This document shows, piece by piece, positions 1 through 38,846 of a DNA stretch of 38,846 bases. The position numbers and the translations under genes were made by a program. The notes beneath the pieces were generated by a model that made no database searches, was not told the origin of the DNA, and was given only the letters and a program-made list of their open reading frames with translations. Positions within the stretch are counted from its first letter, which is position 1. Each line of letters begins with the position of its first letter. Source of the stretch: Planctomycetia bacterium (GTDB lineage Bacteria; Planctomycetota; Planctomycetia; Pirellulales; JALHLM01); the NCBI GenBank assembly GCA_034440135.1, contig JAWXBP010000056.1, forward strand, positions 1 through 38,846. The letters are read 5' to 3'.

Positions 1-735
1 GCCCAGGAACACGCTGCCGACCGTGCCTGCGATGTCGTTCAACACCATATGCCGGCGCTCTTCCTGGCGGTTGATGTCCGGCATGTCCGGGCCGCAGAGC
101 GCGAAGCCGGTCGCGATCGAGGACGACGCGTCGTCCGGACGAAGCACATCGCCGGCGATCTGGCGTCGCACGAACTCGTCGTACGGCAGGTCATCGTTCA
201 ACGCTTGAATCACACAGTCGCGATACTTCCAAGCAGTGGGACGCACGAGGTCATGCTCGAAGCCATCGGTCTCGGCGTAGCGGGCCAGATCGAGCCAATG
301 TTGCGCCCAGCGTTCGCCGTACCGCGGCGAAGCGAGCAGACGATCCAGCAACCACTCGTACGCGTCCGGTCGTTCGTCCGCAATAAAGGCGTCGACCTCT
401 TCCGGCGTCGGCGGCAGGCCGATGAGATCAAGCGTCACGCGTCGAATCAACGTGACCCGATTGGCTGGCGGCGCGGGGGACAATCCCTTCTTTTCCAGCT
501 TCGCGAGGATGAAGCGATCGATCGCGTTGATCGGCCAATCTTCGGCTTGGACTGCTGGTGGAGTCGGCTCGCTTAGCGGCCGAAACGACCAATGCTCACG
601 GTCGCTGTCGGTGATCGCGGGTTCATGCGTCGCCGCATCTTCGGCGCGGGCGCGCAACGTCAGCGACGCGATGGTTGCAAACAACGCCAGCGCGCAAATA
701 AGCCCAGGGGAGGCCACCGACAACTTGCTTTTCAT
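1..735 (-). CDS. DUF1549 (PSD1-type) secreted protein, N-terminal part
   Basis: The reading frame stays open from an ATG at 735 down to the window edge, giving 245 codons, so the C-terminal part (probably including DUF1553) lies outside. The first ~30 residues form a signal peptide ending near LRARAEDA. Then come hallmarks of the DUF1549 domain of planctomycete proteins: HWSFRPL (~49-55), AIDRFILAKLE (~70-80), LIGLPPTPEEVDAF (~105-118), and the signature SPRYGERWAQHWLDLARYAET (~137-157, written in family order). Proteins of this family often carry a cytochrome c-like domain and sit beside DUF1501 genes; neither is visible here. The precise biochemical role is unknown. It follows sppA on the same strand with 60 bp between them. 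Its ribosome site (GGAGG) and start codon fall in the loop of a perfect inverted repeat (700-765). The frame was read directly from the sequence. Confidence 0.88.
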   Translation of the reverse strand, partial: MKSKLSVASPGLICALALFATIASLTLRARAEDAATHEPAITDSDREHWSFRPLSEPTPPAVQAEDWPINAIDRFILAKLEKKGLSPAPPANRVTLIRRVTLDLIGLPPTPEEVDAFIADERPDAYEWLLDRLLASPRYGERWAQHWLDLARYAETDGFEHDLVRPTAWKYRDCVIQALNDDLPYDEFVRRQIAGDVLRPDDASSSIATGFALCGPDMPDINRQEERRHMVLNDIAGTVGSVFLG

Positions 736-765
736 GCACAACCTCCGAGGGCCTCCCCTGGGCTT
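700..765. repeat. 16-bp inverted repeat, family A copy 1
   Basis: Perfect arms 700-715 and 750-765 (core AGCCCAGGGGAGGCC) flank a 34-nt loop. A second copy lies at 7798-7861 and differs by one base pair within the arms. Both copies share the loop edges CACCGA and CGAGG and a similar right flank (GCGGCAACGACG versus GGCTGCAACAGCGACG), so they are members of one dispersed family. In this copy the left arm codes for part of the signal peptide of the DUF1549 protein, and the loop holds that gene's GGAGG and ATG. Confidence 0.8.
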
Positions 766-795
766 TGCGGCAACGACGTCGTTGATCCGCGACCG

Positions 796-2652
796 TTATT
801 TTGTAATCAGATACGTCGGCGTCAGCAACGAGACGCCGTCGCGGTTCAGCATTTCCAGCTGTTGGAGCCCGTTCACCACTGCGCGGGAACGGTGCGGTTC
901 CAGTTGCTTCAAGTAAGGCAGCGCCAGCTCGACCAAGGAAAGCTGCTGGCGGTTGAACAGGCGCACGTCTTCGTCCGCCTCGATGCGTCCGGTGTCATCG
1001 TCACCGGCGCTTTGTTCGAGCAGTTGCTCGAAAAAATCGCGATTGCGCGGGATTACGCGCAGTTCGTACTTGCCTTTTTCGAGTTTCGCTTCGCCGGCGA
1101 TGTACGTGATCGCGTCGTCGAGCGTGCCGAGCTTGTCGACCAGGCCGAGTTCCAGCGCCTGCTTGCCGGTGAAGACCCGACCGCCGGCCAGTTCGTCGAT
1201 CGGCTTTTTCAGGCGATCGCCGCGCGCCGCGACGACGTGACCCTTGAAGACGCCGTAGATCTCGTCCATCCAGGCTTGCATCCGCGTGCGTTCCGCATCG
1301 CTGAACACGCTGCCGGAGCTGAGCATGCCGGCGTTCGCGCCGCGGCGGTATTCCTTGAATGACACGCCGGCCTTGTTCCACAGCTGCGTCGTCGCCAGCT
1401 TGCCGCCGACCACGCCGATCGAGCCGGTGATCGTCGCGGCGTCGGCGAAGATTACGTCCGATCCGCAGGCGACGTAGTACCCGCCGCTGCCGGCCACGTC
1501 GCCCATCGAGACCACGAAGGGCTTGCGGGCTTTCACGCGCTTCGTGGCGTCCAGAATGATCTCGCTCGCCACGGCGCTGCCGCCGGGCGAATTCACTCGG
1601 AGCACGACGGCCTTCACCGAGTCATCGGCCGCGGCCTCGTCGAGCGCCTTGCGAATCGCCGTGCTGCTCGCGGCTTCGCTCATGCTGAGCGGCGAGATGC
1701 CGCCGTTGCCGAGATCGATCGCCCCTTCGACATGCACGATGGCGATCGAATCCTTGCTGGTTTTCTTGGCCTTGGCTTCGTTCATCGCGTCGGCCCAGAG
1801 TTTCACCAGACCGAACGGCGAAGAAAGATCCACTTCCGGCGCCTTCTTGTGACCGTACTTGCGATCGAACACGACGTCGTCGCCGTACTTGCCTTTCAGC
1901 ACGGCGGTGAAATCCTGGCGATGTTCGACGGCGTCGATCAAACCTTCCTTGAGCGCCTTCTCGGCGGTGTAAGGACCGTTATCGATCCAAGCCCGGGCTT
2001 TCGCGGCGTCGACCTTGCGGCCGGCGGCGATCAAATCGACATAGGTTTCGAACTGGCTATCGAGCAACCAATTCTGCATCTGCTCGGCGGCGGTGCTGGG
2101 TCCGGTCCGCATGTACTGCTCGGCCGCGCTCTTGTATTCGCCGCAGGTGAGAAAATCCGGCTGCACGCCAAGCTTGTCCAGTAGGCCGCGCAGGAACATC
2201 GATTCGCCGCCGACACCGGCCACCCAGACGTCGGCCGTCGGCACCACGCTGACGCGCGACGCGCCGGAGAGCAGCACGTAGTCGCCCATCTGCAACGAAT
2301 CGGAGTGGACGTAAATCTCTTTGCCTTGCTCGCGGAGCTTGCCCATGGCCTGGCGAATTTCTTCGATCTGCGCGGAACCGATCGACGCCCCGTCGTAGAG
2401 CATGACGATCGCCTTGACCTGCTCATCCTCGCCGGCCTTCTTGAGCCGTGCGACCAGCCCGGTCAGCGATTCCCCGCCAGCGGAGCCGAACAAGATGTCG
2501 GCGACGGGGGGCTTCTCGCTCACGGCGCCGGACAGCCGAAAGATCGGCACCGTCGGTTTCTTGGCGGCGGATTTTTGGGCGTGGGCCGGGGCCGTCATCA
2601 GACTGGCGGCAAGGCAACCGAAGAGCAACAGTCGAAGGGACGGAAGGTTCAT
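796..2652 (-). CDS. sppA: Signal peptide peptidase SppA, 67 kDa type
   Basis: A 618-residue serine protease of peptidase family S49 that degrades cleaved signal peptides in the cell envelope. The length and two tandem ClpP-like domains fit the long (E. coli-type) SppA. The N-terminal half (~35-260) carries GEYKSAAEQYMR with Lys174, matching the general-base lysine. The C-terminal half (~300-540) carries NSPGGSA and GDVAGSGGYY with Ser389 as the likely nucleophile. Residues 1-25 form a signal peptide ending AHA, so the enzyme is probably exported or anchored. The C-terminal ~70 residues, after the second catalytic domain, have no role I recognise. The ATG at 2652 is preceded by GAGGA. The stop is 60 bp upstream of the DUF1549 gene on the same strand, and the spacer contains an inverted repeat that could end or stabilise the transcript. 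Confidence 0.93.
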   Translation of the reverse strand: MNLPSLRLLLFGCLAASLMTAPAHAQKSAAKKPTVPIFRLSGAVSEKPPVADILFGSAGGESLTGLVARLKKAGEDEQVKAIVMLYDGASIGSAQIEEIRQAMGKLREQGKEIYVHSDSLQMGDYVLLSGASRVSVVPTADVWVAGVGGESMFLRGLLDKLGVQPDFLTCGEYKSAAEQYMRTGPSTAAEQMQNWLLDSQFETYVDLIAAGRKVDAAKARAWIDNGPYTAEKALKEGLIDAVEHRQDFTAVLKGKYGDDVVFDRKYGHKKAPEVDLSSPFGLVKLWADAMNEAKAKKTSKDSIAIVHVEGAIDLGNGGISPLSMSEAASSTAIRKALDEAAADDSVKAVVLRVNSPGGSAVASEIILDATKRVKARKPFVVSMGDVAGSGGYYVACGSDVIFADAATITGSIGVVGGKLATTQLWNKAGVSFKEYRRGANAGMLSSGSVFSDAERTRMQAWMDEIYGVFKGHVVAARGDRLKKPIDELAGGRVFTGKQALELGLVDKLGTLDDAITYIAGEAKLEKGKYELRVIPRNRDFFEQLLEQSAGDDDTGRIEADEDVRLFNRQQLSLVELALPYLKQLEPHRSRAVVNGLQQLEMLNRDGVSLLTPTYLITK

Positions 2653-2715
2653 GTTGTGGGTCCTCGTGAATCGTGCGAATGTTGATGTTCGTGGCGAATC
2701 GTAGTAGTAGTCGCG

Positions 2716-4341
2716 TCATGGGGCCTTGCGCATCTCGACCGGCTCAGCGCCGTTGACCGTCGTCATTCTTCGAAAGGTCTCGGCGTCGGCGTTGACGAAG
2801 TGTACGGTGCCGTCGCCCATGAGCGTTGTCGTGCCCCCGTCGTTCCAAGCGCCGATGCCGGCAAGAGGATCTTCTGCGGAGACGTATAAGTCATCCGGCT
2901 TCGTCCACGGGACGGCCTGATCAGCGTTCGCTTCTAACGCCAATAAGGTAAGCGAGAGCCCGTCGGTGACATCGGCTGGTTTTTTGGGCGTTTCGCCAAT
3001 CAATGAGCTTTCGGTGCGAATCGCCAAGTATACCGTCTCGCCGGCCGACTCGCTCGCATGATGCGGCGAACGAAAGACGCCCGGCATTCGCGAGATTAGC
3101 TTTCGGTTGTGGGCGCTATCCCATGGTTCGTCCAAATGAAACTCTTGGTAGAGCTGCTCCTGCCCCAGGTAAGGCAAGATGCGGACTCGCCAACTCAGCA
3201 GTCGCTTTCCGTCGGAATCGAAAGTGGCAAAGGCCGGAAATTCGCGATGTTCGGCGAGATGGCGGTGAAGCGCCAACCCGATCTCTCTGAGGTTGTTCGA
3301 CGACTGCGCTCGACGTGCGGCTTCTCGCGCGGTTTGCAGCGCTGGTAGTAACAGTGCGATCATGGTCCCCGAGGTCGCGACGCCGGAATCGAGTTCGTAG
3401 CGCAACTCCACGCGTTTCCCTTGCACCTTGGGCGCGAGCAACTCGCTTTGCGCTTCGATCATCCGCTTCATGTACTTGCGTCCGGCCAATTCCACTTCGT
3501 CGTCGGTTTTTGGCTGGGTTGCGAGCTGCATCAGCGCGGCTTGCTTGCCGAAAGCGCGCGCCGTCTCCAGCAGTTTCGCCAACTCCTTCGCGTTCGCTTC
3601 ATCCTGCGATATGAGCGCCAAGCGTGCGACAACGCCGTCACGCGCGCTCAGCGTGAGCTGCGCGTGCTGGATGTGGTCCGGAATCTTCAATAGCGGCTGG
3701 AACGGCGGCGGAAGCTGGCTTGCCTGTCGCTGCAACTGTGTAATGACGCCGCGCAATGGTTCTAGCGTCGCCATGACCGTGACATCGTTCTTAAGTGTCG
3801 CTTTCGCCAGCAGTTCACGCAACGGTGACGTTTGCTTCGCCTCCAGCATCGCCTTCAGGGATGATTCCGGACTAAACAGAATTGTCCGCTCATCCACGAG
3901 ACAATAGCTCGGCTGCGTCGGATCGAGCGCACGCCGAAATTTCTTTCCGGCGACCGTTCCATCTTCCGTTACACTCGCCAGCGGCGGAAACAGGCTGGCC
4001 GCTTTCAGCGGCTCCGAGGCGTGCATCACCATTCCCGCGAACGGCTGACCTTGCTCGGTCATCGTACCGAACACGATGATCACATCGAGAACTTCCGGGT
4101 TGAATCCCAGATCGCGCTTTCCACCTGCCTCAATCACTTCGTGCGGCATCAATTCCATGCCGGGGCGCTTCAACAATTCTCGGGGGGCAATGTAACCCGC
4201 AAACGCCGCTTCGCTCGGCACATATTGATCCGCTAATTGTCGAAGTAGCTTCTCAGTCGATTCAATACCCGTATCCTGCGCCTGCAACGGTCCGGCAAGC
4301 GAAATAGCCATCAAAGCAAACCAAATTTGGCGCGGTCTCAT
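2716..4341 (-). CDS. DUF1559 domain secreted protein
   Basis: A 541-residue protein with a short signal peptide (residues 1-22, ending PLQAQ). The first ~320 residues have no domain I recognise. From ~330 to 359 the segment LLLPALQTAREAARRAQSSN, followed by NLREIGLALH, is the typical start of the DUF1559 region found in very many planctomycete proteins. The end has the matching tail GDGTVHFVNAD (~508-518). Most family members have a type IV prepilin-like N-terminus with DUF1559 right behind it. Here a normal signal peptide and a long extra domain replace that layout. I chose the ATG at 4341, which has AGAGGG upstream. A longer open frame to 4551 only translates the inverted repeat at 4451-4551. 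The function is unknown; a surface or periplasmic location is likely. Confidence 0.85.
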   Translation of the reverse strand: MRPRQIWFALMAISLAGPLQAQDTGIESTEKLLRQLADQYVPSEAAFAGYIAPRELLKRPGMELMPHEVIEAGGKRDLGFNPEVLDVIIVFGTMTEQGQPFAGMVMHASEPLKAASLFPPLASVTEDGTVAGKKFRRALDPTQPSYCLVDERTILFSPESSLKAMLEAKQTSPLRELLAKATLKNDVTVMATLEPLRGVITQLQRQASQLPPPFQPLLKIPDHIQHAQLTLSARDGVVARLALISQDEANAKELAKLLETARAFGKQAALMQLATQPKTDDEVELAGRKYMKRMIEAQSELLAPKVQGKRVELRYELDSGVATSGTMIALLLPALQTAREAARRAQSSNNLREIGLALHRHLAEHREFPAFATFDSDGKRLLSWRVRILPYLGQEQLYQEFHLDEPWDSAHNRKLISRMPGVFRSPHHASESAGETVYLAIRTESSLIGETPKKPADVTDGLSLTLLALEANADQAVPWTKPDDLYVSAEDPLAGIGAWNDGGTTTLMGDGTVHFVNADAETFRRMTTVNGAEPVEMRKAP

Positions 4342-4450
4342 AGAACCCTCTTTGCAGAGCGAAATGCGTGGCGATTGCTGGGTCGGAATACTGTTGAGTT
4401 TGAGCGTTGCGGCGTTGGATAGCAAGTCTGCGACGGAGCAGGAGGAACCT

Positions 4451-4551
4451 GTGGGAGGCGTCTCCGACGCCGATGGAGAAAGCCCTGCTAGCAGGTAACG
4501 CTGGCAACACGAATCAGCGCCGGTCCAATCGGCGTCGGAGACGCCTCCCAC
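4451..4551. repeat. Perfect 24-bp inverted repeat with palindromic arms
   Basis: Arms 4451-4474 and 4528-4551 are exact reverse complements over 24 bases, separated by 53 nt. Each arm is itself a palindrome (GGCGTC-TCC-GACGCC). The loop also holds the perfect 12-base palindrome CCTGCTAGCAGG at 4484-4495. It lies between the divergent DUF1559 gene (start 4341) and the isomerase gene (start 4679). Confidence 0.85.
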
Positions 4552-4678
4552 AACTATTCGAAGAAAACAGCCTTTCCCTTGGTTGATACGTCAGGGCGCG
4601 GCCCCTTGCCCCGCTTTGCGCAGCCCCCCAGAATGGTAGCTCGTTCCGCCTGCCCAGACCACTCGTCGCGAGCCTTCG

Positions 4679-5695
4679 ATGCCGAATTCCGAGACGCCCA
4701 CCGTCATTCTCTCTGGTTTCGCAGACGAGGCCGCCGCCCATAAGCTGGCCGAGCCGCAGTTCGCGGCCTTCGCCGCCCTGGGCTTGCAGTATTACAGCCT
4801 GCGGTTCATCGACGTCGGGCAGGGCATCAAGAACGTGATGCAGCTCACCACGCCCGAGATCCAGAAGATTCGCCACCTGGAGGACGACTACGGACTGAAC
4901 GTGACGTCGATCGGCTCGCCGATCGGCAAAGTGAAGCTCGTCGACGTGGAAGACGGCACCAAGAACGCCTTCGTGCCGTTCAAGAAGTATCTCAAGGACG
5001 TGAAAAAGGCCTGCGAGCTGGCCCATGCGTTCGAGACCAAACTGGTGCGCGGCTTTTCGTTCTATCACCCGCGCGGCAGCGATCCCAAGGAGCATCTCGC
5101 CCAGGCGGCCGACCAACTCGGCGAGATCGCCGAGACCTGCCATCGCTCCGACCTGACGTTCGGCCTGGAGGTCGAGGCCAACCTCGTCGGGCAGAACGGC
5201 TACCTGATGGCCGAACTGCATCGCCGCGTCAATCATCCGGCGATGGTGCTGGTCTTCGATGGCGGCAACATCGCCTGTCAAGGTTACACGCAGGGCGAAG
5301 TGTTCGAGCAATACCTGGCGATGAAGTCCGGCATCGGCTGGATGCACATCAAGGATTTTCGACACCCCGCGCCGCCCAAGCGCGTCGGTCATGTTGATGA
5401 GGAGGCACTCAAGCACTTCGTCCCCGCCGACCGCGGCGACAGCGCCCACGAACTGATCCTGCGCGATTTCCGCGATGCGCTCCCGAAGCTGGAAAAGAAA
5501 CTCGCGCGGCGCGGCATCCCCGGCGTGTTCCTCGACCTGGAACCGCACGTGAAGGGAGGAGGCCAATTCGGCGGCTTCAGCGGCCCGGACGGATTTGGCG
5601 TGGCGTTACGCGGCCTGCTCCGCGTGCTGGACTACACGGGCGTGGGGTATCACTTGCGGGATTTTGAGGATATTTGCGCGGCGCGGGGGTTTTGA
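4679..5695 (+). CDS. Sugar phosphate isomerase/epimerase-like TIM barrel protein
   Basis: A 338-residue protein with the layout of the xylose isomerase-like TIM barrel superfamily (AP endonuclease 2 / IolE type). Likely metal ligands in order are the Glu in GLEVEAN (~residue 159), the Asp in LVFDGGN (~189), the His in GWMHIKDF (~222) and the Glu in FLDLEPH (~286). The family isomerises or epimerises sugars and inositols, or cleaves damaged DNA. The substrate here cannot be read from sequence. No signal peptide is visible, so it is probably cytosolic. The ATG at 4679 has only a weak upstream ribosome site. The next gene starts 4 bp after its stop, suggesting co-transcription. Confidence 0.8.
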   Translation: MPNSETPTVILSGFADEAAAHKLAEPQFAAFAALGLQYYSLRFIDVGQGIKNVMQLTTPEIQKIRHLEDDYGLNVTSIGSPIGKVKLVDVEDGTKNAFVPFKKYLKDVKKACELAHAFETKLVRGFSFYHPRGSDPKEHLAQAADQLGEIAETCHRSDLTFGLEVEANLVGQNGYLMAELHRRVNHPAMVLVFDGGNIACQGYTQGEVFEQYLAMKSGIGWMHIKDFRHPAPPKRVGHVDEEALKHFVPADRGDSAHELILRDFRDALPKLEKKLARRGIPGVFLDLEPHVKGGGQFGGFSGPDGFGVALRGLLRVLDYTGVGYHLRDFEDICAARGF

Positions 5696-5699
5696 CGAT

Positions 5700-6362
5700 A
5701 TGTGCGAGCAATACACCCACACATTGATTCCTTACTCACCGACGCTAGTTCCGTTCGCTGGTGAGATCCAATCATTCATGCAGTTCGTTGTCGAAACGGG
5801 AGTTGTGCCAACCCGGGCGCAAGTTCAACTGCTGACTCCGACCGATGAGGTGCGCATCGTCACCAACCCTTTTACAGGACGTGTGCATGAGTTACGCCGC
5901 AAGGAAAGAAAAGTGATCGAAAACTGTGCGGACATCGAAAGAAGCTGCGAAAGCCTTCGTGACTACCAAATAGTCGCATCAGGCATTGGAGTACCGCGGA
6001 CGACTTCTCTACCAATGACGATCAATGGGCCATATTACCTAAGTGTGACCTGCCGCGTTTCTTCGACGCTTTGCTCAACGTCGCACGATGTATCCGTTGA
6101 CGCAACGAGTCGTGGAACTGCGCCTTACGGTACTCCCGTCGATCAATCCTCGCTCATAGGGTTTTTTGCGAATCCGCATACCGGACGATGTATCGAAGTC
6201 GCGAACGCTGGATCAGCCAGATTTTGGATCGAGTTCCAGTTCGGCAAATTCCTATTTCCAGCGTTTGACGACGATTCGTTAGTGATTGTCAACCCGGTGA
6301 TCGTGAGCGCCGCCGAACGGTGTTTCCGAACCAGCTTTGCGCAGGGCTGTTTTTGGGTCTGA
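5700..6362 (+). CDS. Unrecognised 220-aa protein with duplicated NPxTGR motif
   Basis: I do not recognise this protein. It starts 4 bp after the isomerase stop. A longer frame from 5595 only extends back into the isomerase gene, so the ATG at 5700 is preferred. No signal peptide or membrane segment is evident. Two related stretches occur: VRIVTNPFTGRVHEL (~residues 55-69) and IGFFANPHTGRCIEV (~155-169). Both have an aromatic or hydrophobic strand, NPxTGR and then a hydrophobic strand, which suggests an internal duplication of a beta-hairpin unit. Codon use looks less GC-biased than in neighbouring genes (several ATA, TTA and AGA-type codons), and a repeat element lies just downstream. Together these hint at a rapidly evolving or acquired gene, perhaps a small immunity- or SUKH-like protein, but that is a guess. 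Confidence 0.55.
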   Translation: MCEQYTHTLIPYSPTLVPFAGEIQSFMQFVVETGVVPTRAQVQLLTPTDEVRIVTNPFTGRVHELRRKERKVIENCADIERSCESLRDYQIVASGIGVPRTTSLPMTINGPYYLSVTCRVSSTLCSTSHDVSVDATSRGTAPYGTPVDQSSLIGFFANPHTGRCIEVANAGSARFWIEFQFGKFLFPAFDDDSLVIVNPVIVSAAERCFRTSFAQGCFWV

Positions 6363-6961
6363 ATTCATGTCCGTGAAGCGTTTCCGCATCCCCGCAGTAC
6401 CACCGTCTTACTAGGTGATGATGTCACAGTTCGGCATGCTCTTTTCGAGCTCTCCAAATTCGGCCGTAGTGTTGGGGCACGGTCTCCCGACCGTGCCGCC
6501 GGGCCGACCGAAGGTCTCCAGTTCAAATGTCGCGGCAGCGAATGGAGACCTGCGGTCGCACGGGTGGCATGGTCGGGCGACCATGCCACAACAGACGGTG
6601 ACATTCGCTATCATAACCGTCACGTCGGCGTGTCGCAGGTCAATTGAAGCTTGCCAGCACGGTCTTTGCCTGGGATCACATGGTGAGAAAAACGGTTTGC
6701 GACTGCGACACCTCAGAACTTTCGGACAGCGGCGGGAGCGTGGCTAACGCCGCTTGGGCCGGGTCGTGATCGGCTGCGAATTGCGCGGTCGATCGATGGC
6801 CGAAGGCTGGGAGGGACTCAAAGGCGATGGGGACTGAGGTAGGTCGTGCGATTCCCCAAGGACTGCCCGGAATCTTAAATGCGGCTAGCGTTCCGCCGCC
6901 ACTCGAGTACACAATGCGTTGGCTGGGGATACCACGTCGACGCTCGCCAATCGGTTGATGC
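6363..6961. other. Gene-free stretch
   Basis: About 600 bp between the 220-aa gene and the ExbB-like gene. The only structure recognised is the composite inverted repeat at 6471-6592. Open frames here, such as one on the minus strand at 6676-6963, show no recognisable protein features or convincing ribosome site. Confidence 0.5.
6471..6592. repeat. Composite nested inverted repeat, family B copy 1
   Basis: The outer left arm, from 6471, contains the palindrome GGCACGGTC-TCCC-GACCGTGCC. The outer right arm, 6564-6592, contains GGCATGGTC-GGGC-GACCATGCC and ends CACAAC. The inner arms GACCGAAGGTCTCCAGTTC (6506-6524) and 6540-6557 are also inverted. The first 54 nt match 17847-17900 with only three differences by eye, so this is a dispersed family. 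It lies between the 220-aa gene and exbB. Confidence 0.8.
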
Positions 6962-7738
6962 ATGGCCGCGATCTATCGATTCTACCGCCTGGCATTGCTG
7001 TCGATCATCATTGCGTTCGCATTTGGCTCGGTCGCGGATGCTCAGTCGGCCACGCCGCCTGCATCGAGCGAATCCACCGCCTCGCCCCAAGGCCACTCCT
7101 TCTTCGAAATCGTCCATGCCGGCGGGACGATTGGGTATGTCATTGTGCTCATGTCGCTGGGCGCCGTGGCCCTGATGGTGGAGCAGGCGATGACGTTGCG
7201 GGCCAAGGTCCTGATGCCGGTGGGACTGGCGGAGCAACTTCGGGAGCAACTCGCCGCGGGGCAGTACACCCGAGCGGAGCAGCTTGGCAAGTTGCAGCCG
7301 AGCGTGCTGGCCGTCGTCGTGCAGGCGGGACTGGCCGAGCGGGATGGAGGTTGGCCGGCGATCGAGAAGGGCATGGAAGACGCCTTGGCGGAGCAATCCG
7401 CGCGGCTGTTTCGCAAGGTGGAATTTCTCTCGGTGATCGGCAGCCTGGCCCCGATGCTGGGCCTCCTCGGCACTGTGGTCGGCATGGTGATGGCCTTCCG
7501 GCAAGTGGCGATCAGCCAAGGGGCGGCCCAAGCGGCGGACCTGGCCGAAGGAATTTATCTGGCGCTCGTCACCACGGTGCAAGGGCTGGTCGTGGCGATC
7601 CCGTCGCTAGCGGCGTTCGCCTTCTTCCGCAGCCGCGTCGATCAGTTGCTCGCGGAGACTGCCTACGCCGCGCAACACGCCGTCGCGCCGGTGAAGCATC
7701 AACGGACGCTAGCGCCGCCGGTCGCGGAGGGGAAATGA
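6962..7738 (+). CDS. exbB: MotA/TolQ/ExbB-type proton channel protein
   Basis: A 258-residue inner-membrane protein of the MotA/TolQ/ExbB family, the proton-channel half of complexes that energise outer-membrane transport or envelope stability. It has a signal sequence (~1-27), a low-complexity linker, one membrane segment after HAGGTIGYV (~55-75), and two more in the conserved C-terminal half: SVIGSLAPMLGLLGTVVGM (~158-176) and LALVTTVQGLVVAIPSLAAF (~201-220). These are the family hallmark. Such proteins need an ExbD/TolR partner, usually encoded next door. None follows here, because a repeat begins at the stop codon and the next gene is convergent. Whether it is ExbB or TolQ cannot be decided from sequence alone. 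Confidence 0.85.
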   Translation: MAAIYRFYRLALLSIIIAFAFGSVADAQSATPPASSESTASPQGHSFFEIVHAGGTIGYVIVLMSLGAVALMVEQAMTLRAKVLMPVGLAEQLREQLAAGQYTRAEQLGKLQPSVLAVVVQAGLAERDGGWPAIEKGMEDALAEQSARLFRKVEFLSVIGSLAPMLGLLGTVVGMVMAFRQVAISQGAAQAADLAEGIYLALVTTVQGLVVAIPSLAAFAFFRSRVDQLLAETAYAAQHAVAPVKHQRTLAPPVAEGK

Positions 7739-7757
7739 TGAGTGCGGAGTGACGAGT
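7736..7757 (+). repeat. Short repeat starting at the exbB stop (family H)
   Basis: The segment TGATGAGTGCGGAGTGACG starts on the exbB stop codon. A near copy (GATGAGTGCGGAGTGATG) lies at 17795-17812, downstream of rimO. It is A/G-rich and consists of short GAGTG-type units. No coding role is visible. Confidence 0.5.
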
Positions 7758-7797
7758 GTTTGGCAAGCGTGCGAAGTTCTTCGGCGCGCCGCGCGTT

Positions 7798-7861
7798 AAG
7801 CCCAGGGAAGGCCACCGAAATCGTAGTAGATAGTTCGTCCGCGAGGGCCTTCCCTGGGCTT
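7798..7861. repeat. 16-bp inverted repeat, family A copy 2
   Basis: Perfect arms 7798-7813 and 7846-7861 (AAGCCCAGGGAAGGCC and its complement) surround a 32-nt loop. It sits between the convergent exbB and birA stops, where it could act as a two-way transcript end, though no T-tract follows on either strand. It is homologous to the element at 700-765. Confidence 0.75.
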
Positions 7862-7881
7862 GGCTGCAACAGCGACGACAG

Positions 7882-8682
7882 CTACTCGGTGCGAAGTGCT
7901 GGCGAAATATTGCTGACCACGCCGGCGTGAATCGCTTCGACGCCGAACTCCGTCGCGAGATCCAGCGCTCCTTGCGCGTTGATGCCGAGGCAATAGCCGG
8001 TTACCTTGCGCGTCGCCAGGTCGACGGTCACTGTGCGCCCGTCGAGCAACGAGTGGCGTTGCCAACGTTCTGGCAACTCCGTCGCCTCGCCGGCCAACTG
8101 CGCGAGATTCTCCGCGAGTCGCGACAGAATATCGGACAGCACTTCGGTGAGGTTGTGTGGTCGGCCGGTGAGATCCACGAGCGATGTCGCCAGAGCTTGC
8201 ACGTCAATGGGAGCGGCCACCAGCGAATTGTTCACGTTCACGCCGACGCCGATCACCAATCGATGCGGCGCGTCCTGCTTGCGCGGCGGCGCTTCGACGA
8301 GCACGCCGCAGATCTTTCGCCCTGAGTGGTAGACGTCGTTCGGCCATTTGACGCCGCAATCGTCGGCCGGCGCAAGGTTGTCAACGGCATCGCGCACCGC
8401 GAGCGCCGCACAGAGCGACGTCCGCGGCCATTGCTCGCTGCGCAGACCTAACGCTTCCGGCTCGATCAGCAGCGAGAACGTCAACGCGCCGGCGCTCGAC
8501 CACCAGCGATTCGCCCCGCGGCCCTTGCCGGCCGATTGCCCCGCCGCTAACACGAGTTGCGGGCAATTGACGACGCCACCTGCCGCCAACTCCGCGGCGC
8601 GGACGTTAGTGGACTCGATCGCGTCATGGAATTCAACCTCGCGAAGCCAGACGTGACGGCGAAGTTGCTCTAGGTCAAACAT
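7882..8682 (-). CDS. birA: Biotin-[acetyl-CoA-carboxylase] ligase, no DNA-binding domain
   Basis: A 266-residue biotin protein ligase that activates biotin with ATP and attaches it to the carrier domain of acetyl-CoA carboxylase in the cytosol. Motifs in order: a substrate-positioning ESTN (~23-26), the adenylate-binding loop SAGKGRGANRWW (~50-61, matching the GRGRxGRxW motif), KWPNDVY (~113-119) and KICGVLVE (~123-130). These are the core of the BPL/LplA fold. The C-terminal ~50 residues fit the small SH3-like domain. The N-terminal winged helix of E. coli BirA is absent, so this is a group I ligase that should not act as a repressor. The ATG at 8682 was taken as the start. Confidence 0.93.
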   Translation of the reverse strand: MFDLEQLRRHVWLREVEFHDAIESTNVRAAELAAGGVVNCPQLVLAAGQSAGKGRGANRWWSSAGALTFSLLIEPEALGLRSEQWPRTSLCAALAVRDAVDNLAPADDCGVKWPNDVYHSGRKICGVLVEAPPRKQDAPHRLVIGVGVNVNNSLVAAPIDVQALATSLVDLTGRPHNLTEVLSDILSRLAENLAQLAGEATELPERWQRHSLLDGRTVTVDLATRKVTGYCLGINAQGALDLATEFGVEAIHAGVVSNISPALRTE

Positions 8683-8702
8683 CAGCGGGCGCTACTCCGG
8701 AG

Positions 8703-8854
8703 GATTCACCACGGAGCACACGGAGAGCACGGAGGAGAGGAGAAGAAGGGAACACCGGAAGTAACCATGGCAGGTGATTGAATTCTGTCAATTGCTCCAT
8801 CGAGTTATGAATTCCAAATGGCATCCTTCCTCCCTCCGTGACTCCGTGGTGAAG
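8703..8854. repeat. Inverted pair of CACCACGGAG repeats (family E)
   Basis: A direct-sense copy beginning TTCACCACGGAGCACACGG (8706 on) faces an inverted copy ending CTCCGTGGTGAAG (to ~8854). A third copy starts at 17761, right behind the rimO stop. The pair lies directly upstream of the birA start. Confidence 0.65.
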
Positions 8855-8904
8855 CCCGCGCAGGACCCGATTTGCGAAAAATCGCGGAAGTGAAAAAACC
8901 GACA

Positions 8905-8933
8905 TTGACCGCCTCGGGACGATGTCCTATTCT
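8905..8933 (+). promoter_or_regulatory. Sigma-70-like promoter for candidate small RNA
   Basis: TTGACC (8905-8910) and TATTCT (8928-8933) are separated by exactly 17 nt, matching the -35 and -10 consensus at five of six positions each. Transcription would start near 8940. No protein gene follows on this strand; an intrinsic terminator lies about 300 nt downstream. Confidence 0.5.
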
Positions 8934-8939
8934 CCCCCC

Positions 8940-9276
8940 GCACGGTTCGCAACGGCGGTCGACAGCCCGCGAATCGCCAGGCAACAATCAACACGGAATA
9001 TCGTAATCCACGTGGACGGGCCCGCATCCGGGAATACCGCTTCGGCGGCGTTCCTGCGGGCCACGGGGCGGGGCCGCCGGCATGGAGGCGGGCGGTACGC
9101 TTCGCACAACGCCGACCGATGACGAGCACGGAACGCTCTTCGTCCGCATTCCGGGACGCGAGCTTTCTTTCCTCGCTCATCACGATCGCCCTCGTGGCGC
9201 ATCGACCAATCGCTCCCGGAAACGCTTGGTGTCCTCCGCCCCCCTAGGACCCAATCGTTCCGGGGGCCTTTTTTTT
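8940..9276 (+). ncRNA. Candidate structured small RNA (~335 nt)
   Basis: The segment is bounded by a promoter-like pair and an intrinsic terminator and has no convincing reading frame. It contains a strong stem-loop at about 9018-9062: outer arms GGCCCGCA and TGCGGGCC, an inner GGAA/TTCC, and CCGC-TTCG-GCGG capped by a TTCG tetraloop. I looked for tmRNA (T-arm and CCA end, tag ending in Ala-Ala), RNase P (AGGAAAGTCC and ACAGAAA) and SRP RNA signatures and saw none. 6S RNA cannot be excluded but would normally be shorter. The start and end are inferred from the flanking signals only. Confidence 0.42.
9238..9276 (+). terminator. Intrinsic terminator
   Basis: The stem GCCCCC / GGGGGC (9238-9243 and 9262-9267) is followed by eight T residues (9269-9276). 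The orientation fits only plus-strand transcription. The nearest plus-strand protein gene upstream is exbB, which ends about 1.5 kb away beyond an oppositely oriented gene, so a separate transcript is implied. Confidence 0.7.
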
Positions 9277-9339
9277 GCGCTCCATGCATTGAGCGCCGTT
9301 TCAGCGCTACGTGCGTTTGCTCCGTTGGCGCTGCTGGGA

Positions 9340-9446
9340 GTGAATGTCGAATTTCTAAATCTATATGTCGAATCAAGTTCGAATGACTGAATGACGAATG
9401 CCGATGCGTGCTAACACACCATTCGGGCATTCGACATTCGTCATTT
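9340..9446. repeat. ATGTCGAAT/GACGAATG repeats (family F), copy 1
   Basis: Clustered units such as ATGTCGAAT, GAATGACGAATG and the inverted CATTCGACATTCGTCATT surround a short spacer. A larger cluster of the same units lies at 11912-12070. The inverted part supplies the TGA stop of the VOC gene (9441-9443). Confidence 0.65.
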
Positions 9447-9833
9447 GCCTACGCTATAGTCCGCCACTTCAATCTGGTATCCGTCCGGGTCGCGGAAAAA
9501 GACCTGCGTGATCGGCGTGCCGCGGAGTTCGTTCGCGCGATAGGGGATGCTGGCCGCGTCGAGACGTGCTTTGACTTCCGCCGCGCTCTTCACTTCGAAC
9601 GCAGTGTGGTTGCCGCGTGGGTCGATCGTGGGGCCCGGCTCCGGCAGCGACGGCTTTTCGATCAGGTGAATGCACGCCGCGCCGTTCCGGATCCAAGCGC
9701 CCGCGAAGCCAAGGTCCGGCCGCGGCATTTCCGTGAAGCCGAGGATGTCGCGGTAAAAAGTCACTGAGGCCTCCAGCCGTTTCACCTCGAACGACAAATG
9801 ATTCAGCGAGAGTAGTTCCAGCGGGGCGGACAT
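9441..9833 (-). CDS. VOC family (glyoxalase/dioxygenase fold) protein
   Basis: A 130-residue protein with two beta-alpha-beta-beta-beta modules of the vicinal oxygen chelate superfamily. Visible features are LNHLSFEVKRLEASVTFY (~10-27), ILGFTEMP, GNHTAFEVKSAAEVKARL (~73-90) and the closing FFRDPDGYQIEVADY (~110-124). The His in LNHLSFEV, the His in GNHTAFEV and the Glu in QIEVADY are the likely metal ligands. Family members include glyoxalase I, ring-cleaving dioxygenases and resistance proteins; the substrate here is unknown. The ATG at 9833 starts at the domain boundary. A longer frame to 9971 runs into the duplicated intergenic segment. Its stop codon lies within a family F repeat. Confidence 0.8.
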   Translation of the reverse strand: MSAPLELLSLNHLSFEVKRLEASVTFYRDILGFTEMPRPDLGFAGAWIRNGAACIHLIEKPSLPEPGPTIDPRGNHTAFEVKSAAEVKARLDAASIPYRANELRGTPITQVFFRDPDGYQIEVADYSVGK

Positions 9834-9944
9834 GATGAATCCTGCGGGCGTGGGAGCGAACGAGAGGGAAACCAACCACTCGCGTATTGTGCCCGATCGA
9901 CCTGCCGCCCGCCAGAGTTCAGCGGATAAATCCCCAGCCAGGCG

Positions 9945-9995
9945 AAGAAAAAACGCCCTCTTTCCGATCATGCACGCACGCCCGGAAAGAGGGCG
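9945..9995 (-). terminator. Intrinsic terminator of the first DUF1579 gene
   Basis: On the minus strand a perfect 13-bp stem (CGCCCTCTTTCCG and its complement, 9983-9995 and 9954-9966) with a 16-nt loop is followed by six T residues. It starts about 20 bp after the stop at 10015. It should end the message of the gene at 10015-10545 and insulate the VOC gene. Confidence 0.85.
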
Positions 9996-10014
9996 AACAC
10001 GACGAGATTCGCGA

Positions 10015-10545
10015 CTATTTTTTGCGCGTGTACTCGATGGTCATCTTGAGAGCTTCTCTATCGCCATTGAACTGATACATCTTGAACGTCTGATGATCCT
10101 TGTCTGAGTAGGTCGTCGTTTCTTTGTACTTCGTGGGTTTGCCGTCCATGCCAGGGCCTTCGCCGGTCATGGTCATCGTCTTGGCCTTGGCGTCGTACTC
10201 CCCTTCCAACACCACAGGGGCGGTCGACATGGAATCGGCCCACAGACTGACAAACTTCTGCTTGCCCGTGTCGTAGCCGCCAAGGCCCTTTCCGTGAAAC
10301 TTCACGCCGCCGAAATCCCCTGCGACCTCCGTCACCAACCAGAGGCCGCCCAGGTCCATTTTGCTGACCGACGTGCCTTTGAACGTTTCCGGGGCGCCTT
10401 CCATCTTGAGTTCGTAGTCCCAAGTGCCGACCGTTCCGGCCAGCAACTTGTGCTCGGGGCCAGGCTGCGGCAGGGCCGGCTCCTGGGCCGTCGCATACGT
10501 CGCCGCACAGAACAGACACAACAACGCCATCAATTGCCGCTTCAT
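10015..10545 (-). CDS. DUF1579 family secreted protein (paralogue a)
   Basis: A 176-residue protein with a signal peptide (1-20, ending ATAQE) and one DUF1579 domain. Hallmarks are PGPEHKLLAGTVGTWDYE (~28-45), the GTSVSKMDLGGLWLV segment (~57-71) and the closing DKDHQTFKMYQFN (~147-159). The family is a small beta-barrel of unknown function, likely periplasmic or extracytoplasmic here. The ATG at 10545 is preceded by a GAGG ribosome site. The gene at 10738-11274 is a clear tandem paralogue with the same signal peptide start (MKRQ) and end (RKK). Each copy keeps its own terminator, so they may be separately expressed. Confidence 0.85.
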   Translation of the reverse strand: MKRQLMALLCLFCAATYATAQEPALPQPGPEHKLLAGTVGTWDYELKMEGAPETFKGTSVSKMDLGGLWLVTEVAGDFGGVKFHGKGLGGYDTGKQKFVSLWADSMSTAPVVLEGEYDAKAKTMTMTGEGPGMDGKPTKYKETTTYSDKDHQTFKMYQFNGDREALKMTIEYTRKK

Positions 10546-10669
10546 TGGAGAGCCTCATAAATCCTGTGGGCGTGGGAGCGAATGAGAGAAAGACCAGCCA
10601 ACTCGCGAATTCTGCCCGATCGAACTGCCGCCCGCCATAGTTCGGCGGACAAATCTCGGCGCAGTCCGT

Positions 10670-10718
10670 AAAAAAGCGCCCCCTTCCCGACCATGCGCGC
10701 ACGGCCGGGAAGAGGGCG
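10670..10718 (-). terminator. Intrinsic terminator of the second DUF1579 gene
   Basis: The minus-strand stem (10706-10718 with 10677-10689) has 13 bp with a single G-U type pair and is followed by a run of T residues. It is the duplicated counterpart of the terminator at 9945-9995. The one changed base still allows a wobble pair in RNA, consistent with selection on the hairpin. Confidence 0.82.
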
Positions 10719-10737
10719 AACACGACAAGATTTGCGG

Positions 10738-11274
10738 CTACTTCTTGCGCGCGTAGTCGATAGTCAGCATCAGCGCTTCTTTACCGCCGTCGACGGTGTA
10801 CATCTTGAACGTCTGGTGATCCTTATCGGTATGGACCGTGACGCTCTTGTAATCGGTCTCGGCGCCGTTCGTGCCCGGGCCTTTGCCCGTCATGGTGAGG
10901 GTTTTCGTCGCCTTGTCATAATCGCCGAACAGCAGCACAGGGCTCGTCCCGAAGGAATCGACCCAGATGCTGCGATACTGCTTCTTGTCCGGATCAAAGG
11001 TGTCCAGCCCGCGCCCTTCAAAGGGCATGCCGGCGAAATCACCGACGAACTCGGTGCAAAGCCACAGCCCGCCCAGGGCCATTTTGCTGACGCTGGTTCC
11101 CTTCGATTCCGGCGCTCCCTCGGGCTTCACGGTGCATTCCCATGAGCCGACGGTTTCGGCCAGGACTGCGTGTTCCGGTCCCGGCTTCGGCAACTCAGGC
11201 TGCTGCCCAAGTGCTGGCGATGCCGCCAAAAATGCCACCGCCACGCTCGCTAACGTCATCCATTGCCGCTTCAT
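10738..11274 (-). CDS. DUF1579 family secreted protein (paralogue b)
   Basis: A 178-residue protein with a signal peptide (1-22, ending ALGQQ) and one DUF1579 domain. Its landmarks match paralogue a: PGPEHAVLAETVGSWE, GTSVSKMALGGLWL, then DKDHQTFKMYTVDGG near the end. The ATG at 11274 has a good GGAGG 7 bp upstream. A longer open frame to 11397 lacks family similarity and was not used. The function is unknown. Being upstream in the transcription direction, it may be the older copy, but the sequence does not prove this. Confidence 0.85.
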   Translation of the reverse strand: MKRQWMTLASVAVAFLAASPALGQQPELPKPGPEHAVLAETVGSWECTVKPEGAPESKGTSVSKMALGGLWLCTEFVGDFAGMPFEGRGLDTFDPDKKQYRSIWVDSFGTSPVLLFGDYDKATKTLTMTGKGPGTNGAETDYKSVTVHTDKDHQTFKMYTVDGGKEALMLTIDYARKK

Positions 11275-11371
11275 CGGAGTGCCTCCAAAAGGGAAAAACT
11301 TTCGTACCGCGTCAGCCCGCAGTATACTGAACAAACGTATCGTGCTTGTCAAGCGCCGAACTTCAACTTTT

Positions 11372-11881
11372 TTACGGAGCGACAGTCTCGGTGGCAACGA
11401 TCGTCAGGCCGCTGTTCGGCGTGGTGTGCATCCGGCTCATCACGCCGGACAGGCAGACGATCAGGACGAGCAGGACGAGATTCACCGTTTGCCAAGTCTT
11501 CGCCTTCGCGCGCAGCTTTTCAGCGAGCGGTGACGAGCCGACCAACACCTCGGCCAGGCCGAACACGCCAAAGGCGAGCAGGGCCTTCACGCCAAAGAGC
11601 GCGTTGTAGAGCTTCGATTCCGGGCTACCGGACGGGAACATGCCCAGGCTGTACATGAAGAAATTGAGGAAGCCGGACAGCAAAAGCAGGCCGATCGCGG
11701 CGTGAACGACTAGCTTCCAACGCGCGCGGACGCCGTCGTGCAACTTGCGCCGCGCATCGTCCAGCAAGGCGTCGGCGGCCGGCAGCAAGGCGAAGCGAAT
11801 CAACATCACCCCGCCGATCGTCGTGGCGGCGGAGAGAATATGAATCCAACGGAGACCGATGGCGAGGTAGTCGAGATGCAT
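11372..11881 (-). CDS. CopD-like four-helix membrane protein
   Basis: A 169-residue integral membrane protein with about four hydrophobic helices: ~10-32, ~58-80, ~97-115 and ~131-148. The first helix carries RWIHILSAATTIGG and the second begins LVVHAAIGLLLLSG. Histidines at helix starts resemble the CopD / UPF0093 (HemJ-like) membrane family, which binds copper or haem. The last segment, SRMHTTPNSG, holds another His. The exact function cannot be assigned. It is separated from the glcD-like gene by family F repeats, and from DUF1579 paralogue b by ~97 bp. Confidence 0.65.
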   Translation of the reverse strand: MHLDYLAIGLRWIHILSAATTIGGVMLIRFALLPAADALLDDARRKLHDGVRARWKLVVHAAIGLLLLSGFLNFFMYSLGMFPSGSPESKLYNALFGVKALLAFGVFGLAEVLVGSSPLAEKLRAKAKTWQTVNLVLLVLIVCLSGVMSRMHTTPNSGLTIVATETVAP

Positions 11882-11911
11882 GGGGATGAGTTTCTATTGG
11901 TTATTGAGTTT

Positions 11912-12070
11912 GGTGAGGAATGTCGAAGCTCGAAATCCGAATGTCGAATGAAGCTCGAATGCTAAAGTGCCGAATGACGAATGAGGTTCCAAGTGGACCG
12001 CGGTCAACGAATCATTCGACATTCAGTCATTCGGATTTGATTCGACATTCGGATTTAGAACTTCGACATT
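11912..12070. repeat. ATGTCGAAT/GACGAATG repeats (family F), copy 2
   Basis: Units such as GAATGTCGAA, CCGAATGTCGAATGAAGC, GACGAATGAGG and the inverted CATTCGACATTCAGTCATTC and GATTCGACATTCGGATTT occur several times over ~160 bp. The array begins just upstream of the CopD-like gene's start and reaches into the stop codon of the glcD-like gene (12069-12071). Confidence 0.7.
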
Positions 12071-13541
12071 AGAGCGCGGCTCTCCTCCCCGGGTGTTTCT
12101 GCTCCATCCCGCACGCGCCGGCGACGGGCAGCATCTTGGCTGGGCTAAGTAGTCCCGTGGGATTGAAGGCGTTGCGTAAGCGGCCCATCACATCCAGGTC
12201 GTCTTCGGTGAACATCTTGCGCATGAAGCCGATTTTTTCCACGCCGATGCCGTGCTCGCCGGTCACGCTGCCGCCGCAATCGAGGCAGGCCTGGAGGATT
12301 TCGTTGCTGGCTTCCAGCACGCGTTCCACTTGTGCGGCGTCGCGCTCGTCGAACAGCAAGATCGGATGAATGTTGCCGTCGCCGGCGTGGAAGACGTTGA
12401 CGATCCGCAGTTGGTATTTTTCGCCGATGGCGATGATGCTCCGCAAAATCTCCGGCAGTTTTGTGCGCGGCACCACGCCGTCTTGTGTGCAATAGCTCGG
12501 GCTCAATCGCCCCACCGCGCCGAAGGCTTGCTTGCGGCATTTCCAGAGCAGTTGCCGCTCCTTAGGCGTTTTCGCCTGGCGGACTTCGCGCGCGCCGGAC
12601 TTCAAGCACAGTTCGACGATGCGATCGCGCTGCGCGTCGAGGCCGGCTTCGAGCCCGTCGACTTCGATCAGCAAAATCGCCTGGGCGTCGAGCGGAAAGC
12701 CGAAGTGAAACGCTTCTTCGACGGCGACCAGGATGCCCTGGTCCATCATCTCCAGCGCCGCCGGCACAATTCCGGCGCCGATGATTTCGCTGATGGCGTT
12801 CGTGGCGTCGGTGACCGAATCGAACACGCCGAGCATGGTCCGCCAACCTTGCGGATCGCGCGTCAGGCGGACCCAGACCTTGGTGGCGATGCCGAGCGTC
12901 CCTTCGCTGCCGATCATCACGCCGGTGAGATCCAAACCGGGATTATTCTCAGCCGGCCCGCCGAATTGCACGACCGTGCCGTCGGCCATCACGACTTCCA
13001 CGCCCAGCACGTGATTCACCGTGACGCCGTACTTGAGCGTGTGCGGACCGCCGGAGTTGGTGGCCACGTTGCCGCCGATCGTGCAGGCGCCTTGGCTCGA
13101 CGGGTCCGGCGCGTAGTGAAAGCCCGTCCCTTTGAGCGCCTGCGTCAGCCAGACATTCACCACGCCGGGCTGCACGACGGCGTAGCGATCGCGGGTGTTG
13201 ATCTCCAGAATTTCCTTCATCTTCGTAACGACAATCATCACGCCGCCGCCGACCGGCAGGCACCCGCCAGCAAGGCTCGTGCCCGCTCCGCGCGGCACGA
13301 ACGGCACTTCATATTGCCGACAGAGCTTCACGATCTGCGCGACCTCCTCCGTCGACCGCGGAAACACCACCACGTCCGGCGAGTTCTTTTCAATCACGAA
13401 CCCATCGCACTCGTAAACGAGCAAATCGCTCCGAGCGGAAAGGACGTTTTCCGTGCCGAGGGCACGGCGGAGGTCGTCGATGAAGCGGGTGGGGAGGGAG
13501 GCGGCCACGGAGGAACCATCGGCTTGGGGAGATGGATTCAA
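12069..13541 (-). CDS. glcD: FAD-linked oxidase, glycolate oxidase GlcD type
   Basis: A 490-residue flavoenzyme of the FAD-linked oxidase / vanillyl-alcohol oxidase superfamily, closest in motif layout to GlcD (glycolate) and D-lactate dehydrogenases. The FAD-binding PP-loop is PRGAGTSLAGGCLP (~88-101). Then come SSQGACTIGGNVATNSGG (~148-165) and GSEGTLGIATKV (~212-223). The C-terminal FAD-linked domain holds FHAGDGNIHP (~389-398) and SVTGEHGIGVEK (~428-439), with His residues typical of the active site. The electron-transfer partners GlcE and GlcF are not encoded alongside. The start is uncertain: the first in-frame start is TTG at 13541, just after a stop, and a GTG 11 codons later is possible. 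The stop codon is formed by a family F repeat. Confidence 0.87.
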   Translation of the reverse strand: MNPSPQADGSSVAASLPTRFIDDLRRALGTENVLSARSDLLVYECDGFVIEKNSPDVVVFPRSTEEVAQIVKLCRQYEVPFVPRGAGTSLAGGCLPVGGGVMIVVTKMKEILEINTRDRYAVVQPGVVNVWLTQALKGTGFHYAPDPSSQGACTIGGNVATNSGGPHTLKYGVTVNHVLGVEVVMADGTVVQFGGPAENNPGLDLTGVMIGSEGTLGIATKVWVRLTRDPQGWRTMLGVFDSVTDATNAISEIIGAGIVPAALEMMDQGILVAVEEAFHFGFPLDAQAILLIEVDGLEAGLDAQRDRIVELCLKSGAREVRQAKTPKERQLLWKCRKQAFGAVGRLSPSYCTQDGVVPRTKLPEILRSIIAIGEKYQLRIVNVFHAGDGNIHPILLFDERDAAQVERVLEASNEILQACLDCGGSVTGEHGIGVEKIGFMRKMFTEDDLDVMGRLRNAFNPTGLLSPAKMLPVAGACGMEQKHPGRRAAL

Positions 13542-13631
13542 TGCCGACCCAGCTTATGCGCCGCCACTGGCTGCGTCCACTGGTGGCAGGACGGCTAAAC
13601 ATCCTTCCGAGCTGCCGACGGGATCGCCCAA

Positions 13632-13928
13632 CTAGAACGGCTCCGCATGCACAAACCGATCGTCTTCAAACGTGACTAGCCAACCCCAGATGCCGTAGCC
13701 CCACCTTTCATATCGCTTCCCATCGCGCACCCAGTCGTCCGCGTTGTCTGGTTCGCCGAGAATTTCAATGACTTCGACTCTTGTCATTCCCGTCTGCAAT
13801 TGCGCAACTTCTGCTCGCGTTACGGAATTCGGTATGGCTTTGTATACACACGATCCAACTGCCGCGAGCATCGCCCAGGCGGCGACGCCAACCAATAGCT
13901 CGCGGAGAGTAAATCGGGGCAATCGCAT
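13632..13928 (-). CDS. Small BamE/SmpA-like membrane-anchored protein
   Basis: A 98-residue protein. The N-terminus (RFTLRELLVGVAAWAMLAAV) is a leader often seen on planctomycete proteins, with a membrane helix at ~9-29. The soluble part carries LQTGMTRVEVIEILGEPD (~45-62), the core of the SmpA/OmlA (BamE-like) fold, followed by strands ending WGWLVTFEDDRFV. BamE is a lipoprotein of the outer-membrane barrel assembly complex; no lipobox Cys is clear here, so the protein is probably helix-anchored and its role may differ. It lies ~90 bp upstream of the glcD-like gene on the same strand. Confidence 0.65.
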   Translation of the reverse strand: MRLPRFTLRELLVGVAAWAMLAAVGSCVYKAIPNSVTRAEVAQLQTGMTRVEVIEILGEPDNADDWVRDGKRYERWGYGIWGWLVTFEDDRFVHAEPF

Positions 13929-14092
13929 TCCCCGATTGTATCCAAGACAAGCATGACAACCCCCTTCGCCCCCAGTGGCCCAGCGGCCCGCGCTCCGTTA
14001 CAATAGGGGATCGGTTCGCCCGGGCCGGCTGGCGGTGCGGACTGGGGTGGTGCTTTTCGCGGCCTTTCAATGTGCTGAAAGTGAGTGACTTA

Positions 14093-14395
14093 ATGGCTCG
14101 CAAAGTGTTGAATCGGAAGGAGTTGCGTGCGGCTAATGACGCGGCCGAATCCGGTGAGGCTGCGCCCGCGAAGGTGAAACCTGCGAAGAAGGCCACGGTT
14201 CGCAAAAGTCGTGCGAAAACGCCCAAAGAGGTCCGGCTCAAGGCCTTTTGGGGAGTGTTTAATCAATCCATGAAGCGGGTCGCCATGTTCGAGTACAGCG
14301 AGCGGGCCGCGGCCGATAAGAAGGCCCAGGACTTGTCCGCCTCGCAGAAGTCACCGCATTTCGTTCAGCCTGTCAAAGAGGCCATCTCCGACTGA
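14093..14395 (+). CDS. Small basic planctomycete-type protein
   Basis: A 100-residue protein with a lysine/alanine-rich N-terminal half (~20-48) and a C-terminal half VRLKAFWGVFNQSMKRVAMF (~52-71), then EYSERAAADKKAQDL and SPHFVQPVKEAI. I associate this layout with small conserved proteins of planctomycetes, from memory only; no function is known to me. The ATG at 14093 was chosen; a GTG seven codons upstream (14072) is possible. A TACAAT hexamer at 13999-14004 could be its -10 element. The basic tail suggests nucleic-acid contact, but this is inference. Confidence 0.65.
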   Translation: MARKVLNRKELRAANDAAESGEAAPAKVKPAKKATVRKSRAKTPKEVRLKAFWGVFNQSMKRVAMFEYSERAAADKKAQDLSASQKSPHFVQPVKEAISD

Positions 14396-14441
14396 CCAGG
14401 TCGGCGGTGGGCGCACGGCCATCAATCGGGTGAGGTCTCCG

Positions 14442-15935
14442 ATGGAACATCCGGATCAGCCGGAAGCCGTGGCCGTTCCCAAAGCCAAGCGGCGCTGGCT
14501 TCGTCGCTCCGCGGAGCTCGCGGGCATTGTGCTGTTGACCATCGCGCTGGCGCCGACGATCGCCCAGTTCGGCCCGTTGCGCCAGCGACTGCTGACCGCC
14601 GCGCTGCCAGGCCTGAACGGCAGCATCTCGGCCGAGCAAGCGACGTTCGGTTGGTTCACCCCGGTGTCGGTTTCGGAACTGGTGATTCGCGACAAGGCCG
14701 GCGCGGCAGTCGTGGAAGTGCCGGAGATTCAATTCAATACCACGCTCTGGAACATGGTCTCCAACAAGGCAGATCTTGGCCGCCTACGATTGCGCGACCC
14801 GCGCGTGAACGTGGTCGTCACGAAAGATCGCCGCACGAATCTGCGCGACGTCTTCGGCAGCCTGCGCACGAGCGGCAATCTGGTCGACCGGCTGCGCGGA
14901 CACACGTTGGATATCGAATTGATTGATTTGCAAATTCACGTCCGCACCGAGGATTCGTCGGGCGACTGGCAAGCGGGCGACATCAATTTTCTGGGTCGCA
15001 TCGAGTCGGCTGCCGCGGCGGAAGGTAAGGACGGGACGCCGCAGTTGCTGGTGAAGCAATGCAAGTTGCTCGATCGCACGGAACTGACGCCGGGCCTTTG
15101 CAACGACGTGCTTCAATACGTGCTGCCGCCGCTGGCCGGTGCGACGTCGCCGGAAGGCGCGGTGAGCGTAGATCTTAAGGAAGGCGCCATCCCGCTGGAT
15201 CTGCCGCGCAAGTTGAATCTCAGCGGAGCGTTGACGATCCACGATGTCAGTGTGGGGCCGGGCATCCTCACGCAAAGCTTGACCGATCTCTTGGCCACGC
15301 TCCAAGCCCCGACGCGCTTTCAATTGGCGAACAATTCGGTCATTCAGTTTGCCGTGGCCGACGAGCGCGTCACGCACTCAGGGTTGGAGTTCGGCGTCCC
15401 GCAGGTGCGCGTGCGGACGGAAGGCTCGGTGGGCTTCGATCAAACGCTCGACGTAACGGCGGAGGTGATTCTCGCGCTCGGCGAAAGCGAGAAACGGCCG
15501 ATCTTGAGCGCCCTCGGCAATCAGAATTTGCATGTGCCGATTCGCGGCACGTTCGCCGAACCCAAGGTGGAACTAGGTCAGATCGCTTCCGGCAACGCCA
15601 ACTGGATGAAATTGTTTCAATCCGCCGGCACGCTGTGGGCGAAACGATCGGCGGGAGGCGCAGGCGAGTCCGCGCCCGAGACAGAACCAGAAGCCACGGG
15701 CGAGGCTGGCATCGATGCCGCCGAAGTGTTGGATAATCTCCCGGTGGGCAATGGGGAGATCCTCAACTGGTGGAACGAACGCCGCAAGCAACGAGAAGCG
15801 GAACGCCAGGCGGCCGAGCAACAGCAACCACCGGACGCACAGCCCGCGGAACAGCCGGCGCCGCGACGCCGCTTGCGCGATCGGTTGCGCGGCCGGGCGG
15901 AACAGCCGCCGCCGCCCCCACCGGCGACGCAATGA
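14442..15935 (+). CDS. AsmA/TamB-like membrane-anchored protein
   Basis: A 497-residue protein with a short cytoplasmic tail, a single N-terminal membrane helix (~24-43) and a long, beta-rich periplasmic region. The pattern right after the helix (LPGLNGSISAEQATFGWFTP, VSELVIRDKAGAAVVEVPEI, NKADLGRLRLRDPRVNV) is characteristic of AsmA-like proteins, which form long grooves for lipid transport between membranes. A late segment (RGTFAEPKVELGQI) matches the end of such repeats. The last ~60 residues are rich in Pro, Gln and Arg and probably disordered. The ATG at 14442 has TGAGG upstream. It is 46 bp after the small basic gene, suggesting one transcript. Confidence 0.65.
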   Translation: MEHPDQPEAVAVPKAKRRWLRRSAELAGIVLLTIALAPTIAQFGPLRQRLLTAALPGLNGSISAEQATFGWFTPVSVSELVIRDKAGAAVVEVPEIQFNTTLWNMVSNKADLGRLRLRDPRVNVVVTKDRRTNLRDVFGSLRTSGNLVDRLRGHTLDIELIDLQIHVRTEDSSGDWQAGDINFLGRIESAAAAEGKDGTPQLLVKQCKLLDRTELTPGLCNDVLQYVLPPLAGATSPEGAVSVDLKEGAIPLDLPRKLNLSGALTIHDVSVGPGILTQSLTDLLATLQAPTRFQLANNSVIQFAVADERVTHSGLEFGVPQVRVRTEGSVGFDQTLDVTAEVILALGESEKRPILSALGNQNLHVPIRGTFAEPKVELGQIASGNANWMKLFQSAGTLWAKRSAGGAGESAPETEPEATGEAGIDAAEVLDNLPVGNGEILNWWNERRKQREAERQAAEQQQPPDAQPAEQPAPRRRLRDRLRGRAEQPPPPPPATQ

Positions 15936-16038
15936 ATCGTGATGTTCATTGATGATTAGAGGAATACGCCGTCGCAAGTTTGTCCGTATCATGGATTGCG
16001 TAGCGCCTTTCCAAACTAGCAAGTTAAGGAAAACCAAA

Positions 16039-16284
16039 ATGTTGACGCCGCAAGAAGTCTTGCGATACCTGAAGGCGGAGCCGTTCCGACCATTTCGAAT
16101 CCATCTGGCGAGCGGCAACGTGTTCGACGTTAAGCATCCGGAATTGGCCCGCGTCGGGAGAAATTTCCTAGTGATTTTCACGTTTGTTGCGGATTCACCC
16201 GACTTGCTCGATCGATGGGAGACCGTCTCGTTGATGCTCATCGAACATATTTCCTACACCGAAGTGCCGACGAATCAGAACTAG
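16039..16284 (+). CDS. Small planctomycete-type protein (LTPQEV...PFRPFRIHL)
   Basis: An 81-residue protein. The core LTPQEVLRYLKAEPFRPFRI and SGNVFDVKHPELARVG (~26-41) is a pattern I have seen, as far as I recall, in multi-copy small proteins of planctomycete genomes. Its function is not known to me. The predicted fold is one helix followed by beta strands. The ATG at 16039 has AAGGA upstream; a longer frame from 15949 lacks support. It precedes rimO by 48 bp on the same strand. Confidence 0.7.
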   Translation: MLTPQEVLRYLKAEPFRPFRIHLASGNVFDVKHPELARVGRNFLVIFTFVADSPDLLDRWETVSLMLIEHISYTEVPTNQN

Positions 16285-16332
16285 CAACTGCATTGCGTCG
16301 ATTGTCTTTCGCATCCCAACACCCGAGCCCGC

Positions 16333-17757
16333 ATGTCTGTTTCCAGTTCGTTGCCGATTGTCGATTCCCGTCCTGAACCTAAGTCGAAGCCTGCTGCGGG
16401 CGACGGCCAGGTGAAGGGCACCTACGCGTTTGTGAGTCTCGGCTGCCCGAAGAACCTGGTCGATAGCGAGCGGATGCTCGGCTTGTTGCAACTGGACGGA
16501 TACCGGCTGGTGCAGGAGGCGGACGGCGCGGACTTTGTGATCGTCAACACCTGCGGCTTCATCGAGCAAGCCCGGCAGGAGTCGTTCGCGTCGATTCACG
16601 AAATGCTCGACCTCAAGCGACGCGGACGGACGCGCGGCGTGATTGTCTCCGGCTGCCTGGCGGAGCGCGAGAAGCAATCCTTGCTGGAGCAGTGCCCCGA
16701 CATCGATCAACTGGTCGGCGTCTTCGGCCGCGATCACGTGACAAAGGTGGCCGATCGTTTGATCGGCGGCTTGCAGGAACAGCGCACCGTCTTTAATCCC
16801 GCGCCGAGCCGCCCGCTGTCGGATCGCGCGCGGTTGCGGATCACGCCGCGGCATTTCGCCTACCTGAAAATCTCCGAAGGTTGCGACCGGCTCTGCACGT
16901 TCTGCGCGATTCCGAAGATGCGCGGCAAGCATGCCACGAAGCCGATGGAGGAAGTCATCGCCGAGGCCAAAGAGCTGGCCGCCGATGGCGTCCGCGAGTT
17001 GAACATCGTCGCGCAGGACACCACCTATTACGGCAAAGATCTCTACGGCGAGCCGCGCCTGGCGGAATTGCTGCGCGAGCTGGACCGCGTCGACGGCCTG
17101 GATTGGATTCGCGTGCTGTACCTGTATCCGATGTACTTCACCGATGAGTTGATCGGCGTGTTGGCGGACGCCAAGAAGATCGTGCCGTACCTCGACATGC
17201 CGCTCCAGCACATCAACGACGCGACACTCAAACGGATGCAGCGCCGCGTGAATCGCGCAGATACCGAGGTGCTGCTCAAGAAGCTGCGCGACGCGATCCC
17301 CGGCCTGGTCATGCGCACCACGTTTATCACCGGATTCCCCGGCGAGACCGACGCGCAGTTCGAGGAATTGGTCGACTTCGTGCGCGAGCAACAGTTCGAA
17401 CGCCTCGGCGTGTTCACGTATTCACTTGAGCCTGACACTCCGGCCGCGAAGCTCGACGGCCATTTGCCGAATGAAGTCAAAGAAGAACGCCGCGAGCGAT
17501 TGATGGCTGAACAACAGGAAGTCGCCTTCGCCTGGAACGAACGTCAACTCGGCCGGCAGATGGACGCCTTGATTGACTCGGCGGTGCCCGGCGAACCAAA
17601 CGCCTTCATCGGCCGCACTTACGCCGACGCCCCGGACATCGACGGAGTCGTCTACGTCACGGGTAAGAAATTGAAGCCAGGCCAAATCGTGCCGTGCGAA
17701 ATCGTCGCCAGCCAAGGCTACGACCTGGTCGCCGCGGCGGTAGGTAAGGGGAGATAG
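16333..17757 (+). CDS. rimO: Ribosomal protein uS12 methylthiotransferase RimO
   Basis: A 474-residue radical-SAM enzyme that methylthiolates a conserved Asp of ribosomal protein S12. The N-terminal MTTase domain provides the second iron-sulfur cluster with Cys38 (LGCPKN), Cys74 (NTCGF) and Cys108 (SGCLAER). The radical-SAM motif Cys184-x3-Cys188-x2-Cys191 ([10 protein letters not shown]) follows. Near the end a TRAM domain (~410-474) closes the protein. [11 protein letters not shown] distinguishes RimO from the related tRNA enzyme MiaB. The N-terminal ~28 residues are a low-complexity extension. The stop is followed within 3 bp by a family E repeat. Confidence 0.95.
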
Positions 17758-17760
17758 GAG

Positions 17761-17995
17761 TTCACCACGGAGGCACGGAGGGGGCGAGGAAAGTGATGAG
17801 TGCGGAGTGATGTGTGATGAGTTGCGATGCATTCTTGTGGTGAATTGTTGTGGCACGGTCTCCCGACCGTGCCACCGGTCCGACCGAAGGTCTCCAGTTC
17901 CTTACACGCTTGCCCAAAGTGGCACGGTCAGGAGACCGTGCCACAACACGCGCGTGTGTGTAGCGTCACACTGAAAACTGAACACTGAAAACTTC
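17761..17995. repeat. Intergenic cluster of four repeat families (E, H, B, G)
   Basis: Between rimO and pgsA lie, in order: TTCACCACGGAGGCACGGAG (family E, 17761 on), GATGAGTGCGGAGTGATG (family H, 17795-17812), family B copy 2 (17847-17947), and CTGAAAACTGAACACTGAAA (family G, 17971-17990). No reading frame of merit is present. A family G copy in the opposite sense is at 19738-19760. Confidence 0.7.
17847..17947. repeat. Composite inverted repeat, family B copy 2
   Basis: The left arm from 17847 contains the palindrome GGCACGGTC-TCCC-GACCGTGCC. The right arm 17919-17947 contains GGCACGGTC-AGGA-GACCGTGCC and ends CACAAC. The inner segment GACCGAAGGTCTCCAGTTC (17882-17900) is present on one side only. 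The first 54 nt match copy 1 at 6471-6524 with three differences. Confidence 0.8.
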
Positions 17996-18004
17996 AAACT
18001 CCCC

Positions 18005-18604
18005 ATGCCTGACCAGCCGACGTCCAACCGTTCGACGATCGTCAACGTGCCGAATCAGTTGACGGTCTCGCGGCTGTTGCTGTCGATCGTGCTCTTCGTG
18101 CTGATCGCCTTCAAACAGTTTCTGCCGGCGACGATCGTGTTCATCGTCGCCGCCTCGACGGATTGGCTCGACGGCTTTATCGCCCGGCGGTATGGACTGG
18201 TCACGGTGTTGGGAAGAATCCTCGATCCTTTCGTCGACAAGGTGATCATCTGCGGGACGTTTATCTTTTTGGTCGCCGAACCGCTGTCCGAACTGAAGGC
18301 CTGGATGGCGGTCGTCGTCGTCGGGCGCGAGTTGCTGGTTACGGCCTTGCGCGGGTACTTGGAACAACAAGGCGCTGATTTTTCCGCCAGCATGTCGGGC
18401 AAGTTGAAGATGGTGTTTCAGTGCGTGGCGGCCGGTATGAGTCTCGGCTATCTCCACTATCTCTCGCGCGGCGCGAGCGTCGATCCGGAATTGCAGCGTA
18501 TGTTTCTCTATGCCCTGCGCGGCGCCATTTGGACCGCGGTGGGACTGACGGTGTGGTCCGGCGTGGAATACATTTTCGCCGCCGCGCGGCTCATTCGCAG
18601 GTGA
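18005..18604 (+). CDS. pgsA: CDP-diacylglycerol-glycerol-3-phosphate 3-phosphatidyltransferase
   Basis: A 199-residue inner-membrane enzyme that makes phosphatidylglycerol phosphate from CDP-diacylglycerol. The CDP-alcohol phosphotransferase signature is complete: DWLDGFIARRYGLVTVLGRI then LDPFVDKV (~residues 56-83), with the DG..AR, G..D and D ligands for Mg2+. About five hydrophobic helices are visible, the first after NVPNQLTVSRLLLS, typical of PgsA. The start codon ATG at 18005 follows the repeat cluster. The CPBP protease gene begins 8 bp after its stop, so the two are likely co-transcribed. Confidence 0.92.
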   Translation: MPDQPTSNRSTIVNVPNQLTVSRLLLSIVLFVLIAFKQFLPATIVFIVAASTDWLDGFIARRYGLVTVLGRILDPFVDKVIICGTFIFLVAEPLSELKAWMAVVVVGRELLVTALRGYLEQQGADFSASMSGKLKMVFQCVAAGMSLGYLHYLSRGASVDPELQRMFLYALRGAIWTAVGLTVWSGVEYIFAAARLIRR

Positions 18605-18611
18605 GCGATCG

Positions 18612-19631
18612 ATGTTGGGCTGGTGGCAAACAACCGCGGACGCTTGGGATCCCCGCCTGCTGGCGGTCGTCGTGGTCGCGTTGCTCGTGAGCGGCAGTTT
18701 GACGCTCTGGATTCGCCTCGGCTGGCGCGCGGTTGAAGGGCAGCCGATTTTGCCTTACGAGCCGCGCCGGCCAGTTCCCTGGACGATCGTCGGGCTGTTG
18801 GTACTGGCCCTGGTCTCATTCATGGCGATAACGGCGTTCTCCCTCCTCTATGCGGATGTGGACATCACGAAGGTGTTCTCCCTGGACGTGGATGCGCCAT
18901 CCGAGACGATACGCCGGAGTGCGCCCGTCGCCGACGATGCCGAACTGATCACATCCGCCAAGTTGCTGACACTCGTGGTCTCGCAGTTGACAGCGCTACT
19001 CGCCGCGCTGATCGGCTTTCGATGGCTCTACGGCGCTACGCCAGAAGATTGGGGACTGGTCACGACGCACGCTGGCCGCGACCTTGGCATCGCGCTCATC
19101 GCTGCCGTGGCGTTTCTGCCGCCGCTGTACGCGCTCCAGGCGTTGCTGCATCAAATAAATGACGCACCACATCCGTTGATTCGCGCCCTGACGGAATCCA
19201 ACGATATGTTCTTACGTCCGCTAGCTCTGGTGACCGCCGGGCTGTGGGCGCCGATCTGGGAGGAATTGTTTTTCCGCGTCATCTTCCAGGGTTGGCTCGA
19301 ACGCGTGCTCGTTCACCGTCATGCCCCGCCGCCGGACGAAGCGGCGGTCCACGACCTGAGCCCGGACGGCGAGACGGCGGACGAATATGCGCCGGCGGTC
19401 CGCGCGCCGCGCGGGGGGTGGCTGCCGATCGCGATCAGCGCCGCCGTGTTCGCCTCGGTACACGTGGATCCCCGGTCGCCCAACTTGGATTTCATTCCGA
19501 TTTTCTTTTTCGCCTGCGGGCTGGGATACCTCTACCAGAGGACCCACCGGGCGTTGCCGTCCATTTTGCTGCATATGATCCTGAACGTCTGTTCGCTCAC
19601 GGCGCTGGTGCTCACGCTGCCGCCCCGGTAG
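18612..19631 (+). CDS. CPBP family intramembrane protease (Abi/Rce1-like)
   Basis: A 339-residue polytopic membrane protein of the CPBP (CAAX protease and bacteriocin-processing) family of glutamic intramembrane endopeptidases. Motif 1 is WEELFFRVIFQGWLER (Glu217, Glu218, Arg222). Motif 2 is FASVHVD (~279-285). Motif 3 lies in ACGLGYLYQRTH, and the final motif in ILLHMILN, with the last His and Asn. A ~40-residue acidic, Pro-rich loop separates motif 1 from motif 2, which is longer than usual. Its substrate is unknown; family roles include protein maturation and bacteriocin self-immunity. It is downstream of pgsA by 8 bp. Confidence 0.87.
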   Translation: MLGWWQTTADAWDPRLLAVVVVALLVSGSLTLWIRLGWRAVEGQPILPYEPRRPVPWTIVGLLVLALVSFMAITAFSLLYADVDITKVFSLDVDAPSETIRRSAPVADDAELITSAKLLTLVVSQLTALLAALIGFRWLYGATPEDWGLVTTHAGRDLGIALIAAVAFLPPLYALQALLHQINDAPHPLIRALTESNDMFLRPLALVTAGLWAPIWEELFFRVIFQGWLERVLVHRHAPPPDEAAVHDLSPDGETADEYAPAVRAPRGGWLPIAISAAVFASVHVDPRSPNLDFIPIFFFACGLGYLYQRTHRALPSILLHMILNVCSLTALVLTLPPR

Positions 19632-19737
19632 GCAAATCGGACCGTCGAGGCGACAACTCGTATCTGCAAAGTGAAAAATCCCGCATTGTTGCTATTTGTG
19701 TGCCGGTCTGTTAGCGTGTTGGCGGGCGGAGTTTGAC

Positions 19738-19760
19738 GTTTTCAGTGTTCAGTTTTCAGT
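19738..19760. repeat. Family G repeat, copy 2
   Basis: GTTTTCAGTGTTCAGTTTTC is the reverse complement of the CTGAAAACTGAACACTGAAA cluster near 17970-17995. It lies between the CPBP gene and the PEP-CTERM gene, about 45 bp before the latter's start. Confidence 0.6.
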
Positions 19761-19805
19761 GGAATCTCCGCCGGCGCTGGCGAGCTTTTTGAGCGAGGCG
19801 ACAAC

Positions 19806-20471
19806 ATGATGGGCACCCTTCGAATGAATCGTAGTCTTCTTGGCTTGATGACGATTGTCGGCGCACTGTTGCTGGCACCGCAGGCCGCCGTGGCCGAGCC
19901 GGGCCTGCTGTTCGATCAGAGCATCTACCAGGTGGCGCCGGGCGAGTCGTTCGACGTGCAAGTGCTGATCGACGGCGATGTCGCCACGGCCGCCGCGGAC
20001 GCCGTCGCCAACGGTCTGGTCAGCTACGGCTGGCAATTCGACTTCGATGGAGCCAAGGCGTCCGTCGACGGACTGGTCGTGCCGGCGGAGCTGAACTACT
20101 TCGCCTTCGCCGCCGGCGCGAGCATCACATCGGGCCCCGGTCTCGCCGGGGCGGAGGGAAACATCGATCAGGTTACGTTCACACCTTATCAAGACAGCCT
20201 GCTCGCCACGGTGACGCTCAAGAACCTGGCGCTCGCGCCGGATTCCTACGACCTCACGCTGAGCCTCGCGCCACACTTTCCCACCGAGCAATTGTTCGTC
20301 GATGGCCAAGGCAACGTACTCGACGACACAATCGTGCTGGGCACGGCCAAGGTGTTGGTCGCGGTGCCGGAGCCAGGCACCATTACGTTGGCCGGAATCG
20401 GCGTTTGCATCGCGGCAACGTGCCGCGCACGACTTGGACGGAATTCCCGGCGATGCGCGCGCTCATCCTGA
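19806..20471 (+). CDS. PEP-CTERM sorting-signal protein
   Basis: A 221-residue exported protein. It has a signal peptide (1-30, ending AVA), a beta-rich middle (~31-185) resembling cohesin-like domains (GESFDVQVLIDGD, LVSYGWQFDFDGA), and a C-terminal sorting signal: VPEPGT (187-192), a short hydrophobic segment TITLAGIGVCIAATC, then an Arg-rich tail. PEP-CTERM signals are recognised by exosortase, which is not encoded in the window. The ATG at 19806 has GCGAGG upstream; a second ATG follows one codon later. The last 19 bp of the gene overlap the start of the glycosyltransferase gene, so it is translationally linked to the operon behind it. Confidence 0.85.
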   Translation: MMGTLRMNRSLLGLMTIVGALLLAPQAAVAEPGLLFDQSIYQVAPGESFDVQVLIDGDVATAAADAVANGLVSYGWQFDFDGAKASVDGLVVPAELNYFAFAAGASITSGPGLAGAEGNIDQVTFTPYQDSLLATVTLKNLALAPDSYDLTLSLAPHFPTEQLFVDGQGNVLDDTIVLGTAKVLVAVPEPGTITLAGIGVCIAATCRARLGRNSRRCARSS

Positions 20472-21568
20472 CGCTCGGCACGCGCGGCGATCTGGAGCTT
20501 TTCCTGACCTTGGGCCGCGCGCTCTCCGCGCGAGGTCATGAAGTCACCGTCGCCAGTTCACCGTTCAACGCCGCAGCGGTGGAGCGCGCGGGTTTGCAAT
20601 TCGCCGCGGCGGGAAATGCCGGCACCAGGGAACAACTCGTCGCGGCCTTGCGCGAGGCCGGCCGCTCGACGAATCTTGTCGAACGGACTAGGTCTTTTTA
20701 TGAAGCCTGGCTGCGCCCGCAACTCGGGGCGGCGATTCAGGCCATCGCGCCGTTGACGAAGCAGACGGATGTCTTCATCAACAATCTGAAACTGGTGCTG
20801 CGTCGCGGGGAGAACGTGCTGCCGGGCGTCTCCGTAACCTACGATCCGCCATTGCAGATTGACGATTTGCCCCGATTCGGCGCCCAGCGCGCGGAAGTGC
20901 TCGACCTCGTGGCGATGCCCCAGGCGTTGATCGATCCGGAATACCGCTGGGACGCCCGTTATCGCTTCACGGGCTTCTGGACGTCGCCGGACCATGCTGA
21001 CAAAGACTCGCTACTGCCGCGCGTGCAGGAGTTCTTGGCGAAAGGCCCCGCGCCCATCGTGATCACGCTTGGGTCGATGGCATTTGCCGATCCTCGGGCG
21101 ATTTCCAGGTGCATTGTCGAAGCTCTCGCGTTGAGCGGCCGTCGCGGCATCGTTGTGCGTGGCTGGTCGTTGGAAGAACTCGACGAGATCGCGTCGCCCA
21201 ACATTCTCGTGATCGACGAAGCCCCGTATGAACTGCTGTTCGCGGGCGCGGCGGCCGTGGTGCATCATGGAGGCGTCGGCACGTTGGCGGCCGTGTTGCG
21301 AGCTGGGAAGCCGTCGATTATTCTGCCTCAAGTCGCTTGCCAACGCGTGTTCGGCGAGATCCTGCTGCGCGAACGGCTGGCCGCCGGCGTGCTGGCCGCC
21401 GACGCGTTGACGCCAACCGGCCTGGCGTCCTGCATCGAGACGGCGACAACGGACGACACGCTCGCCGCGTCCGCCATGAATTGGCGTGAACGATTGCTTC
21501 GGGAAGACGGCGCCGCGCGCGCGGCTGAGTGGATTGAAGCCCACCTGGAGGGCCAGCGTCGTGACTGA
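20453..21568 (+). CDS. GT1-like (sterol/macrolide-type) glycosyltransferase
   Basis: A 371-residue GT-B glycosyltransferase. The N-terminal domain begins RALILTLGTRGDLELFLTLG, typical of the sterol 3-beta-glucosyltransferase / macrolide / rhamnolipid group, with RGHEVTVASS (~27-36). The donor domain starts at PIVITLGSMA (~201-210) and contains HHGGVGTLAAVLRAGKPSII (271-290), the nucleotide-sugar binding signature. The family transfers sugars onto lipid or polyketide aglycones. The protein is shorter than usual (~400-430), mostly between the two domains. The ATG at 20453 lies inside the PEP-CTERM gene, and its end overlaps the aminotransferase by 8 bp (GTGACTGA). Confidence 0.85.
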   Translation: MRALILTLGTRGDLELFLTLGRALSARGHEVTVASSPFNAAAVERAGLQFAAAGNAGTREQLVAALREAGRSTNLVERTRSFYEAWLRPQLGAAIQAIAPLTKQTDVFINNLKLVLRRGENVLPGVSVTYDPPLQIDDLPRFGAQRAEVLDLVAMPQALIDPEYRWDARYRFTGFWTSPDHADKDSLLPRVQEFLAKGPAPIVITLGSMAFADPRAISRCIVEALALSGRRGIVVRGWSLEELDEIASPNILVIDEAPYELLFAGAAAVVHHGGVGTLAAVLRAGKPSIILPQVACQRVFGEILLRERLAAGVLAADALTPTGLASCIETATTDDTLAASAMNWRERLLREDGAARAAEWIEAHLEGQRRD

Positions 21569-22712
21569 CAACGCCGATCGATTCCTGATCGCCCGGGGCG
21601 AAAACGATCGGCTCTTCGATGAGGCCGGGCGCGCGTACATCGATCTCTTCAGCGCGCATGGCGCGGCGTGGCTCGGGCACGCGAATCCCGTCGTGGGCGA
21701 TGCGATCGCCAAACAATTGCGCCAAATCTGGAACACCGGCGCCATCTCGACGCCCATTCGCGAACAAGCGCAAGCGGCGGTCGAATCGCTTTTTCCGCCG
21801 TCACATCGCCTGGCCGGCTTCTATAGCACTGGCATGGAAGCCGCCGAGTTTGTATCGAGGATGGCGCGCGTCGCCACGGGGCGCAAGAAGATCGTCGGTT
21901 TTGAACACTCCATGCATGGCAAGTCGCTCGCCACTGCGGCGCTCGGGTGGGGTAACGACTGGAATCTCGACGCGCCGGAGTTAATGCGACTTCCGTTTGT
22001 GGACCAGGCGGACGAAATGGATATCGTCGCAAGCTTCGACGACGTATTGCGTGAACGAAACGTCGCGGCCGTGTTGGTCGAACCGTTGCTCGGTTCCCAT
22101 GGCGGATACGAGGCGAGGGCGGCGTTCTATCGCACGCTGGCGAAAATGTGTCGCGAATACGGCACGCTGCTCGTCTTCGACGAAATCTTGACAGGCTTCG
22201 GCCGCACGGGCGCCAACTTCTACTTTCAATCCGTCGACATCCTGCCGGATGTCGTATTGATCGGCAAGGCTCTCGGCGCAGGCTTTCCGGTTTCTGGCGT
22301 GGTTGTAAATCGGTCCATTGCGATCGAACCCGGCATGCTTCCAGGCAGCACCTTCGCGGGAAACGCGCTCGCGTGTGCGGCGGTCGCCGCCACGCTGAAT
22401 GAGCTAAACGCGATCAATGTTGTGGCGCGCGTGATTGCAATCGCCGAGATCATCGAACGCGAACTAGCGCCGCTCCGTGAACTGGGCGTCGGACTGCGCG
22501 GACGCGGGGCACTGTGGGTGTTGGAACTTCCGGATCACGTCGAAATGAAGCGGCTACTGGCGCAGGTCTATCGCCGGGGCGTCGCGATTGGCAGTAACGG
22601 TCGTTTCGTGCGATTGCTGCCGGCGGTGACGATTGAGCTGGAGCATCTCGGGCAAGCGTGTCGCGTGCTCGTCGAGACGATCCACGAGCAACTGGCGATC
22701 CACCATGGATAG
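21561..22712 (+). CDS. Class III PLP-dependent aminotransferase
   Basis: A 383-residue fold-type I enzyme. It starts at GTG 21561, with GGAGGG ten bases upstream; a longer frame to 21486 only covers the glycosyltransferase. Features are DLFSAHGAAWLGHANP (~28-43), STGMEAAE (~89-96, the phosphate-binding cup), Asp207 in LLVFDEILTGFGRTG, and the PLP-binding Lys236 in VVLIGKALGAGFP. The family transfers amino groups to omega-positions of small aldehydes (GABA, ornithine, diaminobutyrate) or mutates glutamate semialdehyde; the substrate here is unknown. Its position between a glycosyltransferase and two SDRs suggests it aminates a ketone or aldehyde made by them. Confidence 0.85.
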   Translation: MTDNADRFLIARGENDRLFDEAGRAYIDLFSAHGAAWLGHANPVVGDAIAKQLRQIWNTGAISTPIREQAQAAVESLFPPSHRLAGFYSTGMEAAEFVSRMARVATGRKKIVGFEHSMHGKSLATAALGWGNDWNLDAPELMRLPFVDQADEMDIVASFDDVLRERNVAAVLVEPLLGSHGGYEARAAFYRTLAKMCREYGTLLVFDEILTGFGRTGANFYFQSVDILPDVVLIGKALGAGFPVSGVVVNRSIAIEPGMLPGSTFAGNALACAAVAATLNELNAINVVARVIAIAEIIERELAPLRELGVGLRGRGALWVLELPDHVEMKRLLAQVYRRGVAIGSNGRFVRLLPAVTIELEHLGQACRVLVETIHEQLAIHHG

Positions 22713-23850
22713 TTCGCCGCCCAAGTTGTTGTTCGTCCTCTCCCAAGACTACGGCGAGTTGTTCAACGCGTTGTATTTCATCGCCGGCGCGCCGTTTACC
22801 TCCGTGTTCGCGCTGCCGCCGCGATTGCATCAAGTCAATGAGCGCATGCTGCCAGTGCCGGCTCACGCGTATCGCACGGCCAGCGAGTTGGCCGAGATCG
22901 TTGATCGAGAACGGCCTGACATCTTGATGCTGTTCTCCGGGTATCTGTTTGTCGTCAACAAGTTGTTGACGCAGGAAGCGCTCGCGGGCCTGCTGGCTGA
23001 GTGGCGCGGCCGCGGGATTCGCACAGTCACCAGCGACCCTTCGCTGGGACTGATCGCTCGCGGCGGCGCGTTGTTTCAGACGCATTTTGCCGCCGCGCCG
23101 ATGTTGGCGGACCATTTTCGTTGGTTGTCGGAGGCGTTCGCCGACGCCTTCCACGTTTACTTGGCGCCGGACGGCATCAACTCGAACCGACGACATGGAT
23201 CGTATTTCAATCCGAGCGAAGTCTACAGCGCGACCAAACTAGGACGCCGCGCCGCGAGGCTATCCACTTGGAGCGCGATCGACAGCGACCGGCGGCGCTG
23301 GCTATTCATCCTTTCGCCCGAGGACGACGCCATTCAAGCGGCGGCGATCGGCCGCACGGCCTTCGCGATCGACCTGGCCGCACGATTGCGCGACACGGAA
23401 CAAGCCGGGCGGCAGCCGGTGTTGATTGCCCCGGCGGCGTGCTTGCAAGCGGTGCAGGCGACCGGCATCGCGCCGGCGAATCTCATTGCGTTATCGGGGT
23501 GTGGCTATCTGCGGTTCATGCTCCTGCTGTACGATGCCGAGCACGTGTTCTATTGGAATCTGTTTTCCGCCTCGATGCTGGGCCGCGTGATCCATCAGCG
23601 GACCGTCTTCACCTTCGCCCCAGGGCATTTGGCGCACGCGCTGCGCGAGATCCGCGTTTTGGGAGCGCGTCACTTTTTCCTCGGCGAAGAACCGACGATG
23701 CTGAATCTCGACGAGCCGCTCGACGTAGATCGTCTTGTTGCGCTGGCTTCGACGCAACACGCGCGTTTGTTGGAACCGGTCAGTCGGTATCTCGCGCAAT
23801 CCCCGACGCCGGCGCAATTAATCGATTCATTCCTATCGGAGACACTCTAA
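22705..23850 (+). CDS. Unrecognised 381-aa protein, possible GT-B fold
   Basis: I do not recognise this protein. It begins KLLFVLSQDYGELFNALYF, with RPDILMLFSGYL at ~72-83, like the N-terminal Rossmann half of GT-B glycosyltransferases. A second half begins WLFILSPEDD (~202-211). It then has LIALSGCGYLRFMLLLYDAE (~262-281) followed by SASMLGRVIHQRTVFTFAPG (~289-308), which resembles the donor-site strand-helix pattern of GT-B enzymes. No catalytic residue can be named. The start is ATG 22705, overlapping the aminotransferase stop by 8 bp (ATGGATAG). The next gene begins 1 bp after its stop. I infer a second glycosyltransferase or an epimerase-like enzyme; confidence in function is low, but it is clearly a gene. 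Confidence 0.6.
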   Translation: MDSSPPKLLFVLSQDYGELFNALYFIAGAPFTSVFALPPRLHQVNERMLPVPAHAYRTASELAEIVDRERPDILMLFSGYLFVVNKLLTQEALAGLLAEWRGRGIRTVTSDPSLGLIARGGALFQTHFAAAPMLADHFRWLSEAFADAFHVYLAPDGINSNRRHGSYFNPSEVYSATKLGRRAARLSTWSAIDSDRRRWLFILSPEDDAIQAAAIGRTAFAIDLAARLRDTEQAGRQPVLIAPAACLQAVQATGIAPANLIALSGCGYLRFMLLLYDAEHVFYWNLFSASMLGRVIHQRTVFTFAPGHLAHALREIRVLGARHFFLGEEPTMLNLDEPLDVDRLVALASTQHARLLEPVSRYLAQSPTPAQLIDSFLSETL

Positions 23851-23851
23851 G

Positions 23852-24706
23852 ATGGCCGGCGCTGCGCTTCGCTCGGTACTGGTGACTGGCGCCTCGACCG
23901 GCATCGGCGCGGCGACCGTTCGCGCGTTGACGGACCAAGGCTTCGAAGTCTTTGCCGGATTCCGTACTCCCGAACATGTAAATGCGCTTTGCGAACATTG
24001 CCCTTCGCGGATTTTTACGCTACCGCTGGATGTCACCGACGAATCGTCGATTCATGCGGCGGTGCAATGCGTCCAGGTGAGAGCCGCTGGCCGTGGCCTA
24101 TACGGACTGGTGAACAACGCCGGCGTCGCGCTTGGAGGGCCGTTGGAGTGCACGCCGATATCCGTGCTGCGCCGGCAACTGGATGTGAACGTGCTCGGTC
24201 CAGCGGCAGTAACGCAGGCCTGTTTGCCGCTGTTGCGGCAGGCGACCGGACGAATCGTCAACATCAGTTCGATTTCCGGACGTGTCGCGTTGCCGTTCGT
24301 GGGACCGTACGCCGCTTCGAAATTCGCCCTGCGCGCGATGTCTGATTCCCTCCGCGCGGAACTGCGGCCGTGGGGCATCGAGGTTGTGATGATTGAACCA
24401 GGCCAAATCGCCACGCCGATCTGGGAGAAAGGCATCGCCGAATGCGAACGCGTGCAGGCCGAGTGGCCGGCCGACGCGCATGAATACTACGACGCCACCA
24501 TGGCGGCGCTCTTGAACCATGTGCGTCGCGGCGGAGGCCTGCCACCGGAGCGCGTGGCCAATGAAATCGTGAAGGCCATGACCTCGAAGCGACCTCGAAC
24601 ATGTTACGTCGTCGGGCGTGATTCGCGCTGGCTTCGTTGGATCGACCGGTTGCCGACGCGCTGGCGCGACGCTTTGATCACCAGGAGCCTGCCGCGTGGC
24701 CGCTAA
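23852..24706 (+). CDS. Short-chain dehydrogenase/reductase (first)
   Basis: A 284-residue classical SDR. It has the NAD(P)-binding TGASTGIG (12-19), NNAGVAL (~88-94), the catalytic Ser in NISSISG (139-140), and Tyr153/Lys157 in YAASK. PGQIATPI (~183-190) follows, as in many 17-beta-hydroxysteroid/retinol-type SDRs. The C-terminus is long and basic (RSLPRGR), with a possible membrane-facing helix (WLRWIDRLPTRW). The likely reaction is NAD(P)-dependent oxidation or reduction of a hydroxyl or keto group. The ATG at 23852 has GGAG upstream. The gene overlaps the second SDR by 11 bp. Confidence 0.88.
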   Translation: MAGAALRSVLVTGASTGIGAATVRALTDQGFEVFAGFRTPEHVNALCEHCPSRIFTLPLDVTDESSIHAAVQCVQVRAAGRGLYGLVNNAGVALGGPLECTPISVLRRQLDVNVLGPAAVTQACLPLLRQATGRIVNISSISGRVALPFVGPYAASKFALRAMSDSLRAELRPWGIEVVMIEPGQIATPIWEKGIAECERVQAEWPADAHEYYDATMAALLNHVRRGGGLPPERVANEIVKAMTSKRPRTCYVVGRDSRWLRWIDRLPTRWRDALITRSLPRGR

Positions 24707-25508
24707 CGACGGGAGTTATCGCGATCGCGTGGCCATCATCACGGGCGGTGGCGCAGGCATCGGCGCGGCGCTGAGCGAGGAACTCGCGCGGCGCGGCGCG
24801 CGCGTTGTATTGGCGGATCGCGACGCGGCGGCCGTCGAGGCCATCGCGGAGCGGATCCGCTCGACGCAGGGTGTCGCCACTGCAGCCGTCGTCGATGTCA
24901 CCGATGCCGCGGCGGTTGAAGCGTTGGTGCGAACCACGATCGCCGAATACGGCCGCATCGACATCCTGTTCAACAACGCCGGCATCGGCTGCTTCGGCGA
25001 CGTCCGTGAGTTTTCCATCGAGCAATGGCGGACGATCGTTGACGTCAACTTCTGGGGCTGCGTGCATGGCAGCCTGGCGGCCTATCGCTGGATGGCCGAG
25101 CACGGCGGCGGACAGATTGTGAACACCGCGTCGCTCGCCGGATTGGTCCCCGTGCCCGGCACGGTTCCTTATGCGGCGGTCAAGCACGCCGTGGTCGGCT
25201 TTTCGCTCTCCTTGCGAGCTGAAGCAGCCGACCAGCGTGTGCGCGTCAGCGTCGTCTGTCCCGGCCCGGTGCGCAGTAACTTTCACGACTCGATGATCCT
25301 TCCCGCAGCCAAGCCCGCGCCGCGCCAAGCGCCGAGCGACGCCGAAGACACGTTGGCCGCCGCTTGCGAGATCTTGCTTGGAGCGGAGCAGAATCAGCCG
25401 GTGATCGTGTTCCCCGCGAGGGCCCGTCGAACTTGGTGGAAATGGCGCTGGTTCCCTAGTCTACTGAGTTCGGCCCATCGCAACATTGTCGACTCGCTGC
25501 GCCGTTAG
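24696..25508 (+). CDS. Short-chain dehydrogenase/reductase (second)
   Basis: A 270-residue classical SDR with TGGGAGIG (16-23), NNAGIG (93-98), Ser146 in NTASLAG, and Tyr159/Lys163 in PYAAVK. The end is rich in Trp, Arg and Leu (RRTWWKWRWFPSLL), which could associate with the membrane. The GTG start at 24696 has AGGAG 9 bp upstream and overlaps the first SDR's stop. Two SDRs in a row suggest sequential steps, or oxidation followed by reduction, on one substrate. The last gene of the tight operon; 104 bp follow before the next start. Confidence 0.88.
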   Translation: MAANDGSYRDRVAIITGGGAGIGAALSEELARRGARVVLADRDAAAVEAIAERIRSTQGVATAAVVDVTDAAAVEALVRTTIAEYGRIDILFNNAGIGCFGDVREFSIEQWRTIVDVNFWGCVHGSLAAYRWMAEHGGGQIVNTASLAGLVPVPGTVPYAAVKHAVVGFSLSLRAEAADQRVRVSVVCPGPVRSNFHDSMILPAAKPAPRQAPSDAEDTLAAACEILLGAEQNQPVIVFPARARRTWWKWRWFPSLLSSAHRNIVDSLRR

Positions 25509-25612
25509 CCATGCCGCCGATCTTCGCGCTCTTGTCCCCCGGACACTCGGCGTGCGACAATTCCATTGAAAGAATATCTTCAGTTCGACTCACCGTATTG
25601 GGAGCGCGTCAC

Positions 25613-26119
25613 ATGCGAAACGCATTTGTTCTTACGGCGTCCATGACACTAGCTTGCCTGAGCGCGGTTTCCGCGGCGCCGGCGGCCGAAGTGCCGGCCA
25701 CGCCGAATCAGGTGGAGTTGGAGGCCAAGTTCGCCAAGACGATGTCGCATGCCGTGATGCGGGGCGGGTTCACGCTCGGTGAAATCAAGCCCGACCAAGC
25801 TCTCAAGGAGGACAAATACACGCTGGGTGAAGTCAAGAAACTTGACAGCGGCAAGTGGTTGTTTTCGACGCGCATTCAGTATGGCGATCACGACGTCACG
25901 GTGCCGTTGATCCTGGACGTAGTTTGGGCGGGGGACACGCCGGTCATTACGCTGACCAAATTCACGGTTCCTGGCTTGGGCATGTTCACGGCCCGCGTGC
26001 TCGTCTATGGAGACCAATACGCGGGCACCTGGGATGGCGGCGATCACGGCGGGCATTTGTTCGGCGTGATCGAGCGGCCGGAAAAGAAGGCCGCAGACGC
26101 GCCGGCGGAAACCAAGTGA
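25613..26119 (+). CDS. Secreted protein of unknown function
   Basis: A 168-residue protein with a signal peptide (1-24, ending SAAPAAE). The mature part (~35-160) is beta-rich and has no motif I can name. Recognisable features are ELEAKFAKTMSHAVMRGGF, a central TRIQYGDHDVTVPLILDVVW, and the closing YAGTWDGGDHGGHLFGVIE. The last of these resembles a lipocalin-like barrel strand with a metal-friendly His. The ATG at 25613 has GGGAG upstream. The GNAT gene begins 2 bp after its stop, so they are likely co-transcribed. Confidence 0.7.
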   Translation: MRNAFVLTASMTLACLSAVSAAPAAEVPATPNQVELEAKFAKTMSHAVMRGGFTLGEIKPDQALKEDKYTLGEVKKLDSGKWLFSTRIQYGDHDVTVPLILDVVWAGDTPVITLTKFTVPGLGMFTARVLVYGDQYAGTWDGGDHGGHLFGVIERPEKKAADAPAETK

Positions 26120-26121
26120 CG

Positions 26122-26673
26122 ATGACGCGTCCCTCGATTCTGATTGCGGAAACACCGCGGCTCGTCCTGCGCCATTTCGATCCGTCCGATACAGCCGATT
26201 TGCGTCCCATCCTGGCCGCCGCGGAGGTGATGCGGTTCAGCGTCAGTGGTCCGCTCGACGCCACGGCGGTGGGCACGTGGTTTACGCGGATCGCCGATTC
26301 TTACGCCCTGTACGGATTCGGGCATTGGGCCGTGGTACGGCGAAATGACGAGCGATTGTTGGGCTTTTGCGGGCTGTCGATGCAAACGCTCGACGACGGG
26401 AAGCAAGTCGAGATCGGCTATCGCCTGGCCCACGATGTGTGGGGACACGGCTACGGCACCGAGGCGGCCACGGCCGTGCGCGACTATGCCTTCCGGGAAG
26501 TGGGGCTCGAGCGGCTGATTGCGATCATCGACCCTGCGAATGTCGCCTCGCTGCGCATCGCGGCGAAGTTGGGCATGAGCCACGATCGCGATACAATGTA
26601 TTTCGGACGCCAGGTGCATGTCTTCGCTTGCCGCCGCGACGGCGAGGTTGGAACGAAAGGAACGGAACGTTGA
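26122..26673 (+). CDS. GNAT acetyltransferase, RimJ/RimL-like
   Basis: A 183-residue acetyltransferase. It starts with TPRLVLRHFDPSDTADLRPI (~9-28), which is typical of the RimJ/RimL group. Acetyl-CoA binding is shown by YRLAHDVWGHGYGTEAA (~95-111), then AIIDPANVASLRIAAKLG (~134-151). RimJ/RimL enzymes acetylate the N-termini of ribosomal proteins, but many relatives modify other small molecules. The ATG at 26122 is preferred; a GTG at 26116 overlaps the previous stop. Its stop overlaps the TTG start of the next gene by 4 bp. Confidence 0.85.
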   Translation: MTRPSILIAETPRLVLRHFDPSDTADLRPILAAAEVMRFSVSGPLDATAVGTWFTRIADSYALYGFGHWAVVRRNDERLLGFCGLSMQTLDDGKQVEIGYRLAHDVWGHGYGTEAATAVRDYAFREVGLERLIAIIDPANVASLRIAAKLGMSHDRDTMYFGRQVHVFACRRDGEVGTKGTER

Positions 26674-27656
26674 GTAGGGCATTCCTCATTGCGGCGCTTG
26701 CGCTGTGCTCCATGAGTGCGAAGGCAGCGGAACTGTCCAACGTCCGCGAGTTCCGCGAAATGTGCGACGCCTCGGCGATGATTCCTGTCGGCGATAACTA
26801 CTTCCTGGCCGCCAACGACGAGGACAATACACTGCGGCTGTTCGAGCGCGACGGTGCGGGATCGGCAGTGGCGACGTTCAAGTTGGACAAGACGCTGGGC
26901 GTCGGGAAGCCCAGCCCGGAGGTTGATCTGGAAGGCGCAGCCCAGATCGGCGATTTGATCTACTGGATCGGCTCCCACGGTAACAACAAGGACGGCGAAC
27001 CGCGGCCCAATCGGCATCGTTTCTTTGCGACGCGTTTGAGCGGCATCGGCGCGAACCTCAAAGTCGACCTGGTCGGCAAGCCGCAGACCGGGCTCTTAGC
27101 CGCGCTGGCGAGCGATACTCGGCTGGCCGATTGCCGCTGGAGTGAGCTCACGCAACTCGCTCCGGAGCAACACGGCGCCGTGAACATCGAAGGGCTGGCT
27201 GCTACGCCGCAAGGCACGCTATGGATTGCGTTTCGGAATCCCGTTCCGGCTGGTCAGGCATTGCTCGTCGAAGTGAAGAATCCCGGCGAGGTCATCAACG
27301 ACCAGCCTTTCGCGCTTGGGCGGATCGCGCGTCTCGACTTGGGCGGCAGTGGAATCCGCAGCCTGGAGTTCTGGCCCGCCGAGAAGGCATTCCTCATCGT
27401 CTCGGGACCATTCAACGACGACGGCGCGTTCGAACTCTGGCGCTGGAGCGGCGAGCCAGCCGACAAGCCGACGCAACTAGCCAATGGCCGCATCGAAGGT
27501 TACACGCCCGAAGCCGTGGCGTTCTTCGGCGACCGCGGGCGCGACCTCTGGGTGCTCAGCGACGACGGCTCGCGCAACGTAAACGGCGAAGACTGCAAAG
27601 CAGCGCCCAAGAAACAACGCCACTTCCGCGCCGGCTGGATCAAGCTCCCGGAGTAA
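26670..27656 (+). CDS. DUF3616 secreted protein
   Basis: A 328-residue protein with a signal peptide (1-20, ending SAKAAE) and a DUF3616 domain. Typical features are MIPVGDNYFLAANDEDNTLR (~37-56), VDLEGAAQIGDLIYWIGSHG (~90-109), AVNIEGLAATPQGTLWIAFR (~170-189), and a final VLSDDGS (~298-304). The fold is probably a beta-propeller, as in the strictosidine synthase-like group. Substrate unknown. The TTG start at 26670 overlaps the GNAT stop (TTGA) and has AAGGAA upstream. It is separated from larB by a 40-bp convergent gap. Confidence 0.78.
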   Translation: MSRAFLIAALALCSMSAKAAELSNVREFREMCDASAMIPVGDNYFLAANDEDNTLRLFERDGAGSAVATFKLDKTLGVGKPSPEVDLEGAAQIGDLIYWIGSHGNNKDGEPRPNRHRFFATRLSGIGANLKVDLVGKPQTGLLAALASDTRLADCRWSELTQLAPEQHGAVNIEGLAATPQGTLWIAFRNPVPAGQALLVEVKNPGEVINDQPFALGRIARLDLGGSGIRSLEFWPAEKAFLIVSGPFNDDGAFELWRWSGEPADKPTQLANGRIEGYTPEAVAFFGDRGRDLWVLSDDGSRNVNGEDCKAAPKKQRHFRAGWIKLPE

Positions 27657-27696
27657 GGTCTTGCCGATTTGAAGCGCAGTGGCGCTGAGACGCGGT

Positions 27697-28458
27697 TCAA
27701 GCAGGGGATCGCGATTTTCTGGCGATCATGCCGGCCAGGTAGCCGGCTTTGAAGCCGGCGTCGATGTTGACGACTGCAACGTTCGCGGCGCAGCTATTGA
27801 GCATGCTGAGGAGCGCCGCCACACCGCCGAAATTGGCGCCGTAGCCGACGCTGGTCGGGACCGCGATTACGGGGCAATCGACGAAGCCCCCCACCACGCT
27901 AGGGAGCGCACCTTCCATGCCAGCCACGACGACGATGGCGTCGGCGTTGGCGAACTCCGGCAATCGGCGCGGCAAGCGGTGCGGACCGGCGACGCCGACG
28001 TCACTGATTTCCACGACTTCGACGCGCATCCATCGTGCCGTCTCACAGGCTTCGTCGGCCACCGGCAAGTCGCTGGTGCCGGCCGTGATCACAGCGACGC
28101 GCCCAAGCGTCGGCGTCGAGGAAGCTGCCATCCGGCGAAAGGTCCGCGCCCGGTGGTTCCACACGCCGTCTGGGAAGTGCGCGCCGAGCGCCTCGGCTTG
28201 CCCGGGATCCAATCGCGTAGCGAGGACGTCCTGCTCGCGTACGATCAGTTCGGCCACGATCCGCAACAAACTCTCGACCGGCTTGCCAGGGGCATAGATC
28301 ACCTCCGGATAGCCGCACCGCCGCTGGCGGTCGAGATCGACCGTGGCGTCCGCCAGGTCGGCGACTTGCTCGCGTGCAAATGCCGCGCGCAGAGCGTCGA
28401 GCGGCAAATCTCCATCCAAAAAACGTTTGGCAAGTTCCGTGGCGGCGTCGCGATTCAT
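27697..28458 (-). CDS. larB: Nickel pincer cofactor biosynthesis protein LarB
   Basis: A 253-residue protein of the LarB family. LarB carboxylates nicotinic acid adenine dinucleotide and hydrolyses it, the first step of the nickel-pincer nucleotide cofactor of lactate racemase-type enzymes. The N-terminal ~100 residues form a domain with CGYPEVIYAPGK (~48-59). The C-terminal half is PurE-like: VAVITAGTSDLPVADEA (~121-137), VVVAGMEGALPSVVGG (~175-190), AVPTSVGYG (~199-207) and VNIDAGFKAGY (~232-242). LarC, LarE and LarA are not in the window. The ATG at 28458 faces csrA across a 140-bp divergent region. Confidence 0.92.
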   Translation of the reverse strand: MNRDAATELAKRFLDGDLPLDALRAAFAREQVADLADATVDLDRQRRCGYPEVIYAPGKPVESLLRIVAELIVREQDVLATRLDPGQAEALGAHFPDGVWNHRARTFRRMAASSTPTLGRVAVITAGTSDLPVADEACETARWMRVEVVEISDVGVAGPHRLPRRLPEFANADAIVVVAGMEGALPSVVGGFVDCPVIAVPTSVGYGANFGGVAALLSMLNSCAANVAVVNIDAGFKAGYLAGMIARKSRSPA

Positions 28459-28525
28459 ACCCGTATTGTAACTAACGCGGCCGCCGTAGGCTGCCGTCCG
28501 CCGGCCTCTGTGCCCGCGCCGCTCC

Positions 28526-28554
28526 TTGCGAGGGTCGCTGGCGACCGGTATGCT
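28526..28554 (+). promoter_or_regulatory. Candidate csrA promoter
   Basis: TTGCGA (28526-28531) and TATGCT (28549-28554) are spaced by 17 nt, each with four of six matches to the sigma-70 consensus. The start would be near 28560, leaving a leader of about 38 nt before csrA. The leader contains GGCGGG and CCCTCGCC that could pair. Confidence 0.38.
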
Positions 28555-28598
28555 GGCGGGTGTTTTGCTAGCGCCCTCGCCATCAAGGAGGAGTCGCG

Positions 28599-28796
28599 AT
28601 GTTGGTGCTCTCGCGTCGTTTAGATGAACGGATTCAGATCGGCGCCGATGTAACGGTGACCGTTGTGCGGATCGCCGATGGCGTCGTGCGCTTGGGCATC
28701 GAAGCGCCGGGCCACGTGACCATCGTGCGCAGCGAAGTGCAGGTGCGCCAAGAAGAAGGGCCGAGCGAGCGGCGGGGGCCGGAAGTCTGCCACTAA
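28599..28796 (+). CDS. csrA: Carbon storage regulator CsrA
   Basis: A 65-residue RNA-binding protein that controls translation and mRNA stability by binding GGA motifs near start codons. The start MLVLSRRLDERIQIG and the second half VVRLGIEAPGHVTIVRSEV (~29-47) are diagnostic. The ends of the dimer's RNA sites, around Leu4/Arg6 and Arg44, are conserved. The tail after residue ~50 is charged (QEEGPSERRGPEVCH). Its ribosome site AAGGAGGAG contains overlapping GGA cores, so autoregulation is plausible. FliW, the usual partner near flagellar genes, is not seen. Its stop overlaps the convergent FtsQ-like gene by 4 bp. Confidence 0.95.
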   Translation: MLVLSRRLDERIQIGADVTVTVVRIADGVVRLGIEAPGHVTIVRSEVQVRQEEGPSERRGPEVCH

Positions 28797-29746
28797 TGGC
28801 TGGCGCGGTCCATGCGCTGTAAGGTCAGATCCTCGACACGACGTGTCGGCGTCATGCTGGGGTCGTTGTCCCGACGAACCGGCGCGGTGCGCTGCCGCTG
28901 GAAATCGCGGATTTCTCCCAGCTTCCAGGCCAACGCGGCGGCATCGGCATTTTCCACTTCCGGGGCGAATCCCCAGCAGATAACCCGATCCTGTTCGGTG
29001 ATCAGGTCGAACGCATAGTCCGTGCCACGAGGGGAACGCGTCGGCAACGCCTTGGGCGCGATGGCTTTTAGCTCCAGCGCCGACCAGTCGTCCTTCAGTA
29101 CATCGGCGATCTCCGCGCCGCCAATCACACGCTGGTCGTTCCAGACGGCGCCGGCCAATCCCGTGGGAGCTTCGACGCCCGTCAGCCGTGGGAGTTTCGC
29201 GAGCGCGTCCGGGCGTACGTCGTCGATGGGGAGCAAAACGGCTTGCGCGTCGACAAGGTAGCTCGCATTGGGCAAATCCACGCGGCAGACGGGCCGGCGG
29301 TATTTGACTTCGGCGTCGATCCGCGCCGGAAAGGATTTGCGGATCGACGTGACCTCTTCGACCCAGGGATGCAGCGCAAAGGCGCGGGCCAGATCGATCG
29401 TCAGGCGATCGTTCAGCAACGACAAATTGCCTTCCAGACTCGCATCGCGGACCACGTCGCGGCGAATATCGGCGCGCTCGTTGAGCCAACTCGGCGATCG
29501 CGGAAGGTGCAGCTCCGCGATCGGCACCTGGTATTCCGCCTGCGCGAATACGTCCTCCCGGACATTGCGCCAAATCGCCGCGCACAGGCCAATGCAGCCT
29601 CCGACAAAGCACCCCATCAGCAGCCAGCGCCGCGCCGTGCGCTCACTCAGCAAACGCGCAGGGACCATCGCCCTTCGGAAAAGCCTGCCCAACAGTCGCG
29701 GTTGATCCGCGACAGGGGCCAATTCCTGCTTTTTGGGAGTCGTCAT
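28793..29746 (-). CDS. ftsQ: FtsQ/DivIB-like cell division protein
   Basis: A 317-residue protein with a cytoplasmic tail (~40 residues, basic), one membrane helix (~42-59, LLMGCFVGGCIGLCAAIW) and a periplasmic region. The segment LARAFALHPWVEEVTSIRKS, followed by FPARIDAEV..RRPVCRVD and a YLVDAQAVLLP (~163-173), follows the POTRA/FtsQ-type beta domain of FtsQ. FtsQ links early and late division proteins. Its place just downstream of murB supports the call, since murB and ftsQ are neighbours in many division clusters; ddl and murC are absent. An alternative ATG at 29818 would add 24 residues. The tail after residue ~290 is poorly conserved. Confidence 0.7.
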   Translation of the reverse strand: MTTPKKQELAPVADQPRLLGRLFRRAMVPARLLSERTARRWLLMGCFVGGCIGLCAAIWRNVREDVFAQAEYQVPIAELHLPRSPSWLNERADIRRDVVRDASLEGNLSLLNDRLTIDLARAFALHPWVEEVTSIRKSFPARIDAEVKYRRPVCRVDLPNASYLVDAQAVLLPIDDVRPDALAKLPRLTGVEAPTGLAGAVWNDQRVIGGAEIADVLKDDWSALELKAIAPKALPTRSPRGTDYAFDLITEQDRVICWGFAPEVENADAAALAWKLGEIRDFQRQRTAPVRRDNDPSMTPTRRVEDLTLQRMDRASH

Positions 29747-29926
29747 GAAGGACGTCGCAGTGCGGTGAATCTTCGCGAACAACCCGGGCTCAAAGCGCGT
29801 GGCCGCGCATCGCATCACTTATCGTCCACCCGAGCGAGGCGTCCGCAATCTGCGCGGTGAATCGCCGGCAATCGCTGCAGTCCGCCGGATTTGCGAAACC
29901 GGCGGGATCGCCAAGAACGTCGCGAT

Positions 29927-30805
29927 TTACCAAATCTCGATGTCGGTTTCCAATTCGACGCCAAGACGGTCGTTGACGCGTTCGCGGATCAGTTCGATCA
30001 GTTCGATCACATCCCGGCTCGTGCAGTTCGGATCGGCGATGATGAAATTGGCATGGCGGTCGCTGATTTCCGCGGACCCGAGACGATGCCCTTTCAGACC
30101 AGCCTGGTCGATCAGCATCCCGGCGCTCATGCCGCGCGGGTTGCGAAAAATCTGTCCGGCGCATTGGTGCCCCAGCGGTTGCCCCGCCTTGCGGACGATC
30201 CATTGCTTTTGCATCCGCTTGGACAACTCTTCGGGATTCTCGGACTCCAACTCGAATTCCGCTTCGAGGATCACCAACTCGTCGAGGCTGCTTTGCCGGT
30301 AGGCGAACACCAGATCCTGGCGCTCGTGCTCGATGATTTCGCCGGCGCGATTCATCACCGTGGCGCGCTTCGTCCACTGGCCGATGTCGCCGCTGCGCGT
30401 GCCAGCATTGAGCCGCAACGCTCCGCCAACCGTGCCCGGAATGCCAACGAGCGACTCCAATCCTGCCAGGCCGTGCGCGACGGCTTCGGACATTACATGT
30501 CCCAGCCGCGCGCCGCCCCCGGCGCGGACCGCATCGCCGCTGGCTTTGATTTCGGCGAACGCCGGGGCGTCGAGTCGCACGACGACGCCTTTCACGCCCT
30601 CGTCGCGGACGAGAATGTTCGAGCCGCCTCCCAGCAGACGGACCGGCAGGCCTTGTTCGGCCGCGCGTACGACTACGGATTTCAACTCGTTGCGGTCGCG
30701 GGGCGTGGCGAAGAATTGCGCCGGCCCGCCAATGTGCAGCCAGGTGTGCAGGTAAAGCGGCTCGTCACTTCGAACGAACGCTTCGAATCCGGTGCTGAAG
30801 GACAT
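29927..30805 (-). CDS. murB: UDP-N-acetylenolpyruvoylglucosamine reductase MurB
   Basis: A 292-residue FAD enzyme that reduces enolpyruvyl-UDP-GlcNAc to UDP-MurNAc in peptidoglycan synthesis. Features are TWLHIGGPAQFFATP (~21-35), LLGGGSNILVRDEG (~57-70), the FAD-binding GIPGTVGGALRLNAGT (121-136) and Tyr169-Arg170 in FAYR. FRNP (220-223) and SDRHANFI close the substrate domain. Length and insert pattern resemble type II MurB. The usual catalytic Ser or Cys before xFRNP is Gln218 here (CAGQIFRNP). The ATG at 30805 was chosen; a longer frame to 31141 runs into the upstream gene. Planctomycetes do make peptidoglycan, so an active enzyme is expected. Confidence 0.88.
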   Translation of the reverse strand: MSFSTGFEAFVRSDEPLYLHTWLHIGGPAQFFATPRDRNELKSVVVRAAEQGLPVRLLGGGSNILVRDEGVKGVVVRLDAPAFAEIKASGDAVRAGGGARLGHVMSEAVAHGLAGLESLVGIPGTVGGALRLNAGTRSGDIGQWTKRATVMNRAGEIIEHERQDLVFAYRQSSLDELVILEAEFELESENPEELSKRMQKQWIVRKAGQPLGHQCAGQIFRNPRGMSAGMLIDQAGLKGHRLGSAEISDRHANFIIADPNCTSRDVIELIELIRERVNDRLGVELETDIEIW

Positions 30806-30914
30806 TCGCTCGAACCTCGGCCTGTGTCCGCGAAAGAATCGTTCGCCGCATTTTGAGGCGTGCGACGGCAATCGTCCAGCGGGCGGGCACGGATTGCCTC
30901 GCCGCGTCAATGAA

Positions 30915-30940
30915 CCGGGGCGTCCCAAAGGACGCCCCGG
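30915..30940 (-). terminator. Terminator-like hairpin after the pilus-type operon
   Basis: A perfect 11-bp stem (CCGGGGCGTCC with its complement) with a 4-nt loop lies 29 bp downstream of the last operon gene. No T-tract follows (only TTCATT), so it may be a weak terminator or a 3'-end stabiliser. Confidence 0.5.
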
Positions 30941-30968
30941 AGAACAGCATTTACAAATGTACGACTGC

Positions 30969-33263
30969 TTATCGGCCGCGCGACTCGCCGCCCGAAGGAC
31001 CGTAAGGGCTACCTCCCGGCGGACCACCATAGGGACTGCCGCCTGGTCGGCCGCCGTAGGGGCTGCCACCGCCATAGGGACTTCCGCCTGGCGGCGCCCC
31101 GTAACCGCCGCCAGCGCCCAATTCCTCGAACTTCTCGGCACGTTTTCGCGCCGCGTCGGCCGAGGCGACCGCCGTGCGATCGGTCAGTTCTTCACGAATT
31201 TCGAAGTTGCCGTCGGCGTCCATCGTCAGGATGCGCCCTGGCGATTCCTTGGCCGAGGCTTTGCCGATCCGCACGCCGCCGAGGATATCGACCACGGTCA
31301 GGTCGGTTTTCAGTTTCACGTTTTCGAAGCTTTCGACCTTAGGCTTCGTGGGATGGACGTATTCCATCTTTTTCGCAGCCCAATTCACCAATTCACCGCG
31401 TTCGGCCTTGTCGGCGATGGAGGCCATCACGCCCTTGGCTTGGTCGAAGTGCTCCACGACGACTTCGGCAATGGGGTCGAACACGCCGCGCGAAACGGAC
31501 GACTTACCCGCCAACAACGCGTCGTCGCCCGGCACCCGGACGGCCTCGGTGAGCTGAGACCATTCGCCAAGGAGATACTGATCGTCCTTCAACGACGGGC
31601 TTTCCAATTGATTGGCCGGCAGGCCGTAATTCGGATTCGCGAGCCGCAACCGCACGCGATAGACGTAGGTCTTGCCGGAATCGACGGTGAAATCGAAGAA
31701 CCGCAGCAAGGCGTGCTCCGGCGGCGTGTAACTGGTCATCATGCCGCCCGCGCCGCCGCCGCCGTACGGTGAACCACCGCCGCCATACGGCGAGCCGCCG
31801 CCCGGACGGCCTCCATACGGACTGCCGCCGCCGTAAGGTGAACCTCCTCCGCCAGGACGGCCGCCGTAGGGGCTTCCGCCTCCGTATGGCGAACCGCCGC
31901 CGCCACCATAACCGCCAGGTCGCCCGCCATAACCGCCACCCCCTCCAGGTCCACCGCCGCCAAGTACGTCTTCAATGCTCGTCGGCGCATTGGTCGGCGT
32001 CGCTTGCGCCGGCGGTTGCTCCGAACCTGAACCGTCATTGGCCGGTTGTTGGCCCGCTTCTTTGGCTTTCTTTTCTTCCTCTTCCAACTGCTTGTAGAGG
32101 GCGACGCGCCGGTCCATCAGCGCGGCCGGATCGAGGCGTTCGATCTCCGGGCTGTGCACGACTTCGTTGCCCCAATTGCGCGTGTAGAGCGGCGGCAACG
32201 GCATCGCCAGTCCGGGGACGATCTTTTCCGGATCCGCGATCTCCTCGTAAGTCGCGGCCCATTCCTTACGAGAATCGGCCAGCGCCTTGATCACGTTCAC
32301 GTCCTGCCAATCCGAATCGGCCGGTTGTTTGCCAGCGACGAAATCGGCGCGCTGAATCTCGTACATCAAGTAGCGAGGCGGCTCGCTGAGCTGTGCGTCG
32401 CCTCCGGCCGCTTTTTTGAATTCCGCGAATTGTGCCTTGGCGGGAACCACGCCCGTGAGGCAAATCCAACGGACGCCTTTGACGACCTGTTCCGGAGTCG
32501 GAACGATCATGGGCATTTCAACGACTTCTTCGGGCTGTGTCGTCGGCGCACCGACGGGGCCGCCATAAGGTCCGGCGCCCGGCGCTCCGCCATAGGGCGT
32601 TCCGCCGCCACGACCACGTCCACCACCGCCGCCTGTTCCGCGTCCACCTCCGCCCCCCGCCCCGCCACGCGCACCAGCGCCGCCCGGGTATCCGCCAGCA
32701 GCAGGGCCACCACCGGGGTAACCGCCGGCGTCGCCGGGTCGCGAGTTTTCCGCCTCTCTAGCCGCCTTTGCGATTTCTTCCGCCCGTTTGCGTTCTGCCG
32801 CTTCCTCCTCCTCGATGGCGGTCAGCGCTCGTTTCGTGGCCGTGGCTTCATCCGCCACGGTAACGATCGCGCCAATGCCTCCACTGACCCGCATCGCGAT
32901 CGGCCCCATCACCTTCGGCGCTTTACGGCGCGTCGTGGGGCTGTCGGCGGGCTTGAGCGGCTTCCAGCCATTCGCTTCCACTTCCGGATTGATCTTAATC
33001 GCGTCGCGAAACACGGCCGTGCTGACGAGATTGGCGTTCTTTTTGGCCTCTTCGTCGTAGGTGCGTCCTTCGATATGCTGCTGCGTTTGCGCGGAGATTT
33101 GCTGCAAATCCTCCGGCGTGCCGGTGAAGCGTTCGACGTTCATTGCCGAATACACCAGCCATACGAAACACAACCCGACGACCGCGAACAGCACTTTTTC
33201 GAAGTGCTTGGCGATCGCGCCTTTCAGCTTGGACGAATCCAATTTGACCTTGGGTTTTTTCAT
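30969..33263 (-). CDS. Membrane-anchored protein with SPYGG repeats, third gene of pilus-type operon
   Basis: A 764-residue protein with a short basic tail, one membrane helix (~23-40, VLFAVVGLCFVWLVYSA) and a long extracytoplasmic part. The Gly-rich segment (~170-245) is followed by a ~180-residue folded region, PIVPTPEQVVKGVRWICLTG being its likely beginning (order MIVPTPEQ). A second low-complexity segment (~435-515) has six SPYGG units. Next comes a domain (~520-700; TYVYRVRLRLANPNYG) and a C-terminal SPYGG tail. I do not recognise a family. Its place behind a PilM-PilN fusion suggests a role in a type IV pilus- or type II secretion-like platform, perhaps where PilP or GspC would be. The ATG at 33263 has GAGG upstream. 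Confidence 0.7.
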   Translation of the reverse strand: MKKPKVKLDSSKLKGAIAKHFEKVLFAVVGLCFVWLVYSAMNVERFTGTPEDLQQISAQTQQHIEGRTYDEEAKKNANLVSTAVFRDAIKINPEVEANGWKPLKPADSPTTRRKAPKVMGPIAMRVSGGIGAIVTVADEATATKRALTAIEEEEAAERKRAEEIAKAAREAENSRPGDAGGYPGGGPAAGGYPGGAGARGGAGGGGGRGTGGGGGRGRGGGTPYGGAPGAGPYGGPVGAPTTQPEEVVEMPMIVPTPEQVVKGVRWICLTGVVPAKAQFAEFKKAAGGDAQLSEPPRYLMYEIQRADFVAGKQPADSDWQDVNVIKALADSRKEWAATYEEIADPEKIVPGLAMPLPPLYTRNWGNEVVHSPEIERLDPAALMDRRVALYKQLEEEEKKAKEAGQQPANDGSGSEQPPAQATPTNAPTSIEDVLGGGGPGGGGGYGGRPGGYGGGGGSPYGGGSPYGGRPGGGGSPYGGGSPYGGRPGGGSPYGGGGSPYGGGGAGGMMTSYTPPEHALLRFFDFTVDSGKTYVYRVRLRLANPNYGLPANQLESPSLKDDQYLLGEWSQLTEAVRVPGDDALLAGKSSVSRGVFDPIAEVVVEHFDQAKGVMASIADKAERGELVNWAAKKMEYVHPTKPKVESFENVKLKTDLTVVDILGGVRIGKASAKESPGRILTMDADGNFEIREELTDRTAVASADAARKRAEKFEELGAGGGYGAPPGGSPYGGGSPYGGRPGGSPYGGPPGGSPYGPSGGESRGR

Positions 33264-33303
33264 GATTTTCGGCCTCTTTAAGAGATGGTTCCTTGCCGAT
33301 TTA

Positions 33304-34857
33304 TTACGGGGTTGCCGCGGGCGCCGCGGCGGCGCCGTCCGTCGCGCCGGCGAAGCCAAACAAGCTCCGCGCGTCGCCAGCGTCCGCGCCCGATCCGGTC
33401 TTCGTCGGATCGTAAGGATTGTAGATGTACATCACGCCCTTGATTTCAATCGTGGCGTCGTTCGTGTTCTGACCCGCGGTCTGATTCAACCCACCACCGC
33501 CGCCGCCATATCCGGCAGGCGGTCCACCTTCCCCTCGGCCGCCGCCGCGCCCGTAGGGGCTGCCACCACCACCGCCGTACGGTGAACCAGCACCGCCCGG
33601 AGGGCCGACCGATGGCCCTGGCCCGGGATAGCCGCCGCCGGGACGTCCGCCAGGATATCCGCCGCCCGGACCGGCCGAGCCTCCCAGATTGGCGCGGACG
33701 CTCTCGACGACCTTGGTTTCCTGCGGGTTGATGCGGACCTGGTGGATTTCGACTCCCAGCTTCGCGTTGGCGAGATTCGCCATCAACTTGGGAATGCCGC
33801 GCTGATCGACCACGAGCACCAGGCGGACCTTCATCAATTTGAATTCCGCATACGGCGGGGCAGTCTGCGCGGCCGTGGCGTCGACTGGTTTTCCCGAGCC
33901 GTCGACATAACGGCCGTCCAGGATGATCGACTCCTTGGAAGGCATTTCGCCCTCCACGACGACTCGCCCCATGCTGCCGTACGGATTGGCCACCAGTCCG
34001 GACGCCGCCTCCAACAATTCGTTGGGCATAATCACGTTCTGCATCCCGTCGAACGGCCCGGGCAGCGTCGTGTGCTTGCCGATATCCAGACGCTGGATTT
34101 GCTTGACGATCGCATTGTCATTGTCGGTGGCGTTTTCGTTGCACAGCGCAATCGCTTCCAGCAACGAGCGATAGACGGCCAGACTCTCATGGCACATCAA
34201 GACTTCGATCTGTTGCGGCGCTCTCGTACCCCAAGTTTTGAGGCCGTCCACGCCTTGGAGCTTCGCGAAGTCAGCCGGCTCCCAATCGACGATGCCGATC
34301 ATCTCCACGGTTTGCGCTCCGGCGCCGCCATAAGCCCCGCCCCCGCGAGATCCTGGGTAAGAGCCCTGCATAGGTCCGGGCGAAACCGCGCCGCTCCCCT
34401 GCGGGTACTTCTCACGCCGCACATTGACGAGCTCTTCCAGGCGCGGGAACTCCTTATCAATGAAGTTTTGATAGAGCTGCAGCATCAAGGGGGTCATTGT
34501 TGTCTTACGACCGCCGGCCTCCCAGGCCTTGAATTCCGGCAATTCTTCGGGCCAAGTGAACACGCCCCTTTGCCGTTCGTACAGTCGCTGCCACTCCTTG
34601 TCGGTGGTCAGCTTAAGCTCGTCCCGCTTCGCCTCCGCCCCCTGTTTGTAGCTAGGGTTCGGTTGAAATGGATTCGAGCGAATCGTCTCCAGTCCGCTTT
34701 TGGCGGTTTCGATCGCCGCTTTCTCGGTTGAATACATCTGGCTCAGCGATCCCTTGGCCTGATACCAACAGCCAAGGATCGTCATCGAGACGACCACCGA
34801 AACGATCCAGAAGTGGTGCTTTTTCAGCACCCCCAGGATCTCGCGCACTTTGTCCAT
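33304..34857 (-). CDS. Membrane-anchored protein, PilO-like position in pilus-type operon
   Basis: A 517-residue protein with a short cytoplasmic tail, a membrane helix (~15-33, FWIVSVVVSMTILGCWY) and a helical, coiled-coil-prone segment (~35-90; SQMYSTEKAAIETAKSGLET). This N-terminal layout resembles PilO/GspM. A large central region (~150-400) carries EIHQVRINPQETKV near its end. A Gly-rich stretch (~395-460) contains two SPYG units and GGYPGGRPGGGYPG. No family can be named with certainty. The ATG at 34857 has AAGGAG upstream, and the PilM-PilN gene's stop is 23 bp before it. Forty bp separate it from the third gene. Confidence 0.7.
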   Translation of the reverse strand: MDKVREILGVLKKHHFWIVSVVVSMTILGCWYQAKGSLSQMYSTEKAAIETAKSGLETIRSNPFQPNPSYKQGAEAKRDELKLTTDKEWQRLYERQRGVFTWPEELPEFKAWEAGGRKTTMTPLMLQLYQNFIDKEFPRLEELVNVRREKYPQGSGAVSPGPMQGSYPGSRGGGAYGGAGAQTVEMIGIVDWEPADFAKLQGVDGLKTWGTRAPQQIEVLMCHESLAVYRSLLEAIALCNENATDNDNAIVKQIQRLDIGKHTTLPGPFDGMQNVIMPNELLEAASGLVANPYGSMGRVVVEGEMPSKESIILDGRYVDGSGKPVDATAAQTAPPYAEFKLMKVRLVLVVDQRGIPKLMANLANAKLGVEIHQVRINPQETKVVESVRANLGGSAGPGGGYPGGRPGGGYPGPGPSVGPPGGAGSPYGGGGGSPYGRGGGRGEGGPPAGYGGGGGGLNQTAGQNTNDATIEIKGVMYIYNPYDPTKTGSGADAGDARSLFGFAGATDGAAAAPAATP

Positions 34858-34880
34858 GGCTTACGCTCCTTGCCCAGGCG

Positions 34881-37409
34881 TTAGGCGTCTGGCGCGGTCG
34901 CTCCAGCGGAATCGGCAGGTTCCGCGGGAGGTGGCGCGCTGGGTTGTTCTGTGGCGGCCTCGGGGGCAACGCCCCCGTCCGCCGGCGGTGGAGTAGCTAC
35001 ATTCCCCGCCGGAGGCGCGGCGGTCTCTACGTCTGAGGCGTCGGTCGTATCGGCAGCCGGTGCATCGGCTGGAAGAGGTTCGGTTGCCGCCGCGTCGGCG
35101 GCCGGCGAAGCGGGCGCCGGTTCGGTGGTCGTGTCCGCCGCGGGAGCAGCGGTGGCATCCGCCGGCGCGGCTTCAGCGAGTTGCTCGGCTTCTTGAGCTC
35201 GCTTCGGTTCTTGCCAGAGGAACTGCACGATGAACTCATACTTCGGCAGAGTCACCATCTTCGGACCGGTGTCGATCATTGCCGTGGGTTGGCCTTGAGC
35301 CCCTGGCGGCAATGCCATCGGAGCGGTCATCGTCCCGAGCGGGACGTCCGTTTCCGCAACACTGTACTTCCAGTCAATCGGAGGGCCCGGCAAGAGTACA
35401 GGGAACCTCACGCCCATCTCCGGCAACGAGACGGTTTTCATTCCGCCCGTGTCAGGATCGGGCACTTCGATCTTGGTGTTCTTCAGGTTCTCGATGAGCG
35501 TATCCAGCACGTACTGCGAACTGATCTGTTTGGTGTTGTCTTCCGAGTTGTGATAGTGATAGCCGCTGATCTGAATCACAAAGCCGGGGCCTGTCGGAGG
35601 CTCGACCATCGTGGCGGGAACCGTTGCTGGCGCGGCAGTGGCATCCACCGGAGCGCTCGGATCGACCGGAGCGCTTGGGTCTACGGGAACACTCGGATCG
35701 GGCGTCGCAGCGGCATCCGCCGGCACGACATTAGGATCGACGACCGGCGCCGTGGCGTCCGCTACGGGCAAGGCATTCGGGTCCACAGGCGTCGTGCCAT
35801 CACCAGCCGCAGCGGCGGGGAAATTCGGATCGCCCGGCTGCGGCCATCTGGCTTGAATGACGCCGTCGTACCAGACTTTGACGTCGTCGACGAACTTCGA
35901 ATCGACCTGATCGACGTAAATGCCGGTCCGCTTTTCTTCTTCTTCGGGCTTGGTCTTGCGCGGGTCGCCCTCGGGCTTCGGAATGGCGGCGTTGATGCCC
36001 TTCAACACGTCCAGCCACAGCCGGCGTCCTTCCGCATTGCGGGCGAGATTGACCGCCACGCGATTAATCTTCTGAAAATCATCCTTGGCCGTGTTGAACT
36101 CCGTTGTGTAGCCAGCCGCCGTGGTCGCGATGCCCGACGCCGTGTCTTTCGCGCTCTTGAATTTCTCCGGTTCGACGCTGGCATAGGCCCGCCAGTAACT
36201 GGCGTAGCTCAGGCTGGTGCCGAGCATCAGCAGCGCCGCGGCCGCTACGGCCCAGGGCTTTTTGGCCCGGATCATGCGGTCCTTGAGTAGTTCGCGCGGG
36301 ATCAGGTTGGTGCGAATCCGCGATTCGGCCAGGGCCTGCACGGCGAGTCCGTAAGGCACGGCCAACGCGAGGAGATTGTCTTTGAACGCCGGCGTATCGA
36401 CGATGCCGGCGCCGCTCAGCCCGCGGAAGTTCTCGATCCGCACGACGTCGATGCCCAAGTTCTGCTGCAAATAGCGTTGCAGGCCCGGCAACTTCATCGC
36501 GTTGCCGAGGCCGATGGCGCGGCCGATCTTGGCGTTGCGATGGACGTTCTGGAAATAGCCAATCGAGCGCTGTAACTCCGTCAGCATGTCGTTAAACACC
36601 GGCCGCATGGCCTGGAACAACAGCTTCGGATTCTCCGCCGTGGCGGCGTTGCGCTTCAGGTGTTCGGCCGCGGCGAAGGTGAGCTTTAGTTCTTTCGTCA
36701 GCGCCTTGGTGAAGTGATTTCCGCCGAGCGGAATGCTGCGCTGCCAGACGCGATACCCGTTGGTGATCACCAGGTCGGTCGTGTCGGTGCCGAGCGAAAT
36801 CACCACCGTCGAATCCGGCGGGTTGTCCGGATCGAACTCGTCCGCCGGCGGCAGATTGGGCATCTGGTCGAAAGCGGCGAAGTTGTACAGCGCCAGCGGC
36901 GCCAATTGGATGACGTCAACTTCGATATTCGCTGCGTTGTACGGCTTCAAGGCGCGGAACACTTGCTCGCGCTTCATCGCGAACAGGCCGACCTCGGTTT
37001 CCAAGGCGAAGCCGTCTTCCTCGCTCCCGCCAGCCATCTGCTGGTAGTCCCAGACGACGTCTTCGAGCGCGAACGGAATCTGCTGCTTGGCTTCGTACTT
37101 GACGATGTCGGGAATCTTCTTGGATTCGACCGGCGGCAGTTTGATAAAGCGCGACAAGCCCGATTGCCCGGAGACGGAGATGGCGACGCGATCGCCACGC
37201 ACCGAGTTGCGGGAGAGAAACTCCGTCAGGGCGTTGCCGACCAACTCGACCGGATCGGCCTCGGGCTGACTGAGAATCTTCGGGTACTCAATGAAGTCGA
37301 ACGCGTCGACGACAATACGCTGAGCGTCCTCCGGATGCCTGGAGCATCGGAGCGCCTTGAGCGCGCATTGACCAATATCAATGCCCCAAACGGCGTTTCC
37401 TCTAGCCAT
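34881..37409 (-). CDS. pilM: PilM-PilN fusion, type IV pilus/secretion assembly protein
   Basis: An 842-residue protein. Residues ~7-365 are the actin-like ATPase domain of PilM: VWGIDIGQCALKAL (7-20), KYEAKQQIPFALEDVVWDYQ (104-123), VVISLGTDTTDLVI (202-215) and IGRAIGLGNAMKLPGL (295-310). A linker then carries RTNLIPRELLKDR (366-378), which matches the NLLP peptide by which PilN binds PilM. A membrane helix (~386-404) and a PilN-like periplasmic part with helical start follow. A Pro/Ala/Asp-rich repeat (VDPSAPVDPSAPVD, ~605-625) and a Pro/Ala-rich tail (from ~760) are probably disordered. It should tie the cytoplasmic ring to the membrane platform. The ATG at 37409 has GAGG 13 bp upstream. 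It is the first gene of the operon. Confidence 0.85.
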   Translation of the reverse strand: MARGNAVWGIDIGQCALKALRCSRHPEDAQRIVVDAFDFIEYPKILSQPEADPVELVGNALTEFLSRNSVRGDRVAISVSGQSGLSRFIKLPPVESKKIPDIVKYEAKQQIPFALEDVVWDYQQMAGGSEEDGFALETEVGLFAMKREQVFRALKPYNAANIEVDVIQLAPLALYNFAAFDQMPNLPPADEFDPDNPPDSTVVISLGTDTTDLVITNGYRVWQRSIPLGGNHFTKALTKELKLTFAAAEHLKRNAATAENPKLLFQAMRPVFNDMLTELQRSIGYFQNVHRNAKIGRAIGLGNAMKLPGLQRYLQQNLGIDVVRIENFRGLSGAGIVDTPAFKDNLLALAVPYGLAVQALAESRIRTNLIPRELLKDRMIRAKKPWAVAAAALLMLGTSLSYASYWRAYASVEPEKFKSAKDTASGIATTAAGYTTEFNTAKDDFQKINRVAVNLARNAEGRRLWLDVLKGINAAIPKPEGDPRKTKPEEEEKRTGIYVDQVDSKFVDDVKVWYDGVIQARWPQPGDPNFPAAAAGDGTTPVDPNALPVADATAPVVDPNVVPADAAATPDPSVPVDPSAPVDPSAPVDATAAPATVPATMVEPPTGPGFVIQISGYHYHNSEDNTKQISSQYVLDTLIENLKNTKIEVPDPDTGGMKTVSLPEMGVRFPVLLPGPPIDWKYSVAETDVPLGTMTAPMALPPGAQGQPTAMIDTGPKMVTLPKYEFIVQFLWQEPKRAQEAEQLAEAAPADATAAPAADTTTEPAPASPAADAAATEPLPADAPAADTTDASDVETAAPPAGNVATPPPADGGVAPEAATEQPSAPPPAEPADSAGATAPDA

Positions 37410-37538
37410 CGCTCTGTTCCTCGGTCTGTTCCTTGCCAACAGCGCGAGCCGGTGCTCGTACTGTCCCGATGACGCCAGGCCGTGGAGAGGGGCCCGAGAG
37501 GAGAGGTCGGCAGCGCCATCGGATTCGACGCATTGTTT

Positions 37539-37566
37539 AATTTATAGGCACAACGTGCGATGTCAA
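37539..37566 (-). promoter_or_regulatory. Candidate promoter of the pilus-type operon (proximal)
   Basis: On the minus strand a perfect -35 TTGACA (37566-37561) is followed at 16-nt spacing by TAAATT (37544-37539), inside the AT-rich TATAAATTAAAC. The leader to the pilM start would be ~125 nt. Confidence 0.42.
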
Positions 37567-37583
37567 TAAATTCCCCGAAAAGT

Positions 37584-37612
37584 ATTATAGTTACCGGACT
37601 TCGCGGTTCCAG
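37584..37612 (-). promoter_or_regulatory. Candidate promoter of the pilus-type operon (distal)
   Basis: A perfect -10 TATAAT (37589-37584, minus strand) has a weak -35 CTGGAA at 17-nt spacing. It overlaps the proximal promoter's upstream side; the two could be alternatives. Confidence 0.35.
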
Positions 37613-37662
37613 ACATTTACGGGACGTGGGAATGCTTCCCGTTCGCGTCATGGGACACGGCT

Positions 37663-37768
37663 ACACTAGCCCGACGCGCAAGCGAGGGGGAGCAGACGTC
37701 GAATTCGAGTAAGGCCGTACGCACGAACGCGACGCCCGCTCCCCCTCGCTTGCGCGTCGGGCTAGTGT
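37663..37768. repeat. Perfect 31-bp inverted repeat (family D)
   Basis: Arms 37663-37693 and 37738-37768 are exact complements over 31 bases, with a 44-nt loop. The arm begins ACACTAGCCCGACGCGCAAG and ends GAGGGGGAGC. From memory, ACTAGCCCGA-type repeats with a following GCGAGGG are widespread in planctomycete genomes; this is not verified here. Confidence 0.85.
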
Positions 37769-37866
37769 CGGGGCGTTCCGTTCACGTCGGTTTGGGCGGG
37801 GGCGAAGAGAGGCGACCCCCGCGAGACACCTACGAACAACTATCGGCAATTATAGAGATTTTCCCC

Positions 37867-38846
37867 ATGCCCCAGGCGGACCGGTTGGCTCTCGGACTCG
37901 ATTTCGGCACGGAGAGCGTCCGCGCCCTGCTGGTGGACCTGACCGGCCAGGAGCGCGGGGCGGCGGTCACCGCCTATCCGCACGGCCAGATTATCGATCG
38001 CCTCCCCGCCACCGGGGAAATGCTCCCCGCCGAATTCGCTCTGCAACACCCGGGCGATTGGCTGGCCAGCGCCGGGCGTTCGGTGAAGGCCGCCCTCAAA
38101 AAGGCCGGCGCGAGCGCCGACCAGGTGATCGGCATCGGCGTCGATTTCACGAGCTGCACCATGTTGCCGGCGTTGGCCGACGGCACGCCGCTGTGCTTCA
38201 CGGAGCGGTTTCGCGGCGAAAAGTACGCCTGGCCGAAGCTTTGGAAACATCACGGGGCCGTAGCCGAAACGGAGCGGATCAATCGGCTCGCCGCGGAGCG
38301 GAATGAAATCTGGCTGCCGCGCTACGGCGGCACGATCGGCCTGGAGTGGTTCTTTCCCAAGATTTACGAGTCGCTGCGGAACGCGCCCCAAGCCTATGAG
38401 GCAACCGAGGTCTGGCTCGAGGCTGGCGATTGGTTCGTCTGGCAACTCGTCGGTGGAACGGCCAGCGACTTGCCGCGATCAACGTGCCAGGCCGGCTACA
38501 AGGCGATGTGGAACGCCGCGAAGGGCTACCCCAGCCGAGAATTCTTCCGGGCGCTCGACCGGCGGATGGAAAAAGTGGTACTGGAAAAAATGCCCGGGCG
38601 AATGCTGTCGCCCGGCGAAGCGGCGGGCGAGTTGACCGCCGCGGCGGCGAAGCAGCTTGGCCTGCGGGCCGGGACGGTGGTGAGCGTCGGCACGATCGAC
38701 GCGCATGCGGGCGTGCCAGGCGCGGGCGTCGGGGAGCCAAGTACGCTCGTAATGGTGCTCGGCACGAGCAGTTGCCACATGCTCAATGCCCGCGAGGAAC
38801 GGATGATTCCCGGCGTGGCGGGGGTGGTCGAGGGTGGGATTCTGCC
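37867..38846 (+). CDS. araB: Ribulokinase, N-terminal part
   Basis: The frame is open to the window edge, giving 326 residues of an FGGY-family sugar kinase. Features are LGLDFGTESVRALLVD (~9-24, phosphate loop), PHGQIID (~38-44), ALQHPGDWLAS (~58-68), IGIGVDFTSCTMLPALADGT (~88-107), WKHHGAVAETERIN (~125-138), LEAGDWFVWQLVGG and TIDAHAGVPGAG (~277-288). LQHP, KHH and DFTSCTMLP are specific to ribulokinase rather than xylulokinase. It phosphorylates L-ribulose in arabinose catabolism. The ATG at 37867 has only a weak ribosome site (AGAGAT). The end of the gene lies beyond the window. Confidence 0.9.
   Translation, partial: MPQADRLALGLDFGTESVRALLVDLTGQERGAAVTAYPHGQIIDRLPATGEMLPAEFALQHPGDWLASAGRSVKAALKKAGASADQVIGIGVDFTSCTMLPALADGTPLCFTERFRGEKYAWPKLWKHHGAVAETERINRLAAERNEIWLPRYGGTIGLEWFFPKIYESLRNAPQAYEATEVWLEAGDWFVWQLVGGTASDLPRSTCQAGYKAMWNAAKGYPSREFFRALDRRMEKVVLEKMPGRMLSPGEAAGELTAAAAKQLGLRAGTVVSVGTIDAHAGVPGAGVGEPSTLVMVLGTSSCHMLNAREERMIPGVAGVVEGGIL

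Follow-up and report, generated by a model that had tools for sequence, protein, structure and literature searches.

Six tightly packed genes on the + strand of the window, that is, the whole stretch of 38,846 nucleotides of planctomycete DNA analysed here, occupy positions 19806-25508 and have, in our estimate, an even chance of forming a small module that tailors a glycan or glycolipid of the cell envelope. One of their products, hereafter P4, is modelled as a GT-B fold protein and belongs to a family that, by its genomic occurrence, recurs with aminotransferases in several phyla. In the proposed pathway, one or both of the short-chain dehydrogenases/reductases (SDRs) would convert a hydroxyl group on a sugar, or on a sugar-linked lipid, to a carbonyl, which the class III aminotransferase would turn into an amine, and the two GT-B enzymes, the GT1-type glycosyltransferase and P4, would assemble or lengthen the sugar chain. 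The PEP-CTERM protein expressed with them would be exported and would act in, or attached to, the same surface layer; as acceptor, a glycan, a lipid and the protein itself all come into consideration.

A route of oxidation, amination and glycosylation had been put forward in an earlier note on this DNA and finds a precedent in the C6' amination of aminoglycoside sugars by GenQ with GenB1 and by KanQ with KanB, in which the 6'-amino sugars of gentamicin and kanamycin are made by a pair of an oxidoreductase and a PLP aminotransferase, the latter of class III in the case of GenB1 (PMC4039129, PMC5461906). Common to these systems and the operon are a dehydrogenase and a PLP aminotransferase suited to the conversion of a sugar hydroxyl into an amine, clustered with glycosyltransferases. 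By analogy with GenQ/GenB1 (PMC4039129) the scheme is plausible, and we infer its chemistry, namely the order of the reactions, the direction of the SDR reaction, the acceptor and the product. In contrast to the aminoglycoside pairs, the operon has only SDRs in place of a flavin dehydrogenase, the relatives of P4 usually being accompanied by a GMC flavoprotein oxidoreductase rather than by SDRs (within the P4 cluster in six genomes); moreover, no 2-deoxystreptamine genes were seen, and the likeness to GenB drawn here is one of role. SDRs catalyse reduction as often as oxidation, which counts against the oxidising role, and pathway logic on its own is weak evidence. A literature search for the gene set yielded no paper combining all its elements.

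All six reading frames were found where the earlier note puts them, and their junctions of -19, -8, -8, +1 and -11 bp agree throughout with it; its description of the operon as translationally coupled is to be softened to possibly coupled; the gene identities in the note are likewise borne out by Pfam profile matches and motif checks (Table 1). The PEP-CTERM stop at 20471 lies 19 bp into the GT1 gene, which starts with the ATG at 20453. Overlaps of 8 bp join the GT1 stop (21568) to the GTG of the aminotransferase gene (21561; GTGACTGA) and the aminotransferase stop (22712) to the ATG of P4 (22705; ATGGATAG), followed by a gap of 1 bp between the P4 stop (23850) and the SDR1 ATG (23852) and an overlap of 11 bp between the SDR1 stop (24706) and the SDR2 GTG (24696). 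On the 5' side, the PEP-CTERM gene is preceded by genes for a CDP-alcohol phosphatidyltransferase and a CPBP-type membrane protease, 174 bp upstream. The 3' neighbouring frame is listed from 25511 and has an alternative start, ATG 25613. In a genome of the same genus, G404, similarity to this gene begins at 25516 and ATG 25511 has no counterpart; hence the downstream gene probably starts at 25613, and 25508 is therefore the most likely end of the operon. The order of the genes, their intact family motifs and the recurrent pairing of P4 with the aminotransferase can all be read from the sequence.

Table 1. Genes of the operon, with positions in the window.
Feature	Position	Strand	Motifs and matches
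PEP-CTERM-type exported protein	19806..20471	+	signal peptide, VPEP at residue 187, hydrophobic stretch, Arg-rich tail
GT1-type (EryCIII/GT28-like) glycosyltransferase	20453..21568	+	HHGGVGT donor motif (H271), candidate base D13
Class III PLP aminotransferase	21561..22712	+	PF00202 1.1e-68; probable Schiff-base lysine K236
P4, GT-B fold protein of unnamed family	22705..23850	+	motifs DYGEL, TSDP, FYWNxxSxS, PGH
SDR1	23852..24706	+	PF00106 2.8e-45; TGASTGIG, S140, YAASK
SDR2	24696..25508	+	PF00106 7.7e-57; TGGGAGIG, S146, YAAVK

In G404 the order phosphatidyltransferase, protease, PEP-CTERM, GT1 and aminotransferase is kept, and the first three operon genes share the identical -19 and -8 overlaps at 84-89% protein identity (88.6% for the PEP-CTERM orthologue). 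The dN/dS ratios between G404 and the window amount to 0.15 for the PEP-CTERM gene, 0.16 for the GT1 gene and 0.16 for the aminotransferase gene, a substitution pattern that places all three under purifying selection in the genus. Since overlaps, identity and low dN/dS are shared, the layout goes beyond chance, and the compactness of the six genes together with the conserved and selected first half favours a tailoring module. On the other hand, P4 was not found in G404, nor were SDR1 and SDR2 in a DNA search of that genome, in which the stretch ahead of the downstream gene is unrelated to the window and contains an IS110-like fragment (the transposase call was made by eye). This weakens the case and fits a looser directon, in which PEP-CTERM, GT1 and aminotransferase form one unit, P4 and the SDRs being later additions that work elsewhere, or P4 being a non-catalytic or epimerase-like GT-B protein. 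That the 3' half was not found has to be read against the state of G404, whose contig C494 ends inside the aminotransferase gene and whose genome is 83% complete; in addition, the 8-bp overlap of the aminotransferase and P4 genes and the recurrence of aminotransferase-P4 tandems in other phyla argue for a functional link, so that we regard such a loose assembly as quite unlikely.

The catalytic motifs are intact wherever they were checked in the GT1, aminotransferase and SDR proteins. The GT1-type protein matches PF06722 (7e-12, 45.9 bits against a cut-off of 31.7) and PF03033 (9e-7, 29.4 against 26.2), and its donor-binding motif HxGGxGT is intact as HHGGVGT at residue 271; it thus shares the EryCIII/GT28 domains and this motif with the GT1/UGT enzymes, among them GtfB, sterol glucosyltransferase and the macrolide glycosyltransferases. 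A paralogue 42% identical to it resides in the same organism's genome (G000:C488), where it adjoins an APH-like kinase and does not belong to a second operon copy. The aminotransferase matches PF00202 with 232 bits across residues 8-373, K236 lying in IGKALGAG, and passes none of the named NCBIfam models for ArgD, LysJ, BioA, GabT or daptide enzymes (at best 205 bits against the argD cut-off of 410, and 156 against 450 for daptide). The two SDRs are 31% identical to each other across 165 residues. No NCBIfam model listed scored any of the six operon proteins above its cut-off; hence no substrate can be named for the enzymes, and the tailoring reading is weakened accordingly.

The affinities of the GT1 and SDR1 proteins nonetheless bear on one specific alternative, namely that the operon yields an amino-modified glycolipid, in which a long-chain alcohol or a sphingoid or terpenoid head would be aminated and then glycosylated by the sterol-glucosyltransferase-like GT1 enzyme. 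The nearest PDB sequences to the GT1-type protein are sterol 3-beta-glucosyltransferase and GtfB, although GT1 enzymes with widely differing acceptors share a conserved C-terminal half, which counts against a lipid assignment on this ground. SDR1 scores 147 bits on the model of 3-ketodihydrosphingosine reductase (KdsR), far under its cut-off of 400, so that a KdsR-type reductase of a sphingolipid cluster is missing from the operon at that threshold. In the vicinity of P4, Asp/Arg-hydroxylase-like proteins occur in three genomes, their Pfam family including LpxO, and the Omnitrophota cluster carries an AMP-binding acyl-ligase-like gene. These lipid-type neighbours stand against an operon devoid of any acyl carrier, AONS-type or acyl-transfer gene and against P4 clusters that are mostly glycan-like, and an amino-lipid product accordingly appears unlikely, if still the strongest of the alternatives.

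P4 as a single sequence has no match in Pfam, NCBIfam or the PDB sequences, and the profile of its family alignment gave no credible match in Pfam or the PDB sequences either. The family was built from one distant Planctomycetota relative, the resulting two-row alignment serving for a profile search of genome contigs. This alignment retrieved eleven loci in named genome contigs, from Planctomycetota, gammaproteobacteria including Halioglobus, a Rhodospirillaceae MAG, an Omnitrophota MAG and a Bryobacterales fragment; no member was found on plasmids or in viral contigs. Altogether, the family comprises more than 20 members in Planctomycetota, Pseudomonadota, Omnitrophota and Acidobacteriota (a fragment), with one to four copies per genome in nine genomes, the fragment not counted. 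Residues strictly conserved in a 15-row alignment include G17, D111-P112, F282-Y283-W284-N285, S288 and G307-H308.

An AlphaFold model computed from the 15 rows reached a pLDDT of 85.4 and replaced an earlier, poor model from two sequences (pLDDT 44), which was discarded. In the model, two Rossmann-like domains match solved GT-B structures over nearly the full length, the plant enzyme UGT74AN2 being superimposed with a VIA-align Z of 20.8 and an rmsd of 3.7 over 327 of 381 residues; P4 thus has a predicted GT-B fold, as the earlier note had guessed for the 22705-23850 protein. The top VIA-align rows are all glycosyltransferases, which favours a tailoring module, the best matches belonging to the GT1 family, and argues against a non-catalytic or epimerase-like P4, whereas the Foldseek matches, which also include EarP and UDP-GlcNAc 2-epimerases, leave some room for the latter. 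P4 shares the overall GT-B fold with GT1/UGT enzymes and has neither HxGGxGT, the corresponding place being taken, as judged by eye, by FYWNxxSxS, nor detectable sequence similarity: a divergent GT1 was rejected, since hhalign against the GT1 profile gave a probability of 0.1%. Hence P4 is GT-B in its modelled fold yet not GT1 by sequence, and its activity has to be read from fold and context. P4 probably represents a glycosyltransferase family that is unmatched in the databases searched and may already bear a CAZy number.

In 8 of 9 genomes, the exception being G203, a P4 gene has a class III aminotransferase gene no more than about 2 kb away, a proportion that is biased because the genomes were found by way of P4. 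Five aminotransferases near P4 are of the window type and mutually 42-72% identical; that of the window has relatives of 44-50% identity beside P4 in four other genomes. Four of the five are adjacent to P4 in the same direction, the pair in the Omnitrophota contig being divergent, and in the alphaproteobacterial Rhodospirillaceae MAG the order GT1-aminotransferase-P4 is that of the window. As an unbiased check on the pairing, 293 other Planctomycetota genomes were scored, and none held an aminotransferase similar at E <=1e-75 (up to six candidates per genome). Co-occurrence of P4 with the aminotransferase, which the earlier note had proposed to seek across planctomycetes, is thus present in several phyla, whereas a wide planctomycete distribution is not supported, P4 being detected in at least 2 of 392 sampled Planctomycetota genomes (up to four candidates per genome scored). 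An oxidoreductase and a class III aminotransferase are the partners most often found with P4, and the pairing, together with the GMC oxidoreductases, speaks for a tailoring module.

The remaining P4 neighbours comprise GT2 and GT2-GT4 glycosyltransferases, an O-acyltransferase, AlgX-like proteins, a PseC-like DegT aminotransferase, a hexapeptide acetyltransferase, a sulfotransferase, radical SAM-SPASM proteins and NodU-type carbamoyltransferases. The GT2-GT4 proteins resemble TIGR03087, a glycosyltransferase of the PEP-CTERM/XrtA system, below its cut-off, and XrtA-associated families were absent above cut-off from the proteins scanned. Most neighbours are of glycan type and exosortase genes are present in 8 of the 9 P4 genomes, both of which speak for the tailoring reading.

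Alternatively, the glycosyltransferases might modify the PEP-CTERM protein, or surface proteins generally, with an amino sugar supplied by the SDRs and the aminotransferase. Several P4 relatives form the C-terminal domain of TPR-array proteins, an architecture that we take to recall the TPR-GT-B layout of the protein-modifying O-GlcNAc transferase (GT41), although the P4 family lacks a match to the GT41 catalytic domain (in Pfam, the TPR-fused members match TPR or TPR-like repeats only) and the window copy has no TPR. In a Rhodospirillaceae, a Halioglobus and a Bryobacterales contig, P4 has big repeat or surface proteins nearby, but the repeat proteins are of differing kinds. The overlap of PEP-CTERM and GT1 genes is kept in two species even though PEP-CTERM genes mostly form single-gene operons (PMC1569441). 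Conversely, a strict pattern, which misses the window's own protein too, detected no PEP-CTERM gene in about 300 kb surrounding the P4 genes of other genomes; this weakens the tailoring reading as well. On balance, glycosylation of proteins seems improbable.

The earlier note's PEP-CTERM call itself stands with regard to the C-terminal layout, which is correct, while the PF07589 score of 20.0 bits falls just below the gathering cut-off of 20.7. Like the PEP-CTERM/exosortase (EpsH) exopolysaccharide systems, the organism combines a PEP-CTERM-type protein, here encoded in the operon, with exosortases, its genome showing two PF09721 matches (7e-60 and 2e-51); unlike in those systems, neither an exosortase nor, by the strict pattern, a PEP-CTERM gene was seen beside P4 in the other genomes. 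A far more speculative extension, to which we give very little credence, is that the operon makes an amine-bearing acceptor, such as a glycan or glycolipid with an amino sugar, and that an exosortase would join the cleaved PEP-CTERM protein to it, cargo and anchor enzymes being co-transcribed. The P4 family gains a predicted fold, a set of motifs and a partner that recurs, by which its members become recognisable and testable, and the occurrence of a PEP-CTERM protein with amino-sugar-type enzymes in one operon constitutes a rare concrete lead on the attachment target of exosortases.

Past the operon, the window carries two more genes, one encoding a GNAT acetyltransferase, the other a DUF3616 protein; both are listed as overlapping ORFs, and their listed starts are to be taken cautiously. 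In a same-genus genome (G404), the position before the conserved downstream gene, held in the window by SDR2, the last gene of the operon, is instead occupied by a zinc-protease-like fragment and by a second one that was assigned by eye as an IS110-like transposase. Elsewhere in the window's own genome (G000), a paralogue of the GT1 enzyme with 42% identity and the gene for an APH-like kinase, 3 bp apart, constitute a separate two-gene unit.

Coordinates of the features
Feature	Locus	Position
GNAT acetyltransferase and DUF3616 genes	window	25855-27656
Zinc-protease-like and IS110-like fragments	L073 (G404:C174)	~3636-4498
GT1-enzyme paralogue and APH-like kinase gene	L006 (G000:C488)	9194-11278
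P4 protein with additional C-terminal domain	L046	3916-5598
P4 protein with additional C-terminal domain	L048	10270-11805
P4 protein with additional C-terminal domain	L055	16490-18808

Regarding relatives of P4, the predicted GT-B-fold protein, an incomplete P4 reading frame on a Bryobacterales contig (L017, 3752 bp) adjoins the gene for a CBM96-domain protein with collagen repeats. The additional C-terminal domain of some P4 proteins, present in tandem copies in one case, also occurs on radical SAM and AlgX-like proteins within the same clusters. TPR-fused P4, radical SAM-SPASM proteins and GMC oxidoreductases occur together in gammaproteobacterial and planctomycete P4 clusters (L046-L049, L055, L056), several of these clusters also encoding NodU-type carbamoyltransferases and AlgX-like proteins, in what looks like a large, unnamed biosynthetic cluster common to different phyla.
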